Source of the DNA: Sediminivirga luteola
GTDB lineage: Bacteria > Actinomycetota > Actinomycetes > Actinomycetales > Brevibacteriaceae
DNA length: 64,000 nucleotides
NCBI RefSeq assembly: GCF_014639315.1
Contig: NZ_BMFY01000005.1
Coordinates: forward strand, 186,001 to 250,000
Direction of reading: 5' to 3'
The position numbers were made by a program, and so were the translations under genes. This document shows positions 1 to 64,000 of this stretch, in pieces; the first letter of the stretch is position 1, and every line of letters starts with the position of its first letter. The notes beneath the pieces were generated by a model. The model was not told where the DNA came from, did not search any database, and worked only from the letters and a program-made list of their open reading frames with translations.

Positions 1-926
1 CGGCTCCCGGGACCGAGGCGACGGCCGGCAGGGGAGCGACGCCGTAGCGGAACTCCCCGTCGTAGTCGTCCTCGATCACGACCGAGCCTGTCCGGCGCGC
101 CCAGGCGACCAGCAGAGCCCGCCGCTCGGCGGAAAGGCGGTGCCCGAGCGGGTACTGGTGCGCTGGGGTCAGGTACACCAGACCAGGCTCGTCCGGGAGC
201 GATTCGACCACCAGGCCATCGGCGTCCACCGGGATGAAGCAGACCTCCATGCCTGCGCGCTGGAACTCCCGGTGCGCGGAGGGATAACACGGGGATTCCA
301 GATAGCACCGGCGCATACCGGCGCACGCGGCGACCGTCCGGAACGCCGCATTGGAACCGGGCAGCGGCAGGATGTCACCGGCTGCCAGCCCGCGGTGACG
401 CCGCAGATGCGTCCGCAGGGCGGCGATGAGGGCCTCGTGCCCGCTTCTCCGTGCGGCGGTTCCCGGTACCGGCAGCCGGGCGGCCTCCCGCCAGGCCCGT
501 GACCAGGCGCGGGCGTCGATGAGCGTGGTGTCCGGGGTGCCGGGGGACAGGTCGACCGGGCGGCCGTCACCACCCCGAGCGCTCTCCGGTCCCTGCGCCG
601 GGCCATCGGCGGCCTCCAGGGCATGTGCGGCACCGGCGCGAGTGCGCACTCCGGCCGCGGCCGCCATCGACGCCCCGGAGAGCACCCGGGTTCCCGAACC
701 CGGGATCCCCTCGAAGAAGCCAGCGGCGATCAGCTCCTCGTAGGCACCCTCGACAAGGGAACGGGAGCAGCCGAGGTCCGAGGCCAGCGCCCGGGTGGAA
801 GGCAGCCAGTCGCCATCGGCGAGCCGGCCGGTGGCGAGCAGGTCGACCAGGGCGGAAGCCAGCTGCCGGCCGCTGGGTCTGGTGAGACGCAGCGGAAGAT
901 GGACAGGCCGGGCGGTACGAGGCATG
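1..926 (-). CDS. MocR/PdxR-type GntR regulator with aminotransferase domain (partial)
   Basis: Reads on the minus strand from ATG at 926 and runs off the left edge (308 codons visible). Residues about 8-75 form a GntR winged helix-turn-helix (LPSTRALASDLGCSRSLVEG, then GFFEGIPGSGTRVL). After a roughly 40-residue linker a fold-type I aminotransferase domain begins; the family motif EDDYDGEFRYG near the visible end supplies the Asp that contacts the PLP ring nitrogen. The PLP-binding Lys should lie just outside the window. The family acts as PLP-dependent transcription factors, usually controlling amine, amino-acid or vitamin B6 genes and often a divergent or adjacent transporter. It lies downstream of, and on the same strand as, the amidohydrolase/permease operon, so it may regulate that operon (inference). 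The start is supported by a -10 box six bases upstream. No complete frame is lost except at the window edge. Confidence 0.9.
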
Positions 927-932
927 AACCAA

Positions 933-938
933 GAATAG
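933..938 (-). promoter_or_regulatory. -10 box of MocR-type gene (leaderless)
   Basis: TATTCT on the minus strand, six bases before the ATG at 926. Transcription would start at or next to the start codon and there is no Shine-Dalgarno sequence, so a leaderless mRNA is likely. Confidence 0.5.
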
Positions 939-1069
939 TGGCCGCTGTGAAGGGAATAAACTGGAACTTCGTCACAGGCCGGTTTGATCACGGGCTGAAG
1001 CCATGGAGACACTGCGACGCAAGCCAGGGCGCGGCCAGACTTGACAGAACGGGGCGGAACCACCGCTCA

Positions 1070-1107
1070 GTGACAGGACACCACCGTCTACGGTGGTGTC
1101 CTGTCAC
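1070..1107. repeat. Perfect 17-bp inverted repeat, terminator or operator
   Basis: Arms 1070-1086 (GTGACAGGACACCACCG) and 1091-1107 are perfectly complementary around a 4-base loop (TCTA). It lies between the end of the APC permease gene (1209) and the start of the MocR-type gene (926), both on minus. There is no U-run on either side. To its right, 1101-1146, the element CCTGTC(A/G) recurs several times, which looks more like a regulator-binding array than a plain terminator. Both readings are open. Confidence 0.55.
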
Positions 1108-1208
1108 TAACCTGTCGTCCTGTCACGAACCTGTCGTTCTGTCACGAAGCGCGTCACCGGGCTCATCGCATCGCGATGCTCGCGCCGCCAGGCCGGACGA
1201 CCGCCTGA

Positions 1209-2576
1209 TCAGGTGGTCTCGGTCAGGTCCAGCTTGGGTGCGGGCCGGCGGAAACCGCGGGTGAGGACCAGCAGCCAGATGAAGCCGACCACCACCCAGC
1301 CGATGCCGACGCGGAAGGTCTCGGCGGTCAGCGAGGTCCACAGCCACAGGCACAGGCCCACGCCGATGAGCGGCAGCACGACGTACTTGACGGCGTCGTA
1401 CCCGCGGTAGCGCTTCTTGTCGATGGCGTAGTGCTTGAGCACGCTCAGGTTCACGAAGGTGAAGGCGATGAGCGCGCCGAAGCTCACCATCGAGGACGCG
1501 AGTTCCAGCGGGAAGACGAGCGCCAGCAGGGACACGCCGCCGACGATGAGGGCCGCCACGTACGGCGTGCGGAACCGCTTGTGGACGACGGCGAACACGC
1601 CGCGCGGCAGCACGCCGTCGCGTCCCATCGAGAACAGGATCCGCGAGACCGAGACCTGCGAGGCGATCGCGGAGGCGGTGGCGCCGGCGACGTACGCGGC
1701 GGTGAAGAACGCCGTGAGGAACGCCCCGCCGGCCTGGCTCATGACGTCCACGGCGGCGGTGTCCGCGTCCGTGAAGGTACCCCAGTCGGGGAAGACCAGA
1801 TGGCCCAGCCAGGACAGGAAGACGAACATCGCGCCGGCACCGAGCGTGCAGATGACGATGGCCCGGGGGATGGTCTTCTGCGGGTCCTTCGTCTCCTCGG
1901 ACAGGGTCGAGACGGCATCGAAGCCCAGGAACGACAGGCACAGGATGGCGGCACCCGCGGCGATGGCGCCGAACTCGAAGTCCCCGCCGATGAAGGGGTC
2001 CAGCGGGCTGATCGGCTGGGCCTGGCCGAAGATCGCCAGGAAGCCCATCACGGCGAACACCACGATGAACACCGCCTGGATCGCCACCAGGGCGGCGTTC
2101 AAGCTGGCGGCCACCCGGATGCCGAGGACGTTCATCGCCGTGACCAGGACGATGGTCGCGATGATGATCGCCCAGGTGGGCACCGCAGGCAGCGCGGCGT
2201 TGAGGTACAGGCCGATCACCATGAAGTTGATCATCGGCAGGAACAGGTAGTCCAGCAGCAGCGCCCAGCCGGCCATGAAGCCCGGGCTCGCGCCGAAGGA
2301 CTGCTGCGTGTAGGTGTACGCCGAGCCGGCGACCGGGAAGGCCTTCACCATGTTCGCGTAGGCGATGGCCGTGACCAGCATCGCCGCGAGGGTGAAGATG
2401 TATGCCATCGGCAGATGGCCGGCCGTGACGGTGGTGACGATGCCATACGTGGTGAACACGGTCAGCGGGACCATGTACGCCAGGCCGAAGAACACGGTGG
2501 CCGGCAGGCCGAGTGTCCGCTTGAGCGAGCGCGTGCCGGCGGCGTCAACTGCGCTGCCGGCGGGGGAATCTGTCAT
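1209..2576 (-). CDS. APC-family amino acid/polyamine permease
   Basis: 455-residue integral membrane protein with about 12 hydrophobic segments, opening with LKRTLGLPATVFFGLAYMVP and an unwound TM1-type glycine region, as in the APC superfamily (amino acid or polyamine importers). The motif ETKDPQKTIPRAI between middle helices is typical of the PuuP/YveA-like branch. Its ATG overlaps the stop of the upstream amidohydrolase by four bases (ATGA, 2573-2576), so the two are translationally coupled and probably take up and process one substrate, such as an amide, ureido or amine compound. The substrate cannot be read from sequence. Full length for the family; no damage seen. Confidence 0.88.
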   Translation of the reverse strand: MTDSPAGSAVDAAGTRSLKRTLGLPATVFFGLAYMVPLTVFTTYGIVTTVTAGHLPMAYIFTLAAMLVTAIAYANMVKAFPVAGSAYTYTQQSFGASPGFMAGWALLLDYLFLPMINFMVIGLYLNAALPAVPTWAIIIATIVLVTAMNVLGIRVAASLNAALVAIQAVFIVVFAVMGFLAIFGQAQPISPLDPFIGGDFEFGAIAAGAAILCLSFLGFDAVSTLSEETKDPQKTIPRAIVICTLGAGAMFVFLSWLGHLVFPDWGTFTDADTAAVDVMSQAGGAFLTAFFTAAYVAGATASAIASQVSVSRILFSMGRDGVLPRGVFAVVHKRFRTPYVAALIVGGVSLLALVFPLELASSMVSFGALIAFTFVNLSVLKHYAIDKKRYRGYDAVKYVVLPLIGVGLCLWLWTSLTAETFRVGIGWVVVGFIWLLVLTRGFRRPAPKLDLTETT

Positions 2577-4210
2577 CCGAGGTGGTCCTCTCTATGCACC
2601 GGCTGGCCGCCGATGGTCGTCAACAGCACGCGGATTCCGGTCAGCTCATCGCCGCCGGCCTCCACGGGGTCCTGTGCCCACAGCGCCAGGTCCGCCGCGG
2701 CACCGGGGGCGATCACGCCCAGGTCGTCGCGGCCGAGCGCTTCGGCGGCCCAGCGGGTGTACCCCAGCAGGGCCTGTTCTCCGCTGAGCCTCTGATCCGG
2801 CTCGAACACCGGCGCCTGCGGGTCGCCCGGGGTGCGCCGCAGGCGGGCCCAGGCCAGCCCTAAGCGCACGTCGTTCTGCGCCACCGGCCAGTCGGAGCCC
2901 AGGGCGATGGGCGCCCCGGCCCGCAGCACGTCCCGCACCCGGAATGCGTGGGCGGCGCGCTTGGGTCCCAGCCGGACCGTCCAGGAGTCCGAGTGGTCGC
3001 CCTCGCGCCACTGCATGTGCAGGGGCTGCATGGAGGCGACGGTGCCGCTCTCGGCCAGGGCGCGGACGTCCTCATCGGTCAGCGTCTCCAGATGCTCGAT
3101 CCGGTGCGGTGCGCCGTTCGCCGCCTTGCCCAGCGTGCGGTACACCTGCACGGCCTGCGCGACTCCGGCGTCGCCGCAGGAGTGCGTGGTCAGCTGGTAT
3201 CCGGCGTCGTGGTAGGCGCGGCAGACCTCGGCGTAGCGGTCGAGGGAGTGCCAGAACGGTTCGGCGGAGGCGCCCTGCGTATCGGGCTCGTGCAGCCAGG
3301 CGGTGCCGGTGTCGATGACGCCGTCGATGAACATCTTGATCAGCGCGACCCGGTAGCGGTCCCCGCCGCGGCCCAGCAGGCCGATCCGCTCGGCGACGGC
3401 GGCGTCGTCGTCGCCGGGCTGGTGCCACATCGCGATGTGCAGCCGGACGGGCAGCCCGCCGGGCATGCGCTCGACCTCGTCCAGGACCTCCAGGGTGGAC
3501 AGCCGCCCGTCCATCACGGCGGCGCCGGTCACGCCGGTGGCGGCCATGCCGGCCAGCTCGTCGCGGGTCCTGCGGGCGAGGGTGGCGGCGTCCTGACCGG
3601 GCGCGGCGTCCAGGAGCTTCATATAGGCCGGGATCTCCCGCAGCTCGCCGGTGGGGCGGCCCTCGGCGTCGACCACGATCTCGCTGGCATCGGCGAAGGT
3701 CTCGGTGCCGTCGATGCCCGCGGCGGCCAGGGCGGCGGCGTTGCCGACGCCGGTGTGCAGGTCGTAGAGGACGAGTGCGACGGGCCGTCCGCCGGCGGCC
3801 TCGTCGAAGAGCTCGCCGCGGATGTCGAGGGTGTCCGTGTCCTGGCGGGCGAAGACCTTGTAGTCGAGGTTCCAGCCGCGGACCCAGGCGCCTTCCGGCA
3901 GCCGGGCGGCCTCCTCGGCGATGACAGCGCGCACCTCGTCGAGGTCCGTGATCCCGCCCAGGTCCAGCCCGACGGTCAGCTCCGCACCCCAGACCGGGTG
4001 CAGGTGCGAGTCGATGAGCCCGGGAGTGAGGGTGGCGCCGCGGGCATCGACGATCTCGGTGCCGTCTCCGGCGAGGGCGAGGATCTCCGCGTCCGTGCCG
4101 AGCCGGGAGATCCTCCCCTCGCTGATCGCGAGCGCGGTCTGCGAAGCGACTCCAGGTTCGCCGGCGGTCATGGTGCGGATGCGTGCGCCGTGGATGATGA
4201 GGTCGGTCAT
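2573..4210 (-). CDS. Amidohydrolase family protein (YtcJ-like)
   Basis: 545 residues, the usual length for YtcJ-type amidohydrolases of the metal-dependent hydrolase superfamily. Metal-site signatures are in order: DSHLH at residues 67-71 (first HxH pair), a KMFIDGVIDTG strand with a Lys candidate, THSCGDAG, HRIEHLE, and GSDWPV with the catalytic Asp near the C-terminus. No signal peptide, so cytoplasmic. These enzymes hydrolyse amide or related C-N bonds, but specificity varies widely and is not assignable here. A Shine-Dalgarno (GGAAGG) sits five bases before the ATG. It is the first gene of an operon with the APC permease. Confidence 0.88.
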   Translation of the reverse strand: MTDLIIHGARIRTMTAGEPGVASQTALAISEGRISRLGTDAEILALAGDGTEIVDARGATLTPGLIDSHLHPVWGAELTVGLDLGGITDLDEVRAVIAEEAARLPEGAWVRGWNLDYKVFARQDTDTLDIRGELFDEAAGGRPVALVLYDLHTGVGNAAALAAAGIDGTETFADASEIVVDAEGRPTGELREIPAYMKLLDAAPGQDAATLARRTRDELAGMAATGVTGAAVMDGRLSTLEVLDEVERMPGGLPVRLHIAMWHQPGDDDAAVAERIGLLGRGGDRYRVALIKMFIDGVIDTGTAWLHEPDTQGASAEPFWHSLDRYAEVCRAYHDAGYQLTTHSCGDAGVAQAVQVYRTLGKAANGAPHRIEHLETLTDEDVRALAESGTVASMQPLHMQWREGDHSDSWTVRLGPKRAAHAFRVRDVLRAGAPIALGSDWPVAQNDVRLGLAWARLRRTPGDPQAPVFEPDQRLSGEQALLGYTRWAAEALGRDDLGVIAPGAAADLALWAQDPVEAGGDELTGIRVLLTTIGGQPVHREDHLG

Positions 4211-4322
4211 GGTGCCTTCCGGGCTGCGTGCTGTCGTGGTCCGGTGCCCGTGCGGCGACGCGCGCGGGTGTTTCCGCGCAGGTGCGCGGCTGCCTCTCAG
4301 AGTGGCGAGTGATTCGTGTCAC

Positions 4323-4328
4323 TGTCAA
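4323..4328 (-). promoter_or_regulatory. Possible -35 box for amidohydrolase operon
   Basis: TTGACA on the minus strand about 115 bases upstream of the ATG. No convincing -10 lies at the proper distance. An AGTGA/TCACT inverted repeat (4308-4312, 4319-4323) abuts it and could be an operator. Weak call. Confidence 0.25.
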
Positions 4329-4495
4329 GTGAGAGACGGTGTATCCGCCATTGTTAACGGGTCATTACGCCTGAATCAGTGGAAAGTACTCCGCAGAGAA
4401 ACGAAATCGGCAATGCTGGGCGTGCCCTGGCGTGCTGGCACCTGCCTCGCGGGGGCCGGACGGAAACCGCGGGCATCGTCTGGCTGCGATTTCGG

Positions 4496-4501
4496 TACCC
4501 T
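4496..4501 (+). promoter_or_regulatory. -10 box of GDPD-like gene (leaderless GTG)
   Basis: TACCCT followed by six bases and then the GTG start at 4508. No Shine-Dalgarno sequence precedes the GTG. This geometry decides the start against the in-frame upstream ATG at 4379, which would lie upstream of the promoter. Confidence 0.5.
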
Positions 4502-4507
4502 TGGGGC

Positions 4508-5347
4508 GTGCCGAGTTTCCGTGAGCGCCGTGAGAGCGACAGTCCCCGGGGCCCCTTCCCCGCACCCCTCATCGCCGCGGGAATCGCCGTGCTCGCCGTG
4601 GCCGGGGTGCTGCTCTTCAACGCGCTGCGTCCGCCGGCGCAGCTGACGGTGGAATCGCTGACGCCGCCGGCCGTCGCCGCCGAGCACGGCGGGTACGATG
4701 TCTTCCCCCCGCATTCGCTCGAGGCCTTCGTGGAGGACGCCAAGTTCGGTTACCTTCCGGCGCCGGCGCTGATGTCGCTCGCCGACGGGACGGTCGTCGT
4801 GGCCGACGAGGAGGACTTCGCCGCGTTTCCCGGCACTCCCGGTCCCGTGGCCGAGCTGACGCCGGAGGAGTTCGCCGGCATCGAGATCCCCTCCCCGCGA
4901 CCGGGACCGCCACCCGGGCAGACCACGACCTGGGACGGGCTGCTGGACGAACTCGGCGGCGCGACCGTCTATGTGGCGCGCATCGACGATGCGGAGGTGC
5001 TCGCCGCGGCGCTCGACGCCGTCGCCGAACGCGAACTGGAGGACTCCGTCATCGTCCGCACCGAGGACGCCGGGGTGCTCCAGGCGGCCGCGGAGCGCGG
5101 CGTCGCGGTGATGGCGGCCGGCACGCTGCCGGACAGCCTCCTGGAGGGAGGCGGGCTGGAGGGCGTGCACGCGCTGATCCCCGCCGATGCCGGTGCCGAG
5201 CAGATCGGCCACTACACCGGCGCCGGTGCTCAGGTGTGGATCAGCGAGCCGGAGACCGAGGCCGCCCTCGCCGAGGCCGCCGAGCACGGCGCGTTCGGCG
5301 CCGTCGCCGGCAACCCCTTCACCGTCCTGCCGCAAGAGACCCGCTGA
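4508..5347 (+). CDS. Membrane-anchored, degenerate GDPD-like protein
   Basis: 279 residues from GTG 4508. One N-terminal membrane segment (AGIAVLAVAGVLLFNAL), then an extracytoplasmic domain with the layout of glycerophosphodiester phosphodiesterase: EHGGYDVFPPHSLEAF aligns with the HRG...PENTLAAF opening, LADGTVVVADEEDF with T.DG..VV.HD, and the closing strand AVAGNPF with the family's G(V/I)ITN(Y/F)P. The usual catalytic His, the ENT Glu, the ExD metal pair and the HD are replaced, so catalysis by the known mechanism is unlikely. Stop is followed after 11 bases by the DUF3151 start, so the two are co-transcribed. It may be a pseudoenzyme or binding protein. The family call rests on motif layout only. 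Confidence 0.6.
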   Translation: MPSFRERRESDSPRGPFPAPLIAAGIAVLAVAGVLLFNALRPPAQLTVESLTPPAVAAEHGGYDVFPPHSLEAFVEDAKFGYLPAPALMSLADGTVVVADEEDFAAFPGTPGPVAELTPEEFAGIEIPSPRPGPPPGQTTTWDGLLDELGGATVYVARIDDAEVLAAALDAVAERELEDSVIVRTEDAGVLQAAAERGVAVMAAGTLPDSLLEGGGLEGVHALIPADAGAEQIGHYTGAGAQVWISEPETEAALAEAAEHGAFGAVAGNPFTVLPQETR

Positions 5348-5358
5348 GAGAGGAAACC

Positions 5359-5817
5359 ATGTCACAGCCCATCGGAAATCCATCACGCATCGGCGATCTC
5401 GATCCTTCCCGCCTGGGTCCGCAGCCAACGCTGCTGCCGGAGGACCATCCGGACGTCGAGGCCGCCGCCCGGCTGGAGCAGGGCGAGGAGGCCATCGACA
5501 TCGCCGCGGCGTTGCCGGCTTCCAGCCTGGCCTGGGCGGTCCTGGCGGACGAGGCCTATGAAGAGGGCCGCAACGTCGACTCCTACGCCTACGCCCGCGT
5601 CGGCTACCACCGCGGCCTCGACGCGCTGCGGAAGGCCGGCTGGCGCGGCGCCGGCCCGATTCCCTGGTCCCACGAGGTCAACCGAGGCTTCCTGCGAGCC
5701 CTGTACGCACTGGGCCGGGCCGCGGGAGCGATCGGCGAGGCGGAGGAGGCCGACCGCGTGCGGCAGTTCCTGCACGACTCGGACCCGGAGGCGAAGGGCG
5801 CCATCGAAGCGCGTTGA
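5359..5817 (+). CDS. DUF3151 domain-containing protein
   Basis: 152 residues, soluble and acidic, with the DUF3151 hallmarks: a PEDHPDVEAAARLEQGEEA opening, ASSLAWAVLADEA, and AYARVGYHRGLDALRKAGWRG followed by a C-terminal helical stretch. The fold is TPR-like by appearance, and function is unknown. In many actinobacteria this family sits directly upstream of purA, as here. Start ATG 5359 has a GAGAGGAA Shine-Dalgarno five bases upstream; an in-frame upstream extension would overlap the previous gene and was not used. Confidence 0.85.
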   Translation: MSQPIGNPSRIGDLDPSRLGPQPTLLPEDHPDVEAAARLEQGEEAIDIAAALPASSLAWAVLADEAYEEGRNVDSYAYARVGYHRGLDALRKAGWRGAGPIPWSHEVNRGFLRALYALGRAAGAIGEAEEADRVRQFLHDSDPEAKGAIEAR

Positions 5818-5897
5818 AGCCGATGCGGGACCTGACTGGGCGCTCTCGCTGCGTGTGCCGCGCTGGCGATCGGCGGGCCGCCGGAGGGCATGTCGAT

Positions 5898-5903
5898 TAG
5901 AAT
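5898..5903 (+). promoter_or_regulatory. -10 box, purA promoter
   Basis: TAGAAT in the 235-base gap before purA. Transcription would start near 5910, giving an untranslated leader of about 140 bases. I see no purine-riboswitch-like core in that leader. Confidence 0.45.
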
Positions 5904-6052
5904 GGGGTGGCACGGGGCCGCGTTTCGTTCCATGCGAAGCGCGGCTTTCCCATGCGGACTGATCGACAGCGCCCGCCGGTGCGTGCCGTCGTCCCCGGTG
6001 AACCGGGACGTGGCGGCGTACGGGCGTGCCGATGTGAGGAGTACAGCGCGCT

Positions 6053-7339
6053 ATGCCAGCAATCATCGTGGTCGGGGCTCAGTGGGGCGACGAGGGCAAG
6101 GGAAAGACCACGGATATCCTGGGCGGCCGCGTCGACTACGTGGTCAAGCCCAACGGCGGCAACAACGCCGGCCACACCGTCGTCGTCGGTGGCGAGAAGT
6201 ACGAGCTCAAGCTGCTCCCTGCCGGCATCCTCAGCCCCAACGTGGTACCCGTCATCGGCAACGGCGTGGTCATCAACCTGGAGGCCCTTTTCGGTGAGAT
6301 CGACGGCCTCGAGGCGCGTGGCGCCAGCACCGAGAAGCTCCGCATCTCCGCCAACGCCCACATCGTGGCGCCCTTCCATCAGGTGGTGGACAAGGTCTCG
6401 GAGCGGTTCCTGGGTAAACGCGCCATCGGCACCACCGGCCGCGGCATCGGCCCGGCCTACATCGACAAGGTCGGCCGCCTGGGCATCCGCGTGCAGGACC
6501 TCTTCGACGAGTCCATCCTCCGGCAGAAGGTCGAAGGCTCGCTGCGGTCGAAGAACGAGCTGCTCGTGAAGGTCTACAACCGCCGCGACATCGGCGTGGA
6601 GGAGACCGTCGAGCACCTGCTGTCCTACGCCGAGCGGATGCGCCCCTATGTGGTCGACACCGCCACCATGCTCAACCAGGCGCTGGACCGCGGCGAGCTC
6701 GTCCTGATGGAGGGCGGGCAGGCCACGATGCTCGACGTCGACCACGGCACCTATCCCTTCGTGACCTCCTCCAACCCGACCGCCGGCGGTGCCTGCATCG
6801 GCTCGGGTATCGGGCCCACCCGGATCGACCGGGTGATCGGCATCGTGAAGGCGTACACCACCCGGGTCGGCGCCGGCCCGTTCCCCACCGAGCTGTTCGA
6901 CGAATGGGGCGAGTACCTGCAGAAGACCGGCGGCGAGTTCGGCGTGAACACCGGCCGGCCGCGTCGCTGCGGCTGGTACGACGCCGTCGTGGCGCGCTAC
7001 GCCTCCCGCGTCAACGGCTTCACCGACTACGTCCTGACCAAGCTCGACGTGCTCACCGGCATCGAGCGGATCCCGGTGTGCGTGGCCTACGAGGTCGACG
7101 GCGTGCGGCAGGACGAGATGCCCATGACCCAGACCGACTTCCATCACGCCAAGCCGGTGTACGAGTACTTCGACGGCTGGACCGAGGACATCTCCGCCGC
7201 GCGGACGTTCGAGGAGCTTCCAGTCAACGCGCAGAACTATGTGCTGGCCTTGGAGAAGCTCTCCGGCACCCGGATCTCCGTCATCGGCGTGGGCCCGGAC
7301 CGGGAGCAGTCCATCGTCCGGCACGAACTGATCGACTAG
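6053..7339 (+). CDS. purA: Adenylosuccinate synthetase
   Basis: 428 residues, standard length. Catalyses GTP-dependent joining of IMP and aspartate to adenylosuccinate, the first committed step to AMP. Seen in sequence: the N-terminal [15 protein letters not shown]-loop with the catalytic Asp, [11 protein letters not shown] with the catalytic His, [11 protein letters not shown], the IMP-binding [17 protein letters not shown] region, and the C-terminal TKLDVL guanine-binding motif. The start ATG has GAGGAG about ten bases upstream. It is upstream of the DUF368 gene by 11 bases, so both may share a transcript. Other purine genes of the window lie 20-38 kb away. Confidence 0.98.
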
Positions 7340-7350
7340 AAGAGAACGGC

Positions 7351-8298
7351 GTGATCACACCACCGCTCCAGCAGACCCCCCATCCGAGCCGCAAGCCCCC
7401 GGTCACCCCGCTCTCGGTGACCGGGAACCTCGGCCGAGGTTTCGTCATCGGCAGCGTGGAGTCGATGCCCGGCGTCAGCGGCGGCACCGCGGCGCTGGTC
7501 GTCGGCATCTACGAGCGGCTCATCGGTTCCGCCGGAAGCTTCGTCTCCGGGATCGTGCGGGTCGTGCTCGGAGGATCGGCGCCCGGGCGGACCAGGAAGG
7601 ACGGGCGGGCGCGGCTGAAGCAGGTCGAATGGGGCATGCTGATCCCGCTGGCGGTGGGCATGCTGCTGGGGTTGCTCACGCTGGCCCGTGTGATGGAGAC
7701 CGCCATCGAGGAGTACCCGGTCCTGACCCGGGCGGCCTTCTTCGGGATGGTGCTGGTCACCTTGTACATCCCCTTCACCCTGGCTGGCCGGTGGCGGGTG
7801 CGTGACGTGATCTATGCGCTCGCCGCCGCAGCGGTCGCCTACGTCGCCGTCTCGCTCCCGCCGCAGTCGCTGGAACCCTCGCCCCCGGTGATCGCGGTGT
7901 CGGCCGCGGTGGCCGTGTGCGCGCTGCTCATCCCCGGTGTCTCCGGCTCGTTCCTGCTGTTGTCCATCGGCATGTACCAGCCGGCCCTGCAAGCGCTCAA
8001 CGACCGTGACTTCGCCTTCATCGGCTGGTTCATCCTCGGCGCCGTCGCGGGAGGCGCGACCATGCTGCGACTCCTGGAGTGGCTCCTGGAACACCGGCAC
8101 CACATGGTCATGGTGCTGGCGACCGGCGTGATGGCCGGGGCACTGCGGGCGCTGTGGCCGTGGCAGGACGAGCACCGGACGCTGCAGGCACCGGCCGCCG
8201 ATGCGCCGGTGGCGCTGCTGTTCTTCCTCGCCGGTGCCGCGATCGTCGTCGGCACGATCGTGCTGGAGTACCGCCTGAGCCGTTCTCGTCGTTCCTGA
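7351..8298 (+). CDS. DUF368 membrane protein (PopT-type polyprenyl-phosphate flippase)
   Basis: 315 residues from GTG 7351, with AGAGAAC acting as a weak ribosome site. Contains the two half-repeat signatures of DUF368: SVESMPGVSGGTAAL near residue 35 and LIPGVSGSFLLLSIG near residue 195, each at the tip of a re-entrant helix pair, plus about eight hydrophobic segments. Members of the family (PopT) return undecaprenyl phosphate to the cytoplasmic leaflet for reuse in cell-wall synthesis; DedA proteins do the same job. The PGVSGG/PGVSGS motifs are intact. The role here is assigned by family. Location beside purA is probably incidental. Confidence 0.85.
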   Translation: MITPPLQQTPHPSRKPPVTPLSVTGNLGRGFVIGSVESMPGVSGGTAALVVGIYERLIGSAGSFVSGIVRVVLGGSAPGRTRKDGRARLKQVEWGMLIPLAVGMLLGLLTLARVMETAIEEYPVLTRAAFFGMVLVTLYIPFTLAGRWRVRDVIYALAAAAVAYVAVSLPPQSLEPSPPVIAVSAAVAVCALLIPGVSGSFLLLSIGMYQPALQALNDRDFAFIGWFILGAVAGGATMLRLLEWLLEHRHHMVMVLATGVMAGALRALWPWQDEHRTLQAPAADAPVALLFFLAGAAIVVGTIVLEYRLSRSRRS

Positions 8299-9103
8299 CC
8301 GCCTCATCGCCTGATCGGCCGTCCGCCAGGCCGGCAGTTCGCGCCCGAGGCGAGGCTGGATCCTCTCCTGATCTGCCTCGGGGGGGTCCATGCCCTCTCA
8401 CGGCCCGGGCTGTCTGTGCCGGGTTCCTGACGGCTCGTGCGGGTGACACTCCCGCCGCGGGCGCGTGTTCTCGTTCGGCACGTGGGCTGGCAGCGGCGCG
8501 GGAGGCACCCGTCGGCGGAGCCGGGCAGTGCGCACCGGCATCGCGGGCTTTCCGCGGTGCCCGCTGTTGACATGAAGCTCCCGCTGGTATGGGCGTATGG
8601 TGCCCGGGCTGAAAACGGGCAGCGGCGGAACGCGGCCAGGTCTGCGCAGAACGCGGTGTTGACGATAAAGCTTGTTTTGTAAATCATCTGCGTGGAGTTT
8701 ACTGGCTGGGCACTGGCTAGCTCCCACCGTGTGACGCTCAGAGGGGTGGGTGGTCCTTCGGGGTGTCCGTGAGGGCGCCCTCCGGCGCGAGAGGCGAATG
8801 TGCGGATCCAGTCACCTAGTGCGCGTGAATCGTATTCTCATCAGGTGTGAGGTACCGATTCCGTATGGTTCAGGCATCATCATCACGTAATATGAAATGG
8901 ATTACAGATAATCCATTTCCAGGTAAATATCTTTCGTTATCGAAGCGTGATCTTACTTCCATTTCTTGGGCACCATATGTACCCCTAATGTCAGGATCGG
9001 GAGCTCCCTTGGAAGCGCCTGGGAGCAGTATGGGTTCTTCATGACTGCGCGCGAAAGGAACCCTGCTGCCTCAGGTGTCCGTGTGACACGAGTTAGGTGG
9101 GAC
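8299..9103. other. 805-base non-coding stretch, GC-rich then AT-rich
   Basis: No credible gene. 8344-8382 has CCCGAGGC/GCCTCGGG arms that could end the DUF368 transcript. Two promoter-like sites point toward the surface-protein gene: TTGACA at 8567-8572 with TATGGG 15 bases on, and TTGACG at 8659-8664 with AATCAT 17 bases on. From about 8640 to 9050 the sequence is clearly more AT-rich than its surroundings and holds an 11-bp inverted repeat (8894-8919). This is a long leader or silencer-bound region for the LPXTG gene, or an old insertion scar. Confidence 0.5.
8894..8919. repeat. 11-bp inverted repeat in AT-rich leader
   Basis: Arms GAAATGGATTA (8894-8904) and TAATCCATTTC (8909-8919) with a 4-base loop. 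It sits about 185 bases upstream of the surface-protein start, in a locally AT-rich patch. A regulator site or an RNA hairpin in the 5' leader are both possible; there is no U-run. Confidence 0.5.
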
Positions 9104-12100
9104 ATGTTGACTGATGAACGAAGACTGCGTCGTGGCCGACGCATGGCCACGAGATCCCTCGCGGCCTTCGGCGCCGCGGCGCTCGTAGTTGCGTCTGGGC
9201 ATGCCGCAGTCGCGCTGCCGGACGATGACTCCGAGGCGCTGGGTGAGGTGCTGGCCCTCGATGTTGCTGGTCTTGACCTGGCAGGTCTGGCCTCAACGGC
9301 AAGTGGGAACCCGAGTAGCCCGGGTCCCCATCACAACCCGATCAATGCCGACATCCTCGGGATCGGCGTGAACGCTCCGGGTCTGGAAATTCCCCTCTTC
9401 AGCGAGCCGGGAGCCGGAGGTTTGATCGAACTCGGCGAGCTGGGCCTGCTCGGCAGCTATGCCTCGTCCCCGTCGGAGACCGAATCGACGGCGAGCGCGG
9501 GTGTGATCTCCGACGATGGCGGGATCAGCGTCACCCCCGGTGACGATTCCATCAGCCCGGCGAGCGTCAACCTCACCGATCTGCTCGCTCAGCTCGGTAT
9601 TGACGGCCTGACGGACGAGATCCTGGATCAGGCCAGCCTTGAACTCGGTGCCTTCGCGTCTCAGGCGGAGATCTCCGGCGAGGACGTCGAGAGCGAGTAC
9701 GCGCTCGCCGACGCCCGCCTGGTGCTGAACTCGCCGGCGGTCGGAGAGATCTCCACGGGCGTGGATGGTGCGGTGACCGAACTGGGCAGCCAGCTCAACG
9801 ATCTGGCGGGCGAGGGCGGCACCGTCACGGAACTGATCGAGGGACTGGCCAGCGCTCTGTCACTCTCGATCCCGACGCCCCTCGGCAGCGTGGGTACCGA
9901 CTTCGAGGGCACAACGGTCTCGCTGACCGGTCTCGATGCGGCACTGGATGAGCTCAGCAACGAGCTGTTGAACGAGCCGCTGGTCGACGCCAATGGCATC
10001 GTGTCGATCGATCTTTCCACCGGCAACATCACGGTCGATCTGGATAACGCGGTCGAAGGCGGCCTCAACGGTCAGCCGGCGAACACCGAGGTGCTCACCA
10101 CCGAGACGATCCAGAACATCACCGGTGCCGTGGAGGAGGCGCTCAGCTCTCTGACCACGAAGGCCTCGGACGCGGTGCAGGCGCTCGTGAACAACGTGGG
10201 CCTGAACATCGAGATCGACCTGGAAGCCAGCGCCCTGTTCCTTAGCGGCGGTATCAACGTCACCATCAATGGAACCCTTGGCGACTTCGCAGGTACCACT
10301 GATGAGGACCCGACTGTCGAACTCAGCGCGAGCGGTCTCGGACAGGTCCTGACTCCGGTCCTGAGCGCGGTCGAGGCCGTCGTGGACAGCACTGTGGTCC
10401 CGGCTGTACAGGAGCTCGTCGGTCCCATCGTCACAGAACTCGTCCCCGGCTTCGGTGACATCATCGGCAACATCATCGATCCGGTGCTCGTGCCGCTGAC
10501 CGATCTCCTCGAGCCGGTTCTGGCGCAGCTGCTGAGCATCACGCTGAACCAGCAGCCGGAGGACACTCACCTGGAGAACAACGAGAACGCCTTCACGGTG
10601 TCGGCGCTGTCGGTCACGCTCCTTCCGGCTCTCAGCTCGCCGCTGCTCACTCTGGATCTGGCCAGCTCGTCGGTCCGCGCGCTCGCTGAGGCGGCGCTGG
10701 ATCCGTCCATCACGGTCGATCCCACTGAGGTCGAGGCCGGCGGGTCCACCACGGTCACCGGTGCGGACTTCGCCCCGGAGTCCGAGGTGACTGTTCAGCT
10801 GACCGACGCCGCCGGTGATCCGGTGGGTGAGCCGGTCACGGCGACGACCGACGCTGAGGGCGGTTTCACGGTGGATCTCCCGATCGGGGAGGGCACCGCC
10901 GCGGGCGAGTACACCGTGGTCGCCACCGACGAGGATGCCAACTCCGCCGAGACGCCGCTGTCTGTCACGGAAGCGCCTGATGAGGGGGATGTGAACGCCT
11001 CGGCGTCCGCAGCCGCCTCGGCGAGCGCCACAGCGGACGGCGACCCGGCGGCTCAGGCCGCTGCTGAGGCTGCTGCTCTGGCAGATGCCACCACGACTGC
11101 CTCCGCCGCTGCCGATGCCACCGCTGCCGCCGCTGCGGAGACCGCCGCTGATGAAGACGCATCCTCGGATGCCTCGGCGGATGTCAGCTCTGAGGCGAAC
11201 GCATCGGCCGCTGCTGCTGCTGCTCAGGCGGCGGCGAACTCGCAGGCGGATTCCGATGAGAACGCCGATGCCTCCGCTGCCGCGGAAGCCAACGCCGCCG
11301 CTGCCGCTCAGGCCGCTGCCACGGCTGACTCCTCCGCGGACGCTTCGGCAGCCGCGGCCGCGGACGCCGATGCGGCGGCTGATCCCGATGCCACCGCGAC
11401 GGCTGACGATGACAGCACCGCGGATGCCACGGCCACGGCTGATGTGGACGCGACTGCGACGGCTGATGACGATGCGACTGCGACGGCTGATGTGGACGCG
11501 ACTGCGACGGCTGATGACGATGCGACTGCGACGGCTGATGTGGACGCTACAGCGACGGCTGATGACGACGCCACCGCTACGGCTGATGACGACGCGACTG
11601 CGACGGCTGATGTGGACGCGACTGCGACCGTTGACGATGACGCCACCGCTACGGCTGACGACGACGCTACGGCGGACGCTGACAGCAATGTGAACGCCTC
11701 GGCGTCGGCTGCGGCATCGGCGAGCGCTACGGCTGATGGCGATCCCGCGGCTCAGGCTGCTGCGGAGGCCGCCGCCACAGCGGATGCGGACACGACAGCC
11801 TCGGCTGCCGCGGACGTGACGGCCTCGGCCGCTGCTGAGTCGGCTGCAAACGAGGATGCATCCTCGGATGCATCGGCAGATGTCAGCGCTGATGTGAACG
11901 CCTCGGCTGCGGCTGCCGCTCAGGCGGCGGCGAACTCGCAGGCGGACTCGGATGAGAACGCCGACACCAGCGCGGCTGCCCAGGGTGACTCCTCGGCTGC
12001 GGCCCAAGCGGCTGCGATCGCTGATGCGTCTTCGGACGCCTCGGCCTCCGCCGCTGCGGATGCTGATGCGGCAGCCGATCCCGATGCCACGGCGACGGCT

Positions 12101-12853
12101 GATGTGGATGCCACGGCGACGGCTGACGACGATGCGACCGCGACGGCTGATGTGGATGCCACCGCGACCGCTGATGACGACAGCACCGCCGATGCCACCG
12201 CGACCGCTGACGACGATGCGACTGCGACGGCTGACGCCACCGCCACGGCGGATGACGACGCCACGGCAGACGCGTCCGCCAGCGCCGACGCCGATGGCGA
12301 ACCGGGGACCGAGGCTTCCATCACGGTGGAGCCGGAGACGGTTGAGGCCGGCGCAACCGTGACGGTCTACGGCGCGAACTTCGCGCCGGAGTCCACGGTG
12401 CGGGTGACGCTCGGCGATGAGCCGATCGCACCGGATGCCGAGTCCATCCCGGCGTCGTTCTCCGTCGACTCGTTCGTGGAGGTCTTCGTCGAGACGGACG
12501 AGGAGGGCGCGTTCCAGACCCTCCTCGACATCCCGGAGGATGCCGTGCCAGGCGTCTACGTGGTCGACGGCACCGACGAGGAAGGGAACAGCGACACCAC
12601 CTTCGTCACGGTCGTGGCCGCATCGGATGCCGACGCAGGCTCGGATGCCGGCGCAGCCGCCGATGCGGGAGCCGGTTCGCAGGCCAACGGCAGCGCTTCC
12701 GCTGCCGGCGGTCCCGGTGACGGCAAACCGCTGCCGCGTACCGGATCCGAGGGTCTCTGGACGCTCGGCGGGCTGGGAGCGCTGCTCCTTGCGGCCGGTA
12801 CTGCCGCGCTCCTGACGGTGCGCAAGCGGAACCGGATGGACGAATCGGTCTAG
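9104..12853 (+). CDS. LPXTG-anchored surface protein with Ig-like domains and Ala/Asp/Thr repeat stalk
   Basis: 1249 residues from ATG 9104 (AGGTGG just upstream); an in-frame ATG at 8966 would put about 46 non-signal residues before the leader. Residues 1-39 are a Sec signal peptide (RRGRRMATRSLAAFGAAALV, cleavage near GHAAVA). Residues about 40-530 form a choice-of-anchor-G-like domain rich in LGxL/IDLxxG strands. An Ig-like domain follows at about 532-625 (ITVDPTEVEAGGSTTVTGADF), then a low-complexity stalk (about 630-1066) of SAAA and DATATAD repeats in two large modules, a second Ig-like domain (about 1072-1176), and a sortase signal LPRTG at 1210-1214 with hydrophobic segment and RKRNR tail. 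Sortase would attach it to peptidoglycan; adhesin or spacer roles are inferred. A terminator hairpin follows. No sortase gene is in the window. Confidence 0.88.
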   Translation: MLTDERRLRRGRRMATRSLAAFGAAALVVASGHAAVALPDDDSEALGEVLALDVAGLDLAGLASTASGNPSSPGPHHNPINADILGIGVNAPGLEIPLFSEPGAGGLIELGELGLLGSYASSPSETESTASAGVISDDGGISVTPGDDSISPASVNLTDLLAQLGIDGLTDEILDQASLELGAFASQAEISGEDVESEYALADARLVLNSPAVGEISTGVDGAVTELGSQLNDLAGEGGTVTELIEGLASALSLSIPTPLGSVGTDFEGTTVSLTGLDAALDELSNELLNEPLVDANGIVSIDLSTGNITVDLDNAVEGGLNGQPANTEVLTTETIQNITGAVEEALSSLTTKASDAVQALVNNVGLNIEIDLEASALFLSGGINVTINGTLGDFAGTTDEDPTVELSASGLGQVLTPVLSAVEAVVDSTVVPAVQELVGPIVTELVPGFGDIIGNIIDPVLVPLTDLLEPVLAQLLSITLNQQPEDTHLENNENAFTVSALSVTLLPALSSPLLTLDLASSSVRALAEAALDPSITVDPTEVEAGGSTTVTGADFAPESEVTVQLTDAAGDPVGEPVTATTDAEGGFTVDLPIGEGTAAGEYTVVATDEDANSAETPLSVTEAPDEGDVNASASAAASASATADGDPAAQAAAEAAALADATTTASAAADATAAAAAETAADEDASSDASADVSSEANASAAAAAAQAAANSQADSDENADASAAAEANAAAAAQAAATADSSADASAAAAADADAAADPDATATADDDSTADATATADVDATATADDDATATADVDATATADDDATATADVDATATADDDATATADDDATATADVDATATVDDDATATADDDATADADSNVNASASAAASASATADGDPAAQAAAEAAATADADTTASAAADVTASAAAESAANEDASSDASADVSADVNASAAAAAQAAANSQADSDENADTSAAAQGDSSAAAQAAAIADASSDASASAAADADAAADPDATATADVDATATADDDATATADVDATATADDDSTADATATADDDATATADATATADDDATADASASADADGEPGTEASITVEPETVEAGATVTVYGANFAPESTVRVTLGDEPIAPDAESIPASFSVDSFVEVFVETDEEGAFQTLLDIPEDAVPGVYVVDGTDEEGNSDTTFVTVVAASDADAGSDAGAAADAGAGSQANGSASAAGGPGDGKPLPRTGSEGLWTLGGLGALLLAAGTAALLTVRKRNRMDESV
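10991..12290 (+). repeat. Duplicated repeat module in surface-protein stalk
   Basis: Two modules begin with the same sequence (GTGAACGCCTCGGCGTC) at 10991 and 11690, 699 bases (233 codons) apart. Each runs NASASAAASASATADGDPAA, an Ala-rich stretch, ANSQADSDENAD, then an array of the 8-residue (24-base) unit DATATAD(D/V): about 11388-11680 in module 1 and about 12082-12280 in module 2. Copies are near-identical at DNA level inside the arrays but differ in synonymous positions between modules, pointing to an older module duplication and newer array slippage. Confidence 0.85.
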
Positions 12854-12886
12854 GGTGAAACTGCCCTAGAGCCGGATACAGCGGAC

Positions 12887-12921
12887 GAGGTCCGGGCGCC
12901 CTGCAGGGGCGTCCGGACCTC
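12887..12921 (+). terminator. Hairpin terminator of surface-protein gene
   Basis: 15-bp stem (one G-U pair): arms 12887-12901 and 12907-12921, loop TGCAG, followed by a C/T-rich run. It lies 33 bases after the stop codon and before the DUF5819 start. Confidence 0.65.
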
Positions 12922-12955
12922 CTCCCGTTCCTTCCCCACTATGAGGACGGCGACG

Positions 12956-13801
12956 ATGAGCAAGAACACCACCGAGCGAACCTCCGCGAAAGACCCCGAG
13001 GCCACGGACGCGACCACCGGTGACGGCGGCTCGGCTCGGCCCGTCTGGCGCACGGTCAAACGTGTCGCCATCTACGCGGCGGCGCTCATCACCGCCTGGC
13101 ACCTGTTCGCGACGTTCCTGTGGGTGGCGCCGGCGTCCCAGCTGCGGACTATCGTCCCAGGACAGGCGCTTGAACGTTACATGATCCCGATGTTCGGCCA
13201 GTCGTGGAGCGTCTTCGCCCCCGAGCCGATCAACGGGGACTATTACTTTGACGTGCGCGCCGTGCTCGATCCAGGAGACGGAACGGAGCCGGAAGTGACC
13301 GAATGGGTCCGCGCCTCGGATGTGGAGCAGTCCCACTCCCGGTACCGGCTGTTCCCGCCGCGCTCGTCCAATCTCGCGGTCTCGCAGGCGTCCGCGCTCA
13401 AGAGCGAATGGGACAGCATCAGCGAGGACCATCGCGTGATCGTGGCATTGAACTATTTCGACGGCGACGACTGGGAGCAGCGCCTGGAAGAGAAATTGCG
13501 CGAGTATCCGGACGAGGAGAACTCCCTCGACGCCTATCTCCGTGAGGAGCGCAGGGCCACGGCATACGCGACGCAGGTCGCGCTGGCGGTGTGGGGCGAG
13601 GACGTGATCCGGGTGCAGTACCAGGCTGCCCGGCAGAACGTCGTCCCGTTCGGCCAGCGGAACAACCCCCATGCCGAACGACCGGCCGTGCAGCCGGTGG
13701 AGACCGGGTGGCGCGGGCTCGTCGTGGAAGAGGGCCAGTCCCAGGAACTCTTCGCCGACTACTTCTGCAACTCGCCGGTGGAGGTGTGCGTCGAGCGATG
13801 A
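12956..13801 (+). CDS. DUF5819 family protein (SdpA-like)
   Basis: 281 residues from ATG 12956, chosen over ATG 12941 because GAGGAC lies nine bases upstream of it. A disordered, Ser/Thr/Asp-rich cytoplasmic N-terminus is followed by one membrane segment (VAIYAAALITAWHLFATFLW, residues about 36-57) and an external domain with FGQSWSVFAPEPINGDYYF, the signature seen in DUF5819 and reminiscent of the QGWxFF region of SdpA. The stop overlaps the HTTM gene start by four bases (ATGA), so they are coupled. In Bacillus, SdpA and SdpB together mature the SdpC toxin; the match here is by architecture and gene order only. No catalytic residues are known to me. Confidence 0.75.
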   Translation: MSKNTTERTSAKDPEATDATTGDGGSARPVWRTVKRVAIYAAALITAWHLFATFLWVAPASQLRTIVPGQALERYMIPMFGQSWSVFAPEPINGDYYFDVRAVLDPGDGTEPEVTEWVRASDVEQSHSRYRLFPPRSSNLAVSQASALKSEWDSISEDHRVIVALNYFDGDDWEQRLEEKLREYPDEENSLDAYLREERRATAYATQVALAVWGEDVIRVQYQAARQNVVPFGQRNNPHAERPAVQPVETGWRGLVVEEGQSQELFADYFCNSPVEVCVER

Positions 13802-14889
13802 CCGAGACACTGAGCACGCAGAAGAAAGCCGCCCCCGCTGATACCGCGGCGACGAAGGACAGCGGCCAGCCGGGTTCCTCTGAACTGGCAGCGCTCCTGG
13901 GAGAGCGCGCACGCAGGCTCGCCCGACGGATCGGCGCGGGCTTCGAACGCTTCGAGCACACGCTGACCGGCAGCTACAAAGCCACCTACGGCATCGCCGT
14001 CACCCGCATGCTCATCGGCTTCACCGGGCTGGGCCTGCTGATGACGAACTTCCTGGCGCGCCACTACGCGTTCGGCGCGGGTTCGGCCTGGAACGGGGAG
14101 CTGGCGGAACCGCGCAGCGATTTTCCCCGGATCTGGCTGTTCTCCCTGTTCCACGCGGTTGCCGGTACCCCGTGGCTGTTCACCCTGCTGTACATCCTCC
14201 TGGGCGTCCTGGCCGTGCTGGTCATACTGGGCTGGCGCACGCGGTGGGTCCTGCCGGTCTACCTGGTGGCGTGGGTGAGCTTCATCGAGCTCAACGACAC
14301 CGCCGGGGACCAAGGGGACAACGCCTACCGGATGTTCCTGCTGGCGATGCTGTTCACGAACTCGTCGCTGAGGTGGTCCCTGGATGCCCGCCGGGCGCGC
14401 AGGCAGGGGCAGGAACGCACCGCCGAGGGGCACTGGATCCCCGTCACCGCCCACAACCTCGCACTCGTGGTCCTCGCTTTCCAGGTGTGCGCGATCTACA
14501 TGTCCGGGGGCCTCTACAAGGCCGGCGGCGACCCGTGGAAACACGGGTACGCCATCTACAACCCGCTGCAAACCGCGCAGTTCGGCACCTGGCCGGTGCT
14601 GTCCGATCTCCTCACCGCCTGGGGGCCAGGCGTCGTCGTGGTCACGTGGGGCTCGCTGCTGTTCCAGATCGCGTTCCCGTTCATGCTGTTCAACCGGTAC
14701 ACCAGGATCATCGCACTGCTGGGCATCCTGTCCTTCCACCTGGGCATCGCCCTGCTGATGGGCCTGCCGTGGTTCTCGCTGACCATGATCGCCGTGGACG
14801 CGATCTTCATCCGGGACCGCAGCTACCGTAAGGTGGCGCGCGGCGCCCGGCTGGTCCGGGATGCCGTCCGGCCGCCCCGCCCGTCCTGA
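13798..14889 (+). CDS. HTTM-domain membrane protein (SdpB/VKGC-like)
   Basis: 363 residues, start ATG 13798 overlapping the DUF5819 stop. After a soluble N-terminus of about 60 residues there are at least seven hydrophobic helices typical of the HTTM (horizontally transferred transmembrane) domain related to vitamin K-dependent gamma-carboxylase. Seen features include TRMLIGFTGLGLLMTN in the first helix, the polar EPRSDFPRIWLFSL loop, ELNDTAGDQGDNAYRM, and the conserved YMSGGLYKAGGDPWKHG loop between helices. The gene pair with DUF5819 parallels sdpA-sdpB. Whether it carboxylates, processes or exports a partner is not known. No short toxin-like gene is visible next to it. Confidence 0.8.
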   Translation: MTETLSTQKKAAPADTAATKDSGQPGSSELAALLGERARRLARRIGAGFERFEHTLTGSYKATYGIAVTRMLIGFTGLGLLMTNFLARHYAFGAGSAWNGELAEPRSDFPRIWLFSLFHAVAGTPWLFTLLYILLGVLAVLVILGWRTRWVLPVYLVAWVSFIELNDTAGDQGDNAYRMFLLAMLFTNSSLRWSLDARRARRQGQERTAEGHWIPVTAHNLALVVLAFQVCAIYMSGGLYKAGGDPWKHGYAIYNPLQTAQFGTWPVLSDLLTAWGPGVVVVTWGSLLFQIAFPFMLFNRYTRIIALLGILSFHLGIALLMGLPWFSLTMIAVDAIFIRDRSYRKVARGARLVRDAVRPPRPS

Positions 14890-14960
14890 CCTCCGCCGGC
14901 AGCGGCCCGGCGCCGATGCCGGCGTCGCCGCCGTCCTGAAGCGCTCCCGGGCCGCTCGCG

Positions 14961-14966
14961 TACACT
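14961..14966 (+). promoter_or_regulatory. Possible -10 box, galE promoter
   Basis: TACACT in the 213-base gap before galE, which would give a leader of about 130 bases. No good -35 partner seen. Confidence 0.3.
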
Positions 14967-15102
14967 TAGGGGCCGGCACGCCGATGCCGGTTCCGGCGCT
15001 CCTGACGCAGCGCGGTTCACCGGAGACTTCGTCGGCTCGCCTCAGCACGGTACCGGTAGCCGGCCGGTGCCCCGGAGACCGGAAGATCGTAGGGGACGGA
15101 AG

Positions 15103-16062
15103 ATGAAACTTGTTGTCACGGGCGGCGCCGGATACATCGGGTCCGTGGTGACCTCGCAGCTGCTGGACGAGGGCCATCGCGTGACCGTCGTCGACGATCT
15201 GTCCACCGGGCACCGGGACGCGGTCCCCGAGGGCGCCGAGTTCGTCCAGGCCCGCATCCACGAGTGCGGTGAGCTGCTGGCCCAGAGCGGATTCGACGGC
15301 GTGCTGCACTTCGCCGCCAAATCGCTGGTCTCCGAGTCGGTCCGGGCCCCGGAACTCTACTGGGAGAACAACGTCTCCGGTACGCTCGCCCTGCTGGAGG
15401 CGGTGCGTGCCGCCGGCATCCCGCGCCTGGTGTTCTCCTCCACCGCCGCGACCTACGGCGAGCCCCAGGTGTCCCCGATCACGGAGGAGACGCCGGCGGT
15501 GCCGGTGAACTCCTACGGCTCGTCGAAGCTCGCCGTGGACGCCATGCTCAGCTCCTACAGCCGGGCCCACGGGATCGCGGCGACCTCGCTGCGCTACTTC
15601 AACGTCGGTGGCGCGCGCGGGCGGTTCGGCGAGCGGCACTCCCCGGAAACCCACCTGATCCCGAATCTGCTCCGCGTGGCCGCGGGCCTGGAGGAATCCG
15701 CCAAGATCTTCGGCACCGACTACGACACCCCGGACGGGACGGCCCTGCGCGACTATCTGCACGTGACCGACCTCGGCCGGGCGCACCTGCTCGCGCTGGA
15801 GACCTCCGTGCCGGGCACGCACCGCATCGTCAACCTCGGCACCGGGAACGGCTACACCGTCCGGCAGGTGCTCGACACCTGCCGGGCCGTCACGGGGCAG
15901 CCCATCCCGGCCGAGGAGCATCCGCGGCGTCCTGGCGACCCGACCTCCCTGGTCGCCTCCAACCAGCGCGCCCGCGAACTGCTGGGCTGGGAGCCGGAAC
16001 TGAGCCTGGAGCAGATCGTCGCCGACGCCTGGGCGTTCATGCGTTCGGCAGAGTCTTCCTGA
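15103..16062 (+). CDS. galE: UDP-glucose 4-epimerase
   Basis: 319 residues, short-chain dehydrogenase/reductase fold. Interconverts UDP-glucose and UDP-galactose (Leloir pathway, sugar donors for wall polymers). Seen: the NAD-binding GGAGYIGS at residues 7-14, VVDDLSTGHRD, HFAAKSLVSES, the catalytic Ser/Thr strand FSSTAATYGEP, YGSSK with the catalytic Tyr and Lys, RYFNVGGARG, and the substrate-loop DYDTPDGTALRDYLHVTDLG. The start ATG has AGGGGACGGA upstream. Slightly shorter than the E. coli enzyme (338 residues), normal for actinobacterial GalE. Separate transcript from ptrB downstream, which has its own promoter. Confidence 0.95.
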   Translation: MKLVVTGGAGYIGSVVTSQLLDEGHRVTVVDDLSTGHRDAVPEGAEFVQARIHECGELLAQSGFDGVLHFAAKSLVSESVRAPELYWENNVSGTLALLEAVRAAGIPRLVFSSTAATYGEPQVSPITEETPAVPVNSYGSSKLAVDAMLSSYSRAHGIAATSLRYFNVGGARGRFGERHSPETHLIPNLLRVAAGLEESAKIFGTDYDTPDGTALRDYLHVTDLGRAHLLALETSVPGTHRIVNLGTGNGYTVRQVLDTCRAVTGQPIPAEEHPRRPGDPTSLVASNQRARELLGWEPELSLEQIVADAWAFMRSAESS

Positions 16063-16114
16063 GACGTCCGCTTCCGCCCCGGGCACCCTTCTCCGGCGGC
16101 ACCTGCGCATCCCT

Positions 16115-16120
16115 TAGTCT
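16115..16120 (+). promoter_or_regulatory. -10 box of ptrB (leaderless)
   Basis: TAGTCT, six bases before the ATG at 16127. No Shine-Dalgarno between them. Confidence 0.55.
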
Positions 16121-16126
16121 GGGGAC

Positions 16127-18352
16127 ATGCCTCCCCATGAGACCCAGCCGCCGCGTGCCGCGAAGAAGCCGGTCGTCCGGCGCCACCATGGACACGAGTT
16201 CATAGACGACTACGAGTGGCTCCGGCAGAAGGACGCCCCCGAGGTCCGCGCGCACCTGGAGGCCGAGAACGCCTACGCCACCGCGAGGCTGGCCGATCAG
16301 GAGGAGCTGCGGCAGGCGATCTTCACCGAGATCAAGGAGCGCACGCAGGAAACCGATATGTCCGTGCCGGTCCGGCAGGGCGACTGGTGGTACTTCTCCC
16401 GCACCGAGGAGGGCAAGGACTACCCGCTCAGCTGCCGCGTGCCCGCAGACGCCTCGGGCACCGGCGCGTGGGTTCCACCGAGCATCCGTCAGAGCGAGTC
16501 ACTTCCCGGCGAGCAGGTGATGCTGGACCTCAACGCCGAGGCAGAAGGGCACGACTTCTTCCAGCTGGGGTCCTTCGACGTGTCACCGGACGGCGGGCTC
16601 CTCGCCTACGCCGTCGACACGACCGGCGATGAGCGCTACGAACTGCGGGTCCGCGATCTGACCACGGGCCAGGACCTTCCCGATGTCATCCCGGACACCT
16701 TCGCCGGTGCATGCTGGGAGCCCAGCGGGCAGTACCTGTTCTACAGCACGGTCGACGAGGCCTGGCGGCCGGACAAGATCTGGCGGCACCGGCTGGGAAC
16801 CTCCCCCGAGGAGGACATCGTGGTCTTCCACCAGCCGGACGAGCGGTACTGGACCGGCCTGGACGTGACCCGGAGCCAGCGCTACCTGCTGATCTACACC
16901 GGTTCCAAGGTGACCAGCACTGTCTACGTCCTCGACGCGGCCGACCCGTGCGGGCCGTTCACCGAGGTGTGGCCGCAGCGAGAAGGAGTGGAATACGGCG
17001 TCGAGCATGCCGTCGTGGACGGTGAGGACCGTTTCCTCATCACGCACAACCGCGACCGCGCCGACTTCGATGTGGTGGACGTCGACGCCGCGGATCCGCG
17101 GGACGAGTCCCGCTGGCGCCCCGTGCTCGGTGACGTGACCGGTATGCGCATCGAAGGCATCGACGCTTTCGCGGGATATCTCGCGCTCAGCTACCGCCAG
17201 GACGGCCTTCCCCGAGCCGGCCTCATCCGGTTGCGCGCGGCCGGGCTCTACGGCGCACTCGAACCGGTGGCGATCGAGGAGGAACTCGGCAGCCTGGCCC
17301 TGGGCACGAACCCGGAGTTCCACCAGCCGGCAGTCCGGCTGCTGTACGTGTCGATGGCAACCCCCGCTGTGGTGTTCGACCTGGACGTCGCCACCGGGGA
17401 GCGCCGCGTGCTTAAGCGCCAGCAGGTGCTCGGTGACTTCGATCCCTCCCGCTACGAGCAGCGGCGGCTCTGGGCCGTCGCTGCCGATGGCACGCGGATA
17501 CCGGTTTCCCTCGTCTGGTCCCCGCAGGCGGTGGGCGCCATCGCCGCCGAGGGCGCGGATGACGCCGGTACCGCCCACGCCGCCGATGCTCTGGCCGGGA
17601 CAGCCCAGGGGGAATCCGCCCGGAAGCCTGCCGCGCCGGCACCGCTCCTGCTGTACGGCTACGGCTCCTACGAGGCCAGCATGGACCCGTACTTCTCCGT
17701 GGCCCGGCTCTCCCTGCTGGACCGCGGGATGGTGTACGCCGTCGCGCACGTCCGCGGCGGCGGAGAGATGGGCCGTGCCTGGTATGAGCAGGGCCGGCTG
17801 CTGGAGAAGAAGAACACCTTCACGGACTTCATCGCCGCAGCCGAGCATCTGATCGCCGAGGGCTGGACCGCGCCGGACCGGCTCGTCGCTCAGGGCGGCT
17901 CGGCCGGCGGACTGCTGATGGGCGCGGTGGCGAACATGGCGCCAGGGCTGTTCGCCGGTATCAGCGCGGAGGTGCCGTTCGTCGATCCGCTCACCACGAT
18001 CCTGGACCCGAGCCTGCCGCTCACGGTCACGGAATGGGACGAATGGGGCGATCCGCTGCACGACCCGCACGTGTACGCCTATATGCGGGAGTACACGCCG
18101 TACGAGAACATCGGCCAGGTGGCACCGGGACACGAGTACCCGGCGATCCTGGCGCTGACCTCCCTGCACGACACCCGCGTGCTGTACGTGGAGCCGGCCA
18201 AATGGGTGGCGCGGCTGCGCGAGGCCGGCGCCGATGCGATCCTCAAGGTCGAGATGAGCGCCGGGCACGGCGGTGTCTCCGGCCGCTACCAGGGCTGGCG
18301 GGAGACCGCGCTCGAGTTCGCCTGGCTGCTCCGCACCGCAGGCGCCGCCTAG
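16127..18352 (+). CDS. ptrB: Oligopeptidase B (S9A serine peptidase)
   Basis: 741 residues. The N-terminal half is the prolyl-oligopeptidase beta-propeller (HGHEFIDDYEWLRQKD start, FFQLGSFDVSPDGGLLAYAVD), and the C-terminal half an alpha/beta hydrolase. Catalytic triad by motif: Ser592 in GGSAGGLL, Asp682 in LHDTRV, His714 in SAGHGG. YGSYEASMDPYFSV and AHVRGGGEMGRAWYE are diagnostic of S9A. Oligopeptidase B cleaves short peptides after basic residues in the cytoplasm. The protein is slightly longer than usual because of an Ala/Asp-rich insert (about residues 468-505) just before the hydrolase domain. No signal peptide. Faces the tct operon tail-to-tail. Confidence 0.93.
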   Translation: MPPHETQPPRAAKKPVVRRHHGHEFIDDYEWLRQKDAPEVRAHLEAENAYATARLADQEELRQAIFTEIKERTQETDMSVPVRQGDWWYFSRTEEGKDYPLSCRVPADASGTGAWVPPSIRQSESLPGEQVMLDLNAEAEGHDFFQLGSFDVSPDGGLLAYAVDTTGDERYELRVRDLTTGQDLPDVIPDTFAGACWEPSGQYLFYSTVDEAWRPDKIWRHRLGTSPEEDIVVFHQPDERYWTGLDVTRSQRYLLIYTGSKVTSTVYVLDAADPCGPFTEVWPQREGVEYGVEHAVVDGEDRFLITHNRDRADFDVVDVDAADPRDESRWRPVLGDVTGMRIEGIDAFAGYLALSYRQDGLPRAGLIRLRAAGLYGALEPVAIEEELGSLALGTNPEFHQPAVRLLYVSMATPAVVFDLDVATGERRVLKRQQVLGDFDPSRYEQRRLWAVAADGTRIPVSLVWSPQAVGAIAAEGADDAGTAHAADALAGTAQGESARKPAAPAPLLLYGYGSYEASMDPYFSVARLSLLDRGMVYAVAHVRGGGEMGRAWYEQGRLLEKKNTFTDFIAAAEHLIAEGWTAPDRLVAQGGSAGGLLMGAVANMAPGLFAGISAEVPFVDPLTTILDPSLPLTVTEWDEWGDPLHDPHVYAYMREYTPYENIGQVAPGHEYPAILALTSLHDTRVLYVEPAKWVARLREAGADAILKVEMSAGHGGVSGRYQGWRETALEFAWLLRTAGAA

Positions 18353-18419
18353 CCTGCCGGGGCACATCCCCGCCGCGGTGCCGCCTGGACCGGCACCGTA
18401 TCTGATCAGCACCGGATAG

Positions 18420-18454
18420 CGAGGGGCGCCCCCGGAATCCGGTGGCGCCCCTCG
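18420..18454. terminator. Bidirectional terminator between ptrB and tctA
   Basis: 35-base near-perfect palindrome: arms 18420-18430 and 18444-18454 (CGAGGGGCGCC), then a C/T mismatch and an inner CCGGA/TCCGG stem. It lies between convergent genes, so it can serve both. No clear U-run, common in GC-rich genomes. Confidence 0.7.
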
Positions 18455-18473
18455 GCCGTGGTGTCTGTCCGCT

Positions 18474-19978
<1,505 letters not shown>

Positions 19979-19979
<1 letters not shown>

Positions 19980-20605
19980 CAGAAACCGCCCCCCAGGATG
20001 CCGGAGGGCAGATTCAGGCCGAGCGCCACGGCGAAGGCCAGGTAGACGATGCTGCTGACCGTGAGCGCCACGGTGAGATCCATCAGGGGCCGGGTCGAGC
20101 CCATCCCCCGTGCCACGCACCAGAACAGGAGCGCCGCCGCGAGGATCCAGCCGAGCACGGTCAGCAGCGCCGCGAAGGCGAAGAAGCCCCCGGCGGCCCA
20201 CGCCACGCAACGCCAGTCGGAGAACGTCCGGTAGGGCACCCGGGCGGCCTCCTCGGCCGCACGGCGCTCCTCATCCGAGACGTCCTCGTGCTCGGCGTAG
20301 GTCGCCGGGTGCGCCGGCTCGGGGCTGCGCAGATAGGAGACCGCCAGGAGCACGGAGATCACGTATCCGGCGATCGCGATGAGCGCGGGGAAGAACGCCG
20401 GGCCCGGCGGATCGGTGCCTTCGGGCACCCGCATGGTCAGGATGCCCACCAGCAGATAGGTGGAGAAGCCGGCCAGGATGAGCGGGACGACGAGTCCCGA
20501 GCGTCCATGCCACCAGGAGCCGGCCGCGCCCCGCGCGCCCGGGTGCCCGTCGTGTCCTTCGCCGCCGGCGGTCCGGGCCGGGGCATGCGTGCTGTTCGGA
20601 TTCAC
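19979..20605 (-). CDS. tctB: Tripartite tricarboxylate transporter, small membrane subunit TctB
   Basis: 208 residues from GTG 20605, which overlaps the tctC stop by four bases (GTGA); the open frame continues upstream but within tctC. Four hydrophobic segments: GLVVPLILAGFSTYLLVGI, FPALIAIAGYVISVLLAVSY, AAGGFFAFAALLTVLGWILA and VSSIVYLAFAVALGLNLPSG, with the FFPxLIA motif of the TctB family. There is an unusually long polar loop (ATYAEHEDVSDEERRAAEEA) between helices 2 and 3, and a hydrophilic N-terminus of about 30 residues. Confidence 0.88.
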
Positions 20606-21663
20606 AGTCCCAGCTCCTCGATCAGCGCGGTCGTGCGTGCCTGGTCCTCGTCGATGAACTCCAGCAGTTCCGGCCCCGTGAGGAATGAGTCCTCCCAGCG
20701 GTTGCGCTGCAGGGACTCCTGCCATTCGGCGGACTCGCGCGTCTCGGCGACGATGGCCTCCAGTTCCGCGAACTCCTCGTCGGTGATGCCCGGCGGCGCC
20801 AGCAGCCCTCGCCAGTTCACCAGATCGACGGCATAGCCCAGCTCGCTCAGCGTGGGGATGTCCACGCCCTCGAGGCGTTCGGGCGAGGAGACGGCCAGGG
20901 CCTTGACCCGCCCGGCGGCGATCTGATCCTCGACCTCGTTGTATCCGGTCACGGCGACATCGGTCGTGCCGGCCAGCAGGGTCTGGATGGCCTCGCCGCC
21001 GCCGGACTTCGGGATGAACGTGATCTCACTGGCCGGAAGGTCCTGGTCCAGGGCCAGCTGCGCGATGATGAGATGGTCGATCGAACCGGCCGAGCCGCCG
21101 GTCCACACGATGCCGTCGGGATCCTCGCTCCAGGCGGCGATGAGGTCCTCCATCGAGTCATAAGGGGCGTCCGCGGAAACGACGAGGGCGTTGTAGTCCT
21201 CGGCGATGCGGGCGATGGGCCGGGTGTCGCTCAAGTCCACGGGGGAGTCGTTGAGCGCGATGCCGCCGAGCATGACCGCGCCGGTGGCCATGATGGTGTT
21301 GGCCTGGCCGTGCATAGTGCTGAAGGTGCTCAGGCCGATGGTGCCGCCCGCGCCGGGGATGTTGACCACCTGGACGTTGTTCACGATGCCGGCGCCGCGC
21401 ATGGCCTGCTGCTGTTCGCGGGCGAAGGAGTCCCAGCCGCCGCCCACGCCCGCGGGGGCGATCACGGTCAGCGCGGCGCGCAGGTCGTTCCCTGCGCTGG
21501 CGGACTGGAAGGAGAACACGGTGGCGGCCGTGATCGAGACCGCCGCGACCACCGCGTAGACGGCCATGCCGATCCGCCGGCCGGGGCGGCGGTTCCCGGG
21601 TGGCGCGGCCGGTTCGGCCGGGGCTGCACCGCCAGGAGGAGGCTGGTCATGCTGAGGGGACAT
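20602..21663 (-). CDS. tctC: Tripartite tricarboxylate transporter substrate-binding protein TctC
   Basis: 353 residues from ATG 21663; an in-frame GTG at 21690 is an alternative with no better ribosome site. A Pro/Ala-rich cytoplasmic start precedes one hydrophobic segment (IGMAVYAVVAAVSITAATVF) that acts as signal or anchor; there is no lipobox Cys. The mature part has the Bug/TctC fold motifs: VIAPAGVGGGWDSFAR at its start, NIPGAGGTIGLS, WTGGSAGSIDHL, and FIPKSGGGEAIQTLLAGTTD. First gene of tctCBA. No TctDE-type two-component system is adjacent, unlike the classic locus, so control is by another route. Confidence 0.9.
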   Translation of the reverse strand: MSPQHDQPPPGGAAPAEPAAPPGNRRPGRRIGMAVYAVVAAVSITAATVFSFQSASAGNDLRAALTVIAPAGVGGGWDSFAREQQQAMRGAGIVNNVQVVNIPGAGGTIGLSTFSTMHGQANTIMATGAVMLGGIALNDSPVDLSDTRPIARIAEDYNALVVSADAPYDSMEDLIAAWSEDPDGIVWTGGSAGSIDHLIIAQLALDQDLPASEITFIPKSGGGEAIQTLLAGTTDVAVTGYNEVEDQIAAGRVKALAVSSPERLEGVDIPTLSELGYAVDLVNWRGLLAPPGITDEEFAELEAIVAETRESAEWQESLQRNRWEDSFLTGPELLEFIDEDQARTTALIEELGL

Positions 21664-21814
21664 CGATGTACTCTCACTTCCGGTTGTCACATCGTCGTGC
21701 CAGGGTGTGAATCACATCATAAGGCGCCGGACGGACGATGAGGCGCGTTCCTGCCCGGCGGCTTGGGCAGGCCGTGGGCGCGCCCGGCGCGCACATGGCG
21801 CCCTGCCGGCGGGT

Positions 21815-21820
21815 TAGGCT
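21815..21820 (+). promoter_or_regulatory. -10 box, universal stress protein gene
   Basis: TAGGCT about 55 bases upstream of the ATG at 21875; the resulting leader contains the AGGAGG Shine-Dalgarno. Confidence 0.4.
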
Positions 21821-21874
21821 CAGGGCAGATGGCGGTCGCACGCTGTTCCGGCGTGCCGTGAGACAGGAGGGACC

Positions 21875-22243
21875 ATGACAGTTCTGGTGGGCCGCACGAC
21901 CACGCGGGAAAGCGAGGCGGCGGTGCAGGAAGCACTCGCCGAGGCGAAGCGGCGCGGGACGGATCTGGTGATCTTCGACCTCGACGGGCCGCCGGTGGAG
22001 GGAAGCCGCGAGGAGGCGGTGGACATCGACGGCGTGGCGGTGCGCTACCGCGGCAGGGACGAGCGCAACAACGATCCGGCCGGAGAGCTCCTGGACGCCG
22101 CCGTGGCACTCGGGGCCGACGTGATCGTGATCGGCATCCGGCACCGCTCGCCGGTGGGCAAGCTGCTGCTGGGCTCCAACGCCCAGGAGATCCTGCTGGA
22201 GGCGGACGTGCCGGTGCTGGCGGTCAAAGCGCCCAAAGAGTGA
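21875..22243 (+). CDS. Universal stress protein (UspA family)
   Basis: 122 residues, shorter than the usual 140-160. The C-terminal ATP-site signature is visible as GADVIVIGIRHRSPVGKLLLGS, with DVPVLAVKA at the end as in all Usp domains. The N-terminal strand TVLVGRTTTRESEAAVQEAL lacks the usual long loop between strand 1 and helix 1. Likely a nucleotide-binding stress protein of unknown specific role. AGGAGG sits five bases before the ATG. Its stop overlaps the MFS gene start (GTGA at 22240), so the two are coupled. Confidence 0.88.
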   Translation: MTVLVGRTTTRESEAAVQEALAEAKRRGTDLVIFDLDGPPVEGSREEAVDIDGVAVRYRGRDERNNDPAGELLDAAVALGADVIVIGIRHRSPVGKLLLGSNAQEILLEADVPVLAVKAPKE

Positions 22244-23487
22244 CCGGTTCCCCGGGGCCGGGCGGAGCCGGCCGTCACTGGCTGTGGTACCTGGTCGGCG
22301 CCGCAGTGCTGACCCAGACGGCGCTCAACCTGGTCCGCCCGGTGACGAGCTATCTGCTGCTCGAACTCGGCGCCGATGCCGGGGTGATCGGCCTGACCAC
22401 CGCGGCCTACGCGTTGCTGCCGGTGGTCGCGGTCATGTGGCTCGGCAGGCTGGCCGAACGGACCCGGCGCCTGTCCCGGCTCATGCTGGCCGCCGGCGCG
22501 GTGCTGGCGGCCGGCTGCGCGCTGCTGGGCCTGGCCGCGTCCATCCCGGTCGTGGTCCTGGCCAGTGTCGTCCTGGGCTGCGGGCATCTGCTGTTCACGA
22601 TCGCGGGTCAGTCCTCGGTAGCGCGGTACTCCCCGCCGGAAGCGCTCGATCGGGGTTTCGGCTGGTTCACGGCGGCATTCGCCTTCGGCCAGTTCGCCGG
22701 GCCGCTGCTGGGCGGCTTGCTGCTGGGCAGCGCGCTGGCGCCGGGGGAGCGGCTGGAGCACATCGCCGGGGCGATGTGGCTCGGTGCCGGGCTCTCACTC
22801 CTGATGGTGCCCCTGATGATCCCGCTGCTGCGTGCACAGCGGCCACGTCGCGGCGCCGGTTCCGATGCGGGCGCCTCCGCCGCTACGGCCGGCGCCGGCC
22901 CTGAACGAGCGGCCGGGCAGGAGAAGCCGACGGCCTGGCGGATCCTGCGCCGTCCCGGGATCCCCTCGCACATGGCGGCCTCACTGGCGCTGCTGGCGAT
23001 GGCCGATCTGCTCATCGCGTTCCTGCCGCTGGTCGGCGAGGAACGCGGGGTCTCGCCGATGTGGGTCGGCGTGCTGCTGGCGATCCGCGCCGGCGCGTCC
23101 ATCGTCTCGCGCGTGCTGCTGGGCTGGCTGGTGGCCCGCCTGGGCCGGCCGCTGCTGGTCACGCTGAGCCTGCTGGGTGCCGGGACCGCGTTCGTCCTGG
23201 TGCCGCCCATGCTTGCGCAGCTCATCGTGGCGGCGGTGCTGATGGCGATCGGCGGGTTCTTCCTGGGGCTGGGCCAGCCGCTGACGATGACGCTGGTGAC
23301 GAAGGACGTCCCGGGCAGCTGGCGCAGCGCCGCCCTGGCGCTGCGGCTGATGGGCAACCGGGTCGGGCAGGTCGTGCTGCCCTTGGCCGCGGGCGCGCTG
23401 GCGGCGCCCCTGGGCCCGGCCGGCGCCATCTGGTTCGGCTGCGGCCTGCTGGCGATCTGCGGCACGGAGAAACTGCTGCGCCGGTGA
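22240..23487 (+). CDS. MFS transporter
   Basis: 415 residues from GTG 22240. Twelve hydrophobic segments; motif A-like loop MWLGRLAERTRRLSRL between helices 2 and 3, and a second copy LGWLVARLGRP in the C-terminal half. The central cytoplasmic loop is Ala/Gly/Pro-rich. Resembles drug/metabolite exporters of the major facilitator superfamily; substrate is not predictable. Translationally coupled to the Usp gene, an arrangement that may tie expression to stress. Converges on the glycosyltransferase operon, 22 bases apart, with no obvious terminator hairpin between. Confidence 0.85.
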   Translation: MTGSPGPGGAGRHWLWYLVGAAVLTQTALNLVRPVTSYLLLELGADAGVIGLTTAAYALLPVVAVMWLGRLAERTRRLSRLMLAAGAVLAAGCALLGLAASIPVVVLASVVLGCGHLLFTIAGQSSVARYSPPEALDRGFGWFTAAFAFGQFAGPLLGGLLLGSALAPGERLEHIAGAMWLGAGLSLLMVPLMIPLLRAQRPRRGAGSDAGASAATAGAGPERAAGQEKPTAWRILRRPGIPSHMAASLALLAMADLLIAFLPLVGEERGVSPMWVGVLLAIRAGASIVSRVLLGWLVARLGRPLLVTLSLLGAGTAFVLVPPMLAQLIVAAVLMAIGGFFLGLGQPLTMTLVTKDVPGSWRSAALALRLMGNRVGQVVLPLAAGALAAPLGPAGAIWFGCGLLAICGTEKLLRR

Positions 23488-23509
23488 CCGCTCGCCCGCC
23501 CGCCCGTGC

Positions 23510-25066
23510 TCACCGTTCGCGGTACGAACCCTCCGCCGGCAGCACGTCCGGGGAAGGGGCGCCGCGTCGGCGCGCGCTCCAGCGGCCTGCGGCGAACAGG
23601 ATCACCGCCACGGTGACCGCGATCGCCGGCCAGTAGGTGTAGCGGAAATGCGTGGCCGGGATGATGGGGAAGTAGCCCACCATGTACACCGCGGCGGAGG
23701 ATGTCAGCAGCGCGACCTCGGCGCGGAACGCGGGCATGAGGCGAGGCCGTGCGGCGGCGATCAGCAGGGCCACGGCGCCGGCCAGCCAGAACCACGGCTT
23801 GAACAGCCAGGGAAGCCCCTCGACGCCGATGCCGACGACGTAGAACCGCTGAGTGCGATCCGCCAGCCTGTCCTGCGCCCCCAGGCCCACCGGCTCGGCG
23901 TCGGCGCTGCCCCAGGAGAGTTCCCAGTACTCGACGCTGGAATCGGCCAGGTACTCGGCGAAGGTCGCCGCGCGGTAGCTGAGGTACCGTCCCGGCGAGG
24001 TGATGACGGTCTCCAGCCAGAGGGCGCGCAACTCCTGTTGATAGTCGATCGGGGAGAACGGACGGCCGTCCGCGCCGCGGCCGTAGCACGCCCAGTAGGC
24101 ATTCCAGATCTGATTGCGCTCCCGGCAGCCTGGCCTGGCCTCGTTGATCTTGTCTTTGAGCTCCTGCGGGGCGCTGCTGGCATTCAGCTCCGAGGGCGGC
24201 ACGGAGAACATGACGTCGTCCAGCAGGACCTGGGAGAGCTGGTCCGTGGGCTGGACGTCGTAGGCGCGGTCGACGGCGCTGCCAGTCAGCTGCACCCCGG
24301 CCAGGAATGCCAGCCCGGTGCCGGCCACGGCGGTGGCGTAACGCCACAGCGGCACCCGCGGCGCCCCCGCTCCCGCGGCGTTCCCGGCCCCGCTGCGTCG
24401 TCGATGCCTCTCCCGGCGGGCCTGCCACAGCTGCGCGAGCTGCCAGGCCAGGTAGAACACGACCGGCAGCACCGCGAACAGCGCGTTCTTGCGCACCGCA
24501 GCGGCATAGATCAGGAACAGCAGGCTCGGGGCGAGCAGGAGGAACGTCCACGGCCGCCGCCAGCGCACCCAGAACAGCAGGATCACGCCGCACAGCAGCG
24601 CGACGGCCATCTGGGTGTCCTTCCAGAGCGTGCCGGCCTGGGAGAGCACATGCGGCAGCAGAGGGAAGACGACGCCGGCTAAGGACCATGCCCGGCTGCC
24701 GGTGCGGTCCACGACGTAGCACGAGAGCAGCCAGCCGCCAGCGAACAACAGGAACACCTGGAGCAGCAGCAGCCCCTCCAGCGAACCGGTGGTGTCGTAG
24801 ATGAGCTTCCACAGCGCGCTCATCACCGGCGGATGCCAGTCGTCGAAGGGGATCTCGCCCAGGGCCTGGCGGGCTTGGTGCGTGATGTCGACGTTCGCCC
24901 GGCCGGGCGCATTCGCCTTGACCACGAACGCCGCGCCGGGCAGCTGGAGCACCGCCAGCAGGATCAGCCAGGGCAGGCTCGGCCCGGGCGCACGCACGAA
25001 ACCCGCCACCGCACGCGCCGGCCGGGAGATCCAGCCGGGCCAGATGAGACGCCCCTCAGCGCTCAT
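23510..25066 (-). CDS. Polytopic membrane protein, putative GT-C-type glycosyltransferase
   Basis: 518 residues with about 10-11 hydrophobic segments. The first external loop carries FDDWHPPVMSALWKL, similar in place and character to the acidic/His loop of lipid-linked-sugar GT-C enzymes (DD/WHPP pattern). A large external loop (about residues 260-390) contains two paired Cys candidates (GCRERNQIWNAYWACYG). Last gene of the minus-strand operon with a GT2 enzyme and GtrA; its ATG overlaps the GtrA stop (ATGA at 25063-25066). The trio fits transfer of a polyprenyl-linked sugar onto a surface polymer or protein. GT-C assignment is inferred from topology and context. Confidence 0.7.
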   Translation of the reverse strand: MSAEGRLIWPGWISRPARAVAGFVRAPGPSLPWLILLAVLQLPGAAFVVKANAPGRANVDITHQARQALGEIPFDDWHPPVMSALWKLIYDTTGSLEGLLLLQVFLLFAGGWLLSCYVVDRTGSRAWSLAGVVFPLLPHVLSQAGTLWKDTQMAVALLCGVILLFWVRWRRPWTFLLLAPSLLFLIYAAAVRKNALFAVLPVVFYLAWQLAQLWQARRERHRRRSGAGNAAGAGAPRVPLWRYATAVAGTGLAFLAGVQLTGSAVDRAYDVQPTDQLSQVLLDDVMFSVPPSELNASSAPQELKDKINEARPGCRERNQIWNAYWACYGRGADGRPFSPIDYQQELRALWLETVITSPGRYLSYRAATFAEYLADSSVEYWELSWGSADAEPVGLGAQDRLADRTQRFYVVGIGVEGLPWLFKPWFWLAGAVALLIAAARPRLMPAFRAEVALLTSSAAVYMVGYFPIIPATHFRYTYWPAIAVTVAVILFAAGRWSARRRGAPSPDVLPAEGSYRER

Positions 25067-25782
25067 CGGCGTCGCCTCCTTCGGATCGTGCGGTCCGCGC
25101 CGGCCGGCGGCTGTTTCCCCTGGGTCCCGTTCGCCCCGCCGCCTGGATGCAGTGGTTCAGGCCCGGTATCCGAACCAGGCACTACCACCGTCCGGTCGCT
25201 CGGGCGGGAGACCGGCGCAGCGGCAGCGGACTCGTCCCTCGCTTCGGCGTCATCGGCCGCGGCGTCCGGCGGTGCGGGCCGCTCCTTGAACACCCAGCTG
25301 CGGTAGGCGAAGAACCGGAACGACATGGCCAGCGCGGTGCCCAGGACGTTCGCGGAGATGTTGTAGCTGATGGGATCGCGCAGACCGAGGAGATACCAGG
25401 TCACGCCGAGCGGCAGCAGCGCCAGCCCCATGGACAGGATGTTCACCAGCACGAAGAGCGCCAGCCCGCGCAGATTCGAGCCGGTGTCCCGGTGCCCGTA
25501 CGTGAACAGCCGGTTGCCCACCCACGCGACGCCGATCGCCACCACGGTCGCGATGCCACGGGCCAGCAGGGGGCCGTCGGGCATCGCGGGGCCCAGCAGG
25601 CCGGGGATGCCGTAGACGAGGAGATTGGAGATGCCCACCTCCACCACGAAGGCGATGCCGCCGACCAGCAGGAAACTTGTCACCTCATGGCCGAGGCCGC
25701 GCCGCTTCCGGGGCGGGCGGTGGGTGACGGCGGTCTGAGCGGCGGCGTCCTCGACCCCGCCGGTGTGCTCCTGTGCGCTCAT
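25063..25782 (-). CDS. GtrA family protein
   Basis: 239 residues. Four hydrophobic helices of the GtrA fold: VTSFLLVGGIAFVVEVGISN, an ARGIATVVAIGVAWVGNRLF segment with the conserved NR.FTY motif, ALFVLVNILSMGLALLPLGV, and ISANVLGTALAMSFRFFAYR with the F..R.WVF ending. GtrA proteins are thought to flip polyprenyl-phosphate sugars across the membrane. Unlike typical members (about 130-150 residues) it has a hydrophilic C-terminal tail of some 70 residues ending in a basic run. Sits between a GT2 synthase and a GT-C-like protein, as in O-antigen or teichoic-acid glucosylation loci. Confidence 0.85.
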   Translation of the reverse strand: MSAQEHTGGVEDAAAQTAVTHRPPRKRRGLGHEVTSFLLVGGIAFVVEVGISNLLVYGIPGLLGPAMPDGPLLARGIATVVAIGVAWVGNRLFTYGHRDTGSNLRGLALFVLVNILSMGLALLPLGVTWYLLGLRDPISYNISANVLGTALAMSFRFFAYRSWVFKERPAPPDAAADDAEARDESAAAAPVSRPSDRTVVVPGSDTGPEPLHPGGGANGTQGKQPPAGADRTIRRRRRR

Positions 25783-25802
25783 GGACGTGCCTTGCGCCGG
25801 CC

Positions 25803-26840
25803 TCAGCCGATGCCGTGCCCGCCGGCAGCCGGACGGGTCGTCACACCGGGAACGGGCACCTGCGCGGCCGGGGTCGGCACCGGCGGCTCCAGGTTCAGGT
25901 AGTGCAGCCGGGCGCTCTCGCGGCGGGCGCGGCGCAGCCCGTCCAGGATGAGACCGACCCCGCCCATCAGGAAGGCCAGTCCCATCAGGGCGGCCGCCAG
26001 GATCGCGGTCGGCAGCCGCGGGACCAGCCCGGTCTGGAAGAACTCCACCACGACCGGTAGTCCCAGCGCCAGGGAGAGCAGCGCGAACAGCAGCGTGAGC
26101 GCGCCGTAGAACGCCGTCGGCCGCTCATGCCGCAGCAGCTGGGCGAGCAGCCCCAGGATGCGGAACCCGTCCTTGAAGGTGGACAGCTTGCTCTCGCTGC
26201 CCGGCGGGCGGTCCCGGAAGCCCACGGGATGCTCGGCGCACGGGAGCCGCAACGCCATCATGTGCACGGTCAGCTCGGTCTCGATCTCGAACTGCTTGGA
26301 GATGGCGGGGAAGGATTTCACGAAGCGCCGGGAGAACACCCGGTACCCGGAGAGCATGTCAGTGACCTCGGACTTGAACAGCCAGCCGGTGAGGCGGTTG
26401 AACATCCGGTTGCCGAACTCGTGGCCGGGACGGTAGGAACTCGTCTCGCCAGTGTCCTGCCGCACGCCGAGCACATGATCGTAGGGGCCCTCGAGCAGCA
26501 GCTGGATCATCGCCGGCAGGTCCGCCGCTTCGTAGGTGTCGTCGCCGTCGATGGTGACGTAGACGTCGGCGTCGATGTCCGCGAAGGCGCGGCGGACGAC
26601 GTTCCCCTTGCCCTTGAAGGTCTCCCGGCGCAGCACCGCCCCGGCCGCGAGGGCCACCTCGGCGGTCCGATCGGTGCTGTTGTTGTCGTAGACGTAGACC
26701 GTCATCCCGGGAACGGCGGCCTTCAGATCGGCCACGACCTTCCCGATCGTCACTTCCTCGTTGTGGCACGGGACGATCGCGGCGATGCGCAGGCCGCCCT
26801 GAGCGGGCGCGTGAGGGGAAGCCTCCTGGCTAGCGGACAA
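25803..26840 (-). CDS. Family 2 glycosyltransferase (polyprenyl-phosphate sugar synthase-like)
   Basis: 345 residues from TTG 26840, preferred because AGGAAAGG lies seven bases upstream; ATG 26858 is in frame but overlaps that ribosome site and has none itself. GT-A fold motifs: AAIVPCHNEEVTIGKVV, YDNNSTDRTAEVA, KGKGNVVRRAF, the DXD-type TIDGDDTYE, GVRQDTGETSSYRPGHEFGN and MLSGYRVFSRRF. Two C-terminal membrane helices (FYGALTLLFALLSLALGLPV; AILAAALMGLAFLMGGVGLI) as in GtrB/DPM-like enzymes. Likely makes a polyprenyl-phosphate sugar on the inner leaflet, for GtrA to flip. Confidence 0.88.
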   Translation of the reverse strand: MSASQEASPHAPAQGGLRIAAIVPCHNEEVTIGKVVADLKAAVPGMTVYVYDNNSTDRTAEVALAAGAVLRRETFKGKGNVVRRAFADIDADVYVTIDGDDTYEAADLPAMIQLLLEGPYDHVLGVRQDTGETSSYRPGHEFGNRMFNRLTGWLFKSEVTDMLSGYRVFSRRFVKSFPAISKQFEIETELTVHMMALRLPCAEHPVGFRDRPPGSESKLSTFKDGFRILGLLAQLLRHERPTAFYGALTLLFALLSLALGLPVVVEFFQTGLVPRLPTAILAAALMGLAFLMGGVGLILDGLRRARRESARLHYLNLEPPVPTPAAQVPVPGVTTRPAAGGHGIG

Positions 26841-27052
26841 GCGTTCACCTTTCCTCATGTAATACGACCGCCGCGTTGATGCTCGCTGTTGGGCATCAAG
26901 CATCTCTCTAGGCTGGGCACTTGGCATACCCGCGTAGAGCTTACCGGAGCATGATGTGCTGGGCACCGTGAAGACTCGGCCAGCGGGCACCTAGGAGAAA
27001 GACCGGCCGTGGCGGAGGGTCAGGCGCAGGGTCAGACCCGCGCCGCCGATAG

Positions 27053-27112
27053 TTCCGGGGGCGTGCACTAATTCCGCGTGAGTTCACCGGGAATTAGTGC
27101 ACACCCTCGGAA
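27053..27112. repeat. 23-bp near-perfect inverted repeat, unexplained
   Basis: Arms 27053-27075 and 27090-27112 are complementary with two G-U-type differences; the core GTGCACTAATTCC is perfect. Spacer 14 bases. No U-run, so a plain terminator is unlikely. The A/T-containing core differs from the surrounding composition. Could be a repetitive extragenic palindrome, a MITE-like remnant or a regulator site. Confidence 0.6.
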
Positions 27113-27149
27113 ACACGTCCGGTGGCTCTGCCATGTGAGGGCACGAAGA

Positions 27150-27181
27150 AGCCGCGGCCGGGAAGAATCCCGGCCGCGGCT
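27150..27181 (-). terminator. Terminator of MetE-like gene
   Basis: Perfect 14-bp stem (AGCCGCGGCCGGGA) with loop AGAA, about 87 bases beyond the stop of the MetE-like gene; on the minus strand it is followed by CTTCTTCG. Confidence 0.65.
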
Positions 27182-27267
27182 CTGGTTCGCGTGGAAGGGG
27201 GCGCAGGACCGGACGCAAACCGGTCCGGTGACGCGCAGGAGGCTCTAGAAGGCCTGGCGAGGAGAAT

Positions 27268-28467
27268 CTAGAAGCGCGTGGACGCCAGTTCGGCGCCGGC
27301 GACGAGCGTCTCCAGTTTGGCGTGGGCGATCTGCGGGTGGATGCGGCCGCCCAGCCCGCAGTCGGTGGAGGCGACGACGTTCTCCGGCCCCACCAGCCGG
27401 GCGAAGCGCTCGATCCGGTCGGCGACCAGCTCGGGATGCTCCACCACATTGGTGGCGTGGGAGACGATGCCCGGGATGATGTGCTTGCCCTCCGGCAGGG
27501 TGGTGTCCTCCCAGATGCGCCACTCGTGCTCGTGCCGGACGTTGGCCGCTTCGAAGGTGTAACCGGCGGCGTTGATCTGCAGCACCAGGTCGACGATGTC
27601 CGCGAAGGGAAGATCGGTGACGTGCGGGCCGTGCCAGGAACCCCAGCAGGTGTGGAAGCGCACCTGCTCCTCGGGGATGCCGCGCAGGGCGTGATTGAGC
27701 GCCTCGATGCGGATCTGGGTGAACGCCCGGTACTCCTCGACCGTGGGTTCCGGGTTGATCTGGTCCCAGTTCTCCGCGATGGAGGGATCGTCGATCTGCA
27801 CGGTCAGGCCGGCCTCGGTGATGGCGAGGTACTCCTCGCGCAGCACATCGGCCCATGCCCAGATGAACTCCTCCTCGCTGGCGTAGTGCTTGTTCTCGAT
27901 CCGGGCGGCCGAACCGGGCGCCAGCGAGTTGAGGTAGCCGTCGCTGATGGCGTACCCGGCGGCCTCCAGGCCCGCCTTCACATTGGCGATGTCCCGCTGC
28001 ACCTGCTCCTGGCCGGTGTAGCTGATCGGGCCGGTGGCGGCGGGGAACTGCGCGGGCGGACCAGTGGTGATGCCGGAGTTCGGGTCCGTGTACGCGTCCT
28101 CGAACAGCCGGCGGTCCCGGCGGTCGCCGAAGCTGGTCAGCTTGATGTTGCCGGGCTCGGAGCGGACGGCCGGCTGCTCCCACAGCTCGGCGCCGGTCAG
28201 CTCCAGACCGCCGGTGCGGGCGAAGACGTAGTGCCACCAGGCGCCGTAGTCGATCTCATTGGCCATGGCGTGCCCGTACTCCCCGTCGTTGGGGATCGAG
28301 ATGCCGAGGTCCTTCTGCCGCTTCACCAGGTCGATGACGGAGTCGCGCAGCAGCGCCTCATAACCCGGGACGTCCTGCGGGTTCTCCTTGCGCGCCGCGG
28401 TCGCGGCGATGAGCTCCTTGGTGCGCGGCAGGGAGCCGGCGTGACTGGTGCGGATGGGTGTGGCCAT
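27268..28467 (-). CDS. MetE C-terminal-like zinc methyltransferase family protein
   Basis: 399 residues: a single cobalamin-independent methionine synthase catalytic barrel without the N-terminal half of MetE (full MetE is about 750). Zinc ligands are present: His272 and Cys274 in FHTCWGSWHG and Cys370 in ASTDCGLGGR, plus the family's SHAGSLPRT opening and EAANVRHEHEW strand. Stand-alone members include archaeal-type methionine synthases and epoxyalkane:coenzyme M transferases, so the thiol acceptor is uncertain. No SAM or cobalamin riboswitch is recognisable upstream. It lies downstream of purL on the same strand, separated by a terminator-like hairpin. Cytoplasmic. Confidence 0.85.
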   Translation of the reverse strand: MATPIRTSHAGSLPRTKELIAATAARKENPQDVPGYEALLRDSVIDLVKRQKDLGISIPNDGEYGHAMANEIDYGAWWHYVFARTGGLELTGAELWEQPAVRSEPGNIKLTSFGDRRDRRLFEDAYTDPNSGITTGPPAQFPAATGPISYTGQEQVQRDIANVKAGLEAAGYAISDGYLNSLAPGSAARIENKHYASEEEFIWAWADVLREEYLAITEAGLTVQIDDPSIAENWDQINPEPTVEEYRAFTQIRIEALNHALRGIPEEQVRFHTCWGSWHGPHVTDLPFADIVDLVLQINAAGYTFEAANVRHEHEWRIWEDTTLPEGKHIIPGIVSHATNVVEHPELVADRIERFARLVGPENVVASTDCGLGGRIHPQIAHAKLETLVAGAELASTRF

Positions 28468-28641
28468 GTTCTAGCGCTCCTCGTGATACGTCGTCGTGCG
28501 GGGGAAAAGGGCGTTCGCGCGAGGGTCCCGGCCGGTAGCGGCCCGGTCGCGCACTCGTGTGAAGTCAATCCTCTCAGCAGTCACACGCGCACGCTCACCG
28601 TCATAAACGGCAATGCATCCACCGTGCCGACGGGTAAGCGA

Positions 28642-28693
28642 ACGGCCGCCGGCGGCAGGGCTCCCGAAGAGTTCCCGTGCCACCGGCGGCCGT
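28642..28693 (-). terminator. Terminator of purL
   Basis: Long hairpin 26 bases past the purL stop. The outer stem ACGGCCGCCGG pairs with its complement (one G-U, one bulge), and an inner CTC/GGAG stem closes a UUCG-type loop on the minus strand. Confidence 0.6.
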
Positions 28694-28718
28694 AGGCCTC
28701 GCATGCCAGCTGCCCGCT

Positions 28719-31151
28719 TCAGGCGGCGCCGAACGTGGCCGGCAGGGTCCGCTCGGACAGGTCCTTCAACTCGGCCAGAGGCAGGGTGAAGCGGTCCACG
28801 AACTCCAGGGCCGCATCGGCGCCGCCCGCTGTGCCCGTGCCGCCGTCCGCGGCGGCGGTGCCGGCGTCGGTGACGCCGATCCGCAGGTGAGGGAACCTGC
28901 GGGCGGTGCACATGTCGGTGAACCTGACCTCCTCGCTGCGCGGCACCGCGACGATGGCGCGGGCGGTGGACTCGGAGAACAGGGCGGTGCCGAAGCCGAT
29001 GCCGTCGCGCTCCTGCAGCTCGTCCAGCCAGACCCGGGCGCCGACGCCGAAGCGCAGGCATGCCTCGACCAGCGCCTGCGCCAGGCCGCCCTCGGAGAGG
29101 TCATGCGCGGCGTCGATCATGCCGTCGCGCGAGGCGTTGATCAGGATGTCCGCGAGCTCCTTCTCGGTCTCCAGCCGGACCTTCGGCGGGCGGCCACCCA
29201 GGTGGTCCTTCAGCCCGGCCCAGGCGGAGCCGTCCAGCTCGTCCTCGGTGGTGCCCAGCAGGTAGATCGTCTGGCCGGACTCCAGCCAGCCGGCCGGGGT
29301 GCGGCGGGCGACGTCGTCGAAGACGCCCAGCACGCCGACGACCGGGGTGGGGTGGATGGCCACCCCGCCGGTCTGGTTGTAGAGCGAGACATTGCCGCCG
29401 GTGACCGGGATGCCGAGTTCCTTGCAGCCGGCCGCAAGGCCCTCCACGGTCTGGGCGAACTGCCACATGATCTCCGGGTCCTCGGGGGAACCGAAGTTCA
29501 GGCAGTCGGTCACGGCGCGCGGGCGGGCGCCCGTGGTGGCGACGTTCCGGTAGGCCTCGGCCAGGGCAAGCTGCGCGCCGGCGGCGGGATCCAGGTAGCA
29601 GTAGCGGCCATTGGCGTCGGTGGAGATCGCGATGCCCAGCCCGGACTCCTCGTCGACGCGGATGACGCCGGCGTCATCGGGCTGGGACAGCGCCGTGTTG
29701 CCGCGCACGTAACGGTCGTACTGATCGGTCACCCAGTCCTTGGCGGCGAGGTTGGGCGAGGCGACGAGCGCCCGGAGGTCGGCGGCGACGGCCTCGTTCT
29801 CCTCCGGGACGGCGAGGCCGGCCGCGGCGACGGTATCGGCCTGCGTGGCGTCCTGCCAGCTGGGCCGGGTGTAGGGGCGCTCGTAGACCGGCCCGTCGTG
29901 CGCGACGGAGCGGGGCGGCACGTCGACGATGACATCGCCGTGCCATTCGATCACCAGCCGACCGGTGTCGGTCACCTCGCCGAGCACGGAGGACTCGACC
30001 TCCCACTTGCCGGTGATCTGAAGGAACCGGTCCAGGTTCTCCGGCGAGACCACGGCCATCATGCGTTCCTGTGACTCCGACATGAGGATCTCCTCGGGAG
30101 TCAGGCTGGGATCGCGCAGCAGGACGTCGTCCAGGGCGATGTGCATGCCGCCGTCGCCGTTGGAGGCCAGCTCGGAGGTGGCGCAGGAGATGCCGGCGGC
30201 GCCCAGGTCCTGGATGCCCTCCACGATGCCGGCGCCGAACAGCTCGAGACAGCATTCGATGAGCACCTTCTCGGCGAAGGGATCGCCGACCTGCACGGCC
30301 GGCCGCTTGGAGGGCTTGCTGTCGTCGAACGACTCAGACGCCAGGATGGAGGCGCCGCCGATGCCGTCCCCGCCGGTGCGGGCGCCGAACAGCACCACCT
30401 TGTTTCCCTTGCCGGAGGCGTTGGCCAGGCGGATGTCCTCGTGCCGGAGGACGCCCACGGCCAGGGCGTTGACCAGCGGGTTGCCCTGGTAGACGGAGTC
30501 GAAGACGACCTCCCCGCCGATGTTCGGCAGGCCCAGGCAGTTGCCGTAGCCGCCGATGCCTGCCACGACGCCCGGAGCAACCCGGGAGGTGTCGGGGTGG
30601 TCGAGGGCGCCGAACCGCAGCTGGTCCATCACGGCCACGGGGCGCGCGCCCATCGAGATGATGTCGCGGACGATGCCGCCCACGCCGGTGGCGGCGCCCT
30701 GGTAGGGCTCCACGAAGCTGGGGTGATTGTGGGACTCCACCTTGAAGGTGACGGCCCAGCCGTCGCCGATGTCGACCACGCCGGCGTTCTCGCCCATGCC
30801 GACCAGGAGGTGCTTCTTCATCTCGTCGGTGACCTGCTCGCCGAACTTGCGCAGATGCACCTTGGAGGACTTGTAGGAGCAGTGCTCGGACCACATCACC
30901 GAGTACATCGCCAGCTCGGCGGAGGTGGGGCGGCGGTCCAGGATCTCCTTGATCCGCTCGTACTCGTTCTCTTTCAGCCCCAGCTCGGCATAGGGCTGAT
31001 CCACCTCGGGCGTCGCCTGGGCGAACTCGACCGTTTCCTTGACCCGCTTGGTCTCGGCGGTGCTGCCCGGGGCCTGCGGCGGCTGCGTGGCGCCGCTGTC
31101 CGTGCCGGACCCTGATGCGGGCGTGCTGCCGTGTGCGGCCGTGTCAGTCAT
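28719..31151 (-). CDS. purL: Phosphoribosylformylglycinamidine synthase subunit PurL
   Basis: 810 residues from ATG 31151. Converts FGAR to FGAM with ATP, using ammonia delivered by PurQ with help of PurS; the mid-sized form that works with separate PurQ and PurS, both in this window. Seen: [65 protein letters not shown], the repeated half [20 protein letters not shown], and [11 protein letters not shown]. About 50 N-terminal residues (Thr/Gly/Ser/Pro-rich) are extra compared with typical 740-760-residue members. Divergent from trhO; its own -10 lies about 45 bases upstream. Confidence 0.96.
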
Positions 31152-31194
31152 AGTGCGTGCGAGCCCTTTCTGGCGTGTGTGACAACCCCGGTCC

Positions 31195-31200
31195 ATCCTA
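31195..31200 (-). promoter_or_regulatory. -10 box, purL promoter
   Basis: TAGGAT on the minus strand, 43 bases before the purL ATG. No purine-box-like repeat recognised. Confidence 0.45.
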
Positions 31201-31285
31201 CCGCCGGGCGCGTTGTCGTCTCGTACGGCTTCTGGGCGGTGCGCTGCCGGGCGCGCTCGGGCACGGACATCGACGGCACGGTTCG

Positions 31286-31291
31286 TAGAAT
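31286..31291 (+). promoter_or_regulatory. -10 box of trhO (leaderless)
   Basis: TAGAAT, six bases before the ATG at 31298, with no Shine-Dalgarno between. Confidence 0.55.
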
Positions 31292-31297
31292 CGTTCC

Positions 31298-32185
31298 ATG
31301 CCCTCGACGCCCCTGAACAAGATCGTGCTGTTCTACGTGTTCACGCCCCTGGCCGATCCGGACGCGGTCATGCTGTGGCAGCGCAATCTGGCCGAGCGGC
31401 TGGGCCTCAAAGGCCGGGTGATCGTCTCGGGGCACGGCATCAACGCAACCGTCGGCGGCCCCATCGACCAGGTCAAGCAGTACGTGCGCGGCACCAAAGA
31501 GTATGCGCCGTTCCGGGGCGCGGACATCAAGTGGTCGGCCGGGGCCGGAGACGACTTTCCCAGGCTCAGCGTCAAGGTCCGCCCGGAGCTGGTGACCTTC
31601 GGGGTGCCGGATGAGATCGAGGTGGGTCCCGAGGGGATCGTCGGGGGCGGCGCGCATCTGACGCCGGGCGGCCTGCATCGGCTGATCGGAGAGCGGGACG
31701 ATGTCGTGCTCTTCGACGGCCGGAACACGATGGAGGCGGAGATCGGGCGGTTCAAGGGCGCCGTGGTGCCGCAGGCTCAGACCACGCGGGACCTCGTCGC
31801 CGAGCTGGACTCTGGCAAGTACGACCATCTGAAGGACAAGCCCGTGGTGACATACTGCACCGGCGGGATCCGCTGCGAGGTGCTCACCGCGCTGATGCGC
31901 AATCGCGGCTTCCAGAACGTCTATCAGCTTGAGGGCGGGATCGTCCGCTACGGCGAGACGTTCGGCGACAAGGGGCTGTGGGAGGGTTCGCTCTACGTGT
32001 TCGACAAGCGGATGCACGTGGAGTTCGGCGAGGGCGTCGAATCCCTGGGCCGCTGCACGGTCTGCCGGAAGCCCACGGCGGACTATGTGAACTGCGCCGA
32101 TGAGAGGTGCCGGCAGCAGCGGCTCCTGTGCCCGGAGTGCGCGGCGTCCGGCACCGCGGAGCTGTGCTCGGCGCACGCTGCCTGA
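31298..32185 (+). CDS. trhO: tRNA uridine(34) hydroxylase TrhO (rhodanese-related)
   Basis: 295 residues. Oxygen-dependent hydroxylation of U34 in tRNA, the first step to 5-methoxyuridine or cmo5U-type wobble bases. N-terminal acylphosphatase-like UPF0176 domain ([31 protein letters not shown]), then a rhodanese domain ([19 protein letters not shown]) with the active-site loop CTGGIRC at residues 187-193, and a Cys-rich C-terminal knuckle (CTVCRKP...CADERC...CPEC) that probably binds zinc. Full length for the family. Divergent from purL, convergent with DUF2200. Confidence 0.93.
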
Positions 32186-32247
32186 GTTCCCTGTGGGCCG
32201 GCCGCCCTGTGCCCGGCCGAGGCGGTGCGGGTGCGCGGCAGGCGGGA

Positions 32248-32601
32248 TCACGGGGTGCGGAGGATCTTCTCCATCGCCTTGCCCCGGGCCAGTTCGTCGA
32301 TGAGCTTGTCGAGGTACCGGATCTCCCGCATCGTCGGTTCCTCGATCTCTTCGACCCGCACGCCGCAGATCACGCCGGTGATGAGGGTCCGGGACGGGTT
32401 CATCGCCGGGGCCTGGGCGAAGAAGGTCTCGAAGTCGGTGCCGTCGGAGAGGCGGGCGTCGAGTTCCTGCTGGCTGTAGCCGGTGAGCCAGCGGATGATC
32501 TGGTCGACCTCGTCCTTGGTCCGTCCCTTTCGCTCCGCCTTGGTGATGTAGTGCGGGTAGACGCTGCCGACGCTCATCGCGTAGATCTTGTGCCCGGCCA
32601 T
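32248..32601 (-). CDS. DUF2200 domain-containing protein
   Basis: 117 residues from ATG 32601 with a strong AGGAG site seven bases upstream; the longer in-frame upstream codons have none. Hallmarks: [57 protein letters not shown] and [20 protein letters not shown]. Small cytoplasmic protein with a helical appearance; function unknown. The family is often found as a single gene in both Gram-positive and Gram-negative bacteria. No operon partner here. Confidence 0.9.
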
Positions 32602-32760
32602 GGTGATCTCCTCGGATCGCGATGTCGCAGTCGCTGTGAAAAGCAGACGCTGCGGGTGGTGTGAAAAGCATAGGGCGCGCCCGGTTGTCGCGCGCAGAAT
32701 GGAGCCGCCCAGCGCGCACCTCGCGCCTGGACGCACCGTACTGTTCCGTGGCGCAGGCGT

Positions 32761-33903
32761 CTAGCGCCCGAACAGTCGCGAGAACAGCCCGCGCTTCTCC
32801 TGCTTCGGCTCGTCCCGTGCGGACTCTCCGGAACCTTCGGCCGGCTGGTCCTCTGCCGGGGAGGACTCCGGCCGCTCGCCGGCGGAGTGCGCGGGAACGG
32901 ACTGGTCTGCCGTCTGCTCCGGGAACTGCTCGCCCTGCCGGTCAGCCGTGCTCGGCCGCGCGGCGGTGCCCGGCGATGCTTCAGGACGGGTTTCCGCGGG
33001 CGCGCCGGTGCTTTCCGCCCTCCCGTCGTGGCTCGCCGGAGGCGTGGACGGAGCGGTCCCGGCCGGCTCGTGGGACTGCGACGCCGATGACGGGCCGCGC
33101 TCGGGTTCTACGGGCGCGGCTGCCGCCGGACTCACCGTGACGTGCAAGGGTTGCAGCGCGACCGGTGCCGCTTCGGCCAGCAGCGCACGGTCCTCGGGAT
33201 CCAGCTCCACCTTGGTGAAGCTCGTGATCCGGTTCAGCTCGTCGAACTCGACGTCCGCGCCACCGTCGGCCGCGATCAGCCGCAGGCCGCCCTCGCTGCC
33301 GGGCAGCGGCCGGCTGGCCAGGCCGCGCAGCCGGATGTACGACTCCAGCGCGGCCCGGTGGTCGCTGATCTCCGTGGCCTGCAGCGACTGCGCCACGAGC
33401 GGCACGATGCGCATGATGCTCGGCTCGGACAGCGCCAGTTCCGGGGCTTCCACCAGGAGCCAGGCCTGGGTGCCGCCGCCGGCCGGCGCGGCATAGTGCG
33501 CGTACACGCCGGTGAGCGCTTTGGCTGCCAGGGTCAGGCGGAACGGCAGCTCGGAGTCGCGGGGAACCTCGATCTCGTCCTGGTTCGCCTCCGGCAGCCC
33601 GGCGCCGGCGGCCAGGGTCTTCAGCTGGCCGGCCAGCTCGACCGCGGCCGGCGGGAAGCCGTTGATGTTGTCCCAGCCCCAGTGCCAGCTGCGGGAAGGC
33701 TGCTGGGCGTAGCTGCCCAGGAAGTGCGGGCGCAGCTCCAGCGCCGGGGAGCCGTCTCCGGCGGCGAAGCGCAGCACGGGCCGCTGGAAGTCCACGTCCC
33801 AGTCGCGCTCGCCGACCAGGGTGGCGAAATGCGCCTGGTACTCGGCGGACAGGAACACGGCCTGGTCGACCAGGCGCTCCAGCGGGCCGGGGTCAGCGGA
33901 CAT
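32761..33903 (-). CDS. DUF6882 family protein with disordered C-terminal tail
   Basis: 380 residues. Residues 1-165 show the DUF6882 pattern, including SRSWHWGWDNINGFPP near residue 70. A second folded segment (about 170-260: GLRLIAADGGADVEFDELNR) follows. The last 120 residues are Ser/Pro/Glu/Ala-rich, low complexity, and end in a basic patch (KQEKRGLFSRLFGR) that looks like an amphipathic or nucleic-acid-touching tail. No signal peptide. 15 bases downstream of purQ on the same strand, so probably the third gene of purSQ. Function unknown. Confidence 0.75.
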   Translation of the reverse strand: MSADPGPLERLVDQAVFLSAEYQAHFATLVGERDWDVDFQRPVLRFAAGDGSPALELRPHFLGSYAQQPSRSWHWGWDNINGFPPAAVELAGQLKTLAAGAGLPEANQDEIEVPRDSELPFRLTLAAKALTGVYAHYAAPAGGGTQAWLLVEAPELALSEPSIMRIVPLVAQSLQATEISDHRAALESYIRLRGLASRPLPGSEGGLRLIAADGGADVEFDELNRITSFTKVELDPEDRALLAEAAPVALQPLHVTVSPAAAAPVEPERGPSSASQSHEPAGTAPSTPPASHDGRAESTGAPAETRPEASPGTAARPSTADRQGEQFPEQTADQSVPAHSAGERPESSPAEDQPAEGSGESARDEPKQEKRGLFSRLFGR

Positions 33904-33918
33904 CTGCGGCTCCCGGCG

Positions 33919-34665
33919 TCAGGACCCGACGAGGGCCGCGATGGCGGAGGTGAAGATCCGCTGCCCGTCCACGCCCATGCGGACGCCGGCGCGGGTGTCC
34001 GGCCCGTAGCCGGGCTCCACGGCGTGCTCCGGGTGGGGCATGAGGCCGACGACGTTGCCGCGTTCGTTCGTCACGCCGGCGATGTCGCGGCGGGAACCGT
34101 TGGGGTTGACGTCCAGGTAGCGGAACACCACCCGGCCGGACTGCTCCAGTTCGTCGAGCACGTGCTCGGGCGCGATGAAGCCGCCCTCGCCGTTCTTCAG
34201 CGGGATGACGATCTCCTCGCCCTGCTCGAACTGGCTCGTCCAGGAGGTCGAGGTGTTCTCCACCCGGAGCTTCTGATCGCGGCAGATGAACTTCTGGTGG
34301 TCGTTGCGCACCAGGGCGCCCGGGAGCAGATGTGACTCGCAGAGCACCTGGAAGCCGTTGCAGATCCCCAGCACGGGCAGGCCGCCCTTGGCGGCGTCGA
34401 TGACGGCGTCCATGATCGCTGAGAACCGGGCGATGGCGCCGGCGCGGAGGTAGTCGCCGTAGGAGAATCCGCCGGGCAGGACGACCGCGTCGACCCCGCC
34501 GAGGGAGGTGTCCCCGTGCCACAGCGGGACCGCCTGACCGCCGGCCAGGGTCACAGCGCGCTGAGCGTCGTGGTCGTCCAGGCTTCCGGGGAAGGTGACC
34601 ACGCCGATGCGTGGGCCCTGCCCGGAGGCCGTGCCCGGCACGGTCTCTGCGACGGGGGCGCTCAT
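33919..34665 (-). CDS. purQ: Phosphoribosylformylglycinamidine synthase, glutaminase subunit PurQ
   Basis: 248 residues, class I glutamine amidotransferase. Supplies ammonia to PurL. The nucleophile is Cys102 in [10 protein letters not shown], with [12 protein letters not shown] and [15 protein letters not shown] upstream and the His-x-Glu of the triad in [11 protein letters not shown]. About 20 extra N-terminal residues ([12 protein letters not shown]) precede the usual start; an internal Met alternative is absent, so the annotated start stands. ATG overlaps the purS stop by four bases (ATGA at 34662-34665). Confidence 0.96.
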
Positions 34666-34943
34666 ACCTGCCCCACCTGCTGCGCGCTGTGCTCGGCGCT
34701 GGCGTCGCGGATGCTGACGACGTCCTCGATGACGGGATTGGAGAGCAGCTGCGTGGCAGCCTCGGCGGCGGCGTCCAGCACCTCCTGGGTCACCGGCCCG
34801 TCCACCTCCAGCTCGAATCGCTTGCCCTGGCGGGCGCCGGTGAAACCGGTGAAGCCCAGCCGGCCCAGGCCCGTGGCGATGGCCTTGCCCTGCGGATCGA
34901 GGATCTCCGGCTTGGGCATGACCTCGACGATGACACGACCCAT
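34662..34943 (-). CDS. purS: Phosphoribosylformylglycinamidine synthase subunit PurS
   Basis: 93 residues. Small structural subunit that bridges PurL and PurQ. Signatures: [20 protein letters not shown] and [23 protein letters not shown] 34943 has AGGAG seven bases upstream, better than the in-frame GTG at 34949. The C-terminus is about ten residues longer than usual ([11 protein letters not shown]). Begins the purS-purQ-DUF6882 transcript. Confidence 0.94.
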
Positions 34944-35249
34944 GGACACTCTCCTAGGAATACGAAGGGAGGGAAACCTACGCGGGCAAGTCTACCCGGC
35001 ACCACGGACAGCGGCCGAAGCCAGCCCGACCACGAGGCTCTGCTCATGAGACTTCGCTCACGAGGCACCGCCCACCAGGCACTGGGCGCTCAGCGGTCTC
35101 GTGGTTCCCCCGGTTCCCCGGCGATCTCGCGGAGTTCCGCGAAGACGGCGCGCTGTTCACCGTGGTGCAGGCGCGCTCACCGTGGTCGGCGCGAGAACGG
35201 GCGGCGTGGCGCGCATGTGAGGACTTCTGCGCGCGGGTTCACCCCGGGC
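34944..35249. other. Intergenic region: purS promoter and small repeats
   Basis: 306 bases. The right part (34989-34994) is the purS -10. At 35127-35142 TCGCGGA/TCCGCGA forms a small hairpin that may end the dehydrogenase transcript. GGCGCGCT...CACCGTGGT occurs twice as a direct repeat (35147-35166 and 35170-35186). No gene seen. Confidence 0.5.
34989..34994 (-). promoter_or_regulatory. -10 box, purSQ promoter
   Basis: TAGACT on the minus strand 45 bases before the purS ATG, leaving room for the AGGAG site in the leader. Confidence 0.45.
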
Positions 35250-36239
35250 TCAGGACGAGCGCGGCACGTAGCCGCGTACCGGGTCGACCAGGTTCCGCAG
35301 CGGCGCGCCGGAGGTGAAGCGGCGCAGATTGTCCAGGAAGATGTCCGCCAGGCCGTCCTGCCAGCCGCGGACATCGCCGCTCATGTGCGCCGAGACGTGC
35401 GCGTTGTCCAGATCCCAGAGCGGGCTCTCCGGCGGGAGCGGCTCGGTGGCGAAGACATCCAGGGACGCCGCGGCGATCTGCCCGCCGCGCAGCGCTTCGA
35501 TCAGCGCTTCCTCGTCCACATGCGCGCCCCTGCCGATGTTCACCAGATGCGCGTGCGGTTCCATCGCCGCGAGCACCCCGGCATCGATCAGGCCCCGGGT
35601 CTGCGGGGTCAGCGGCGCCGCCATCACGACGTGGTCCATCCCGGCGACGTGCTCGGCCAGCCGGGCGCTGTCCACCACAGTGCCGAAGTCGGGGTCGTCC
35701 TGCCGGGTGCGGCGGCCCGCACCGGTCACGTCCAGTCCCGCGGCCCGCAGCAGCCGCGCGGTGGCCCGGCCGATGCCGCCGGTGCCGATCACGAGGACAC
35801 GCTGGCCCGCGGCCCGCCCGGTCTCCCGGTGCCGCCAGACGCGGGCCCGCTGGAGCTCCTTGCTGCCGTGCAGATCCTTCACGTGCGCCAGCACGCTGGC
35901 GAGCACGAACTCCGCGATGGGCTGGTCGAAGAAGCCGTGCGCATTGGTGATCGGCAGCCCTGAGGCGACCAGCTCGTCGAAGAGCACATGATCCACGCCG
36001 GCGGAGGAGACGTGCAGCCAGCGCAGCCGGGATGCCCGCGGCCAGGCGTCCGGAAGGGCCCGGGAGAAGAAGTCCCACAGCAGCAGGGCGTCGGCGTCGG
36101 CGATGGCATCCGGCAGGCCGTCGGCGTCGGTGAGGACGACATCGGCGAGGGCCTGGATCTCCTCAAGGTTGTACGGGTCCGCGCGCTTGTCGGAGGTCAG
36201 GATGACCAGCCTCGGTCGTCGCGTCGTGGAGAGATCCAT
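35250..36239 (-). CDS. D-isomer-specific 2-hydroxyacid dehydrogenase
   Basis: 329 residues. NAD(P)-binding GTGGIGRATARLL motif in mid-protein; catalytic residues of the family are present: Arg in VNIGRGAHVDEEAL, Glu in DVFATEPLPPESPLW, His in NAHVSAHMSGDV. The N-terminal substrate domain includes HVSSAGVDHV and GFFDQPIAEFVLA. The Met and Gly in place of the more usual pattern after the catalytic His (SAHMSG) resemble the GhrA-like/uncharacterised branch, so glyoxylate/hydroxypyruvate or another 2-keto acid could be the substrate. AGGAGG precedes the ATG. Single-gene unit between purS and purC. Confidence 0.9.
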   Translation of the reverse strand: MDLSTTRRPRLVILTSDKRADPYNLEEIQALADVVLTDADGLPDAIADADALLLWDFFSRALPDAWPRASRLRWLHVSSAGVDHVLFDELVASGLPITNAHGFFDQPIAEFVLASVLAHVKDLHGSKELQRARVWRHRETGRAAGQRVLVIGTGGIGRATARLLRAAGLDVTGAGRRTRQDDPDFGTVVDSARLAEHVAGMDHVVMAAPLTPQTRGLIDAGVLAAMEPHAHLVNIGRGAHVDEEALIEALRGGQIAAASLDVFATEPLPPESPLWDLDNAHVSAHMSGDVRGWQDGLADIFLDNLRRFTSGAPLRNLVDPVRGYVPRSS

Positions 36240-36311
36240 CCTCGCGTCCTCCTCGTCGTATGGCGCGCGATCCCGGCGCCGGGTGGGGCTTCCCTGGGTC
36301 TTGTGCAGCTG

Positions 36312-37235
36312 CTAGAACTGTTCGCCGGTGATCCGCTCGTAGGCCTCGAGGTAGCGTTCCCGCGTCCGGTCCACGATCTCCTGGGGCAGTGGCGGGGGCG
36401 GGACGTCCGAGGCGCGGTCCCAGCCGGACTCGGCAGAGGTGAGCCAGTCGCGCACGAACTGCTTGTCGAAGCTCGGCTGCACCCGGCCCGGCTGCCACGC
36501 GGCGGCGTCCCAGAATCTGGAGGAGTCCGGGGTGAGCACCTCGTCGCCGAGCACGACGGCGCCGCCGGCATCGCCCGGCCTGCGGCCGAACTCGAATTTG
36601 GTGTCGGCCAGGATGATGCCCTGTTCCCGGGCGATCTCCTCGGCCCGGGAGTAGATGTCGAGGGTGAGGTCCCGCAGCGTCTCCGCGTCCGTCTGCCCGA
36701 TGATCTCCGCAGTGCGGGAGAAGTCGATGTTCTCGTCGTGGGAGCCCAGCTCGGCTTTCGTCGCCGGGGTGAAGATGGGGGAGGGGAGCCGGTCGGCCTC
36801 ACCGAGGCCCGGCGGTAGCGGATTGCCGCACACGGCGCCGGTCGCGCGGTAGTCCGCCAGCCCGGAGCCGGTCAGATAGCCGCGGGCGACGCACTCGACG
36901 GGGAACATCTCCAGGCGGGAGCAGATCATGGCGCGGCCGGCCACCGGCGCCGGGACCTCTTCGGAGACGACGTGGTTGTCCACCACATCGGCCAGCTGCG
37001 CGAACCACCACAGGCTCAGCCGGGTGAGCACCTCGCCCTTCTGGGGGATCTCGGTGCTCAGCACGTGGTCGTAGGCGGAGATGCGATCAGAGGCGACCAC
37101 CAGGACGGTGCCCTCCAGCCCGGGGCGGGCTGCCACCGTCGCCGGCTCCGGCTCGTACAGGTCCCGGACCTTCCCGGAGTAGACGTGCCGCCAGCCGGGA
37201 ACCGTGACCGGGTTTCCCGCCGCGAAAGCGCTCAC
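36312..37235 (-). CDS. purC: Phosphoribosylaminoimidazole-succinocarboxamide synthase
   Basis: 307 residues from GTG 37235. Joins CAIR and aspartate with ATP to give SAICAR. Motifs: HVYSGKVRDLYE near the N-terminus, VVASDRISAYDHVL, GEVLTRLSLWWFAQL, VECVARGYLTGSGLADYR, SHDENIDFSRT, and ILADTKFEFG with the metal-site Asp. The GTG start overlaps the purD stop by four bases (GTGA), so purD and purC are coupled. Length normal for the longer actinobacterial form. Confidence 0.96.
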   Translation of the reverse strand: MSAFAAGNPVTVPGWRHVYSGKVRDLYEPEPATVAARPGLEGTVLVVASDRISAYDHVLSTEIPQKGEVLTRLSLWWFAQLADVVDNHVVSEEVPAPVAGRAMICSRLEMFPVECVARGYLTGSGLADYRATGAVCGNPLPPGLGEADRLPSPIFTPATKAELGSHDENIDFSRTAEIIGQTDAETLRDLTLDIYSRAEEIAREQGIILADTKFEFGRRPGDAGGAVVLGDEVLTPDSSRFWDAAAWQPGRVQPSFDKQFVRDWLTSAESGWDRASDVPPPPLPQEIVDRTRERYLEAYERITGEQF

Positions 37236-38539
37236 GAGGCGTCCCCCGCCTCACCGGCATAGCCGGGCGGCACCGCGATGCCGCCCGAGGCGGCGCGTTC
37301 AGCGATGTCCCCGCGGTGCTGCTCTCCCGGCCAGTCGATCAGCGCCGTCCCGGCGTAGGCGCGCTCCCGCGCCGCGGCCAGGTCCTCGCCCAGCGCGACG
37401 ACGGAGAGCACGCGCCCGCCGGCGGTGACGGTCTCGCCTTCGGCGTTGCTGGCGGTGCCGGCATGCAGCACGTCCAGGCAGGCCATCGCGGCGGCCTCCT
37501 CCAGGCCGGCGATGGGATCGCCGGTGCGGGGCGAGGCGGGGTAGCCCTCGGCGGCCATGACGACCGTGACGGCGTGCTCGTCCCGCCACTGCAGCGGGGG
37601 AACCTCGTCCAGCCGTCCCTGCGCGGCCGCCAGGAGCACCTGGGCCAGGGGAGAGGCGAGCCGTGCCAGCACGGCCTGGGTCTCCGGGTCGCCGAAGCGG
37701 ACGTTGAACTCCACGACCTTCAGTCCCCGCGAGGTGAGCGCCAGGCCACAGTAGAGCACCCCGGTGAACGGCGTGCCGCGGCGGGCGAGCTCGTCGACGG
37801 TGGGCTGCGCCACCCGGGCGACGATCTCCTCCACCAGGCCCTCCGGGGCCCACGGCAGCGGAGAGTAGGCGCCCATGCCGCCGGTGTTGGGGCCGGTGTC
37901 ACCCTCGCCGATGCGCTTGAAATCCTGCGCCGGAGCCAGCGGGACGGCCGTGCGGCCGTCGCAGAGCACGAACAGGGAGACCTCGGGGCCGTCCAGATAG
38001 GCCTCGATCACCACCTGCGGTGCGCCGTCGAGGCAGGACCGGGCGTGCGCCAGAGCCTCCTCGCGGTCCTCGGTGACCACGACGCCCTTCCCCGCGGCCA
38101 GCCCGTCGGCCTTGACCACATAGGGGGCGCCGAACCGGTCCAGGGCGGCGGCGGCCTCTTCCTCTGTGCGGGCGGCGACGGCCTCCGCCGTCGGCACGCC
38201 GGCGGCGGCCATGACCTCTTTGGCGAACGCCTTCGAACCCTCCAGCCGGGCGGCCTCGGCGCCGGGACCGAACACCGGGATGCCAGCCTCGCGCAGGGCA
38301 TCGGCGACGCCGGCCACGAGCGGTGCCTCCGGGCCGATCACCACGAGATCGGCTGCCAGCTCCTTCGCGAGCGCGACGACCGCGGCGCCGTCACCGGCGT
38401 CGACCGGCCGGACGTCCGCTTCGAGCGCGATGCCGGGATTGCCGGGGACGGCGATGACGGCGGAGACTTCCGGGTCCTGGGCAAGTGCCTTCACGAGCGC
38501 GTGTTCCCTGGCGCCCGAACCAAGTACGAGTGTCTTCAC
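37232..38539 (-). CDS. purD: Phosphoribosylamine-glycine ligase
   Basis: 435 residues from GTG 38539. ATP-grasp enzyme making GAR from phosphoribosylamine and glycine. Seen: [12 protein letters not shown] at the start, [85 protein letters not shown]. The start is fixed by the conserved [14 protein letters not shown] opening and by a -10 box eight bases upstream; in-frame upstream codons lie in or before that promoter. Confidence 0.96.
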
Positions 38540-38547
38540 GGTCCCCA

Positions 38548-38553
38548 AGCCTA
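38548..38553 (-). promoter_or_regulatory. purD: -10 box of purD-purC
   Basis: TAGGCT on the minus strand, eight bases before the GTG, so the transcript is leaderless or nearly so. Confidence 0.5.
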
Positions 38554-38623
38554 CTGGTGGCGCTGCGATGCGCCATCCGGACGCCGTCGAGCTCCTGCGG
38601 CTGCGGTTGTCCGCGCCGCTCGC

Positions 38624-38629
38624 TACTGT
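38624..38629 (+). promoter_or_regulatory. -10 box of asparaginase gene (leaderless)
   Basis: TACTGT six bases before the ATG at 38636, no Shine-Dalgarno. It decides the start; the frame stays open far upstream but antisense to purD. Confidence 0.5.
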
Positions 38630-38635
38630 GGTCTC

Positions 38636-39757
38636 ATGTCCCAGGCACTCCCCGCCACTTTCACCGCGGCGCAGGCCGCGGAACTGGCCGTCGTCACCCG
38701 CAGCGGTTTCATCGAGTCGCGCCATCTGGGTGCCGGCGTCGCGCTCTCACCGGCTCAGCCGGACGCCCCGGCGCTGACGCTGGGCGATCCGGCGGCCGCG
38801 ACCGCGACGCCGGTCTTCGCCCGCTCCTGCCTCAAACCCGTCCAGGCCCTCGCGGTGCTCCGCGCCGGCGTGCCCCTCCGCGGGGAGGAGGCCGCACTGG
38901 CGATGGCCTCGCACATCGCGCAGGACGAGCACATCGCCGTGGTCCGGCGGATGCTCGCCTCCTCGGGCCTGGCCGCGGAGCAGCTGCAGTGCCCGGCCGT
39001 GCTGCCGCAGCACGGCCCGGCACGGGCACGGGCGCTCGCTGCGGGCGAGAAGCCGTCCCCGCTGTACTTCAACTGCTCCGGGAAGCACACCGCCTTCCTC
39101 ATGGCGTGCCGCGCCAACGGCTGGGACGAGGACACCTACTTGGACCCCGGGCATCCGCTGCAGCAGCTCATCGCCGAGACCGTCGCGGAACTCGCCGGGC
39201 TGCCCGGGGGCGTGAGCGCGGACCACATCGGCGTGGACGGGTGCGGGGCCCCGGTCTTCGCGCTGCCGCTGGCCGGGCTGGCCCGCGCCGTCTCCGCCGT
39301 GGTGGCCGGCACGGACGAGCACACCGCGGAACTCACCCGCGCCGCGCTGGAGCACCCCTGGGGCATCGAGGGGCACGGCCGGCCGAACAGCGTCGCGATC
39401 GAGCGCCTCGGCATCCTGGCAAAGTTCGGCGCCGAGGGCGTGATGGTGATGGCCCGCCCCGGCGGGCCGGCCGTCGCACTCAAATGCCTGGACGGCTCCA
39501 GCCGCGCCACCACCCTGGCGGGCCTCGTCATGCTGCACGCCGCCGGCGGCGCCGAGCCGCAGGCCGTGGCCGAGGTCTGGGAACGGGTCGCCCCCGCCAT
39601 CACCGGCGGGAACGCGGTGGTCGGGGCGGTCCTGCCCGGCGCCGGGCTGCGCTCCCTGCTCGCGCCGGAGCTGGCTGGGCTGCTGGGCGCGGATCCGGAT
39701 CCGGCCGGGTCCGCGGGCGGGAAGACCGGAGAGCAGCCCGGGGCGGGCCGGCGATGA
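38636..39757 (+). CDS. Asparaginase (L-asparaginase II-like family)
   Basis: 373 residues. Belongs to the asparaginase II family (serine-beta-lactamase-unlike, separate from AnsA/AnsB). Family marks: [99 protein letters not shown], and GTGRxN-like loop regions near the end ([13 protein letters not shown]). The C-terminal 30 residues are Gly/Ala/Asp-rich. Hydrolyses asparagine to aspartate; aspartate is used by PurA and PurC encoded nearby, though a functional link is only suggestive. Its stop overlaps the next ATG. Confidence 0.88.
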
Positions 39758-40134
39758 TGGCCCGCCGCCGCATCGACCCCGAGGCGGGCTGGCACGCCCT
39801 GGAGACGTGGCTGGCCGGGGAAGACCAGAGCGCCGCCGCGCCGGACCGCGGCACCCTCGCCACCGCCGTGCGCTACACCCTGGAGGTCCTCGCCGAGACC
39901 GCGCCGGGCAACAGCGTGGAGGTGCGGGTGCCGCCGTTCGGGGTGACCCAGTGCGTGGAAGGCCCCCGGCACACCCGTGGCACCCCGCCCAATGTGGTCG
40001 AGACCGACCCCCTGACCTGGCTGCGCCTGGCCACCGGCCGGCTCGGCTGGGACGAGGCGAAAGACGGCGGCACTGTCCACGCTTCGGGCACGCGTGCGGA
40101 ACTGGGCGCGGTGCTGCCATTGTGGACCCTGTGA
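39754..40134 (+). CDS. SCP2-like sterol carrier family protein
   Basis: 126 residues. Small actinobacterial protein of the sterol-carrier/MDMPI C-terminal-like group: TAVRYTLEVLAETAPGNSVEVRVPPFGVTQCV and the ending NVVETDPLTWLRLATGRLGW match the SCP2-type ATGRxxW pattern. Probably cytoplasmic. It overlaps the asparaginase stop (ATGATG at 39754), so it is coupled. Related genes sit beside purF in many actinobacteria; here an aldehyde dehydrogenase and a small membrane-protein gene intervene. Ligand unknown. Confidence 0.75.
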   Translation: MMARRRIDPEAGWHALETWLAGEDQSAAAPDRGTLATAVRYTLEVLAETAPGNSVEVRVPPFGVTQCVEGPRHTRGTPPNVVETDPLTWLRLATGRLGWDEAKDGGTVHASGTRAELGAVLPLWTL

Positions 40135-40257
40135 CCCGTACCACGGGAACAGCCCGGCCCGGCCCGGTGACACCGGACCGGTGTCCTCGAAGCACGCGGT
40201 ACCGGCGGCCAGCCCGCCGCGCCGGCGGCACACGATCCGACAGATGCAGGAGTGAGC

Positions 40258-41709
40258 ATGGGCGCTGATCAGCAGACCCTGAAGCAGACCACCTCGTACG
40301 TGCACGGACGGCATCTGCCGTCCACCCAGACCTACGACAACGTCGATCCCTCGACCGGGGCCGTGCTCGGCCAGGTCGGCCGTTCCGGCGCAGATGAGGT
40401 CGACCAGGCCGTCACCTCCGCCCGCCAGGCGCAGCGCGAATGGCGGCGCACCACGCCGGCGCAGCGTTCGGCGCTGCTGGTCGCGATCGCCGATGCCGTG
40501 CTCGGCCACCGCGACGAACTCGCCCGCCTGGAGTCCGAGGACACCGGAAAACCGCTCACGCAGGCCTACGCCGACGTCGACGTCGCCGCCCGTTACTTCC
40601 GCTTCTACGGGCAGGCGATCGAGTCCTACTACGGCCGGACGATCCCGCTCGGCCCGGACACCCACGCCTATACGAAGCGCGAGCCGTACGGCGTCACCGG
40701 GCACATCGTGGCCTGGAACTATCCGCTGCAGCTCATCTCCCGCGCCGTGGCCACATCGCTGGCCACCGGCAACACCGCCGTGGCCAAGCCCGCCGACGAG
40801 ACTCCCCGCTCGACCGTGCGCCTGGCGGAGATCATCACGGAGGCAGGGGCCCCGGCCGGTGCCTTCAACGTCGTGACCGGGCTCGGCGCCGAGGCCGGCC
40901 AGGCGCTCGCGGCGCATCCGGGCATCGACCACCTGGGCTTCGTCGGCTCCACCCAGACCGGCTCGCTCATCGCTCACGCCGCTGCCGACCGCGTCATCCC
41001 GACCGTCCTCGAACTCGGCGGGAAGTCCGCCAATGTGGTGTTCCCGGACGCCGACATCGACGCGGCACTGCCGAGCCTGGTGCGCTCCGTCGTGCAGAAC
41101 GCCGGCCAGACCTGCTCGGCTGGCTCCAGGCTGCTGGTGCACGCCAGCATCCGCGAGGAGGTCACCCACAAGATCGTCGGCGCCTTCGAGCAGATCACCA
41201 TCGGCGCCGGCGTCGACGACCCGCAGCTGGGCCCCCTGGTCTCCGCCAAGCAGCGCGAGCGGGTCGCCGGTTTCCTCGCCGAGGTCGACTCCTCTCAGGT
41301 GCTCACCGGCGGGACCGCGCCGGACAGCCTGGACGGCCCCCTGGCCGGCGGAAGCTACTTCCTGCCCACCGTCGTCGACCGGGTGGACCCGGCCAGCCGG
41401 ATCGCCCAGGAGGAGGTCTTCGGCCCGGTCGTCGCGGTCCTCTCCTTCGAGGACGAGGAGGAGGCGGCCGCGCTCGCCAACGGCACCGACTACGGCCTGG
41501 TGTCCGCGGTGTGGACGCAGAACCTGGGCACCGCGCATCGCATGGTCGACGCCATCGAAGCGGGACAGATCTTCGTGAACACCTATGGCGCCGGCGGCGG
41601 CGTGGAGCTGCCCTTCGGCGGTTTCAAGAAGTCCGGCTACGGCCGGGAGAAGGGCCTGGAGGCGCTCGACGAGTACACCCAGACCAAGACGGTCGTCATG
41701 AAGCTCTGA
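40258..41709 (+). CDS. Aldehyde dehydrogenase family protein
   Basis: 483 residues from ATG 40258 with AGGAG five bases upstream. NAD(P)-dependent oxidation of an aldehyde. Catalytic Cys in NAGQTCSAGSRLL, general-base Glu in LELGGKSANVVF, oxyanion Asn in AWNYPLQL, cofactor Lys in AKPADETP, and the GFVGSTQTGS Rossmann loop. EEVFGPVVAVLSF and GGFKKSGYGREKGLEAL complete the family marks. Best resembles betaine-aldehyde/amino-aldehyde-type members; substrate not certain. Preceded by a GC-rich spacer of 123 bases and followed by its own terminator hairpin. Confidence 0.92.
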   Translation: MGADQQTLKQTTSYVHGRHLPSTQTYDNVDPSTGAVLGQVGRSGADEVDQAVTSARQAQREWRRTTPAQRSALLVAIADAVLGHRDELARLESEDTGKPLTQAYADVDVAARYFRFYGQAIESYYGRTIPLGPDTHAYTKREPYGVTGHIVAWNYPLQLISRAVATSLATGNTAVAKPADETPRSTVRLAEIITEAGAPAGAFNVVTGLGAEAGQALAAHPGIDHLGFVGSTQTGSLIAHAAADRVIPTVLELGGKSANVVFPDADIDAALPSLVRSVVQNAGQTCSAGSRLLVHASIREEVTHKIVGAFEQITIGAGVDDPQLGPLVSAKQRERVAGFLAEVDSSQVLTGGTAPDSLDGPLAGGSYFLPTVVDRVDPASRIAQEEVFGPVVAVLSFEDEEEAAALANGTDYGLVSAVWTQNLGTAHRMVDAIEAGQIFVNTYGAGGGVELPFGGFKKSGYGREKGLEALDEYTQTKTVVMKL

Positions 41710-41757
41710 CCGTGCCCCGAGCATCCCGCTCAAGGAATGCGCGGGGCGGACGCGAGA

Positions 41758-41808
41758 AGCAGACCCGGGGGACGTGAGATCGCACTGCGGACCGTCCCCC
41801 GGGCTGCT
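41758..41808 (+). terminator. Terminator of aldehyde dehydrogenase gene
   Basis: Arms 41758-41774 and 41793-41808: CCCGGGGGACG pairs perfectly with CGTCCCCCGGG, extended by AGCAG/CTGCT past a one-base bulge. 48 bases after the stop. Confidence 0.6.
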
Positions 41809-41866
41809 GTCTGAGCGCGGCGCCGGCCCGGCGAAGGGCGGACCGGCGGCGGCTTCCGGGTGTGCG

Positions 41867-41872
41867 TAGAAT
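41867..41872 (+). promoter_or_regulatory. -10 box upstream of membrane protein-purF-purM
   Basis: TAGAAT with the start codon of the next gene 37 bases on. Probably drives 41910 gene, purF and purM together. Confidence 0.45.
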
Positions 41873-41909
41873 GTGCAGGTAGGTCCGACGCACTCGCAGC
41901 AGGGAATTC

Positions 41910-42410
41910 ATGAGTCACACCATTGACGTCCGCGTCCGCCGGAGGCCGAAGTACTCGGTCTTCATGGGCGCGGGTGCTCTCCTCGGCCTGATCGCCGCAC
42001 CGCTCGTCGCGGCCCAGCCGGTGCAACCGCTCAACCCCGCCGAGGAGTACTCCTTCTTCGCCACCGCGGGGTTCTTCGCGGCTCTGCTGGGAACCATCGG
42101 CCTCTTCCTGGGCGGGGGTGTCGCCCTTCTCGTGGAGCGGGTGACCGCCCGCCGGGAGCGGCGTTACACGGTGGGCGCCTACTACCAGCGGATGTCCGGC
42201 GACGCCCCCGCCCCGGAGGCAGCGGCTGCCGGCGACTCAGAGGGTGCCGGCGACGCGGAGAACGACAGCGTGCAGGCGACGCCGGATCCGGCGGTCCCAG
42301 CGGAGGACTCCGGGGCGCGGGACAGCGCTCCGGCGAGTGATCCCTCCAGCGGCGACGGCCCCTCGGTTCCCGGCCGGACCGCGCGGCAGGCCGACGGCCG
42401 CGATTCATAA
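41910..42410 (+). CDS. Small two-helix membrane protein upstream of purF
   Basis: 166 residues. RRPKYSVFMGAGALLGLIAA begins the first membrane helix, SFFATAGFFAALLGTIGLFL the second, followed by a positively charged stretch (ERVTARRERRYTVGAYYQR) and an acidic, Pro/Ser/Ala-rich tail of some 75 residues. No enzymatic motif. Comparable small membrane proteins commonly precede purF in Micrococcales, but no function is known to me. 21 bases before purF, so almost certainly co-transcribed. Confidence 0.8.
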   Translation: MSHTIDVRVRRRPKYSVFMGAGALLGLIAAPLVAAQPVQPLNPAEEYSFFATAGFFAALLGTIGLFLGGGVALLVERVTARRERRYTVGAYYQRMSGDAPAPEAAAAGDSEGAGDAENDSVQATPDPAVPAEDSGARDSAPASDPSSGDGPSVPGRTARQADGRDS

Positions 42411-42431
42411 CGACAGCTAGGGAGGGCAGCC

Positions 42432-44021
42432 GTGGCACGGCCCGACGGACGTCTCACGCACGACATCGACCCCCAGGAGAAGGGACCGCAGGACGCCTGC
42501 GGCGTCTTCGGGGTCTGGGCTCCGGGCGAGGAGGTCGCCAAGCTCGCCTACTTCGGGCTCTACGCCCTGCAGCACCGCGGTCAGGAATCGGCCGGGATCG
42601 CCGCCTCCAACGGCAAGCAGATCCTGGTCTACCGGGACATGGGCCTGGTCTCCCAGGTGTTCAACGAGCAGGACCTGGAGACGCTGACCGGCCATATCGC
42701 GGTCGGCCACACCCGGTATTCCACCACCGGCAGCTCCACCTGGGACAACGCGCAGCCGACGCTCGGGCCCACGCCGTACGGCACGGTCGCCCTGGCGCAC
42801 AACGGCAACATCACGAACTACGAGGAACTCCAGACCATGGTGGAGCAGGCCCGGGAGGACACCCGGGACCAGCGCACCGAGCGCGAGGAGCGGCGCTTGA
42901 GCCGGTCCCGGCAGCGCCGGGACTCCAGCAACGACACCTCCCTGGTGACGCAGCTGCTGCGCACCCAGCCGGGGGAGAACCTGCGCGAGAGCGCCATGCA
43001 GCTGTTCCCCCGGCTGCAGGGCGCCTTCAGCTTCGTGTTCATGGACGAGGACACCCTCTACGCGGCACGCGATCCGCACGGCGTGCGGCCGCTCATGCTC
43101 GGCCGCCTCGAAGGGGGCTGGGTGGTGGCGTCCGAGTCGGCCGCTCTGGACATCGTCGGCGCCTCCCTGGTCCGTGAGGTCGAGCCGGGTGAGCTGATCG
43201 CGATCGACTCCGACGGCCTGCACAGCTATCACTTCGCGGAGCCCCAGCCGGCCCGCTGCGTCTTCGAGTACGTCTATCTGGCCCGGCCCGATTCGGTCAT
43301 CAACGACCAGGTGGTGCACTCCGCGCGCACCGAGATGGGCCGCGTCCTGGCCCGTGAGCACCCGGTGGACGCGGACCTGGTGATCCCGACGCCGGAATCC
43401 GGCACACCCGCCGCCGTCGGCTACGCGGAGGAATCCGGCATCCCCTTCGGCCAGGGACTGATGAAGAACGCCTACGTCGGCCGGACCTTCATCCAGCCCT
43501 CTCAGACGCTGCGGCAGCTGGGCATCCGCCTCAAGCTGAACCCGCTCAAGGAGAACATCGCCGGCAAACGCCTCGTCGTGGTGGACGACTCCATCGTCCG
43601 GGGCAACACCCAGCGGGCCCTGGTGCGGATGCTGCGCGAGGCCGGAGCGAAAGAGGTCCACATCCGGATCTCCTCCCCGCCGGTCAAATGGCCGTGTTTC
43701 TACGGCATCGACTTCGCCACCCGCGCCGAGCTGATCGCCAACGGCCTCGGGGTGGAGGAGATCGGGCGCTCGCTCGGTGCGGACTCGCTCGGTTACATCT
43801 CCACCAAGGGTATGATCGCCGCCACCCGCCAGAACCCCAAGGAGCTGTGCAGCGCCTGCTTCACCGGCGTCTACCCGATCCCGGTGCCCCGGGCGGAGGA
43901 CCCCGGCGTCGTCTCCACCGGCTGCGGCACCCGCAGCCGGGTCGAGCCGGGCCCGGTGCCGGTGGAACTGGTCACGGGACGCGAGGCACACGAGGGCTAC
44001 CAGCAAGGGGAGAGCGCATGA
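42432..44021 (+). CDS. purF: Amidophosphoribosyltransferase
   Basis: 529 residues from GTG 42432, with AGGGAGG nine bases upstream. First committed step of purine synthesis: PRPP plus glutamine to phosphoribosylamine. Cys23 in QDACGVFGVW becomes the N-terminal nucleophile after removal of a 22-residue propeptide. Glutaminase marks: LQHRGQESAGIA, VGHTRYSTTG, LAHNGNITNYEEL. PRPP loop VVVDDSIVRGNTQ; the Cys residues of an Fe-S-type PurF are visible (FYGIDFATRAELIA; LCSACFTGVYP). An Arg/Glu-rich insert of about 20 residues sits in the glutaminase domain (near residue 145). Overlaps purM by four bases. Confidence 0.96.
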   Translation: MARPDGRLTHDIDPQEKGPQDACGVFGVWAPGEEVAKLAYFGLYALQHRGQESAGIAASNGKQILVYRDMGLVSQVFNEQDLETLTGHIAVGHTRYSTTGSSTWDNAQPTLGPTPYGTVALAHNGNITNYEELQTMVEQAREDTRDQRTEREERRLSRSRQRRDSSNDTSLVTQLLRTQPGENLRESAMQLFPRLQGAFSFVFMDEDTLYAARDPHGVRPLMLGRLEGGWVVASESAALDIVGASLVREVEPGELIAIDSDGLHSYHFAEPQPARCVFEYVYLARPDSVINDQVVHSARTEMGRVLAREHPVDADLVIPTPESGTPAAVGYAEESGIPFGQGLMKNAYVGRTFIQPSQTLRQLGIRLKLNPLKENIAGKRLVVVDDSIVRGNTQRALVRMLREAGAKEVHIRISSPPVKWPCFYGIDFATRAELIANGLGVEEIGRSLGADSLGYISTKGMIAATRQNPKELCSACFTGVYPIPVPRAEDPGVVSTGCGTRSRVEPGPVPVELVTGREAHEGYQQGESA

Positions 44022-45142
44022 GCGAGGGAGTCACCTACGCCGCCGCCGGCGTCGACGTCGAGGCCGGCGACCGGGCGGTCGAGCTGATGAAGACCGCCGT
44101 AGCGGCCACGCATCCGGCGCAGGTACTCGGCGGAGTGGGAGGCTTCGCCGGACTCTGGGACGCCTCCGCGCTGAAGGACTACCGGCGGCCGCTGCTGGCC
44201 ACCTCCACCGATGGCGTGGGCACCAAAGTGGCGCTGGCGCAACGGATGGACATCCACGACACCATCGGCTTCGATCTGGTCGGCATGGTGATCGACGACA
44301 TCGCGGTCTCCGGCGCCACTCCGCTGTTCATGACCGATTACATCGCCTGCGGCAAGGTCGTGCCCGAGCGGATCGCGGATATCGTCCGGGGCATCGCCGC
44401 CGCCTGCAAGCAGGCCGGTACGGCACTCGTCGGCGGGGAGACCGCGGAGCACCCGGGACTGCTCGCAGAGCACGAGTACGACGTCGCCGGCGCCGCCACC
44501 GGCGTCGTCGAGGCCGACCGGCTGCTGGGACCCGAGCGGGTCCGCGCCGGTGACGTGGTCCTGGGACTGGCCTCCTCGGGGCTGCACTCGAACGGTTACT
44601 CCCTGGTCCGGCGCATCATCGCCGACCTCGGCTGGGAGCTGGACCGGCAGGTGACGGAGTTCGGCCGCACTCTGGGCGAGGAACTGCTGGAACCGACGCG
44701 CGTGTACAGCGCCGATCTGCTGGCCCTCATCGAGGAGCTGGGGCTCGGCGCGGACGGCAAGGACCGCGTGCATTCGATCTCGCACGTCACCGGCGGAGGC
44801 CTCGCAGCGAATGTCGCGCGCGTACTGCCCAAGGGACTCACCGCCGTGATGCGCCGGGACAGCTGGGAGATCCCCCCGGTGTTCCAGGTGCTCGGCGATG
44901 CCGGGAAGGTGCCTCAGGAGGATCGCGAGCGAACCTGGAATCTGGGCGTGGGCATGGTCGTGATCGCCGATGCCGGTGCCGCCGATGCCGCGCTGACAGC
45001 GCTCTCCCAGCGCGGCATCCCCGCCTGGGTGCTGGGCGAGATCGCGCCGGCGGCAGGTCCCGGCTCAGTGCCGGAGGCGCAGGGCGCCGACCTGGTGCAG
45101 GGTGCCAAGGGCGTCGACGGCGGCGCCGCGATCCTGCTCTGA
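44018..45142 (+). CDS. purM: Phosphoribosylformylglycinamidine cyclo-ligase
   Basis: 374 residues from ATG 44018, overlapping the purF stop (ATGA). Closes FGAM to AIR with ATP. Signatures: YAAAGVDVEAGDRAVELMK, STDGVGTKVALAQ, GFDLVGMVIDDIAVSGATPLF, GGETAEHPG, SSGLHSNGYSLVRR, HVTGGGLAANVARVLP and WNLGVGMVVI. C-terminal 35 residues are Gly/Ala-rich and a little longer than usual. A UUCG-capped terminator follows at 45225. Confidence 0.96.
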   Translation: MSEGVTYAAAGVDVEAGDRAVELMKTAVAATHPAQVLGGVGGFAGLWDASALKDYRRPLLATSTDGVGTKVALAQRMDIHDTIGFDLVGMVIDDIAVSGATPLFMTDYIACGKVVPERIADIVRGIAAACKQAGTALVGGETAEHPGLLAEHEYDVAGAATGVVEADRLLGPERVRAGDVVLGLASSGLHSNGYSLVRRIIADLGWELDRQVTEFGRTLGEELLEPTRVYSADLLALIEELGLGADGKDRVHSISHVTGGGLAANVARVLPKGLTAVMRRDSWEIPPVFQVLGDAGKVPQEDRERTWNLGVGMVVIADAGAADAALTALSQRGIPAWVLGEIAPAAGPGSVPEAQGADLVQGAKGVDGGAAILL

Positions 45143-45224
45143 GCGCTCAGGCCCGTCGCTGCGCGGGACCCCGTCGGGCACGCAAAGCCCGCCGGGACGC
45201 AAAACCCACTTCTGTTTCCAATTC

Positions 45225-45260
45225 CCACGGGGGTTTTTCGAAACAGCCGTGGCTTTTCCT
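45225..45260 (+). terminator. Terminator of purF-purM
   Basis: CCACGG (45225-45230) pairs with CCGTGG (45247-45252); inside, GTTT-TTCG-AAAC forms a tetraloop hairpin; the stem is followed by CTTTTCC. The best U-tract terminator in the window. Confidence 0.6.
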
Positions 45261-45500
45261 CCGGTGGAACCGGTCGCAGGCGGCCGCTGCGGAGTGCGGG
45301 ACGGCGGATCGGATGCGGGTGGCGTAGAGCTCAGGACGAGCGACCGGCATTCGGCAGCCGCGTCCGCAGACGTTCGCTCTTGACCGGTTGGCGTCACCGT
45401 CATGCGTGCACGCGGAACGACCGGCCATGTAGGGCCGCGAAGCTGGCTCACCGAGGGGTGGCGTAGCTGGCTGGTCCGCTATGACTCGCTACGCACGCAC

Positions 45501-45546
45501 GCGAAACGGGCCTGGAGGAGCGGTGGCTCCTCCAGGCCCGTTTCGC
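45501..45546. terminator. Perfect 21-bp hairpin, terminator of DUF3073 gene
   Basis: Arms 45501-45521 and 45526-45546 are fully complementary (outer GCGAAACGGG, inner GGAGGAGC) around loop GGTG. It lies 34 bases past the DUF3073 stop, on its downstream side. Confidence 0.7.
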
Positions 45547-45579
45547 ATTTCCTGACGTTCTCTCCAGGAGAAGGGGAGG

Positions 45580-45771
45580 TCAGCGCTCGCCTTCGTCCTC
45601 GTACTCCGAGTTGTACCTGGCGGCGATGTCGCTGTAATCGTCATCCCCGTCGCCCGAACCCCGACGGGAGGCCAGTTCGCGCTCCAGCGCGGTGAGGTCC
45701 GTCTCAGGGGTGGAGTACTTCAACTTCCGGGCGACTTTGGTCTGCTTCGCCTTTGCACGGCCGCGACCCAC
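45580..45771 (-). CDS. DUF3073 domain-containing protein
   Basis: 63 residues from GTG 45771 with GAGGGGGG upstream. Matches DUF3073: GRGRAKAKQTKVARKLKYST at the basic N-terminus, then an acidic half with DDYSDIAARYNSEYEDE. Very common small protein in actinobacteria, probably cytoplasmic; function unknown. Strong charge asymmetry (basic start, acidic end). Single-gene unit. Confidence 0.92.
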   Translation of the reverse strand: MGRGRAKAKQTKVARKLKYSTPETDLTALERELASRRGSGDGDDDYSDIAARYNSEYEDEGER

Positions 45772-46018
45772 AGGCGTCGACCCCCCTCGTGCTCAGTCCG
45801 GGCGGGCGCGGCCCGGAATTCACCATTGCATCGTCGACCAGTCTACGTGATGTCTACGGGGTGTTCCATTATGGACGGATACCCGTGGGCAGTATCACCC
45901 CTTCACCGGCCCCGTTCCGTGCCTGCGGGCGCCGCGCGCCGTCGTCGCACGGTCCCATCGCGTGCCTGGCCTGGGCTGCCTGCCGCGCACCCGGCTGAAG
46001 AAGGCCCGCCGCCGGGTC

Positions 46019-46024
46019 TACAGT
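46019..46024 (+). promoter_or_regulatory. -10 box of the 46031 gene
   Basis: TACAGT six bases before ATG 46031. GGAGG lies within those six bases, so either a leaderless or very short-leader start is possible. Confidence 0.45.
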
Positions 46025-46030
46025 GGAGGC

Positions 46031-46843
46031 ATGTCCTATGCGCGCAGTTACCAGACCCATCTGCGGGTGTTCGAACCGCTCGCGGCGCACCCGGAGTACG
46101 ACGGGATGGACGTCACGGACAACCGGGCCAGGCTGTTCGCCATGCGGGACGCCGATGCCGACCGCCGTCTGCTCGGACTGCCGGTGAACCCGGTCCCGGC
46201 GGGGATGCGTGATGCTCCGCTGTTCCTGCCGGCCGGCAAGGTGGGCGACGGCATCGACCGGGTGTGCCCGATGCAGGAGGACGTGCGCAGCTGGCTGGCC
46301 CTCGAGCAGCTGGCGGAGGACTGGCAGGACTGGTCCGCCGCCGCGATGCGCATGGTGCTGCCCGAGCGTGCGCGGCGCCGGGCCGCCTCCGCCAAGACCG
46401 CCTGGCTGCAGGAGAACGCCGATGCACGGGTCTTCACCCGCACCGCGGCCTGGGAAGTGCCCCCGACCTGGCTCGTGGCGGTCGTCGCGGATCAGGACAT
46501 GGTGGGGCACGAGGGCGATGCGGTGGTCGTGCGCACGCCGATCCTGGCGGCCTCCGGCCGGGCGGAGTGGGCCGCCGAGGTTCTGGAACGCCGGATGCCC
46601 GATGACATCATCACCGCCAAGATGCGCGGCCTGGCCGAATGGCTCGACGACTTCGACCTCAATGCGGTGGTCGAACTCGACTACGGCGGGCTGACCGAGC
46701 GGATATGGCCGGATGACACCCCGGCGCTCGTGGACCACTGGATCGAAGCGGTGGACTCTGGCGACGACGAGCTGGCGCAGTCCGTGCGGCACCACTACGC
46801 CGGCCGCTGGAACGAGGTCTCGGCGCTGGCCACCAGCTCCTGA
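46031..46843 (+). CDS. Conserved-looking actinobacterial protein, function unknown
   Basis: 270 residues, soluble, no signal peptide and no membrane helix. Begins SYARSYQTHLRVFEPLAAHP; middle part LFLPAGKVGDGIDRVCPMQEDVRSWLALEQLAEDWQDW; later TRTAAWEVPPTWLVAVVADQD and a MRGLAEWLDDFDLNAVVELDYGGL ending helix. Trp-rich (ten or more). Ordinary codon use, so a real gene. I do not recognise a catalytic motif and do not assign a family with confidence. Single gene; downstream gene has its own leader. Confidence 0.7.
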   Translation: MSYARSYQTHLRVFEPLAAHPEYDGMDVTDNRARLFAMRDADADRRLLGLPVNPVPAGMRDAPLFLPAGKVGDGIDRVCPMQEDVRSWLALEQLAEDWQDWSAAAMRMVLPERARRRAASAKTAWLQENADARVFTRTAAWEVPPTWLVAVVADQDMVGHEGDAVVVRTPILAASGRAEWAAEVLERRMPDDIITAKMRGLAEWLDDFDLNAVVELDYGGLTERIWPDDTPALVDHWIEAVDSGDDELAQSVRHHYAGRWNEVSALATSS

Positions 46844-46880
46844 GCAGTGCGATGCAGGTCACAGTTCCCGAGGCCAAGAA

Positions 46881-46898
46881 TATCTTGACATCAAGGTA
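46881..46898. promoter_or_regulatory. MarR-type palindromic operator overlapping a -35 box
   Basis: TATCTTGACATCAAGGTA, a dyad of the TATCTTGA-N2-TCAAGATA type bound by MarR-family repressors, 95 bases upstream of the MmgE/PrpD gene. TTGACA within it (46885-46890) is a perfect -35 hexamer. No strong -10 at the ideal spacing. No MarR gene is in the window. Confidence 0.45.
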
Positions 46899-46993
46899 AA
46901 TCGGGAGGATCGTGGAGAGTGCAAGCAAGGTCGACCATACCTAAGGCCTGAGAGCGCGCAAGGCCCCGAACGCACCGCGATCGGAGGTCCACC

Positions 46994-48367
46994 ATGACCG
47001 AAGTACAGCAGCTGGCCGCCTTCGCCGAGGCGGCCGACGAATCCTGGCTCAGCGACGAGGCACGCGAACAGCTCCTCGTCCGCGTCCTCGACACCATCGG
47101 CGTGGCGATCGGCGCCATCGACGCCGCGCCCGTCCGCGCCATCCGCGAGCTCACCGCCGAACTCGGCGGCAGTCCCGCCGCCACCCTCATCGGCGGCGGG
47201 CGCACCTCACCGGAACGTGCCGCGTTCTACAACGGCGCGCTCAGCCGCTATCTGGACTACATGGACTCCTACCTGGCGCCAGGGGAGACGAATCACCCCT
47301 CCGACAACCTCGGTGCCGTCCTGGCGGCGACCGAGTACGCCGGAGGCACGGGACGCGACTTCCTCTCGGCGCTGGCGGTGGCGTACCAGATCCACACCCG
47401 GCTGTCCGATGTCGCGCCCGTCCGGGCGAAGGGATTCGACCACACCACCCAGGGCGCCTATGCGGCTGCCGCGGCCTGCGCCAAGGCGCTCGGCCTGGAC
47501 GCCGGGCGCATCGCCAACGCCGTCGCCATCGCCGGGACCGCGAACAACGCACTGCGCGTCACCCGCACCGGAAACCTGAGCCACTGGAAGGGCCTGGCCT
47601 ATCCGAACACGGCCAAGGAGGGCATGTTCGCGGCGCTCCTGGCCAGCAAGGGGATCACCGGGCCCGAGGCCGTCTTCGAAGGCAACAAGGGCTTCAAGGA
47701 GACCATCGCGGGTGACTTCACGATCGACTGGTCCGCCGAGGACCTGGAGCAGGTGCGTCGCACCATCGTGAAGAAGCACAACGCGGAGATCCACTCGCAG
47801 TCCGCGCTCGACGCCGCGCTGGACATCCGCGCTCAGGACGGCTTCACGCCACGGGCCATCGCCGCGGTGCGGCTGAAGACGTTCGACGTGGCCTTCTCCA
47901 TCATCGGCGGCGGTGAGGAGGGCGATAAGCGGATCGTCCGCACCAAGGAGGAAGCCGACCATTCGCTGCCGTACATGCTCGCCGCAGCGCTGCTGGACGG
48001 GCAGGTGGGTGTGGAACAGTACGCGCCGGAGCGGATCGTCGCCGACGACGTGCAGGATCTGCTCAAGAAGGTGGAGATCACCCCGGACGCAACGTTCTCG
48101 GCCAGGTTCCCGGAGCAGATGCCGGCAGATCTGGAGGTCGAACTCGCCGACGGCACCGTGTTCCGTTCCAGCCAGAACTCCTACGAGGGATTCCACGACG
48201 ACCCGCTCAGCTGGGATCGGGCACGGGAGAAGTTCGACCGTCTCGCAGCGCCGTTCACCAGTGACGATCTGCGCGACGAGATCGCCGGGCAGATCCGCCA
48301 GCTGGGGGACGGGCCGATCACCGGCCTGACCCATGCGCTCGCCCGGGTCAGCACCGAGCGCGGGTAA
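46994..48367 (+). CDS. MmgE/PrpD family protein
   Basis: 457 residues, GGAGG six bases before the ATG. 2-methylcitrate dehydratase-like (PrpD) fold: all-helical N-terminal domain with RVLDTIGVAIGAIDAAPVRA, ATLIGGGRTSPERAAFYNGALSRYLDYMDSYL, and DNLGAVLAATEYAGGTGRDF; KGFDHTTQGAYAAAAACAKAL; C-terminal lid domain with KKHNAEIHSQSALDAALDI. The family includes 2-methylcitrate dehydratase, cis-aconitate decarboxylase and iminodisuccinate epimerase-like enzymes. No prpB/prpC genes adjoin, so the methylcitrate cycle is not indicated. Probably in one operon with the ComA-like gene 130 bases downstream. Confidence 0.9.
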   Translation: MTEVQQLAAFAEAADESWLSDEAREQLLVRVLDTIGVAIGAIDAAPVRAIRELTAELGGSPAATLIGGGRTSPERAAFYNGALSRYLDYMDSYLAPGETNHPSDNLGAVLAATEYAGGTGRDFLSALAVAYQIHTRLSDVAPVRAKGFDHTTQGAYAAAAACAKALGLDAGRIANAVAIAGTANNALRVTRTGNLSHWKGLAYPNTAKEGMFAALLASKGITGPEAVFEGNKGFKETIAGDFTIDWSAEDLEQVRRTIVKKHNAEIHSQSALDAALDIRAQDGFTPRAIAAVRLKTFDVAFSIIGGGEEGDKRIVRTKEEADHSLPYMLAAALLDGQVGVEQYAPERIVADDVQDLLKKVEITPDATFSARFPEQMPADLEVELADGTVFRSSQNSYEGFHDDPLSWDRAREKFDRLAAPFTSDDLRDEIAGQIRQLGDGPITGLTHALARVSTERG

Positions 48368-48497
48368 GACAGAACACAGGGTCCGGCGTGCAGAGCACAA
48401 CGCGATGAGCACCGAGCGAAGTGCGCAGGTGCGGCTCCCGGCAGCTACCGCAATGCGGGAGAACCCATCTACCGAAAGAACAATCAAGGAGGATCAC

Positions 48498-49334
48498 ATG
48501 TCCACCGACACCACCCAGCACGATGTCAGCTTCGACTTCGTCCCCCGGGCGCACCGCCCGGCCAAACCGCGGTCGATCGGCCTGACTGAGATCCGCGCAC
48601 CGTACTACTCCACGTTCGGCACCCGGCATCTGCAGGACGTCTTCGACGTCGCCGGCCAGTGGGTGGACGGCATCAAATGGGCTGGCGGCTCGTTCGCGCT
48701 GCTGCCGCGCGAGCAGGTCCGCGCGTTCAGCGACATCGCCCACGAGCACGACGCCTATGTCTCCTCGGGCGGCTGGATCGAGACGGTCCTGCGCTACGGG
48801 CCCGATGCCGTCGACGCGTACCTGAAGGAGGCCAAGGAGGCCGGCTTCGACGTGATCGAGATCTCCACCGGTTTCATCATGCTCCCCACCTCCGGCCTGC
48901 TGCGGCTGGTGGAGAAGGTCACCAAGGCGGGCCTGAAGGCCAAGCCCGAACTCGGCATCCAGATCGGCTCCGGCGGTGACTCCACGGAAGCGGAACTCGC
49001 GGCGGAGGGGAAGAAGGACATCGGCGATCTGATCGACCGGGCGCAGAAGGCGCTCGACGCCGGTGCCGAGATCATCATGATCGAATCCGAGGGCATCACG
49101 GAGAACGTCGTGGAGTGGAACACCGGGGCCGCGGCGTCCATCATCAACGGCGTGGGCCTGGAGAACGTGATGTTCGAGGCGGCCGACCCCCTGGTGTTCG
49201 AGTGGTACGTGAAGAACTATGGCAACGAGGTGAACCTCTTCGTCGACCACTCGCAGGTGCTGCAGCTGGAGGGGCTGCGGCAGAACATCTGGGGCAATAA
49301 GAGCACCTGGGGCCGGATCATCAACCCGGCCTGA
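48498..49334 (+). CDS. Phosphosulfolactate synthase (ComA)-like protein
   Basis: 278 residues from ATG 48498 with AAGGAGG seven bases upstream. TIM-barrel family of ComA, which adds sulfite to phosphoenolpyruvate to make phosphosulfolactate in coenzyme M synthesis. Family-like segments: VAGQWVDGIKWAGGSFALLP, AYVSSGGWIETVLRYG, AKEAGFDVIEISTGFIMLP, KAKPELGIQIGSGGD, GAEIIMIESEGITENV and VNLFVDHSQVLQLEGLRQN. About 25 residues longer than archaeal ComA at the N-terminus. Coenzyme M is not expected in most actinobacteria, so the real reaction is open; another sulfonate or a PEP-addition reaction is possible. Paired with the MmgE/PrpD gene. Confidence 0.88.
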   Translation: MSTDTTQHDVSFDFVPRAHRPAKPRSIGLTEIRAPYYSTFGTRHLQDVFDVAGQWVDGIKWAGGSFALLPREQVRAFSDIAHEHDAYVSSGGWIETVLRYGPDAVDAYLKEAKEAGFDVIEISTGFIMLPTSGLLRLVEKVTKAGLKAKPELGIQIGSGGDSTEAELAAEGKKDIGDLIDRAQKALDAGAEIIMIESEGITENVVEWNTGAAASIINGVGLENVMFEAADPLVFEWYVKNYGNEVNLFVDHSQVLQLEGLRQNIWGNKSTWGRIINPA

Positions 49335-49468
49335 GGAGCGCTCCTCGCCGGTGAGGCCGGCGGGCAGCCCAGGTAGGCCGCCGATGCCTGCGGGCGGCGC
49401 CCGTGACGAGGGCCGGAACACCCGTGTTCCCGCTCTGTCACGGGCGTCTTCCATGCCCTGGTGGCCGT

Positions 49469-49474
49469 TATCCT
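49469..49474 (+). promoter_or_regulatory. -10 box of the 49481 gene (leaderless)
   Basis: TATCCT, six bases before ATG 49481, no Shine-Dalgarno. Confidence 0.5.
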
Positions 49475-49480
49475 GGACGC

Positions 49481-50623
49481 ATGGGACGACGACCGCTGCT
49501 GGGCGGCGCCAAGCGCGAGCGGGAACGCAAGGAACGCGAGGCCGCCGAACGCCAGTGGCTCAAGCGGGTGCGACCGCCCGGAACAGGCGCCGATGCCCCT
49601 GAGCCTGCCGTGCCGGGTGACGGCTCGGGTCCGTCCGTGGGCAATCCGGGCGACCCCGGCGATCCGGTTCGGCCTGCCAGCCCTGATGGTCTTGCCGGTC
49701 ATTCTGGTCCTGCTGGATCCGCCGGTCCTACCGGTCCCGGCATCGCGGACCCGAGCCGTCAGCCCGCCCAGGAGGAATCCCTGCCTCCACGCCCAGGGCA
49801 GGGACCGTCTGTATCACGCACACCGAGCCGCACATCGGCCCCGGCCCCTCCCGCGATGACGGGCGTGCCGACGGCGCCACCTGAGCCGCCACGGTCGGCC
49901 CCGGCGAAGGCAGTTCAGACAGGCTCCTCGCCCGCGCAGGGCGGGCAGCAGGAACGGCACGGAGCAGAGGCCGCGTCCGCCGCCCCGGGTCCTTGGGCGC
50001 TGGCGGATGTGCCCGCGGGCCCGCGGACTGACCCCGCTGCGCCGCCGCCCCTTCCCTCCGGCCCGCCTGGTACCCCGTCCGGGCAGTCTGGTGCCGAGAC
50101 GACCCTGCCGTGGACATCATCGTCGCCGGATCCATCGAGCGGCCGGGACTCTCACGCGCAGACTCCTCCGGCAGAGCCGCCTGGCGGCCCGGGCCTGTCC
50201 TGGGTGACGGGGACCTCGGCGTTCGTGCCGGAATACGCCGCGGACGCAAGTTCAGAGGTGACAGGTGCAACGGCGCCGGATGCCGGCCCGGAACGCGCGA
50301 CGGACGCAGGTTCAGAGGCGACAGGTGCATCGGCACGCGGCGCAGGTCCGGAGGCCGCCCCGGACGCCGCGATGCCCCAGCGGCGGCGGGACCGGCGCGA
50401 GGCTGAGGCGCCGAAGCGTGAGAGGCGGCGCAAGGCGAAGGGACGGAACTCCCGCCATGACGTCATGCGGGCCGGAGATGGAGACGTAGGAGCGCCGGAA
50501 CACGCGCCGGAGGGCGGGAAACCGGACCGTTCGGCACGCATGGCGACGGCCGGCTGGGCGCTGCTCATCCTTGTGTGCGTGGCGGCGGCCGTCATCGCAC
50601 TCGGCGGCGGACTGCGCCCTTGA
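49481..50623 (+). CDS. Pro/Ala-rich tail-anchored membrane protein
   Basis: 380 residues. A basic, coiled-coil-like start (KRERERKEREAAERQWLKRV) is followed by about 270 residues of low-complexity Pro/Ser/Gly/Ala sequence, a basic region (MPQRRRDRREAEAPKRERRR), and one C-terminal membrane helix (TAGWALLILVCVAAAVIALG). Such proteins are common beside divisome or wall genes but no domain is recognisable. A 60-base tandem repeat lies at 50241-50360. Codon positions follow the genome's GC3 bias, which supports the frame. Confidence 0.65.
   Translation: MGRRPLLGGAKRERERKEREAAERQWLKRVRPPGTGADAPEPAVPGDGSGPSVGNPGDPGDPVRPASPDGLAGHSGPAGSAGPTGPGIADPSRQPAQEESLPPRPGQGPSVSRTPSRTSAPAPPAMTGVPTAPPEPPRSAPAKAVQTGSSPAQGGQQERHGAEAASAAPGPWALADVPAGPRTDPAAPPPLPSGPPGTPSGQSGAETTLPWTSSSPDPSSGRDSHAQTPPAEPPGGPGLSWVTGTSAFVPEYAADASSEVTGATAPDAGPERATDAGSEATGASARGAGPEAAPDAAMPQRRRDRREAEAPKRERRRKAKGRNSRHDVMRAGDGDVGAPEHAPEGGKPDRSARMATAGWALLILVCVAAAVIALGGGLRP
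50241..50360 (+). repeat. Two-copy 60-bp tandem repeat
   Basis: Copies start at 50241 and 50301 (both CGGACGCA(A/G)GTTCAGAG), encoding a 20-residue unit DA(S/G)SE(V/A)TGA.A..AGPE inside the disordered region of the preceding protein. Similar at DNA level, so a recent duplication. Confidence 0.7.
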
Positions 50624-50953
50624 AACCCCAGCGCTGAAGCCCCGCGCGAGTACAAAGCGCGAGGCACAATGCGGGAGTGTCATGCCAGGACACGACCGTC
50701 GACGGTCGTAATGCGGCGCATGATCTCGGTGCCCGGCGAAGAAGGTCGTGTCTTGTGGGCGCCAGTGCGGATCGCGCTGGTCCGCCCGGTGAAATTCCGA
50801 TGCGGGGGATTCTGCTGGCTCAGCCTGCGAGCCCTGTGCGCGGGACGCTATCCCAGCTCCCGAGCGGCGGGTGAGCGCTATGACGCCGTTTCCCGCCGCT
50901 GGGCCGGTGGATGGACTGACCGCACTGTCGTGAATCACGCTGATTCAGTCGGT
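50624..50953. other. 330-base intergenic region at end of tad locus
   Basis: Between convergent genes. It contains a perfect 18-bp palindrome (50692-50709, ACGACCGTC|GACGGTCGT) and a TGAATCA-CGC-TGATTCA hairpin (50931-50947) directly after the tadG-like stop, which may end the pilus transcript. No gene seen. Confidence 0.5.
50692..50709. repeat. Perfect 18-bp palindrome
   Basis: ACGACCGTCGACGGTCGT, no loop, in a non-coding gap between convergent genes. A palindromic protein site is more likely than an RNA hairpin because there is no loop. Confidence 0.5.
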
Positions 50954-51628
50954 TCAGTCGACCAGCCGGATGTCAAAGAACTTGGCGAAGTCGTCGGGAT
51001 CGTACGAAGCGGACATCGGGACCGGACCGATGTACCCGACGGTGGCCGAGCCCACACCCGGCGCGCTGCAGATGACTTCCCAGCTGATCACGGTAGGGCT
51101 TTTGGGAGGCCATATAACGTTCTGCTTCCGGCAGATGATCCCCGCCTTTGCGCGGACTTCGGCTGTCGCGGTTGCTTCGGCCTGAGGGGTACCGACCAGC
51201 CGGTCCGCGGTGCCGGAAACGTCAGTTTTCTCTGCCAGGGTGTCCACGGTGACCCGGTGCACCGATGTCCCGGACGGGAATTGCCGGTAGCTCGTCACGC
51301 TGGAGTTGTCGTTCTGCGCGGCGTATTCGTTCGCGGCTCCGCGTCCCGCGTTCATGCTCGGCGTGGAAGACGACGGGCCACGCGCCGGGCCCCAGTCGAC
51401 CGGGGATTTCGGAGGCGGCTGGGTTCGCAGCCACCACCCGATCCAGCTGTATCTCATCTCTGTGGCGGCGGCGAGGGCGGCGGCGTCGGCGGCCTTCTGG
51501 GCTTTGCCGCGGGAATCGCTTGCCTGGCCGAAGATCATCAGGCCGACGCCGACCATCAGGACCACGAGAGCAAGCGAGACGACGGCCAGGGACATCTGAC
51601 CGTCGTCTCGCTTGAGCGGGGATCGCAT
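50954..51628 (-). CDS. TadG-like pilus assembly / minor pseudopilin protein
   Basis: 224 residues from ATG 51628 (a GTG at 51631 directly precedes it). N-terminus KRDDGQMSLAVVSLALVVLM resembles TadE/TadG pseudopilins: a Gly before a hydrophobic helix, though Glu at +5 is replaced by Ala, so prepilin-peptidase processing is less certain. KAQKAADAAALAAATEMRYS is the typical TadG helix. The external region has two Cys (GIICRKQ...VICSAPG). Ends the tad locus, 45 bases after flp. Probably assists secretion or initiation of the Flp pilus. Confidence 0.75.
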   Translation of the reverse strand: MRSPLKRDDGQMSLAVVSLALVVLMVGVGLMIFGQASDSRGKAQKAADAAALAAATEMRYSWIGWWLRTQPPPKSPVDWGPARGPSSSTPSMNAGRGAANEYAAQNDNSSVTSYRQFPSGTSVHRVTVDTLAEKTDVSGTADRLVGTPQAEATATAEVRAKAGIICRKQNVIWPPKSPTVISWEVICSAPGVGSATVGYIGPVPMSASYDPDDFAKFFDIRLVD

Positions 51629-51673
51629 CACGGGGATCTCAAGGGGTGGGGATGATGTGCGTGAGGGACTCGA

Positions 51674-51910
51674 TCAGCCTGCGGTCTTGCCGAAGATGCT
51701 GTCGATGACGCCCTGGATGCCGGTGCTGATCGCGTTGTTACCGCTGGTGCTGAACCAGGTGACCAGACCGGCGATGATGACGGTGATGACCACGGCGATG
51801 CCGACGTACTCGATGGTGCCCTGACCGGCCTCGCGACGCTCCTGCAGCGCGGTGGAGACGGCCTGGACGTTCTCGTCGATGCGGTTCTTCATCTTGAGCA
51901 GCTGGACCAT
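51674..51910 (-). CDS. flp: Flp-type major pilin
   Basis: 78 residues from ATG 51910 (GGAAG upstream). Type IVb Flp prepilin: hydrophilic leader of 29 residues ending in Gly29, then QGTIEYVGIAVVITVIIAGL with Glu34 at position +5, the class signature. The mature pilin is about 49 residues, typical of Flp (about 50). Leader is longer than usual and contains a helical segment (NVQAVSTALQERR). It follows the two-component genes by 120 bases and may have its own promoter for high expression. Confidence 0.88.
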   Translation of the reverse strand: MVQLLKMKNRIDENVQAVSTALQERREAGQGTIEYVGIAVVITVIIAGLVTWFSTSGNNAISTGIQGVIDSIFGKTAG

Positions 51911-52032
51911 TGTTCTACTTCCTTTACGTTTCGAAGGGGAGCTTGCGATCACCACGATGCCAGCGCCGGCCAGGCCGGACGAGGGCACCTGGGCCCATCA
52001 CCAGGCCCAATCGCGGGAGTGGGCCCGCAGGC

Positions 52033-52839
52033 CTATGTCCGGCTCCGGAACCAGACGCTGACGGCCTCCGCTCGGGACGTCACCGCCATCTTGGCGAAGA
52101 TGCGGTTGACGTGGTTCTTCACCGTTTTCTCGCTCAGGAACAGACGTTCGGCGATCTCACCATTGGCCAGGCCGTCGGCGATGAGCCCCATGACCTCGGC
52201 CTCGCGGGTACTCAGGCCGAAGGGGGAAGAACCACGCGGGGGCAGTTCGGTGACGGCGGTGACCTGGTGGGGTTCACCGGCGAGCGCCACTCCGGGTGCA
52301 CCGGCGCCCTCGGGGACCGGCGCGCCACCCGGTAGCCGCGCACTGTGCTGTGCCCCTGTTCCGCCGGGGGCTTGACCGCCGGACGCGGCGAGCTGCACGG
52401 CCGGCGGAGATGCAGGAGCTGCGGCCGCAAGCCCGCTGAGCACGGCGGATGAGGCGCTGGGCGACATGAGCATGGAGCCGGCCATCACCGAGCGCAGCGC
52501 CTGGGAGAGGTATTCCACTTCCAGCTCGCTGTAGACCACATAGCCCCTGGCCCCCGCCTGGACGGCGGCGGTCACGATCTCGGCCTCCTCGCTGTGGGTG
52601 AGCATCACGACGGCACAGCCCGGAGAGATGAGGCGGGCCGCCTCGATGCCGTTCATCTCCGGCATGCGCACGTCCAGCAGGCAGACATCCGGGGACAGCT
52701 CGGCGGCCATGTCCACGGCCTGGCGGCCGTTCTCGGCGGCGCCGACGAGTTCCACATCGGGCGTGTTCGTCAGGATCTGCTCCAGGCCGAGACGGACGAC
52801 GCTATTGTCATCGGCGATCAGCACGCGCAGGGGCGTCAT
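52033..52839 (-). CDS. LuxR-type (NarL family) response regulator
   Basis: 268 residues from ATG 52839. Receiver domain 1-115 with acidic pair DD in LIADDNSVVR, phospho-acceptor Asp in VCLLDVRMPEMNG, Thr in VVMLTHSEEAE and the terminal Lys position replaced (YVVYSELEVEYL rather than LxK). A 75-residue Ala/Pro/Gly-rich linker follows, longer than usual, then a LuxR helix-turn-helix (LSTREAEVMGLIADGLANGEIAERLFLSEKTVKNHVNRI). Overlaps the kinase gene by 32 bases. Probably controls flp or the tad locus. Confidence 0.9.
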   Translation of the reverse strand: MTPLRVLIADDNSVVRLGLEQILTNTPDVELVGAAENGRQAVDMAAELSPDVCLLDVRMPEMNGIEAARLISPGCAVVMLTHSEEAEIVTAAVQAGARGYVVYSELEVEYLSQALRSVMAGSMLMSPSASSAVLSGLAAAAPASPPAVQLAASGGQAPGGTGAQHSARLPGGAPVPEGAGAPGVALAGEPHQVTAVTELPPRGSSPFGLSTREAEVMGLIADGLANGEIAERLFLSEKTVKNHVNRIFAKMAVTSRAEAVSVWFRSRT

Positions 52840-53998
52840 GCGTTTCCTCCTCGGAGGCGATGGGGACTGAGAGGAGTACCCGGGTACCCGAGCCCTCCTC
52901 GGAATCAAGGGTCAGGGTGCCGCCGATCTCCTCGGCGCGCTCCCGCATGCCGGCCAGCCCGTAGTGCCCCGGCTTGCGGCGGCGCCGCAGCCGGAATCCG
53001 GCGCCGTCATCGGCGATCTCCAGACGCAGCCAGCCGCCTTCACAGCGGGCCGTGCACCTGATCTCCTCGGCGCCGGAATGCTTGGCGGCGTTCACCAGCG
53101 CTTCCTCGGCGACCTTCACCGCGGTGTAGCGCACATCCGCCGGCAGCCGGCAGCAACCGGCGGTCTCCAGGCGGACCCGGACCGGGTGGAAGGCCTGAAG
53201 CTCGGCGGCGATGTTCTCCAGCGCGCGCTCCAGCGGCGGATTGGAGGCGCTGCGCAGATCGGTCAGGAGCGTCCTGGACTCGCGGATGGCCTGCTGCGCA
53301 GATTCGCTGATGCTCCTTGCGCCCTCCGCGGGCCCGCCGGCCATCGCGAGCGCCTTCGCCTGCAGGTCGATCCCGACCAGCGTCTTCACCAGGGAATCGT
53401 GAAGCTCCCGGGCGATCCGTGAGCGTTCCTCGCCCAGGGCGGCATCGCCGGCGGCGTTCCGCACGGCTTCCATCGAGGCGTTCACCCTGTCCTGCAATGC
53501 ACGCATGGAGCCGCCGACATAGGCGAGCGCGGCGAAGAGCATGAGCGCGCCGAGCACCGCCGTGGCCCCGGCGGGACCCGGCAGCGTCTCCATCACCGCC
53601 CGGTACACCTGGACGGCGGCGTAGCCGGCGCCCAGCAGCGCTGTCAGCAGCACCCGGCCCACCGCGTCGAAGAACAGCCCGATCAGCAGCGCGGTCGAGC
53701 CCAGGTAGGCCAGATAGGCTCCGTGCGCGGAGGTGCTGGCGAAGATCAGCAGCGCGACGATGATGTCCACGCCCATGATCGCCGGATGCCGGGTGATGAG
53801 CGGGGCCAGCCGATGCCATCCCAGCAGGAGGACCAGAGAGCCGAGCATGGTGGCGCCCAGCAGGATGAGCTCCAGAACGCCCGGGTGGCGGGGCCAGCTG
53901 AGCACCACCGGGTAGGCACAGAGCAGCCGGAGGATCAGCGCGATCTTCCCGCACTGCACCAGGACGTAGCCCGCCTTGGGCGGCGCGAGCCGCCTCAT
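52808..53998 (-). CDS. NarL-type sensor histidine kinase within tad locus
   Basis: 396 residues. Six hydrophobic segments in residues 20-165 form a membrane sensor with almost no extracytoplasmic loops, so it likely senses something in or near the membrane. The HisKA_3 domain has the phospho-accepting His in SRIARELHDSLVKTL; the HATPase has VAEEALVNAAKHSGA (N box), EIADDGAGFRL (G1) and GLAGMRERAEEIGGTL (G2). Its ATG overlaps the tadC stop (ATGA), and its 3' end overlaps the response-regulator gene by 32 bases, so kinase and regulator levels are tied to pilus-machine expression. Confidence 0.9.
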   Translation of the reverse strand: MRRLAPPKAGYVLVQCGKIALILRLLCAYPVVLSWPRHPGVLELILLGATMLGSLVLLLGWHRLAPLITRHPAIMGVDIIVALLIFASTSAHGAYLAYLGSTALLIGLFFDAVGRVLLTALLGAGYAAVQVYRAVMETLPGPAGATAVLGALMLFAALAYVGGSMRALQDRVNASMEAVRNAAGDAALGEERSRIARELHDSLVKTLVGIDLQAKALAMAGGPAEGARSISESAQQAIRESRTLLTDLRSASNPPLERALENIAAELQAFHPVRVRLETAGCCRLPADVRYTAVKVAEEALVNAAKHSGAEEIRCTARCEGGWLRLEIADDGAGFRLRRRRKPGHYGLAGMRERAEEIGGTLTLDSEEGSGTRVLLSVPIASEEETHDAPARADRR

Positions 53999-54897
53999 GG
54001 CGCGCTCCCGAACAGCTCGCCGAAGTCCAGTCCGGCGACGAAGTACATGCTCACGATGATGAGCACCATGGTGCCGGGCACCATCACGATGGTGACCACG
54101 CCGGCGATCTTGGGGGAGGCCTTCGACGCTTCCTGGCGTGCCTTCTGGGCCCGTGCCCGGCGCATGTCCAGGGCGATCTGCTCCAGCGCGTCGACCAGCG
54201 GCGACCCGAGCTCCTCCGCCTGCAGCATGGAGGTGATGAAGGCATCCATCGACGGGGACTGCGTGCGTTCCCGGAGCGCCCGGAACGCCTCGTAGCGGGA
54301 AGTGCCGACGTCCATCTGCCGCATCGCGGTGCGCATCTCCTCGGCCAGCGGTCCCTCGGTCCGTTCGGTGACCCTTTGCAGCGCACCACGGAACGAAAGG
54401 CCCGCGGAGACGGTGACGGCGAGGATGTCGAGGAAGTCCGGAAGGGCGTCCTCGATGGCCGCCTGTCGTTTGCGGCCACCTGAGATGAGCGCCAGATCGG
54501 GGACGAAGAACCCGATGGCGAGCAGCAGGAGAGGCAGATACGGTGACTGCAGCATCAGCCCCAGACCGATGGCGCCCAGACCGCAGATGAGCAGCAGCCG
54601 GGCTTTCATGGCGAAGAAGTCGCCGATGGTGGGGAACTGCGGATCCTGGGCGTACAGGACCTGGCGCGCGATGAGGTCCCGGTAGCCGGGGCCGGCCAGA
54701 CCGGCAACCTCGGGCCCGAAGCGGCGTCCGAACCTGGTCAGCAGGCTTTCCCGGCGGCGGCGCTGTGCCGAGTCCTTGATCAGCGCACGGTCCTCCTGCG
54801 CCAGATGCCCCAGGGGATCGGAACGGACCAGGACGAAGCCGCGGATCGCGAAGAGCAGGATCAACGCTGCGACCAGGCCGAAGAGCAGTGCCGCCAT
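53995..54897 (-). CDS. tadC: Type II/IV secretion inner-membrane protein TadC
   Basis: 300 residues from ATG 54897. GspF-fold platform protein: AIEDALPDFLDILAVTVSAGLSFRGALQRV, the cytoplasmic EEMRTAMRQMDVGTSRYEAFRALRERTQS, SMLQAEELGSPLVDALEQIA, and a last helix ending GLDFGELFG. About four membrane segments. Works with TadB as the membrane platform driven by TadA. Start overlaps the tadB stop by one base (TGATG). Confidence 0.92.
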   Translation of the reverse strand: MAALLFGLVAALILLFAIRGFVLVRSDPLGHLAQEDRALIKDSAQRRRRESLLTRFGRRFGPEVAGLAGPGYRDLIARQVLYAQDPQFPTIGDFFAMKARLLLICGLGAIGLGLMLQSPYLPLLLLAIGFFVPDLALISGGRKRQAAIEDALPDFLDILAVTVSAGLSFRGALQRVTERTEGPLAEEMRTAMRQMDVGTSRYEAFRALRERTQSPSMDAFITSMLQAEELGSPLVDALEQIALDMRRARAQKARQEASKASPKIAGVVTIVMVPGTMVLIIVSMYFVAGLDFGELFGSAP

Positions 54898-55826
54898 CAG
54901 ATCTTCACCCGCGTCATCCGCCCGATGAGCACCAGCCCGATCAGATAGCACACCGCGGTGAAGACCAGACCGATCTGCCCCAACACGGTGCTGGTCAGGT
55001 CGTAGAGGAGTCCCGGGGAGATCGCGTTGAGCATCAACACGATACCGACCCCGAAGCCGACCACCAGATAGCCGGTGTAGCTGGACTGCGTCATGAGGGT
55101 CTTCACCTCGCGGGCGCTCTCCTTGCGGTCCTCCAGGGCGCCCGCCATGCCGCGCAGCGCGGAGATGAGCGAGCCACCCGAGCGCTGGGAGATCACGAGC
55201 GTGCCCACCAGGACGCTGAGGTCCCGTCCGGGGACCCGCTGTTCCAGCCGCTCCAGGGCGACGTCGATGGGCGTGCCGATATTGAGCTCGTGGTTCAGCA
55301 GGGCCAGTTCCCGGCCCGCTGGATCTGACAGTTCAGTGGCCGCGATCTTCAGCGCGGTCCGGATGGACAGGCCGGCGTTCGTCGCATTGGCCAGGATGCG
55401 GGCCAGTTCCGGCAGCTGGGCCAGGAAGAGCCGGTGCTGCCGCTCCCTGAGCTTGCGCAGCACGATCAGCATGCCCCAGGCCACGCCGAAGGCGAGCGCC
55501 GCGGCGTAGAACCAGGTGATCTGCGTCAGGGCGATCAGGAAGACCAGGACGACGACGAGCAGGCCCGCCAGGGCGTATTCCACCGCGTAGACGGAGCGCA
55601 GATTCGCCTCGGTGAGCGACGTGGCCAGCCAACGGCCGAGCGGAAGGCGCTGGAAGGCACGGTCCACCGGCCGGATGACGGCGCCCCGGAAGCTGCCGCG
55701 CAGGCCACCGGACTCGGAGCGCACGATCGCGGCCTGCTCGGCGGAGCCGGCGGTGAAGAGCAGGAACCCGACCACCGCGACGACCAGCACGCCGGCCAGC
55801 AGCAGGAGGAGCAGCTCCGGGCTCAT
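54897..55826 (-). CDS. tadB: Type II/IV secretion inner-membrane protein TadB
   Basis: 309 residues from ATG 55826. N-terminal membrane segment (LLLLLLAGVLVVAVVGFLLF), then GspF-domain motifs LAQLPELARILANATNAGLSIRTALKI, NHELNIGTPIDVALERLEQRVPGRDL, and VISQRSGGSLISALRGMAGALEDR; last helix LGQIGLVFTAVCYLIGLVLI. Pairs with TadC. Start overlaps the tadA stop by one base. Slightly longer than tadC product, as usual. Confidence 0.92.
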   Translation of the reverse strand: MSPELLLLLLAGVLVVAVVGFLLFTAGSAEQAAIVRSESGGLRGSFRGAVIRPVDRAFQRLPLGRWLATSLTEANLRSVYAVEYALAGLLVVVLVFLIALTQITWFYAAALAFGVAWGMLIVLRKLRERQHRLFLAQLPELARILANATNAGLSIRTALKIAATELSDPAGRELALLNHELNIGTPIDVALERLEQRVPGRDLSVLVGTLVISQRSGGSLISALRGMAGALEDRKESAREVKTLMTQSSYTGYLVVGFGVGIVLMLNAISPGLLYDLTSTVLGQIGLVFTAVCYLIGLVLIGRMTRVKI

Positions 55827-57229
55827 CAGGCCACTCCCGGCTGCCGGCAGGAAGCGCCGGCCTCCACGGGGATGTGCCGCGGCAGGGGGTGACCTGCCAG
55901 CCACAGCCGGTCGGCCAGAACCGCCGGGACCTCGTACTGCCGGACCCTGCCGCGTACGACGCGGTCCGGTCCCGGCGGTTCCTGCTCGAAGCGCATCAGC
56001 GGACGCAGGGTGAACTCTTCGCGCCGCTTCGAGGTCACCGTCGCGATCTCCGTCACCCGGCGTGAACCATCGGCGCCGCGGGTGAGCTGGACGATCAGGT
56101 CCACGGCGCTGTTGATCTGGTCGCGCAGCGCCTCGTACGGCACTTTCAGCTCGCTCATGCTCGCCAGGGTCTCCAGGCGGGAGACGGCGTCCTCGGTGCT
56201 GTTCGCGTGCACCGTCACGAGGGAGCCGTCATGACCGGTGTTCATGGCCTGGAGCATGTCCAGGGTCTCCCCGCCGCGGACCTCGCCGACGATGATCCGG
56301 TCCGGGCGCATGCGGAGGCTGTTGCGCACCAGGTCGCGGATCGTGACCTGGCCTTTGCCCTCGATGTTCGGCGGACGGGACTCCAGCCGGATCACATGCG
56401 GCTGCTGGAGCTGCAGCTCCGCTGAGTCCTCGATGGTGACGATGCGGTCCCGGTCGGGGATCTGCCCGGAGAGAGCGTTGAGCAGGGTCGTCTTACCGGT
56501 GCCGGTACCGCCGGAGACGACGATGTTCAGGCGCGCGCGGACGCAGGCGACCAGGAGTTCGGCGGTGGCCGCGTCGAAGCTGCCCTTGCCGACCAGATCC
56601 TGCATGGTGAACGGCGTGGGGAAGCGGCGGATGGTCAGCGCGGCGCCGTCCAGGGCGAGCGGCGGGACGATGACGTTGACGCGCTCTCCGGTGGGCAGCC
56701 GGGCGTCGACCATGGGGGAGGACTCGTCGACGCGGCGGTTGACCCCGGCGACGATCCGGTCGATCGTCTGCATCAGCTGATCGTTGCTGGAGAACCCGTA
56801 CTCGAGCTTCTCCAGCTTGCCGGCGCGCTCGACGAAGATGTCGTCCGGTCCGTTGACCATGATCTCGGTGACGGACTGGTCGGCGAGCAGGGGCTCCAGG
56901 ATGCCCAGGCCGAGGGCTTCGTCGACGACCCGGCGGATGATGTTCTGCCGTTCCCGGGTGGAGAGCACGGGGCCCTGGCGGGAGATGAGGTGGCTCATCA
57001 CCCGTTCGAGCCGGACCCGCTGCTGGGTCGGGTCGAGCTTGGAGAGCTCGTCGAGGTCGATCTCGTCCAGCAGCAGCTTGCGGTAGTCCGCGGCGGCGCG
57101 TTCGGCGGCGCTGACCGGCTGGTTCGCGGTGGTGGCCGGCCGTGGCGCGCGCCCGTTCCCGGACGGCGCCTCGGGGGCGGGAGCGCCCTGGGTCAGGCGG
57201 TGGCTTTCGACTCTGCGGAGCAGCGGCAT
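55826..57229 (-). CDS. tadA: TadA/CpaF-type secretion ATPase
   Basis: 467 residues. Hexameric ATPase that drives Flp pilus assembly. Walker [12 protein letters not shown] in mid-protein, Walker B/Asp box [17 protein letters not shown], His boxes in [13 protein letters not shown], and the N-terminal CpaF domain with [22 protein letters not shown] and [21 protein letters not shown]. The last 30 residues are unusual ([20 protein letters not shown]) and overlap the upstream region of tadB. Start overlaps the tadE stop (TGATG). Confidence 0.95.
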
Positions 57230-57612
57230 CAGCGGACCTCGGTCTGCGGCATCGTCGCGGAGCGGGAGACGGACATCGGCGGCATCAGCTCGGTGAGCCA
57301 GCCGATCGCGAACATGGGCACCTGGACGCGGGCCTCGCAGGTGACGTCGCTGCTCCTGTTCGTGCAGCGGACGCTGGAGCCCGCGCGCAGCGAGGAGGAC
57401 AGCGCGGCCAGTCCCTCGGCCTGCCCGCTGCCGGTGGAGAGGGTCTCGGCCCGGGCGGCGTTCCGAGCGGCGGAGTTCGCCTGGCTCAGCGCGTGCATGG
57501 CCAGCAGACCCTGGAGCGCGATGAGCAGCATCACCAGGACGATCCCGATGGTGCCGACGAACTCGATGCTGATGGATCCGCGCTCGCGCGTGGTCCTGCG
57601 AAATGCGCTCAT
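57229..57612 (-). CDS. tadE: TadE-like pseudopilin
   Basis: 127 residues. Short basic leader MSAFRRTTRERG ends in Gly12, followed by SISIEFVGTIGIVLVMLLIA with Glu17 at +5, matching prepilin-peptidase sites. The hydrophobic helix is followed by HALSQANSAARNAARAETLS, the usual TadE amphipathic part, and a small external domain with two Cys (RCTNRSSDVTCEA) likely in a disulfide. Overlaps the upstream fusion gene by four bases (ATGA). Acts as a minor subunit for Flp pili. Confidence 0.85.
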   Translation of the reverse strand: MSAFRRTTRERGSISIEFVGTIGIVLVMLLIALQGLLAMHALSQANSAARNAARAETLSTGSGQAEGLAALSSSLRAGSSVRCTNRSSDVTCEARVQVPMFAIGWLTELMPPMSVSRSATMPQTEVR

Positions 57613-59246
57613 GGTTCCCTCACGACTCCTGCGCTGGCGGGGATCTTGATGGTGAAGTCCTCGGTGAACTTCACCAGCATGGGCGTGTCGAGGGTGACGC
57701 TCACGCGGTCGCCGCTGTGCTGGACGGACATGCCGTCCCGCCAGGCGCCGGGCGTCCGGTCCCGGGCCGCCGCCTCGGCGGATTTGCCCACGGCGGCGGC
57801 CCGGGCGCCCTCCGCCGCCGAATGCGAGGCGAACACCCAGGTGGCGCCAGTGAGCAGAAGCTGGAAGGCGATGACGGCCAGCGCCAGGAACAGCGTCACC
57901 AGCCCGACGAACTCGATGCTCGACTGACCGCGTTCACCGCCAGGTGTTCCCGCGCCGCTGAGCGCCGGGGTCTCCTCCGGCGCCGGGCCGGCCGCGGCGG
58001 CTTTGTCCTTCTTGCTCTTCTTGCTGCCGCGTGCGGGCTTGGTCCGCGTGCTGCGGCGCTTGCGGGGGCCATCGGCGAGCGACTCCGGGGGCACGATGTC
58101 CAGCTCGCGGCCGAGCTGCTGAACGCGCTGGGACCATTCCGGTCCCGCGGCGAGGGGATCGCGTCGGTTGACCGCCTGCTCCAGGGGCCGGTCCATCCGA
58201 GGGATGACCGCCCGGGCGGCGGAGAGGCCCACGATCTTCTTGGCCGCTTCGGGCTGGATGTCCGAGCGCTTGTCGACGGCGTTGAGGATGACCTGCACAT
58301 GCTCGGACCGCCGGGCGCCGATGCGCTCCCACAGGGCGGTGAGGCGCCGTACCCCGCGCAGGGCCAGGACATTGGCCTGGGTGACCACGCAGACCTCGTC
58401 CGCCATTTCCGCCGCGGTGGCGTTCGCCTCGCCCATCACGGAGCCGATGTCGACGATGACGGTGTCGAAGCGGGAGCGCAGCATGCCGAGGATCTTCTTC
58501 GCGGCGGCCTCCGTGACGAGTTCGCCCCGCTCGCCCTCCTGCGGTCCGAACAGCACGGAGAAGCCGCCGGGATGCTCGAACAGCACGTCGGAGAGGAACC
58601 GCGGCGAGAGCTCGTCGACGACCGGGAGCAGATCGGTGATATCGCGTTTGCGGGGTGCGTCCAGGAGGATCGACTGGTCCGGTTTCTGCAGGTCCAGATC
58701 CACCAGCACGACGCGGCGCCCGGTGGTCCGCGCCGATTCCAGCGCCAGGTGCAGCGCCAGGGTGGACGATCCCGCACCGCCCTTGGCGGAGGCGAGGACG
58801 ACCATCTTGCCCCCGGCGTCGGAGGTCTCCTCGTCGAGGGTGCGCCGCACGGCCCGCCGCAGGGAACTGCCCCAGGTGGTCGCGCTCTGGACCCGCGAGG
58901 CGACGTTCTCGAAGTTGAGCGGATACTCGATCACGCCGCGGGCGCCGCTGTCCAGGGCGGTCGCGTAGTCGCCCCGGGTGGGGTTGTCGACGACGGCGAG
59001 GACCGCGATGGCGGGGTAGCGCCCGGAGACCTCCGCCGAGAGGTCCCACATCGGCATCGGCGAGCTGGACTGGTCGATGACCAGGACGTCCGTGTCCGCC
59101 TCGCCGTACTGGGCCAGGCCGGCCAGCAGCGCCTGCGTGGAGGCGTACTGCCGTGTCACTTCCACTCCCGCGTCGGAGAGCGCCTGGCGGATCTCCCAGC
59201 CGCGCTGTTCCTCGGCGCAGCAGAGCACAGCCTTGGTCATGGTCAT
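57609..59246 (-). CDS. Fusion of CpaE/TadZ ATPase with C-terminal TadE-type pseudopilin
   Basis: 545 residues. Residues 1-130 are a receiver-like pseudo-domain (TKAVLCCAEEQRGWEIRQAL); 147-385 are a MinD/ParA-type ATPase with deviant Walker A KGGAGSST at 155-162, VVLVDLDLQKPDQSILLD and TVIVDIGSVMGEANAT. After a Lys/Arg-rich linker (about 395-430) the chain continues into GERGQSSIEFVGLVTLFLAL: Gly440 then Glu445 at +5, followed by the AAEGARAAAVGKS TadE helix and a short beta domain to residue 545. TadZ normally stands alone and locates the Tad machine at a cell pole; here it carries a membrane pseudopilin. No stop or frameshift is visible in the join. Start is coupled to cpaB (ATGA at 59243). 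Confidence 0.85.
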   Translation of the reverse strand: MTMTKAVLCCAEEQRGWEIRQALSDAGVEVTRQYASTQALLAGLAQYGEADTDVLVIDQSSSPMPMWDLSAEVSGRYPAIAVLAVVDNPTRGDYATALDSGARGVIEYPLNFENVASRVQSATTWGSSLRRAVRRTLDEETSDAGGKMVVLASAKGGAGSSTLALHLALESARTTGRRVVLVDLDLQKPDQSILLDAPRKRDITDLLPVVDELSPRFLSDVLFEHPGGFSVLFGPQEGERGELVTEAAAKKILGMLRSRFDTVIVDIGSVMGEANATAAEMADEVCVVTQANVLALRGVRRLTALWERIGARRSEHVQVILNAVDKRSDIQPEAAKKIVGLSAARAVIPRMDRPLEQAVNRRDPLAAGPEWSQRVQQLGRELDIVPPESLADGPRKRRSTRTKPARGSKKSKKDKAAAAGPAPEETPALSGAGTPGGERGQSSIEFVGLVTLFLALAVIAFQLLLTGATWVFASHSAAEGARAAAVGKSAEAAARDRTPGAWRDGMSVQHSGDRVSVTLDTPMLVKFTEDFTIKIPASAGVVREP

Positions 59247-60097
59247 CCGTCCTCGTTCTCGTCGGTCTCGCCGCCGGACTCGTCACTGTCCTCGCCGCTG
59301 TCGCCGGGTACGGTCTCCTCCGGCGGGCTGTTGAAGTTGGGGCCCAGGTCCGGGTCCTGGAAGGACTTGTCGTTCTCGTCGAACGCGGTGCCGGTCTCGT
59401 TGTTGCCCGACCGGATGATGCGCATGGAGATGGCGAAGGATTCGCCGTAGGCCAGCCGGTTGGCGTCGGCCACCGAGACCGCGAAGGTCACCGGCACGAC
59501 CATCGAGTCCTCGCCTCCGCCCTCGGTGGCGGCGCCGGCGGCCGCACCGGCGGGAACCGGCTGGCCGACCGAGACGACGAGGGCGTTCTCGACCAGGATG
59601 CCGGCCACGTTGTAGGGGATCTCGGCCCGGCGGTAGGAGGTGTCACCGACCTCCGGGCCGCCGCGGTCCCGGGCGAAGGAGGCGACGACGTCGACGATGT
59701 CGCCAGGCTGGACCCGGCCGTTGATGCCCATATCGCCTTCGAAGTTGACCGAGATCTCCCGCTCGCCGTCGGCGAGGGAGGAGGCCGCCTCGATCATGTC
59801 GGACTGCAGCCACGAGCCCGCCGTGATGTGGGTGGAGGCTTTCTGACCGGCCAGATCGTCCCGGTTGGTGATCATCTGGGCGTTCAGGTACTTGTCCGGG
59901 ATCTCTGCGGCCTCGACCTTGTCGAAGTCGATCGCCTCGTGCACGGCGATGTCCTCGGTGGCCACGTAGACCTCCGTGGTGGGGCCCACCTCGGCGCGGA
60001 CGGAGCCGACGTAGGCCACGACGCCGAGGAACACCGCGATGGCGCCGACCGCGGCGATGATCAGCGTGACCACGCCGCGCAGCTGCTTGGGATTCAC
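59243..60097 (-). CDS. cpaB: Flp pilus assembly protein CpaB (SAF domain)
   Basis: 284 residues from GTG 60097 with GGAGG seven bases upstream; the stop of the preceding gene overlaps it (GTGA). One N-terminal membrane segment (GVVTLIIAAVGAIAVFLGVV), then a SAF domain: TTEVYVATEDIAVHEAIDFDKVEA, LAGQKASTHITAGSWLQSDMI, and the RcpC/CpaB domain with NGRVQPGDIVDVVASF, GILVENALVVSVGQPV and TFAVSVADANRLAYGESF. The C-terminal 45 residues are highly acidic (GEDSDESGGETDENEDG). In Gram-negatives it joins the secretin; there is no secretin here, so its role in a Gram-positive wall is less clear. Confidence 0.9.
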   Translation of the reverse strand: MNPKQLRGVVTLIIAAVGAIAVFLGVVAYVGSVRAEVGPTTEVYVATEDIAVHEAIDFDKVEAAEIPDKYLNAQMITNRDDLAGQKASTHITAGSWLQSDMIEAASSLADGEREISVNFEGDMGINGRVQPGDIVDVVASFARDRGGPEVGDTSYRRAEIPYNVAGILVENALVVSVGQPVPAGAAAGAATEGGGEDSMVVPVTFAVSVADANRLAYGESFAISMRIIRSGNNETGTAFDENDKSFQDPDLGPNFNSPPEETVPGDSGEDSDESGGETDENEDG

Positions 60098-60876
60098 GTA
60101 CTTGCCTCCTGGGGCGGAGCCGGCGGCGTGCACAGCACGGCCACGGGGATATCAGCGGGAACGGGCGTCTCATCGCCGGGGTGCTTCAGCGCGACGCTCA
60201 GATCGGCCGGCGCGAGCACCAGCTGGGCGCAGCGGGGCGAACCCCACCAGCCGGGATCCGGATTGGGCCGGGCGAGGACCTGGGCGGGGCGCAGATGCCC
60301 GATCAGGGCCTCGGTGGCGGCGCCGATGCGGGATCCCGCCGGGCCCTCGTCGGAGGAGGGCGCGAGCGCGGCAACGGCGCCGGGGGAGGCCAGCGCGATC
60401 CGGTCCAGGGCCTTGCCGGGCTTCTTCGGGGAGTAGGCGTGCACGCCGCCACCGAGCTCGGCCAGGTAGGTGCCGCCGGGAATCCAGCTGCGCGCGTGGG
60501 TGAGCAGTGGCGTGCGCGGTTCGTTCATGGACACGACCGTGTCGGTGACGGTGAAGCACCGCATCTGCGACTCCAGCGCCGCCAGGGCCGGCAGCAGCCG
60601 GTGCGGAGGGAGCGTGGTCAGCAGGGGCTGGGCCATCTCCGTCAGGATCGCCGCGCCCAAGGGGCTCAGATCCGTGACGTGGAAGGCGACCAGCGTCTCT
60701 TCGCGGGCGGCCCGGGCCTGGTAGACCAGCCTGCGGTGCTCAGCGTGTTCCCGGCGCGGGCTGATCAGCACGGCCCAGGCGTCGTCGGGCAGGCCGTGCA
60801 CGACCGTGAGGGCGTCCTCCAGCGTGGTGGGGACGGTTCTCACGACCGCAATGGCCGATTCTGCGCGTGTCGCCAT
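60094..60876 (-). CDS. First gene of tad operon, function unknown
   Basis: 260 residues from ATG 60876. No signal peptide or membrane helix. Recognisable only as a soluble alpha/beta-looking protein: TVPTTLEDALTVVHGLPDDA, AAREETLVAFHVTDLSPLGA, TVTDTVVSMNEPRTPLLTHA, and a C-terminal ADIPVAVLCTPPAP. The pattern of short hydrophobic strands could be a degenerate receiver or ATPase-like domain, but I assign none. Its position ahead of cpaB and its GTGA overlap make it a pilus-locus component by context. Confidence 0.65.
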   Translation of the reverse strand: MATRAESAIAVVRTVPTTLEDALTVVHGLPDDAWAVLISPRREHAEHRRLVYQARAAREETLVAFHVTDLSPLGAAILTEMAQPLLTTLPPHRLLPALAALESQMRCFTVTDTVVSMNEPRTPLLTHARSWIPGGTYLAELGGGVHAYSPKKPGKALDRIALASPGAVAALAPSSDEGPAGSRIGAATEALIGHLRPAQVLARPNPDPGWWGSPRCAQLVLAPADLSVALKHPGDETPVPADIPVAVLCTPPAPPQEAST

Positions 60877-60999
60877 CGGATGCGTCCTGGGTGGGGTACT
60901 TGAGGGGACAAGGGGTGCTCTCAAGACGGCGCCGTGGCCGGGCGCGGGGGAGACCCTGGGTACGGGCGCGTCCGGTGCCGATGACCGTCTCGTCGACCA

Positions 61000-61005
61000 A
61001 TGATA
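61000..61005 (-). promoter_or_regulatory. Possible -10 box, tad operon promoter
   Basis: TATCAT on the minus strand 124 bases before the first tad gene; TATTCT at 61027-61032 is a second candidate. A GATCGG-AAA-CCGATC dyad (61058-61072) in the same divergent gap may be an operator. Confidence 0.3.
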
Positions 61006-61087
61006 ACCACGTCAAGGTGACGAATGAGAATACTCGGCCGTTACCTTCGTGTTGCCGGATCGGAAACCGATCGTTACCGTGGTGCGC

Positions 61088-61093
61088 TACGCT
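61088..61093 (+). promoter_or_regulatory. -10 box of OmpA-domain lipoprotein gene
   Basis: TACGCT eight bases before ATG 61102, no Shine-Dalgarno; leaderless or nearly so. Confidence 0.45.
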
Positions 61094-61101
61094 GACCCAC
61101 T

Positions 61102-62979
61102 ATGGCAGCATTTCCCCCTCCCCAGAATGCCCAGTCCCCGAAAGAACCGCACGACGCCGTCGCCCCCGCCAACCCGCGGATGCGGCCCCTCCGGCGACGG
61201 TTCCTGAGCCGGCATGGCGCCCTGCCGGCGATGGTACTGGCCGGCGTACTCGCCCTGGCCGGATGCACGGGAGTGGACGCCAACGGGAACGAGGGCGCGG
61301 ACGCTGACGGGCAGCCGCAGGAGACCAGCGCCCAGGCGGAGCCGGCGATCGTCGAGGAAGACGGTTTCTGGCGCGCCAACACCCTGCCGGAACCGCTGGC
61401 CGAAGCGGTCTTCACCCTCCCCTCGGCGCAGCTGGACGGCGAGGTCGCCAGCGCGCAGCTGCAGGTGCTCTCCCTGGACAGCGACGGCGAGTTCGCGCGG
61501 ATGGTGCTCGCCTGGCTGCCGCCGGCCGATGGCGCCTTCCTGGGTTCCGAGCGGCTCGCCGCCCATGAGGCCATCGCCAGCGGCGTACCGTTCGTGCGGC
61601 TCGTCGACACCGAGAACGGCGAGCTGATCGAACCGCTCCGGTCCGAGCACGGCGGGAACTTCGACGCCTCGGCGGCGCCTCAGGTGCAGGAGGCCGGGGA
61701 CAGTGACGCGGTCAATCGCGCCGGCTGCATCTGCTCCTACTCCGCCGGTAGCGACGAGGCCGCGGCAGGGCAGCCGGATCGGACCGAGCTGATCTTCCTC
61801 GACTTCCCCGCCCCGCAGAGCGCGGCAGTGGAGGTCTTCGCCGGGGAATGGCATGAGCCGCTTCCGGACGTGCCGGTCAGCCAGAGCCAGCCGTTCGAGT
61901 TCCCCGATGACGGGCTCTCGGGCTTCACCATGGTGGATGTGTCCAGCGACCGTCCCGGTGAGGTCTACGGCGGTGGTGCCCGGTACGCCCGCACCACTGC
62001 GCTGACGGGCCGCTCCGAGAGCCTGACCGGCGTGAGCACTGCCCGCAGCGGTGAGACGCAGGAGGTCAGCCTGCCCTCGGACGTGCTGTTCGAGTTCGAT
62101 TCGGACGAACTGGACTCGGATGCGCAGCGGATCGTCGGCGAGGTGGCGCAGAAGCTCAACGCCGAGGCCGCCGGGCAGACCGTGGTGATCGAGGGGCACA
62201 CGGACAACCAGGGCGCGGAGGACTACAACCAGGACCTCTCCGAGCGCCGTGCGCAGTCGGTGGCCGAGGAGATCTCCGGTCAGCTGGACGACGGCATCAC
62301 AGTGGAGACCGAGGGGCACGGCATGTCCCGTCCGCTCGTGCCGAACACCGATGCCGCCGGTGAGGCGATCCCGGAGAATCAGCAGCGGAACCGCCGCGTC
62401 GGCTTCCGCTACACGGCCGTGGAAGACTCCGGCAACCAGATCGACCTCGGCTTCGAGGGGCTCGAGGAGCTTCCAGAGGCCGAGGAGACCGAGACCGCCG
62501 AGGGTGCCCAGGCGTCGTTCCTGCTAGCCGCACCCGAGGGAGACTCCTCGGGCACCGAGGTCAGGTTCGATGTCCTGGACGCCTCGTCCGACGGTGAGCA
62601 CGGAACCCTCCGGGTCGCCTTCGCCGATCCTGACGGCGGGACGGCCACCGAGGTGTTCCAGGGCAACCCGCTGGAGCAGGACAGCGCCCACTTCGGCCGG
62701 AACCCCTTCGGATTCACCTCCGCACCGGGGATGAACAACATCAGCATCGTGGACGTGTCCGGGGAGACCATGTACTACCCCGTCAACGCGGGCGCCGAAG
62801 GCTGCCTGTGCACCGAGGTCGCCGGCACGGGGCGCGATCTGTTCGCCGAGGGCTCGCCGATGTTCGCCCGCTTCCAGCTGCCCGAGGCAGTGGAGGGGCC
62901 GCTGGTCCTGCGCGTGCCCGCCGCCGGGCAGTTCGAGCTTCCCGAAAGCGTGGTGCAGCAGCTCACCGGCGGCCGGTGA
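61102..62979 (+). CDS. Lipoprotein with OmpA domain between two copies of a CxC domain
   Basis: 625 residues. Lipobox LALAGC with Cys55 after a hydrophobic stretch; the cytoplasmic N-region is long (36 residues), and in-frame ATG 61180 would give a shorter leader, but the -10 box favours 61102. Residues about 75-310: a domain with LQVLSLDSDGEFARMVLAWL and GCICSYSAGSD. Residues about 320-437: OmpA/MotB peptidoglycan-binding domain (VLFEFDSDELDSDAQRIVGE, VIEGHTDNQGAEDYNQDLSE, RRAQSVAEE, NRRVGFRY). Residues about 470-620: a second, diverged copy of the first domain (FDVLDASSDGEHGTLRVAFA, GCLCTEVAG). Probably tethers to the wall. Function unknown; divergent from the tad locus. Confidence 0.85.
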   Translation: MAAFPPPQNAQSPKEPHDAVAPANPRMRPLRRRFLSRHGALPAMVLAGVLALAGCTGVDANGNEGADADGQPQETSAQAEPAIVEEDGFWRANTLPEPLAEAVFTLPSAQLDGEVASAQLQVLSLDSDGEFARMVLAWLPPADGAFLGSERLAAHEAIASGVPFVRLVDTENGELIEPLRSEHGGNFDASAAPQVQEAGDSDAVNRAGCICSYSAGSDEAAAGQPDRTELIFLDFPAPQSAAVEVFAGEWHEPLPDVPVSQSQPFEFPDDGLSGFTMVDVSSDRPGEVYGGGARYARTTALTGRSESLTGVSTARSGETQEVSLPSDVLFEFDSDELDSDAQRIVGEVAQKLNAEAAGQTVVIEGHTDNQGAEDYNQDLSERRAQSVAEEISGQLDDGITVETEGHGMSRPLVPNTDAAGEAIPENQQRNRRVGFRYTAVEDSGNQIDLGFEGLEELPEAEETETAEGAQASFLLAAPEGDSSGTEVRFDVLDASSDGEHGTLRVAFADPDGGTATEVFQGNPLEQDSAHFGRNPFGFTSAPGMNNISIVDVSGETMYYPVNAGAEGCLCTEVAGTGRDLFAEGSPMFARFQLPEAVEGPLVLRVPAAGQFELPESVVQQLTGGR

Positions 62980-63019
62980 ACGGCGTGCCGCGTCAGCCGT
63001 GCCCCAGCCGGGGCGGACG

Positions 63020-64000
63020 ATGAGCATCCTCCGCTTCCGCGGTGCCCTCGCAGCGCTGCTGGCGACGGCGTTCCTGCTCTCCGCCTGCGGTGCCGCCGAT
63101 GAGGAGAACCAGGCGGAGGGAACACGGGAGCCGGTGCCGCTGACCGCGCCCCCGGCCGATCCGCGGATGCAGGAGACGCAAGGCTTCTGGCGCGCCAGCA
63201 CGCTTCCCGAGCCGCTCGCTGCCGCTGAGTTCTCCCTGCCGAGCGAGGCCGCCGGCGGTGAGAGCGCCTCGGCCCGGCTGGAGGTGCTGTCCCTGGACTC
63301 CGACGGCGAGTTCGCCCGGCTCGTGCTCGCCTGGCTGCCGCCGGTGGCCGAGCCGGCGCTGGGGGCGCAGACGCTGACGGCGCAGAGCGCCCGCGCCGGC
63401 GGGGTGCCCTGGGTCCGGCTGGTGGACACGAGGACCGCGCAGGTGCTCGAGCCGCTCCAGGGGGAGTCCGGCTCCTTCGACCACGAGGCCCCGCCGCAGG
63501 TGCGTGATGCCGCCGCGGCGGAGACCACCCGCGGCGCCTGCATCTGCTCCTACGCCCTGGGCGAGGACGCATCCCGCTCGGGGAAGCCGGAACGCACCGA
63601 GCTGATCTTCGTGGATTTCCCGGCACCGGAGGGCGGCCGGGTCGATGTGTTCGCCGGGGAGTGGCACGAGCCGCTCTCAGATGTGCCCATCAGCACGGAC
63701 GAGCCCTTCATGCTGCCGGACGACGGGCTCGCGGGTTTCCGGATGCTCAGTGCCGCCGCGCGCCAGCCCTCACCGGTCTACGGCTCCGGTGCCCGTTACG
63801 CCCGCACCGAGCCGCTGAGATCCCGCACCGACCATCCCGGCGGCCTCATCGTCACCGGGCACGGCCGGGTGCGGGAGGTACACATCCCGGCGGGAGCGCT
63901 CTTCGGCCAGGACTCGTATGAACTGGACGCCGACGACGACCTCCTCGGCGGGCTGGCCGGCATCCTCGACGCGCAGGCGGCCGGCGGTACCACCGCCGTC
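63020..64000 (+). CDS. Paralogous CxC-domain lipoprotein (partial)
   Basis: 327 codons visible from ATG 63020, cut by the right edge. Lipobox LLSAC, Cys23, with a normal short signal peptide. The domain after it matches the first part of the preceding gene: GFWRASTLPEPLAAAEFSLP, LEVLSLDSDGEFARLVLAWL, GACICSYALGEDAS, RTELIFVDFPAP, DVFAGEWHEPLSDVP, YGSGARYARTEPL. The last visible residues (VHIPAGALFGQDSYELDADD) correspond to the beginning of the OmpA domain of the neighbour, with weaker matches to the consensus. A tandem duplication that has diverged. 41-base gap; likely one operon. Confidence 0.85.
   Translation, partial: MSILRFRGALAALLATAFLLSACGAADEENQAEGTREPVPLTAPPADPRMQETQGFWRASTLPEPLAAAEFSLPSEAAGGESASARLEVLSLDSDGEFARLVLAWLPPVAEPALGAQTLTAQSARAGGVPWVRLVDTRTAQVLEPLQGESGSFDHEAPPQVRDAAAAETTRGACICSYALGEDASRSGKPERTELIFVDFPAPEGGRVDVFAGEWHEPLSDVPISTDEPFMLPDDGLAGFRMLSAAARQPSPVYGSGARYARTEPLRSRTDHPGGLIVTGHGRVREVHIPAGALFGQDSYELDADDDLLGGLAGILDAQAAGGTTAV

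Follow-up and report, generated by a model that had tools for sequence, protein, structure and literature searches.

What becomes of a protein that carries a TadZ/CpaE ATPase and a TadE-type pilin on one chain, with a predicted prepilin-peptidase site at the join? Such a protein is encoded in the 64,000-nucleotide stretch of Sediminivirga luteola DNA analysed here (the window, to whose positions coordinates refer unless a contig or locus is named). We describe its architecture and locus, its distribution as fused and split orthologs, and the evidence bearing on whether the chain is cut.

Architecture of the fused protein and its locus

The fused tadZ::tadE gene lies at 57609..59246 on the minus strand, a strand left unstated in the original prediction; reverse-strand translation gives 545 residues followed by a stop, bearing out the single uninterrupted frame claimed for these coordinates. 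Both ends overlap the neighbouring gene by 4 nt (ATGA), with cpaB upstream and a second tadE downstream. The chain opens with a TadZ/CpaE portion of receiver-like and MinD-like domains, runs through a basic, disordered linker and ends in a TadE-type pilin. An AlphaFold2 model, using 16 homologues as input, defines the domain borders. Residues 1–125 (58872..59246, minus strand, as for all tad-locus features below) form an atypical receiver-like domain with profile matches to the CpaE N-terminal structures 4dad and 4dn6, and the MinD/ParA-like ATPase domain occupies approximately 145–385 (58092..58814; Pfam AAA_31, CbiA, ParA and MipZ). The linker (386–440; 57927..58091) is basic, mostly predicted disordered and poorly conserved, closing on the tripeptide ERG, and pLDDT falls below 50 at 392–442 of the model. 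Gly440 (57927..57929) is the predicted −1 residue of the prepilin-peptidase site and Glu445 (57912..57914) its +5 residue, both found at the join of ATPase and pilin as originally proposed. The pilin domain (441–545; 57612..57926) is modelled as a long helix, starting at 442, and three strands; PF07811 is matched in its orthologs.

Three features place the N-terminal half in the TadZ/CpaE family: the receiver-like N-terminal domain, an ATPase domain of the MinD/ParA type whose Walker A departs from the standard, and a tad locus that also encodes CpaF. For the ATPase part, the top Foldseek matches are 3ea0 (C. tepidum, a ParA-family ATPase) and 3fkq (from E. rectale, known as TadZ). The half lies outside the Ssd family, scoring 49.1 bits with TIGR03815 (NCBIfam cut-off 154.45). 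A deviant Walker A had been predicted at 155–162, and the Walker-A-like motif KGGAGSST is indeed located there (58761..58784) with the signature Lys155 kept, but the P-loop lysine position is Ser160. Across the 75 orthologs classified below, window included, this position is T in 40, A in 26, S in 7 and V in 2. In a more distant TadZ class KGGxGK is kept in 20 of 20 rows, all of them unfused. The C. tepidum protein 3ea0 has Gly at the same position, so loss of the lysine is not peculiar to fusions; the idea that fusion caused it was rejected, the split orthologs also being without the lysine.

The pilin half has the features of a TadE minor pilin (Gly−1, Glu+5 and a hydrophobic helix after them) and, modelled alone with AlphaFold2, reaches a mean pLDDT of 94.9. 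Its predicted TadE identity rests on its orthologs. A pilin-domain alignment (A2) covers 45 of the 75 loci, and 38 of its 45 members match PF07811 at E ≤ 0.1; the window's domain is not one of the 38. Searched alone against Pfam at the same threshold, that domain has no match; a whole-genome PF07811 search lists the neighbouring TadE and not the fused domain, and NCBIfam TadE_Rv3655c scores it at 21.1 bits, below the cut-off of 40. The TadE-type pseudopilin proposed for 440–545 is thus upheld by the PF07811 matches of orthologs and not by a Pfam match of its own. Foldseek found no solved fold for the domain at E ≤ 0.001, and the best VIA-align hit (Z 7.2, to pantothenate synthetases) is graded ambiguous by the tool, giving no convincing solved fold.

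The surrounding genes form a tad locus. Upstream are CpaB/RcpC (59243..60133; Pfam and NCBIfam searches) and a gene with no Pfam or NCBIfam match (60094..60924), whose profile matches lie at the same place in Nesterenkonia and Brevibacterium fused loci. Downstream follow the second, separate TadE minor pilin (57229..57612; PF07811; site RERG/SISIE, the slash marking the predicted cut), the CpaF/TadA motor ATPase (55826..57229; PF00437; best NCBIfam match to the TadA family, just under cut-off), TadB-type (54897..55904) and TadC-type (53995..54951) platform proteins, both PF00482, a histidine kinase (52808..53998), a LuxR-type response regulator (52033..52908), a Flp pilin (51674..51988; site REAG/QGTIEY, assigned by motif and position, with no Pfam match) and a TadG-like protein (50954..51631; PF13400). 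The Gly12/Glu17 pair given earlier for the adjacent TadE was confirmed, and Gly29/Glu34 of Flp holds if numbering begins at an internal, inferred start (MVQLLKMK). The TadG-like protein, at RDDG/QMSLA, has acid-x-Gly as in the pilins, and its +5 residue is not Glu.

Divergent from the tad operon are two tandem lipoprotein-like genes, alike in sequence: 61102-62979, with an OmpA domain, and 62999-64000, which continues past the window end. The genome's prepilin-peptidase gene is at C5:255746-256060, ~10.5 kb from the fused gene. Shortly before it is a gene for a 515-aa protein (L101:3040-4587; G000:C5:253040-254587) with a Flp-like stretch, AGSLEYVG, near its start and ~400 further residues without a Pfam match; long ORFs related to it (27–33% identity over part) occur near other fused loci (L103:15314-16843 and L105:2779-4245).

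Distribution of fused and split orthologs

The first 16 fused homologues comprised the window, four Nesterenkonia, seven Brevibacterium or members carrying its genus code, and four more distant members of the order, at 30–68% identity. Surveys then covered 99 genomes of the order, 98 of the class, 101 of a family with large genomes, code f37 (54 with a match), and 100 of the phylum. We examined the junction at 76 loci with the fused kind of TadZ and classified 75, the remaining one (L093) ending at a contig end. These divide into 48 fused loci and 27 with TadZ and TadE as adjacent genes, counts that follow sampling, 54 of the 75 coming from f37. Two of the 48 share a species (L103 and L040), and L094 is the same locus as L035. 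Three loci from outside the class, found in the phylum survey (L224–L226), are all fused, bringing the total to 51 of 78. Within f37, 29 of 54 loci are fused, and genus g118 has the fusion in all 21 genomes that had a match. The original prediction called for homologues sharing both fusion and site, and each of the 48 fused orthologs keeps the equivalents of Gly440 and Glu445; separate genes do occur in relatives, yet the fused reading is not unique to this genome. A sequencing or frame error is ruled out, since the frame is kept in all 48 across linkers of 17–233 residues (median 29).

Among plasmids, 95 records match the query, none over 80% of it in one place; in viral contigs, four loci match parts of the ATPase domain only.

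Where the genes are split, TadE resembles a small prepilin: it has a leader of its own, mostly short, and carries the same site. In 25 of 27 split loci no more than 20 nt separate the tadZ stop from the nearest candidate tadE start, so the genes already adjoin and may be translationally coupled; the start overlaps the stop by 4 nt in 14 of 27, and tadE is in the 4-nt-overlap frame in 17 of 27. At L140, L148, L172, L173 and L183 the two genes share a frame and tadZ ends in TGA. Stop-codon readthrough was considered for the split loci and rejected: tadE is in the tadZ frame in 5 of 27, no excess over one in three. Fused or split, a second TadE match is present downstream in 74 of 75 loci.

Gene order is stable around the fusion. 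All 15 distinct fused loci with long flanks read cpaB-tadZ::tadE-tadE2-cpaF-tadB-tadC-kinase; of three further fused loci, two have the kinase and L141 does not. In the other kind of tad locus, which has the TadZ with KGGxGK, tadZ directly adjoins cpaF and none is fused. One genome (G133) has both kinds (L095 and L092), and the two are separated with full support in a careful 45-row tree.

The fused/split label changes repeatedly on the TadZ phylogeny. Setting fused against all other rows of a quick 79-row tree requires 5 changes, 4 of them forced by well-supported branches, in a tree that carries long-branch warnings and only 4 rows from the distant TadZ class. The 45-row tree, from which a short match (L090) was excluded, gives 2 changes with only 5 split rows. 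With the site constant throughout, repeated change on the larger tree indicates that fused and split forms have given way to one another without loss of the site. Locally, the fusion is uniform: the clade of the window, Nesterenkonia and Brevibacterium is fused in 13 of 13 rows of the 79-row tree, the 12 other loci being the nearest relatives found. The window's TadZ itself clusters with Nesterenkonia, of another family, with full support in the 45-row tree, despite the Brevibacterium family code of this genome; horizontal transfer of the tad locus may account for this grouping.

The predicted cleavage site and the fate of the chain

An alignment of the 75 loci has Gly at −1 and Glu at +5 without exception (48/48 fused and 27/27 split). 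Position −3 is Asp or Glu in all 75, and positions −9 to −4 are variable and Arg-rich. The resulting acid-x-Gly is common to the window's second TadE (RERG), Flp (REAG) and TadG (RDDG). Outside the class, L224–L226 keep Gly−1 and Glu+5, with an acid at −3 in one of three. The Gly/Glu pair, invariant also in 16 of 16 of the first homologues, is therefore not there by chance. The linker before it changes freely: two Brevibacterium senegalense genomes differ there by 15 nonsynonymous and 8 synonymous codons, against 2 and 22 before the linker and 1 and 3 in the pilin domain. A site fixed at the end of an otherwise drifting linker is best explained by recognition by the peptidase; pilin packing could also account for the conserved Glu+5.

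Each of the 30 genomes searched for it, 26 with a fused and 4 with a split locus, has a Peptidase_A24 gene; in 19 of them one lies no more than 21 kb from the locus, on its contig. According to the title of one study, TadV is reportedly required for TadE and TadF maturation. TadV is described as cutting Flp prepilins after Gly, a step essential for pilus assembly (PMC4322843), and prepilins as inserting with the leader in the cytoplasm and being cut there (PMC10191384); a cytoplasmic TadZ as leader fits that topology. The original prediction had set a cut and an uncut product side by side, with 1:1 synthesis either way. The fusion and the 1:1 coding follow from the sequence, and the invariant site, the repeated switches of state and the peptidase gene in 30 of 30 genomes lean, we infer, towards the cut form.

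On these comparisons, peptidase cutting after Gly440 is probably the main fate, freeing TadZ and mature TadE from one product. The TadZ part would be synthesised first. The pilin helix would then insert with its N-terminus cytoplasmic, leaving TadZ to hang in the cytoplasm on the flexible basic linker, and a TadV/CpaA-type prepilin peptidase would cut after Gly440. Released TadZ would take up its normal role at the motor, and TadE, now 105 residues long, would join the pilus base or initiation complex, its free N-terminus available for Glu+5. Coming from one chain, TadE and TadZ would be produced one for one and at a single place on the membrane. Several points count against cutting: we know of no prepilin leader approaching 440 residues with folded domains, those known being far shorter; the window's pilin domain by itself lacks a Pfam match and a convincing solved fold; two of L224–L226 are without the −3 acid; and the switches of state rest on a tree with long-branch warnings, the 45-row tree needing only 2. 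TadE-type proteins of M. luteus are reported as needed for surface pili and as not found in sheared pili (PMC4322843).

An account that overlaps with cutting as the main fate is that fusion brings no mechanistic gain: coupled neighbours would have lost a stop codon, drift would keep the joined form, and the peptidase would restore two proteins. The adjacency of the split genes suits it, but the fusion has been retained deeply, throughout the window-Nesterenkonia-Brevibacterium clade and the matching g118 genomes, and we consider this account possible, if somewhat unlikely.

Conservation of the site would also be compatible with partial or regulated cleavage. Slow or regulated cutting, with uncut TadZ-TadE marking and nucleating the machine and a later cut freeing TadZ as a checkpoint, fits all of the data, both domains and the site being conserved. 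Against it, the repeated switching between the two forms implies that the lineages concerned, at least, can do without a covalent stage, and we think such a checkpoint unlikely. Equally doubtful is a scheme in which a cytoplasmic ATPase would be freed by the prepilin peptidase serving as polyprotein protease: its own TadE would hold TadZ at the nascent base until the cut, and release would report minor-pilin insertion, a 1:1 assembly checkpoint.

If the protein stayed uncut, the pilin helix would permanently anchor TadZ at the base of the machine, replacing the CpaE-type amphipathic helix. Caulobacter CpaE is proposed to be membrane-bound through its C-terminal amphipathic helix, an end that a covalent anchor would serve as well, and six CpaE dimers have been modelled around CpaF in that organism (PMC13170226). 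The presence of the fusion in 51 of 78 loci would agree with an anchor. However, split orthologs are without one, and with a second TadE downstream in nearly every locus an anchor could shed the site and leave the locus still supplied with TadE. Gly−1 is nonetheless invariant, and to our knowledge has no use in an uncut protein; a permanent anchor is accordingly an improbable outcome. That TadE is made separately, by initiation inside the fused gene, is very improbable: the linker of some members does contain in-frame starts, but between the TadZ domain and the Gly an in-frame ATG, GTG or TTG is absent from 35 of 48 fused copies, so internal initiation does not explain the fixed site, and an SD-like sequence precedes an in-frame start in only 1 of 48.

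Relation to known systems and implications

The fused protein resembles described TadZ/CpaE proteins (E. rectale 3fkq and Caulobacter CpaE) in its receiver-like and MinD-like domains, non-standard Walker A and proximity to CpaF; unlike these, which are separate proteins, it has a pilin on the same chain. It shares with the TadE/TadF minor pilins of A. actinomycetemcomitans and M. luteus a Gly/xxxxGlu site, one hydrophobic helix and a small C-terminal part. The leaders of those minor pilins are short, whereas the leader side here is a 440-residue ATPase. As in the modular pilins PilB and PilC of S. sanguinis, an extra domain is joined to a pilin; theirs is adhesive, grafted on the pilin and displayed by the pilus (PMC10191384). 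Modular pilins have the extra domain after the pilin helix, outside the cell; in the fused protein the helix follows the additional domains, which take the leader side. Two further fusions likewise join parts of one machine or adjacent tad genes: PulL of the type II secretion system (T2SS), a PilM-PilN fusion (PMC10191384) with no pilin at the join, and, in the tad-2 cluster of M. luteus, a fusion of TadB to TadC (PMC4322843), which unites other parts and no prepilin.

We recognised no description of a TadZ-TadE fusion in the open-licence PubMed Central literature, a scope that leaves subscription papers mostly outside; the fusion may already have been noticed in database annotation. The tad machinery itself is known; this is a new form of it, and a widespread one. 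If the chain is cut, prepilin peptidase can take leaders that are several hundred residues long and include folded domains, and tools that look for N-terminal prepilin signals can miss pilins inside longer proteins such as this one. The fusion also bears on the unsettled question of what directs TadZ/CpaE to the membrane and to the base of the pilus: one-chain synthesis would bring TadZ and TadE to the base together, and the persistence of a covalent TadZ-TadE unit in many actinobacteria suggests a shared site and moment of action for the two.
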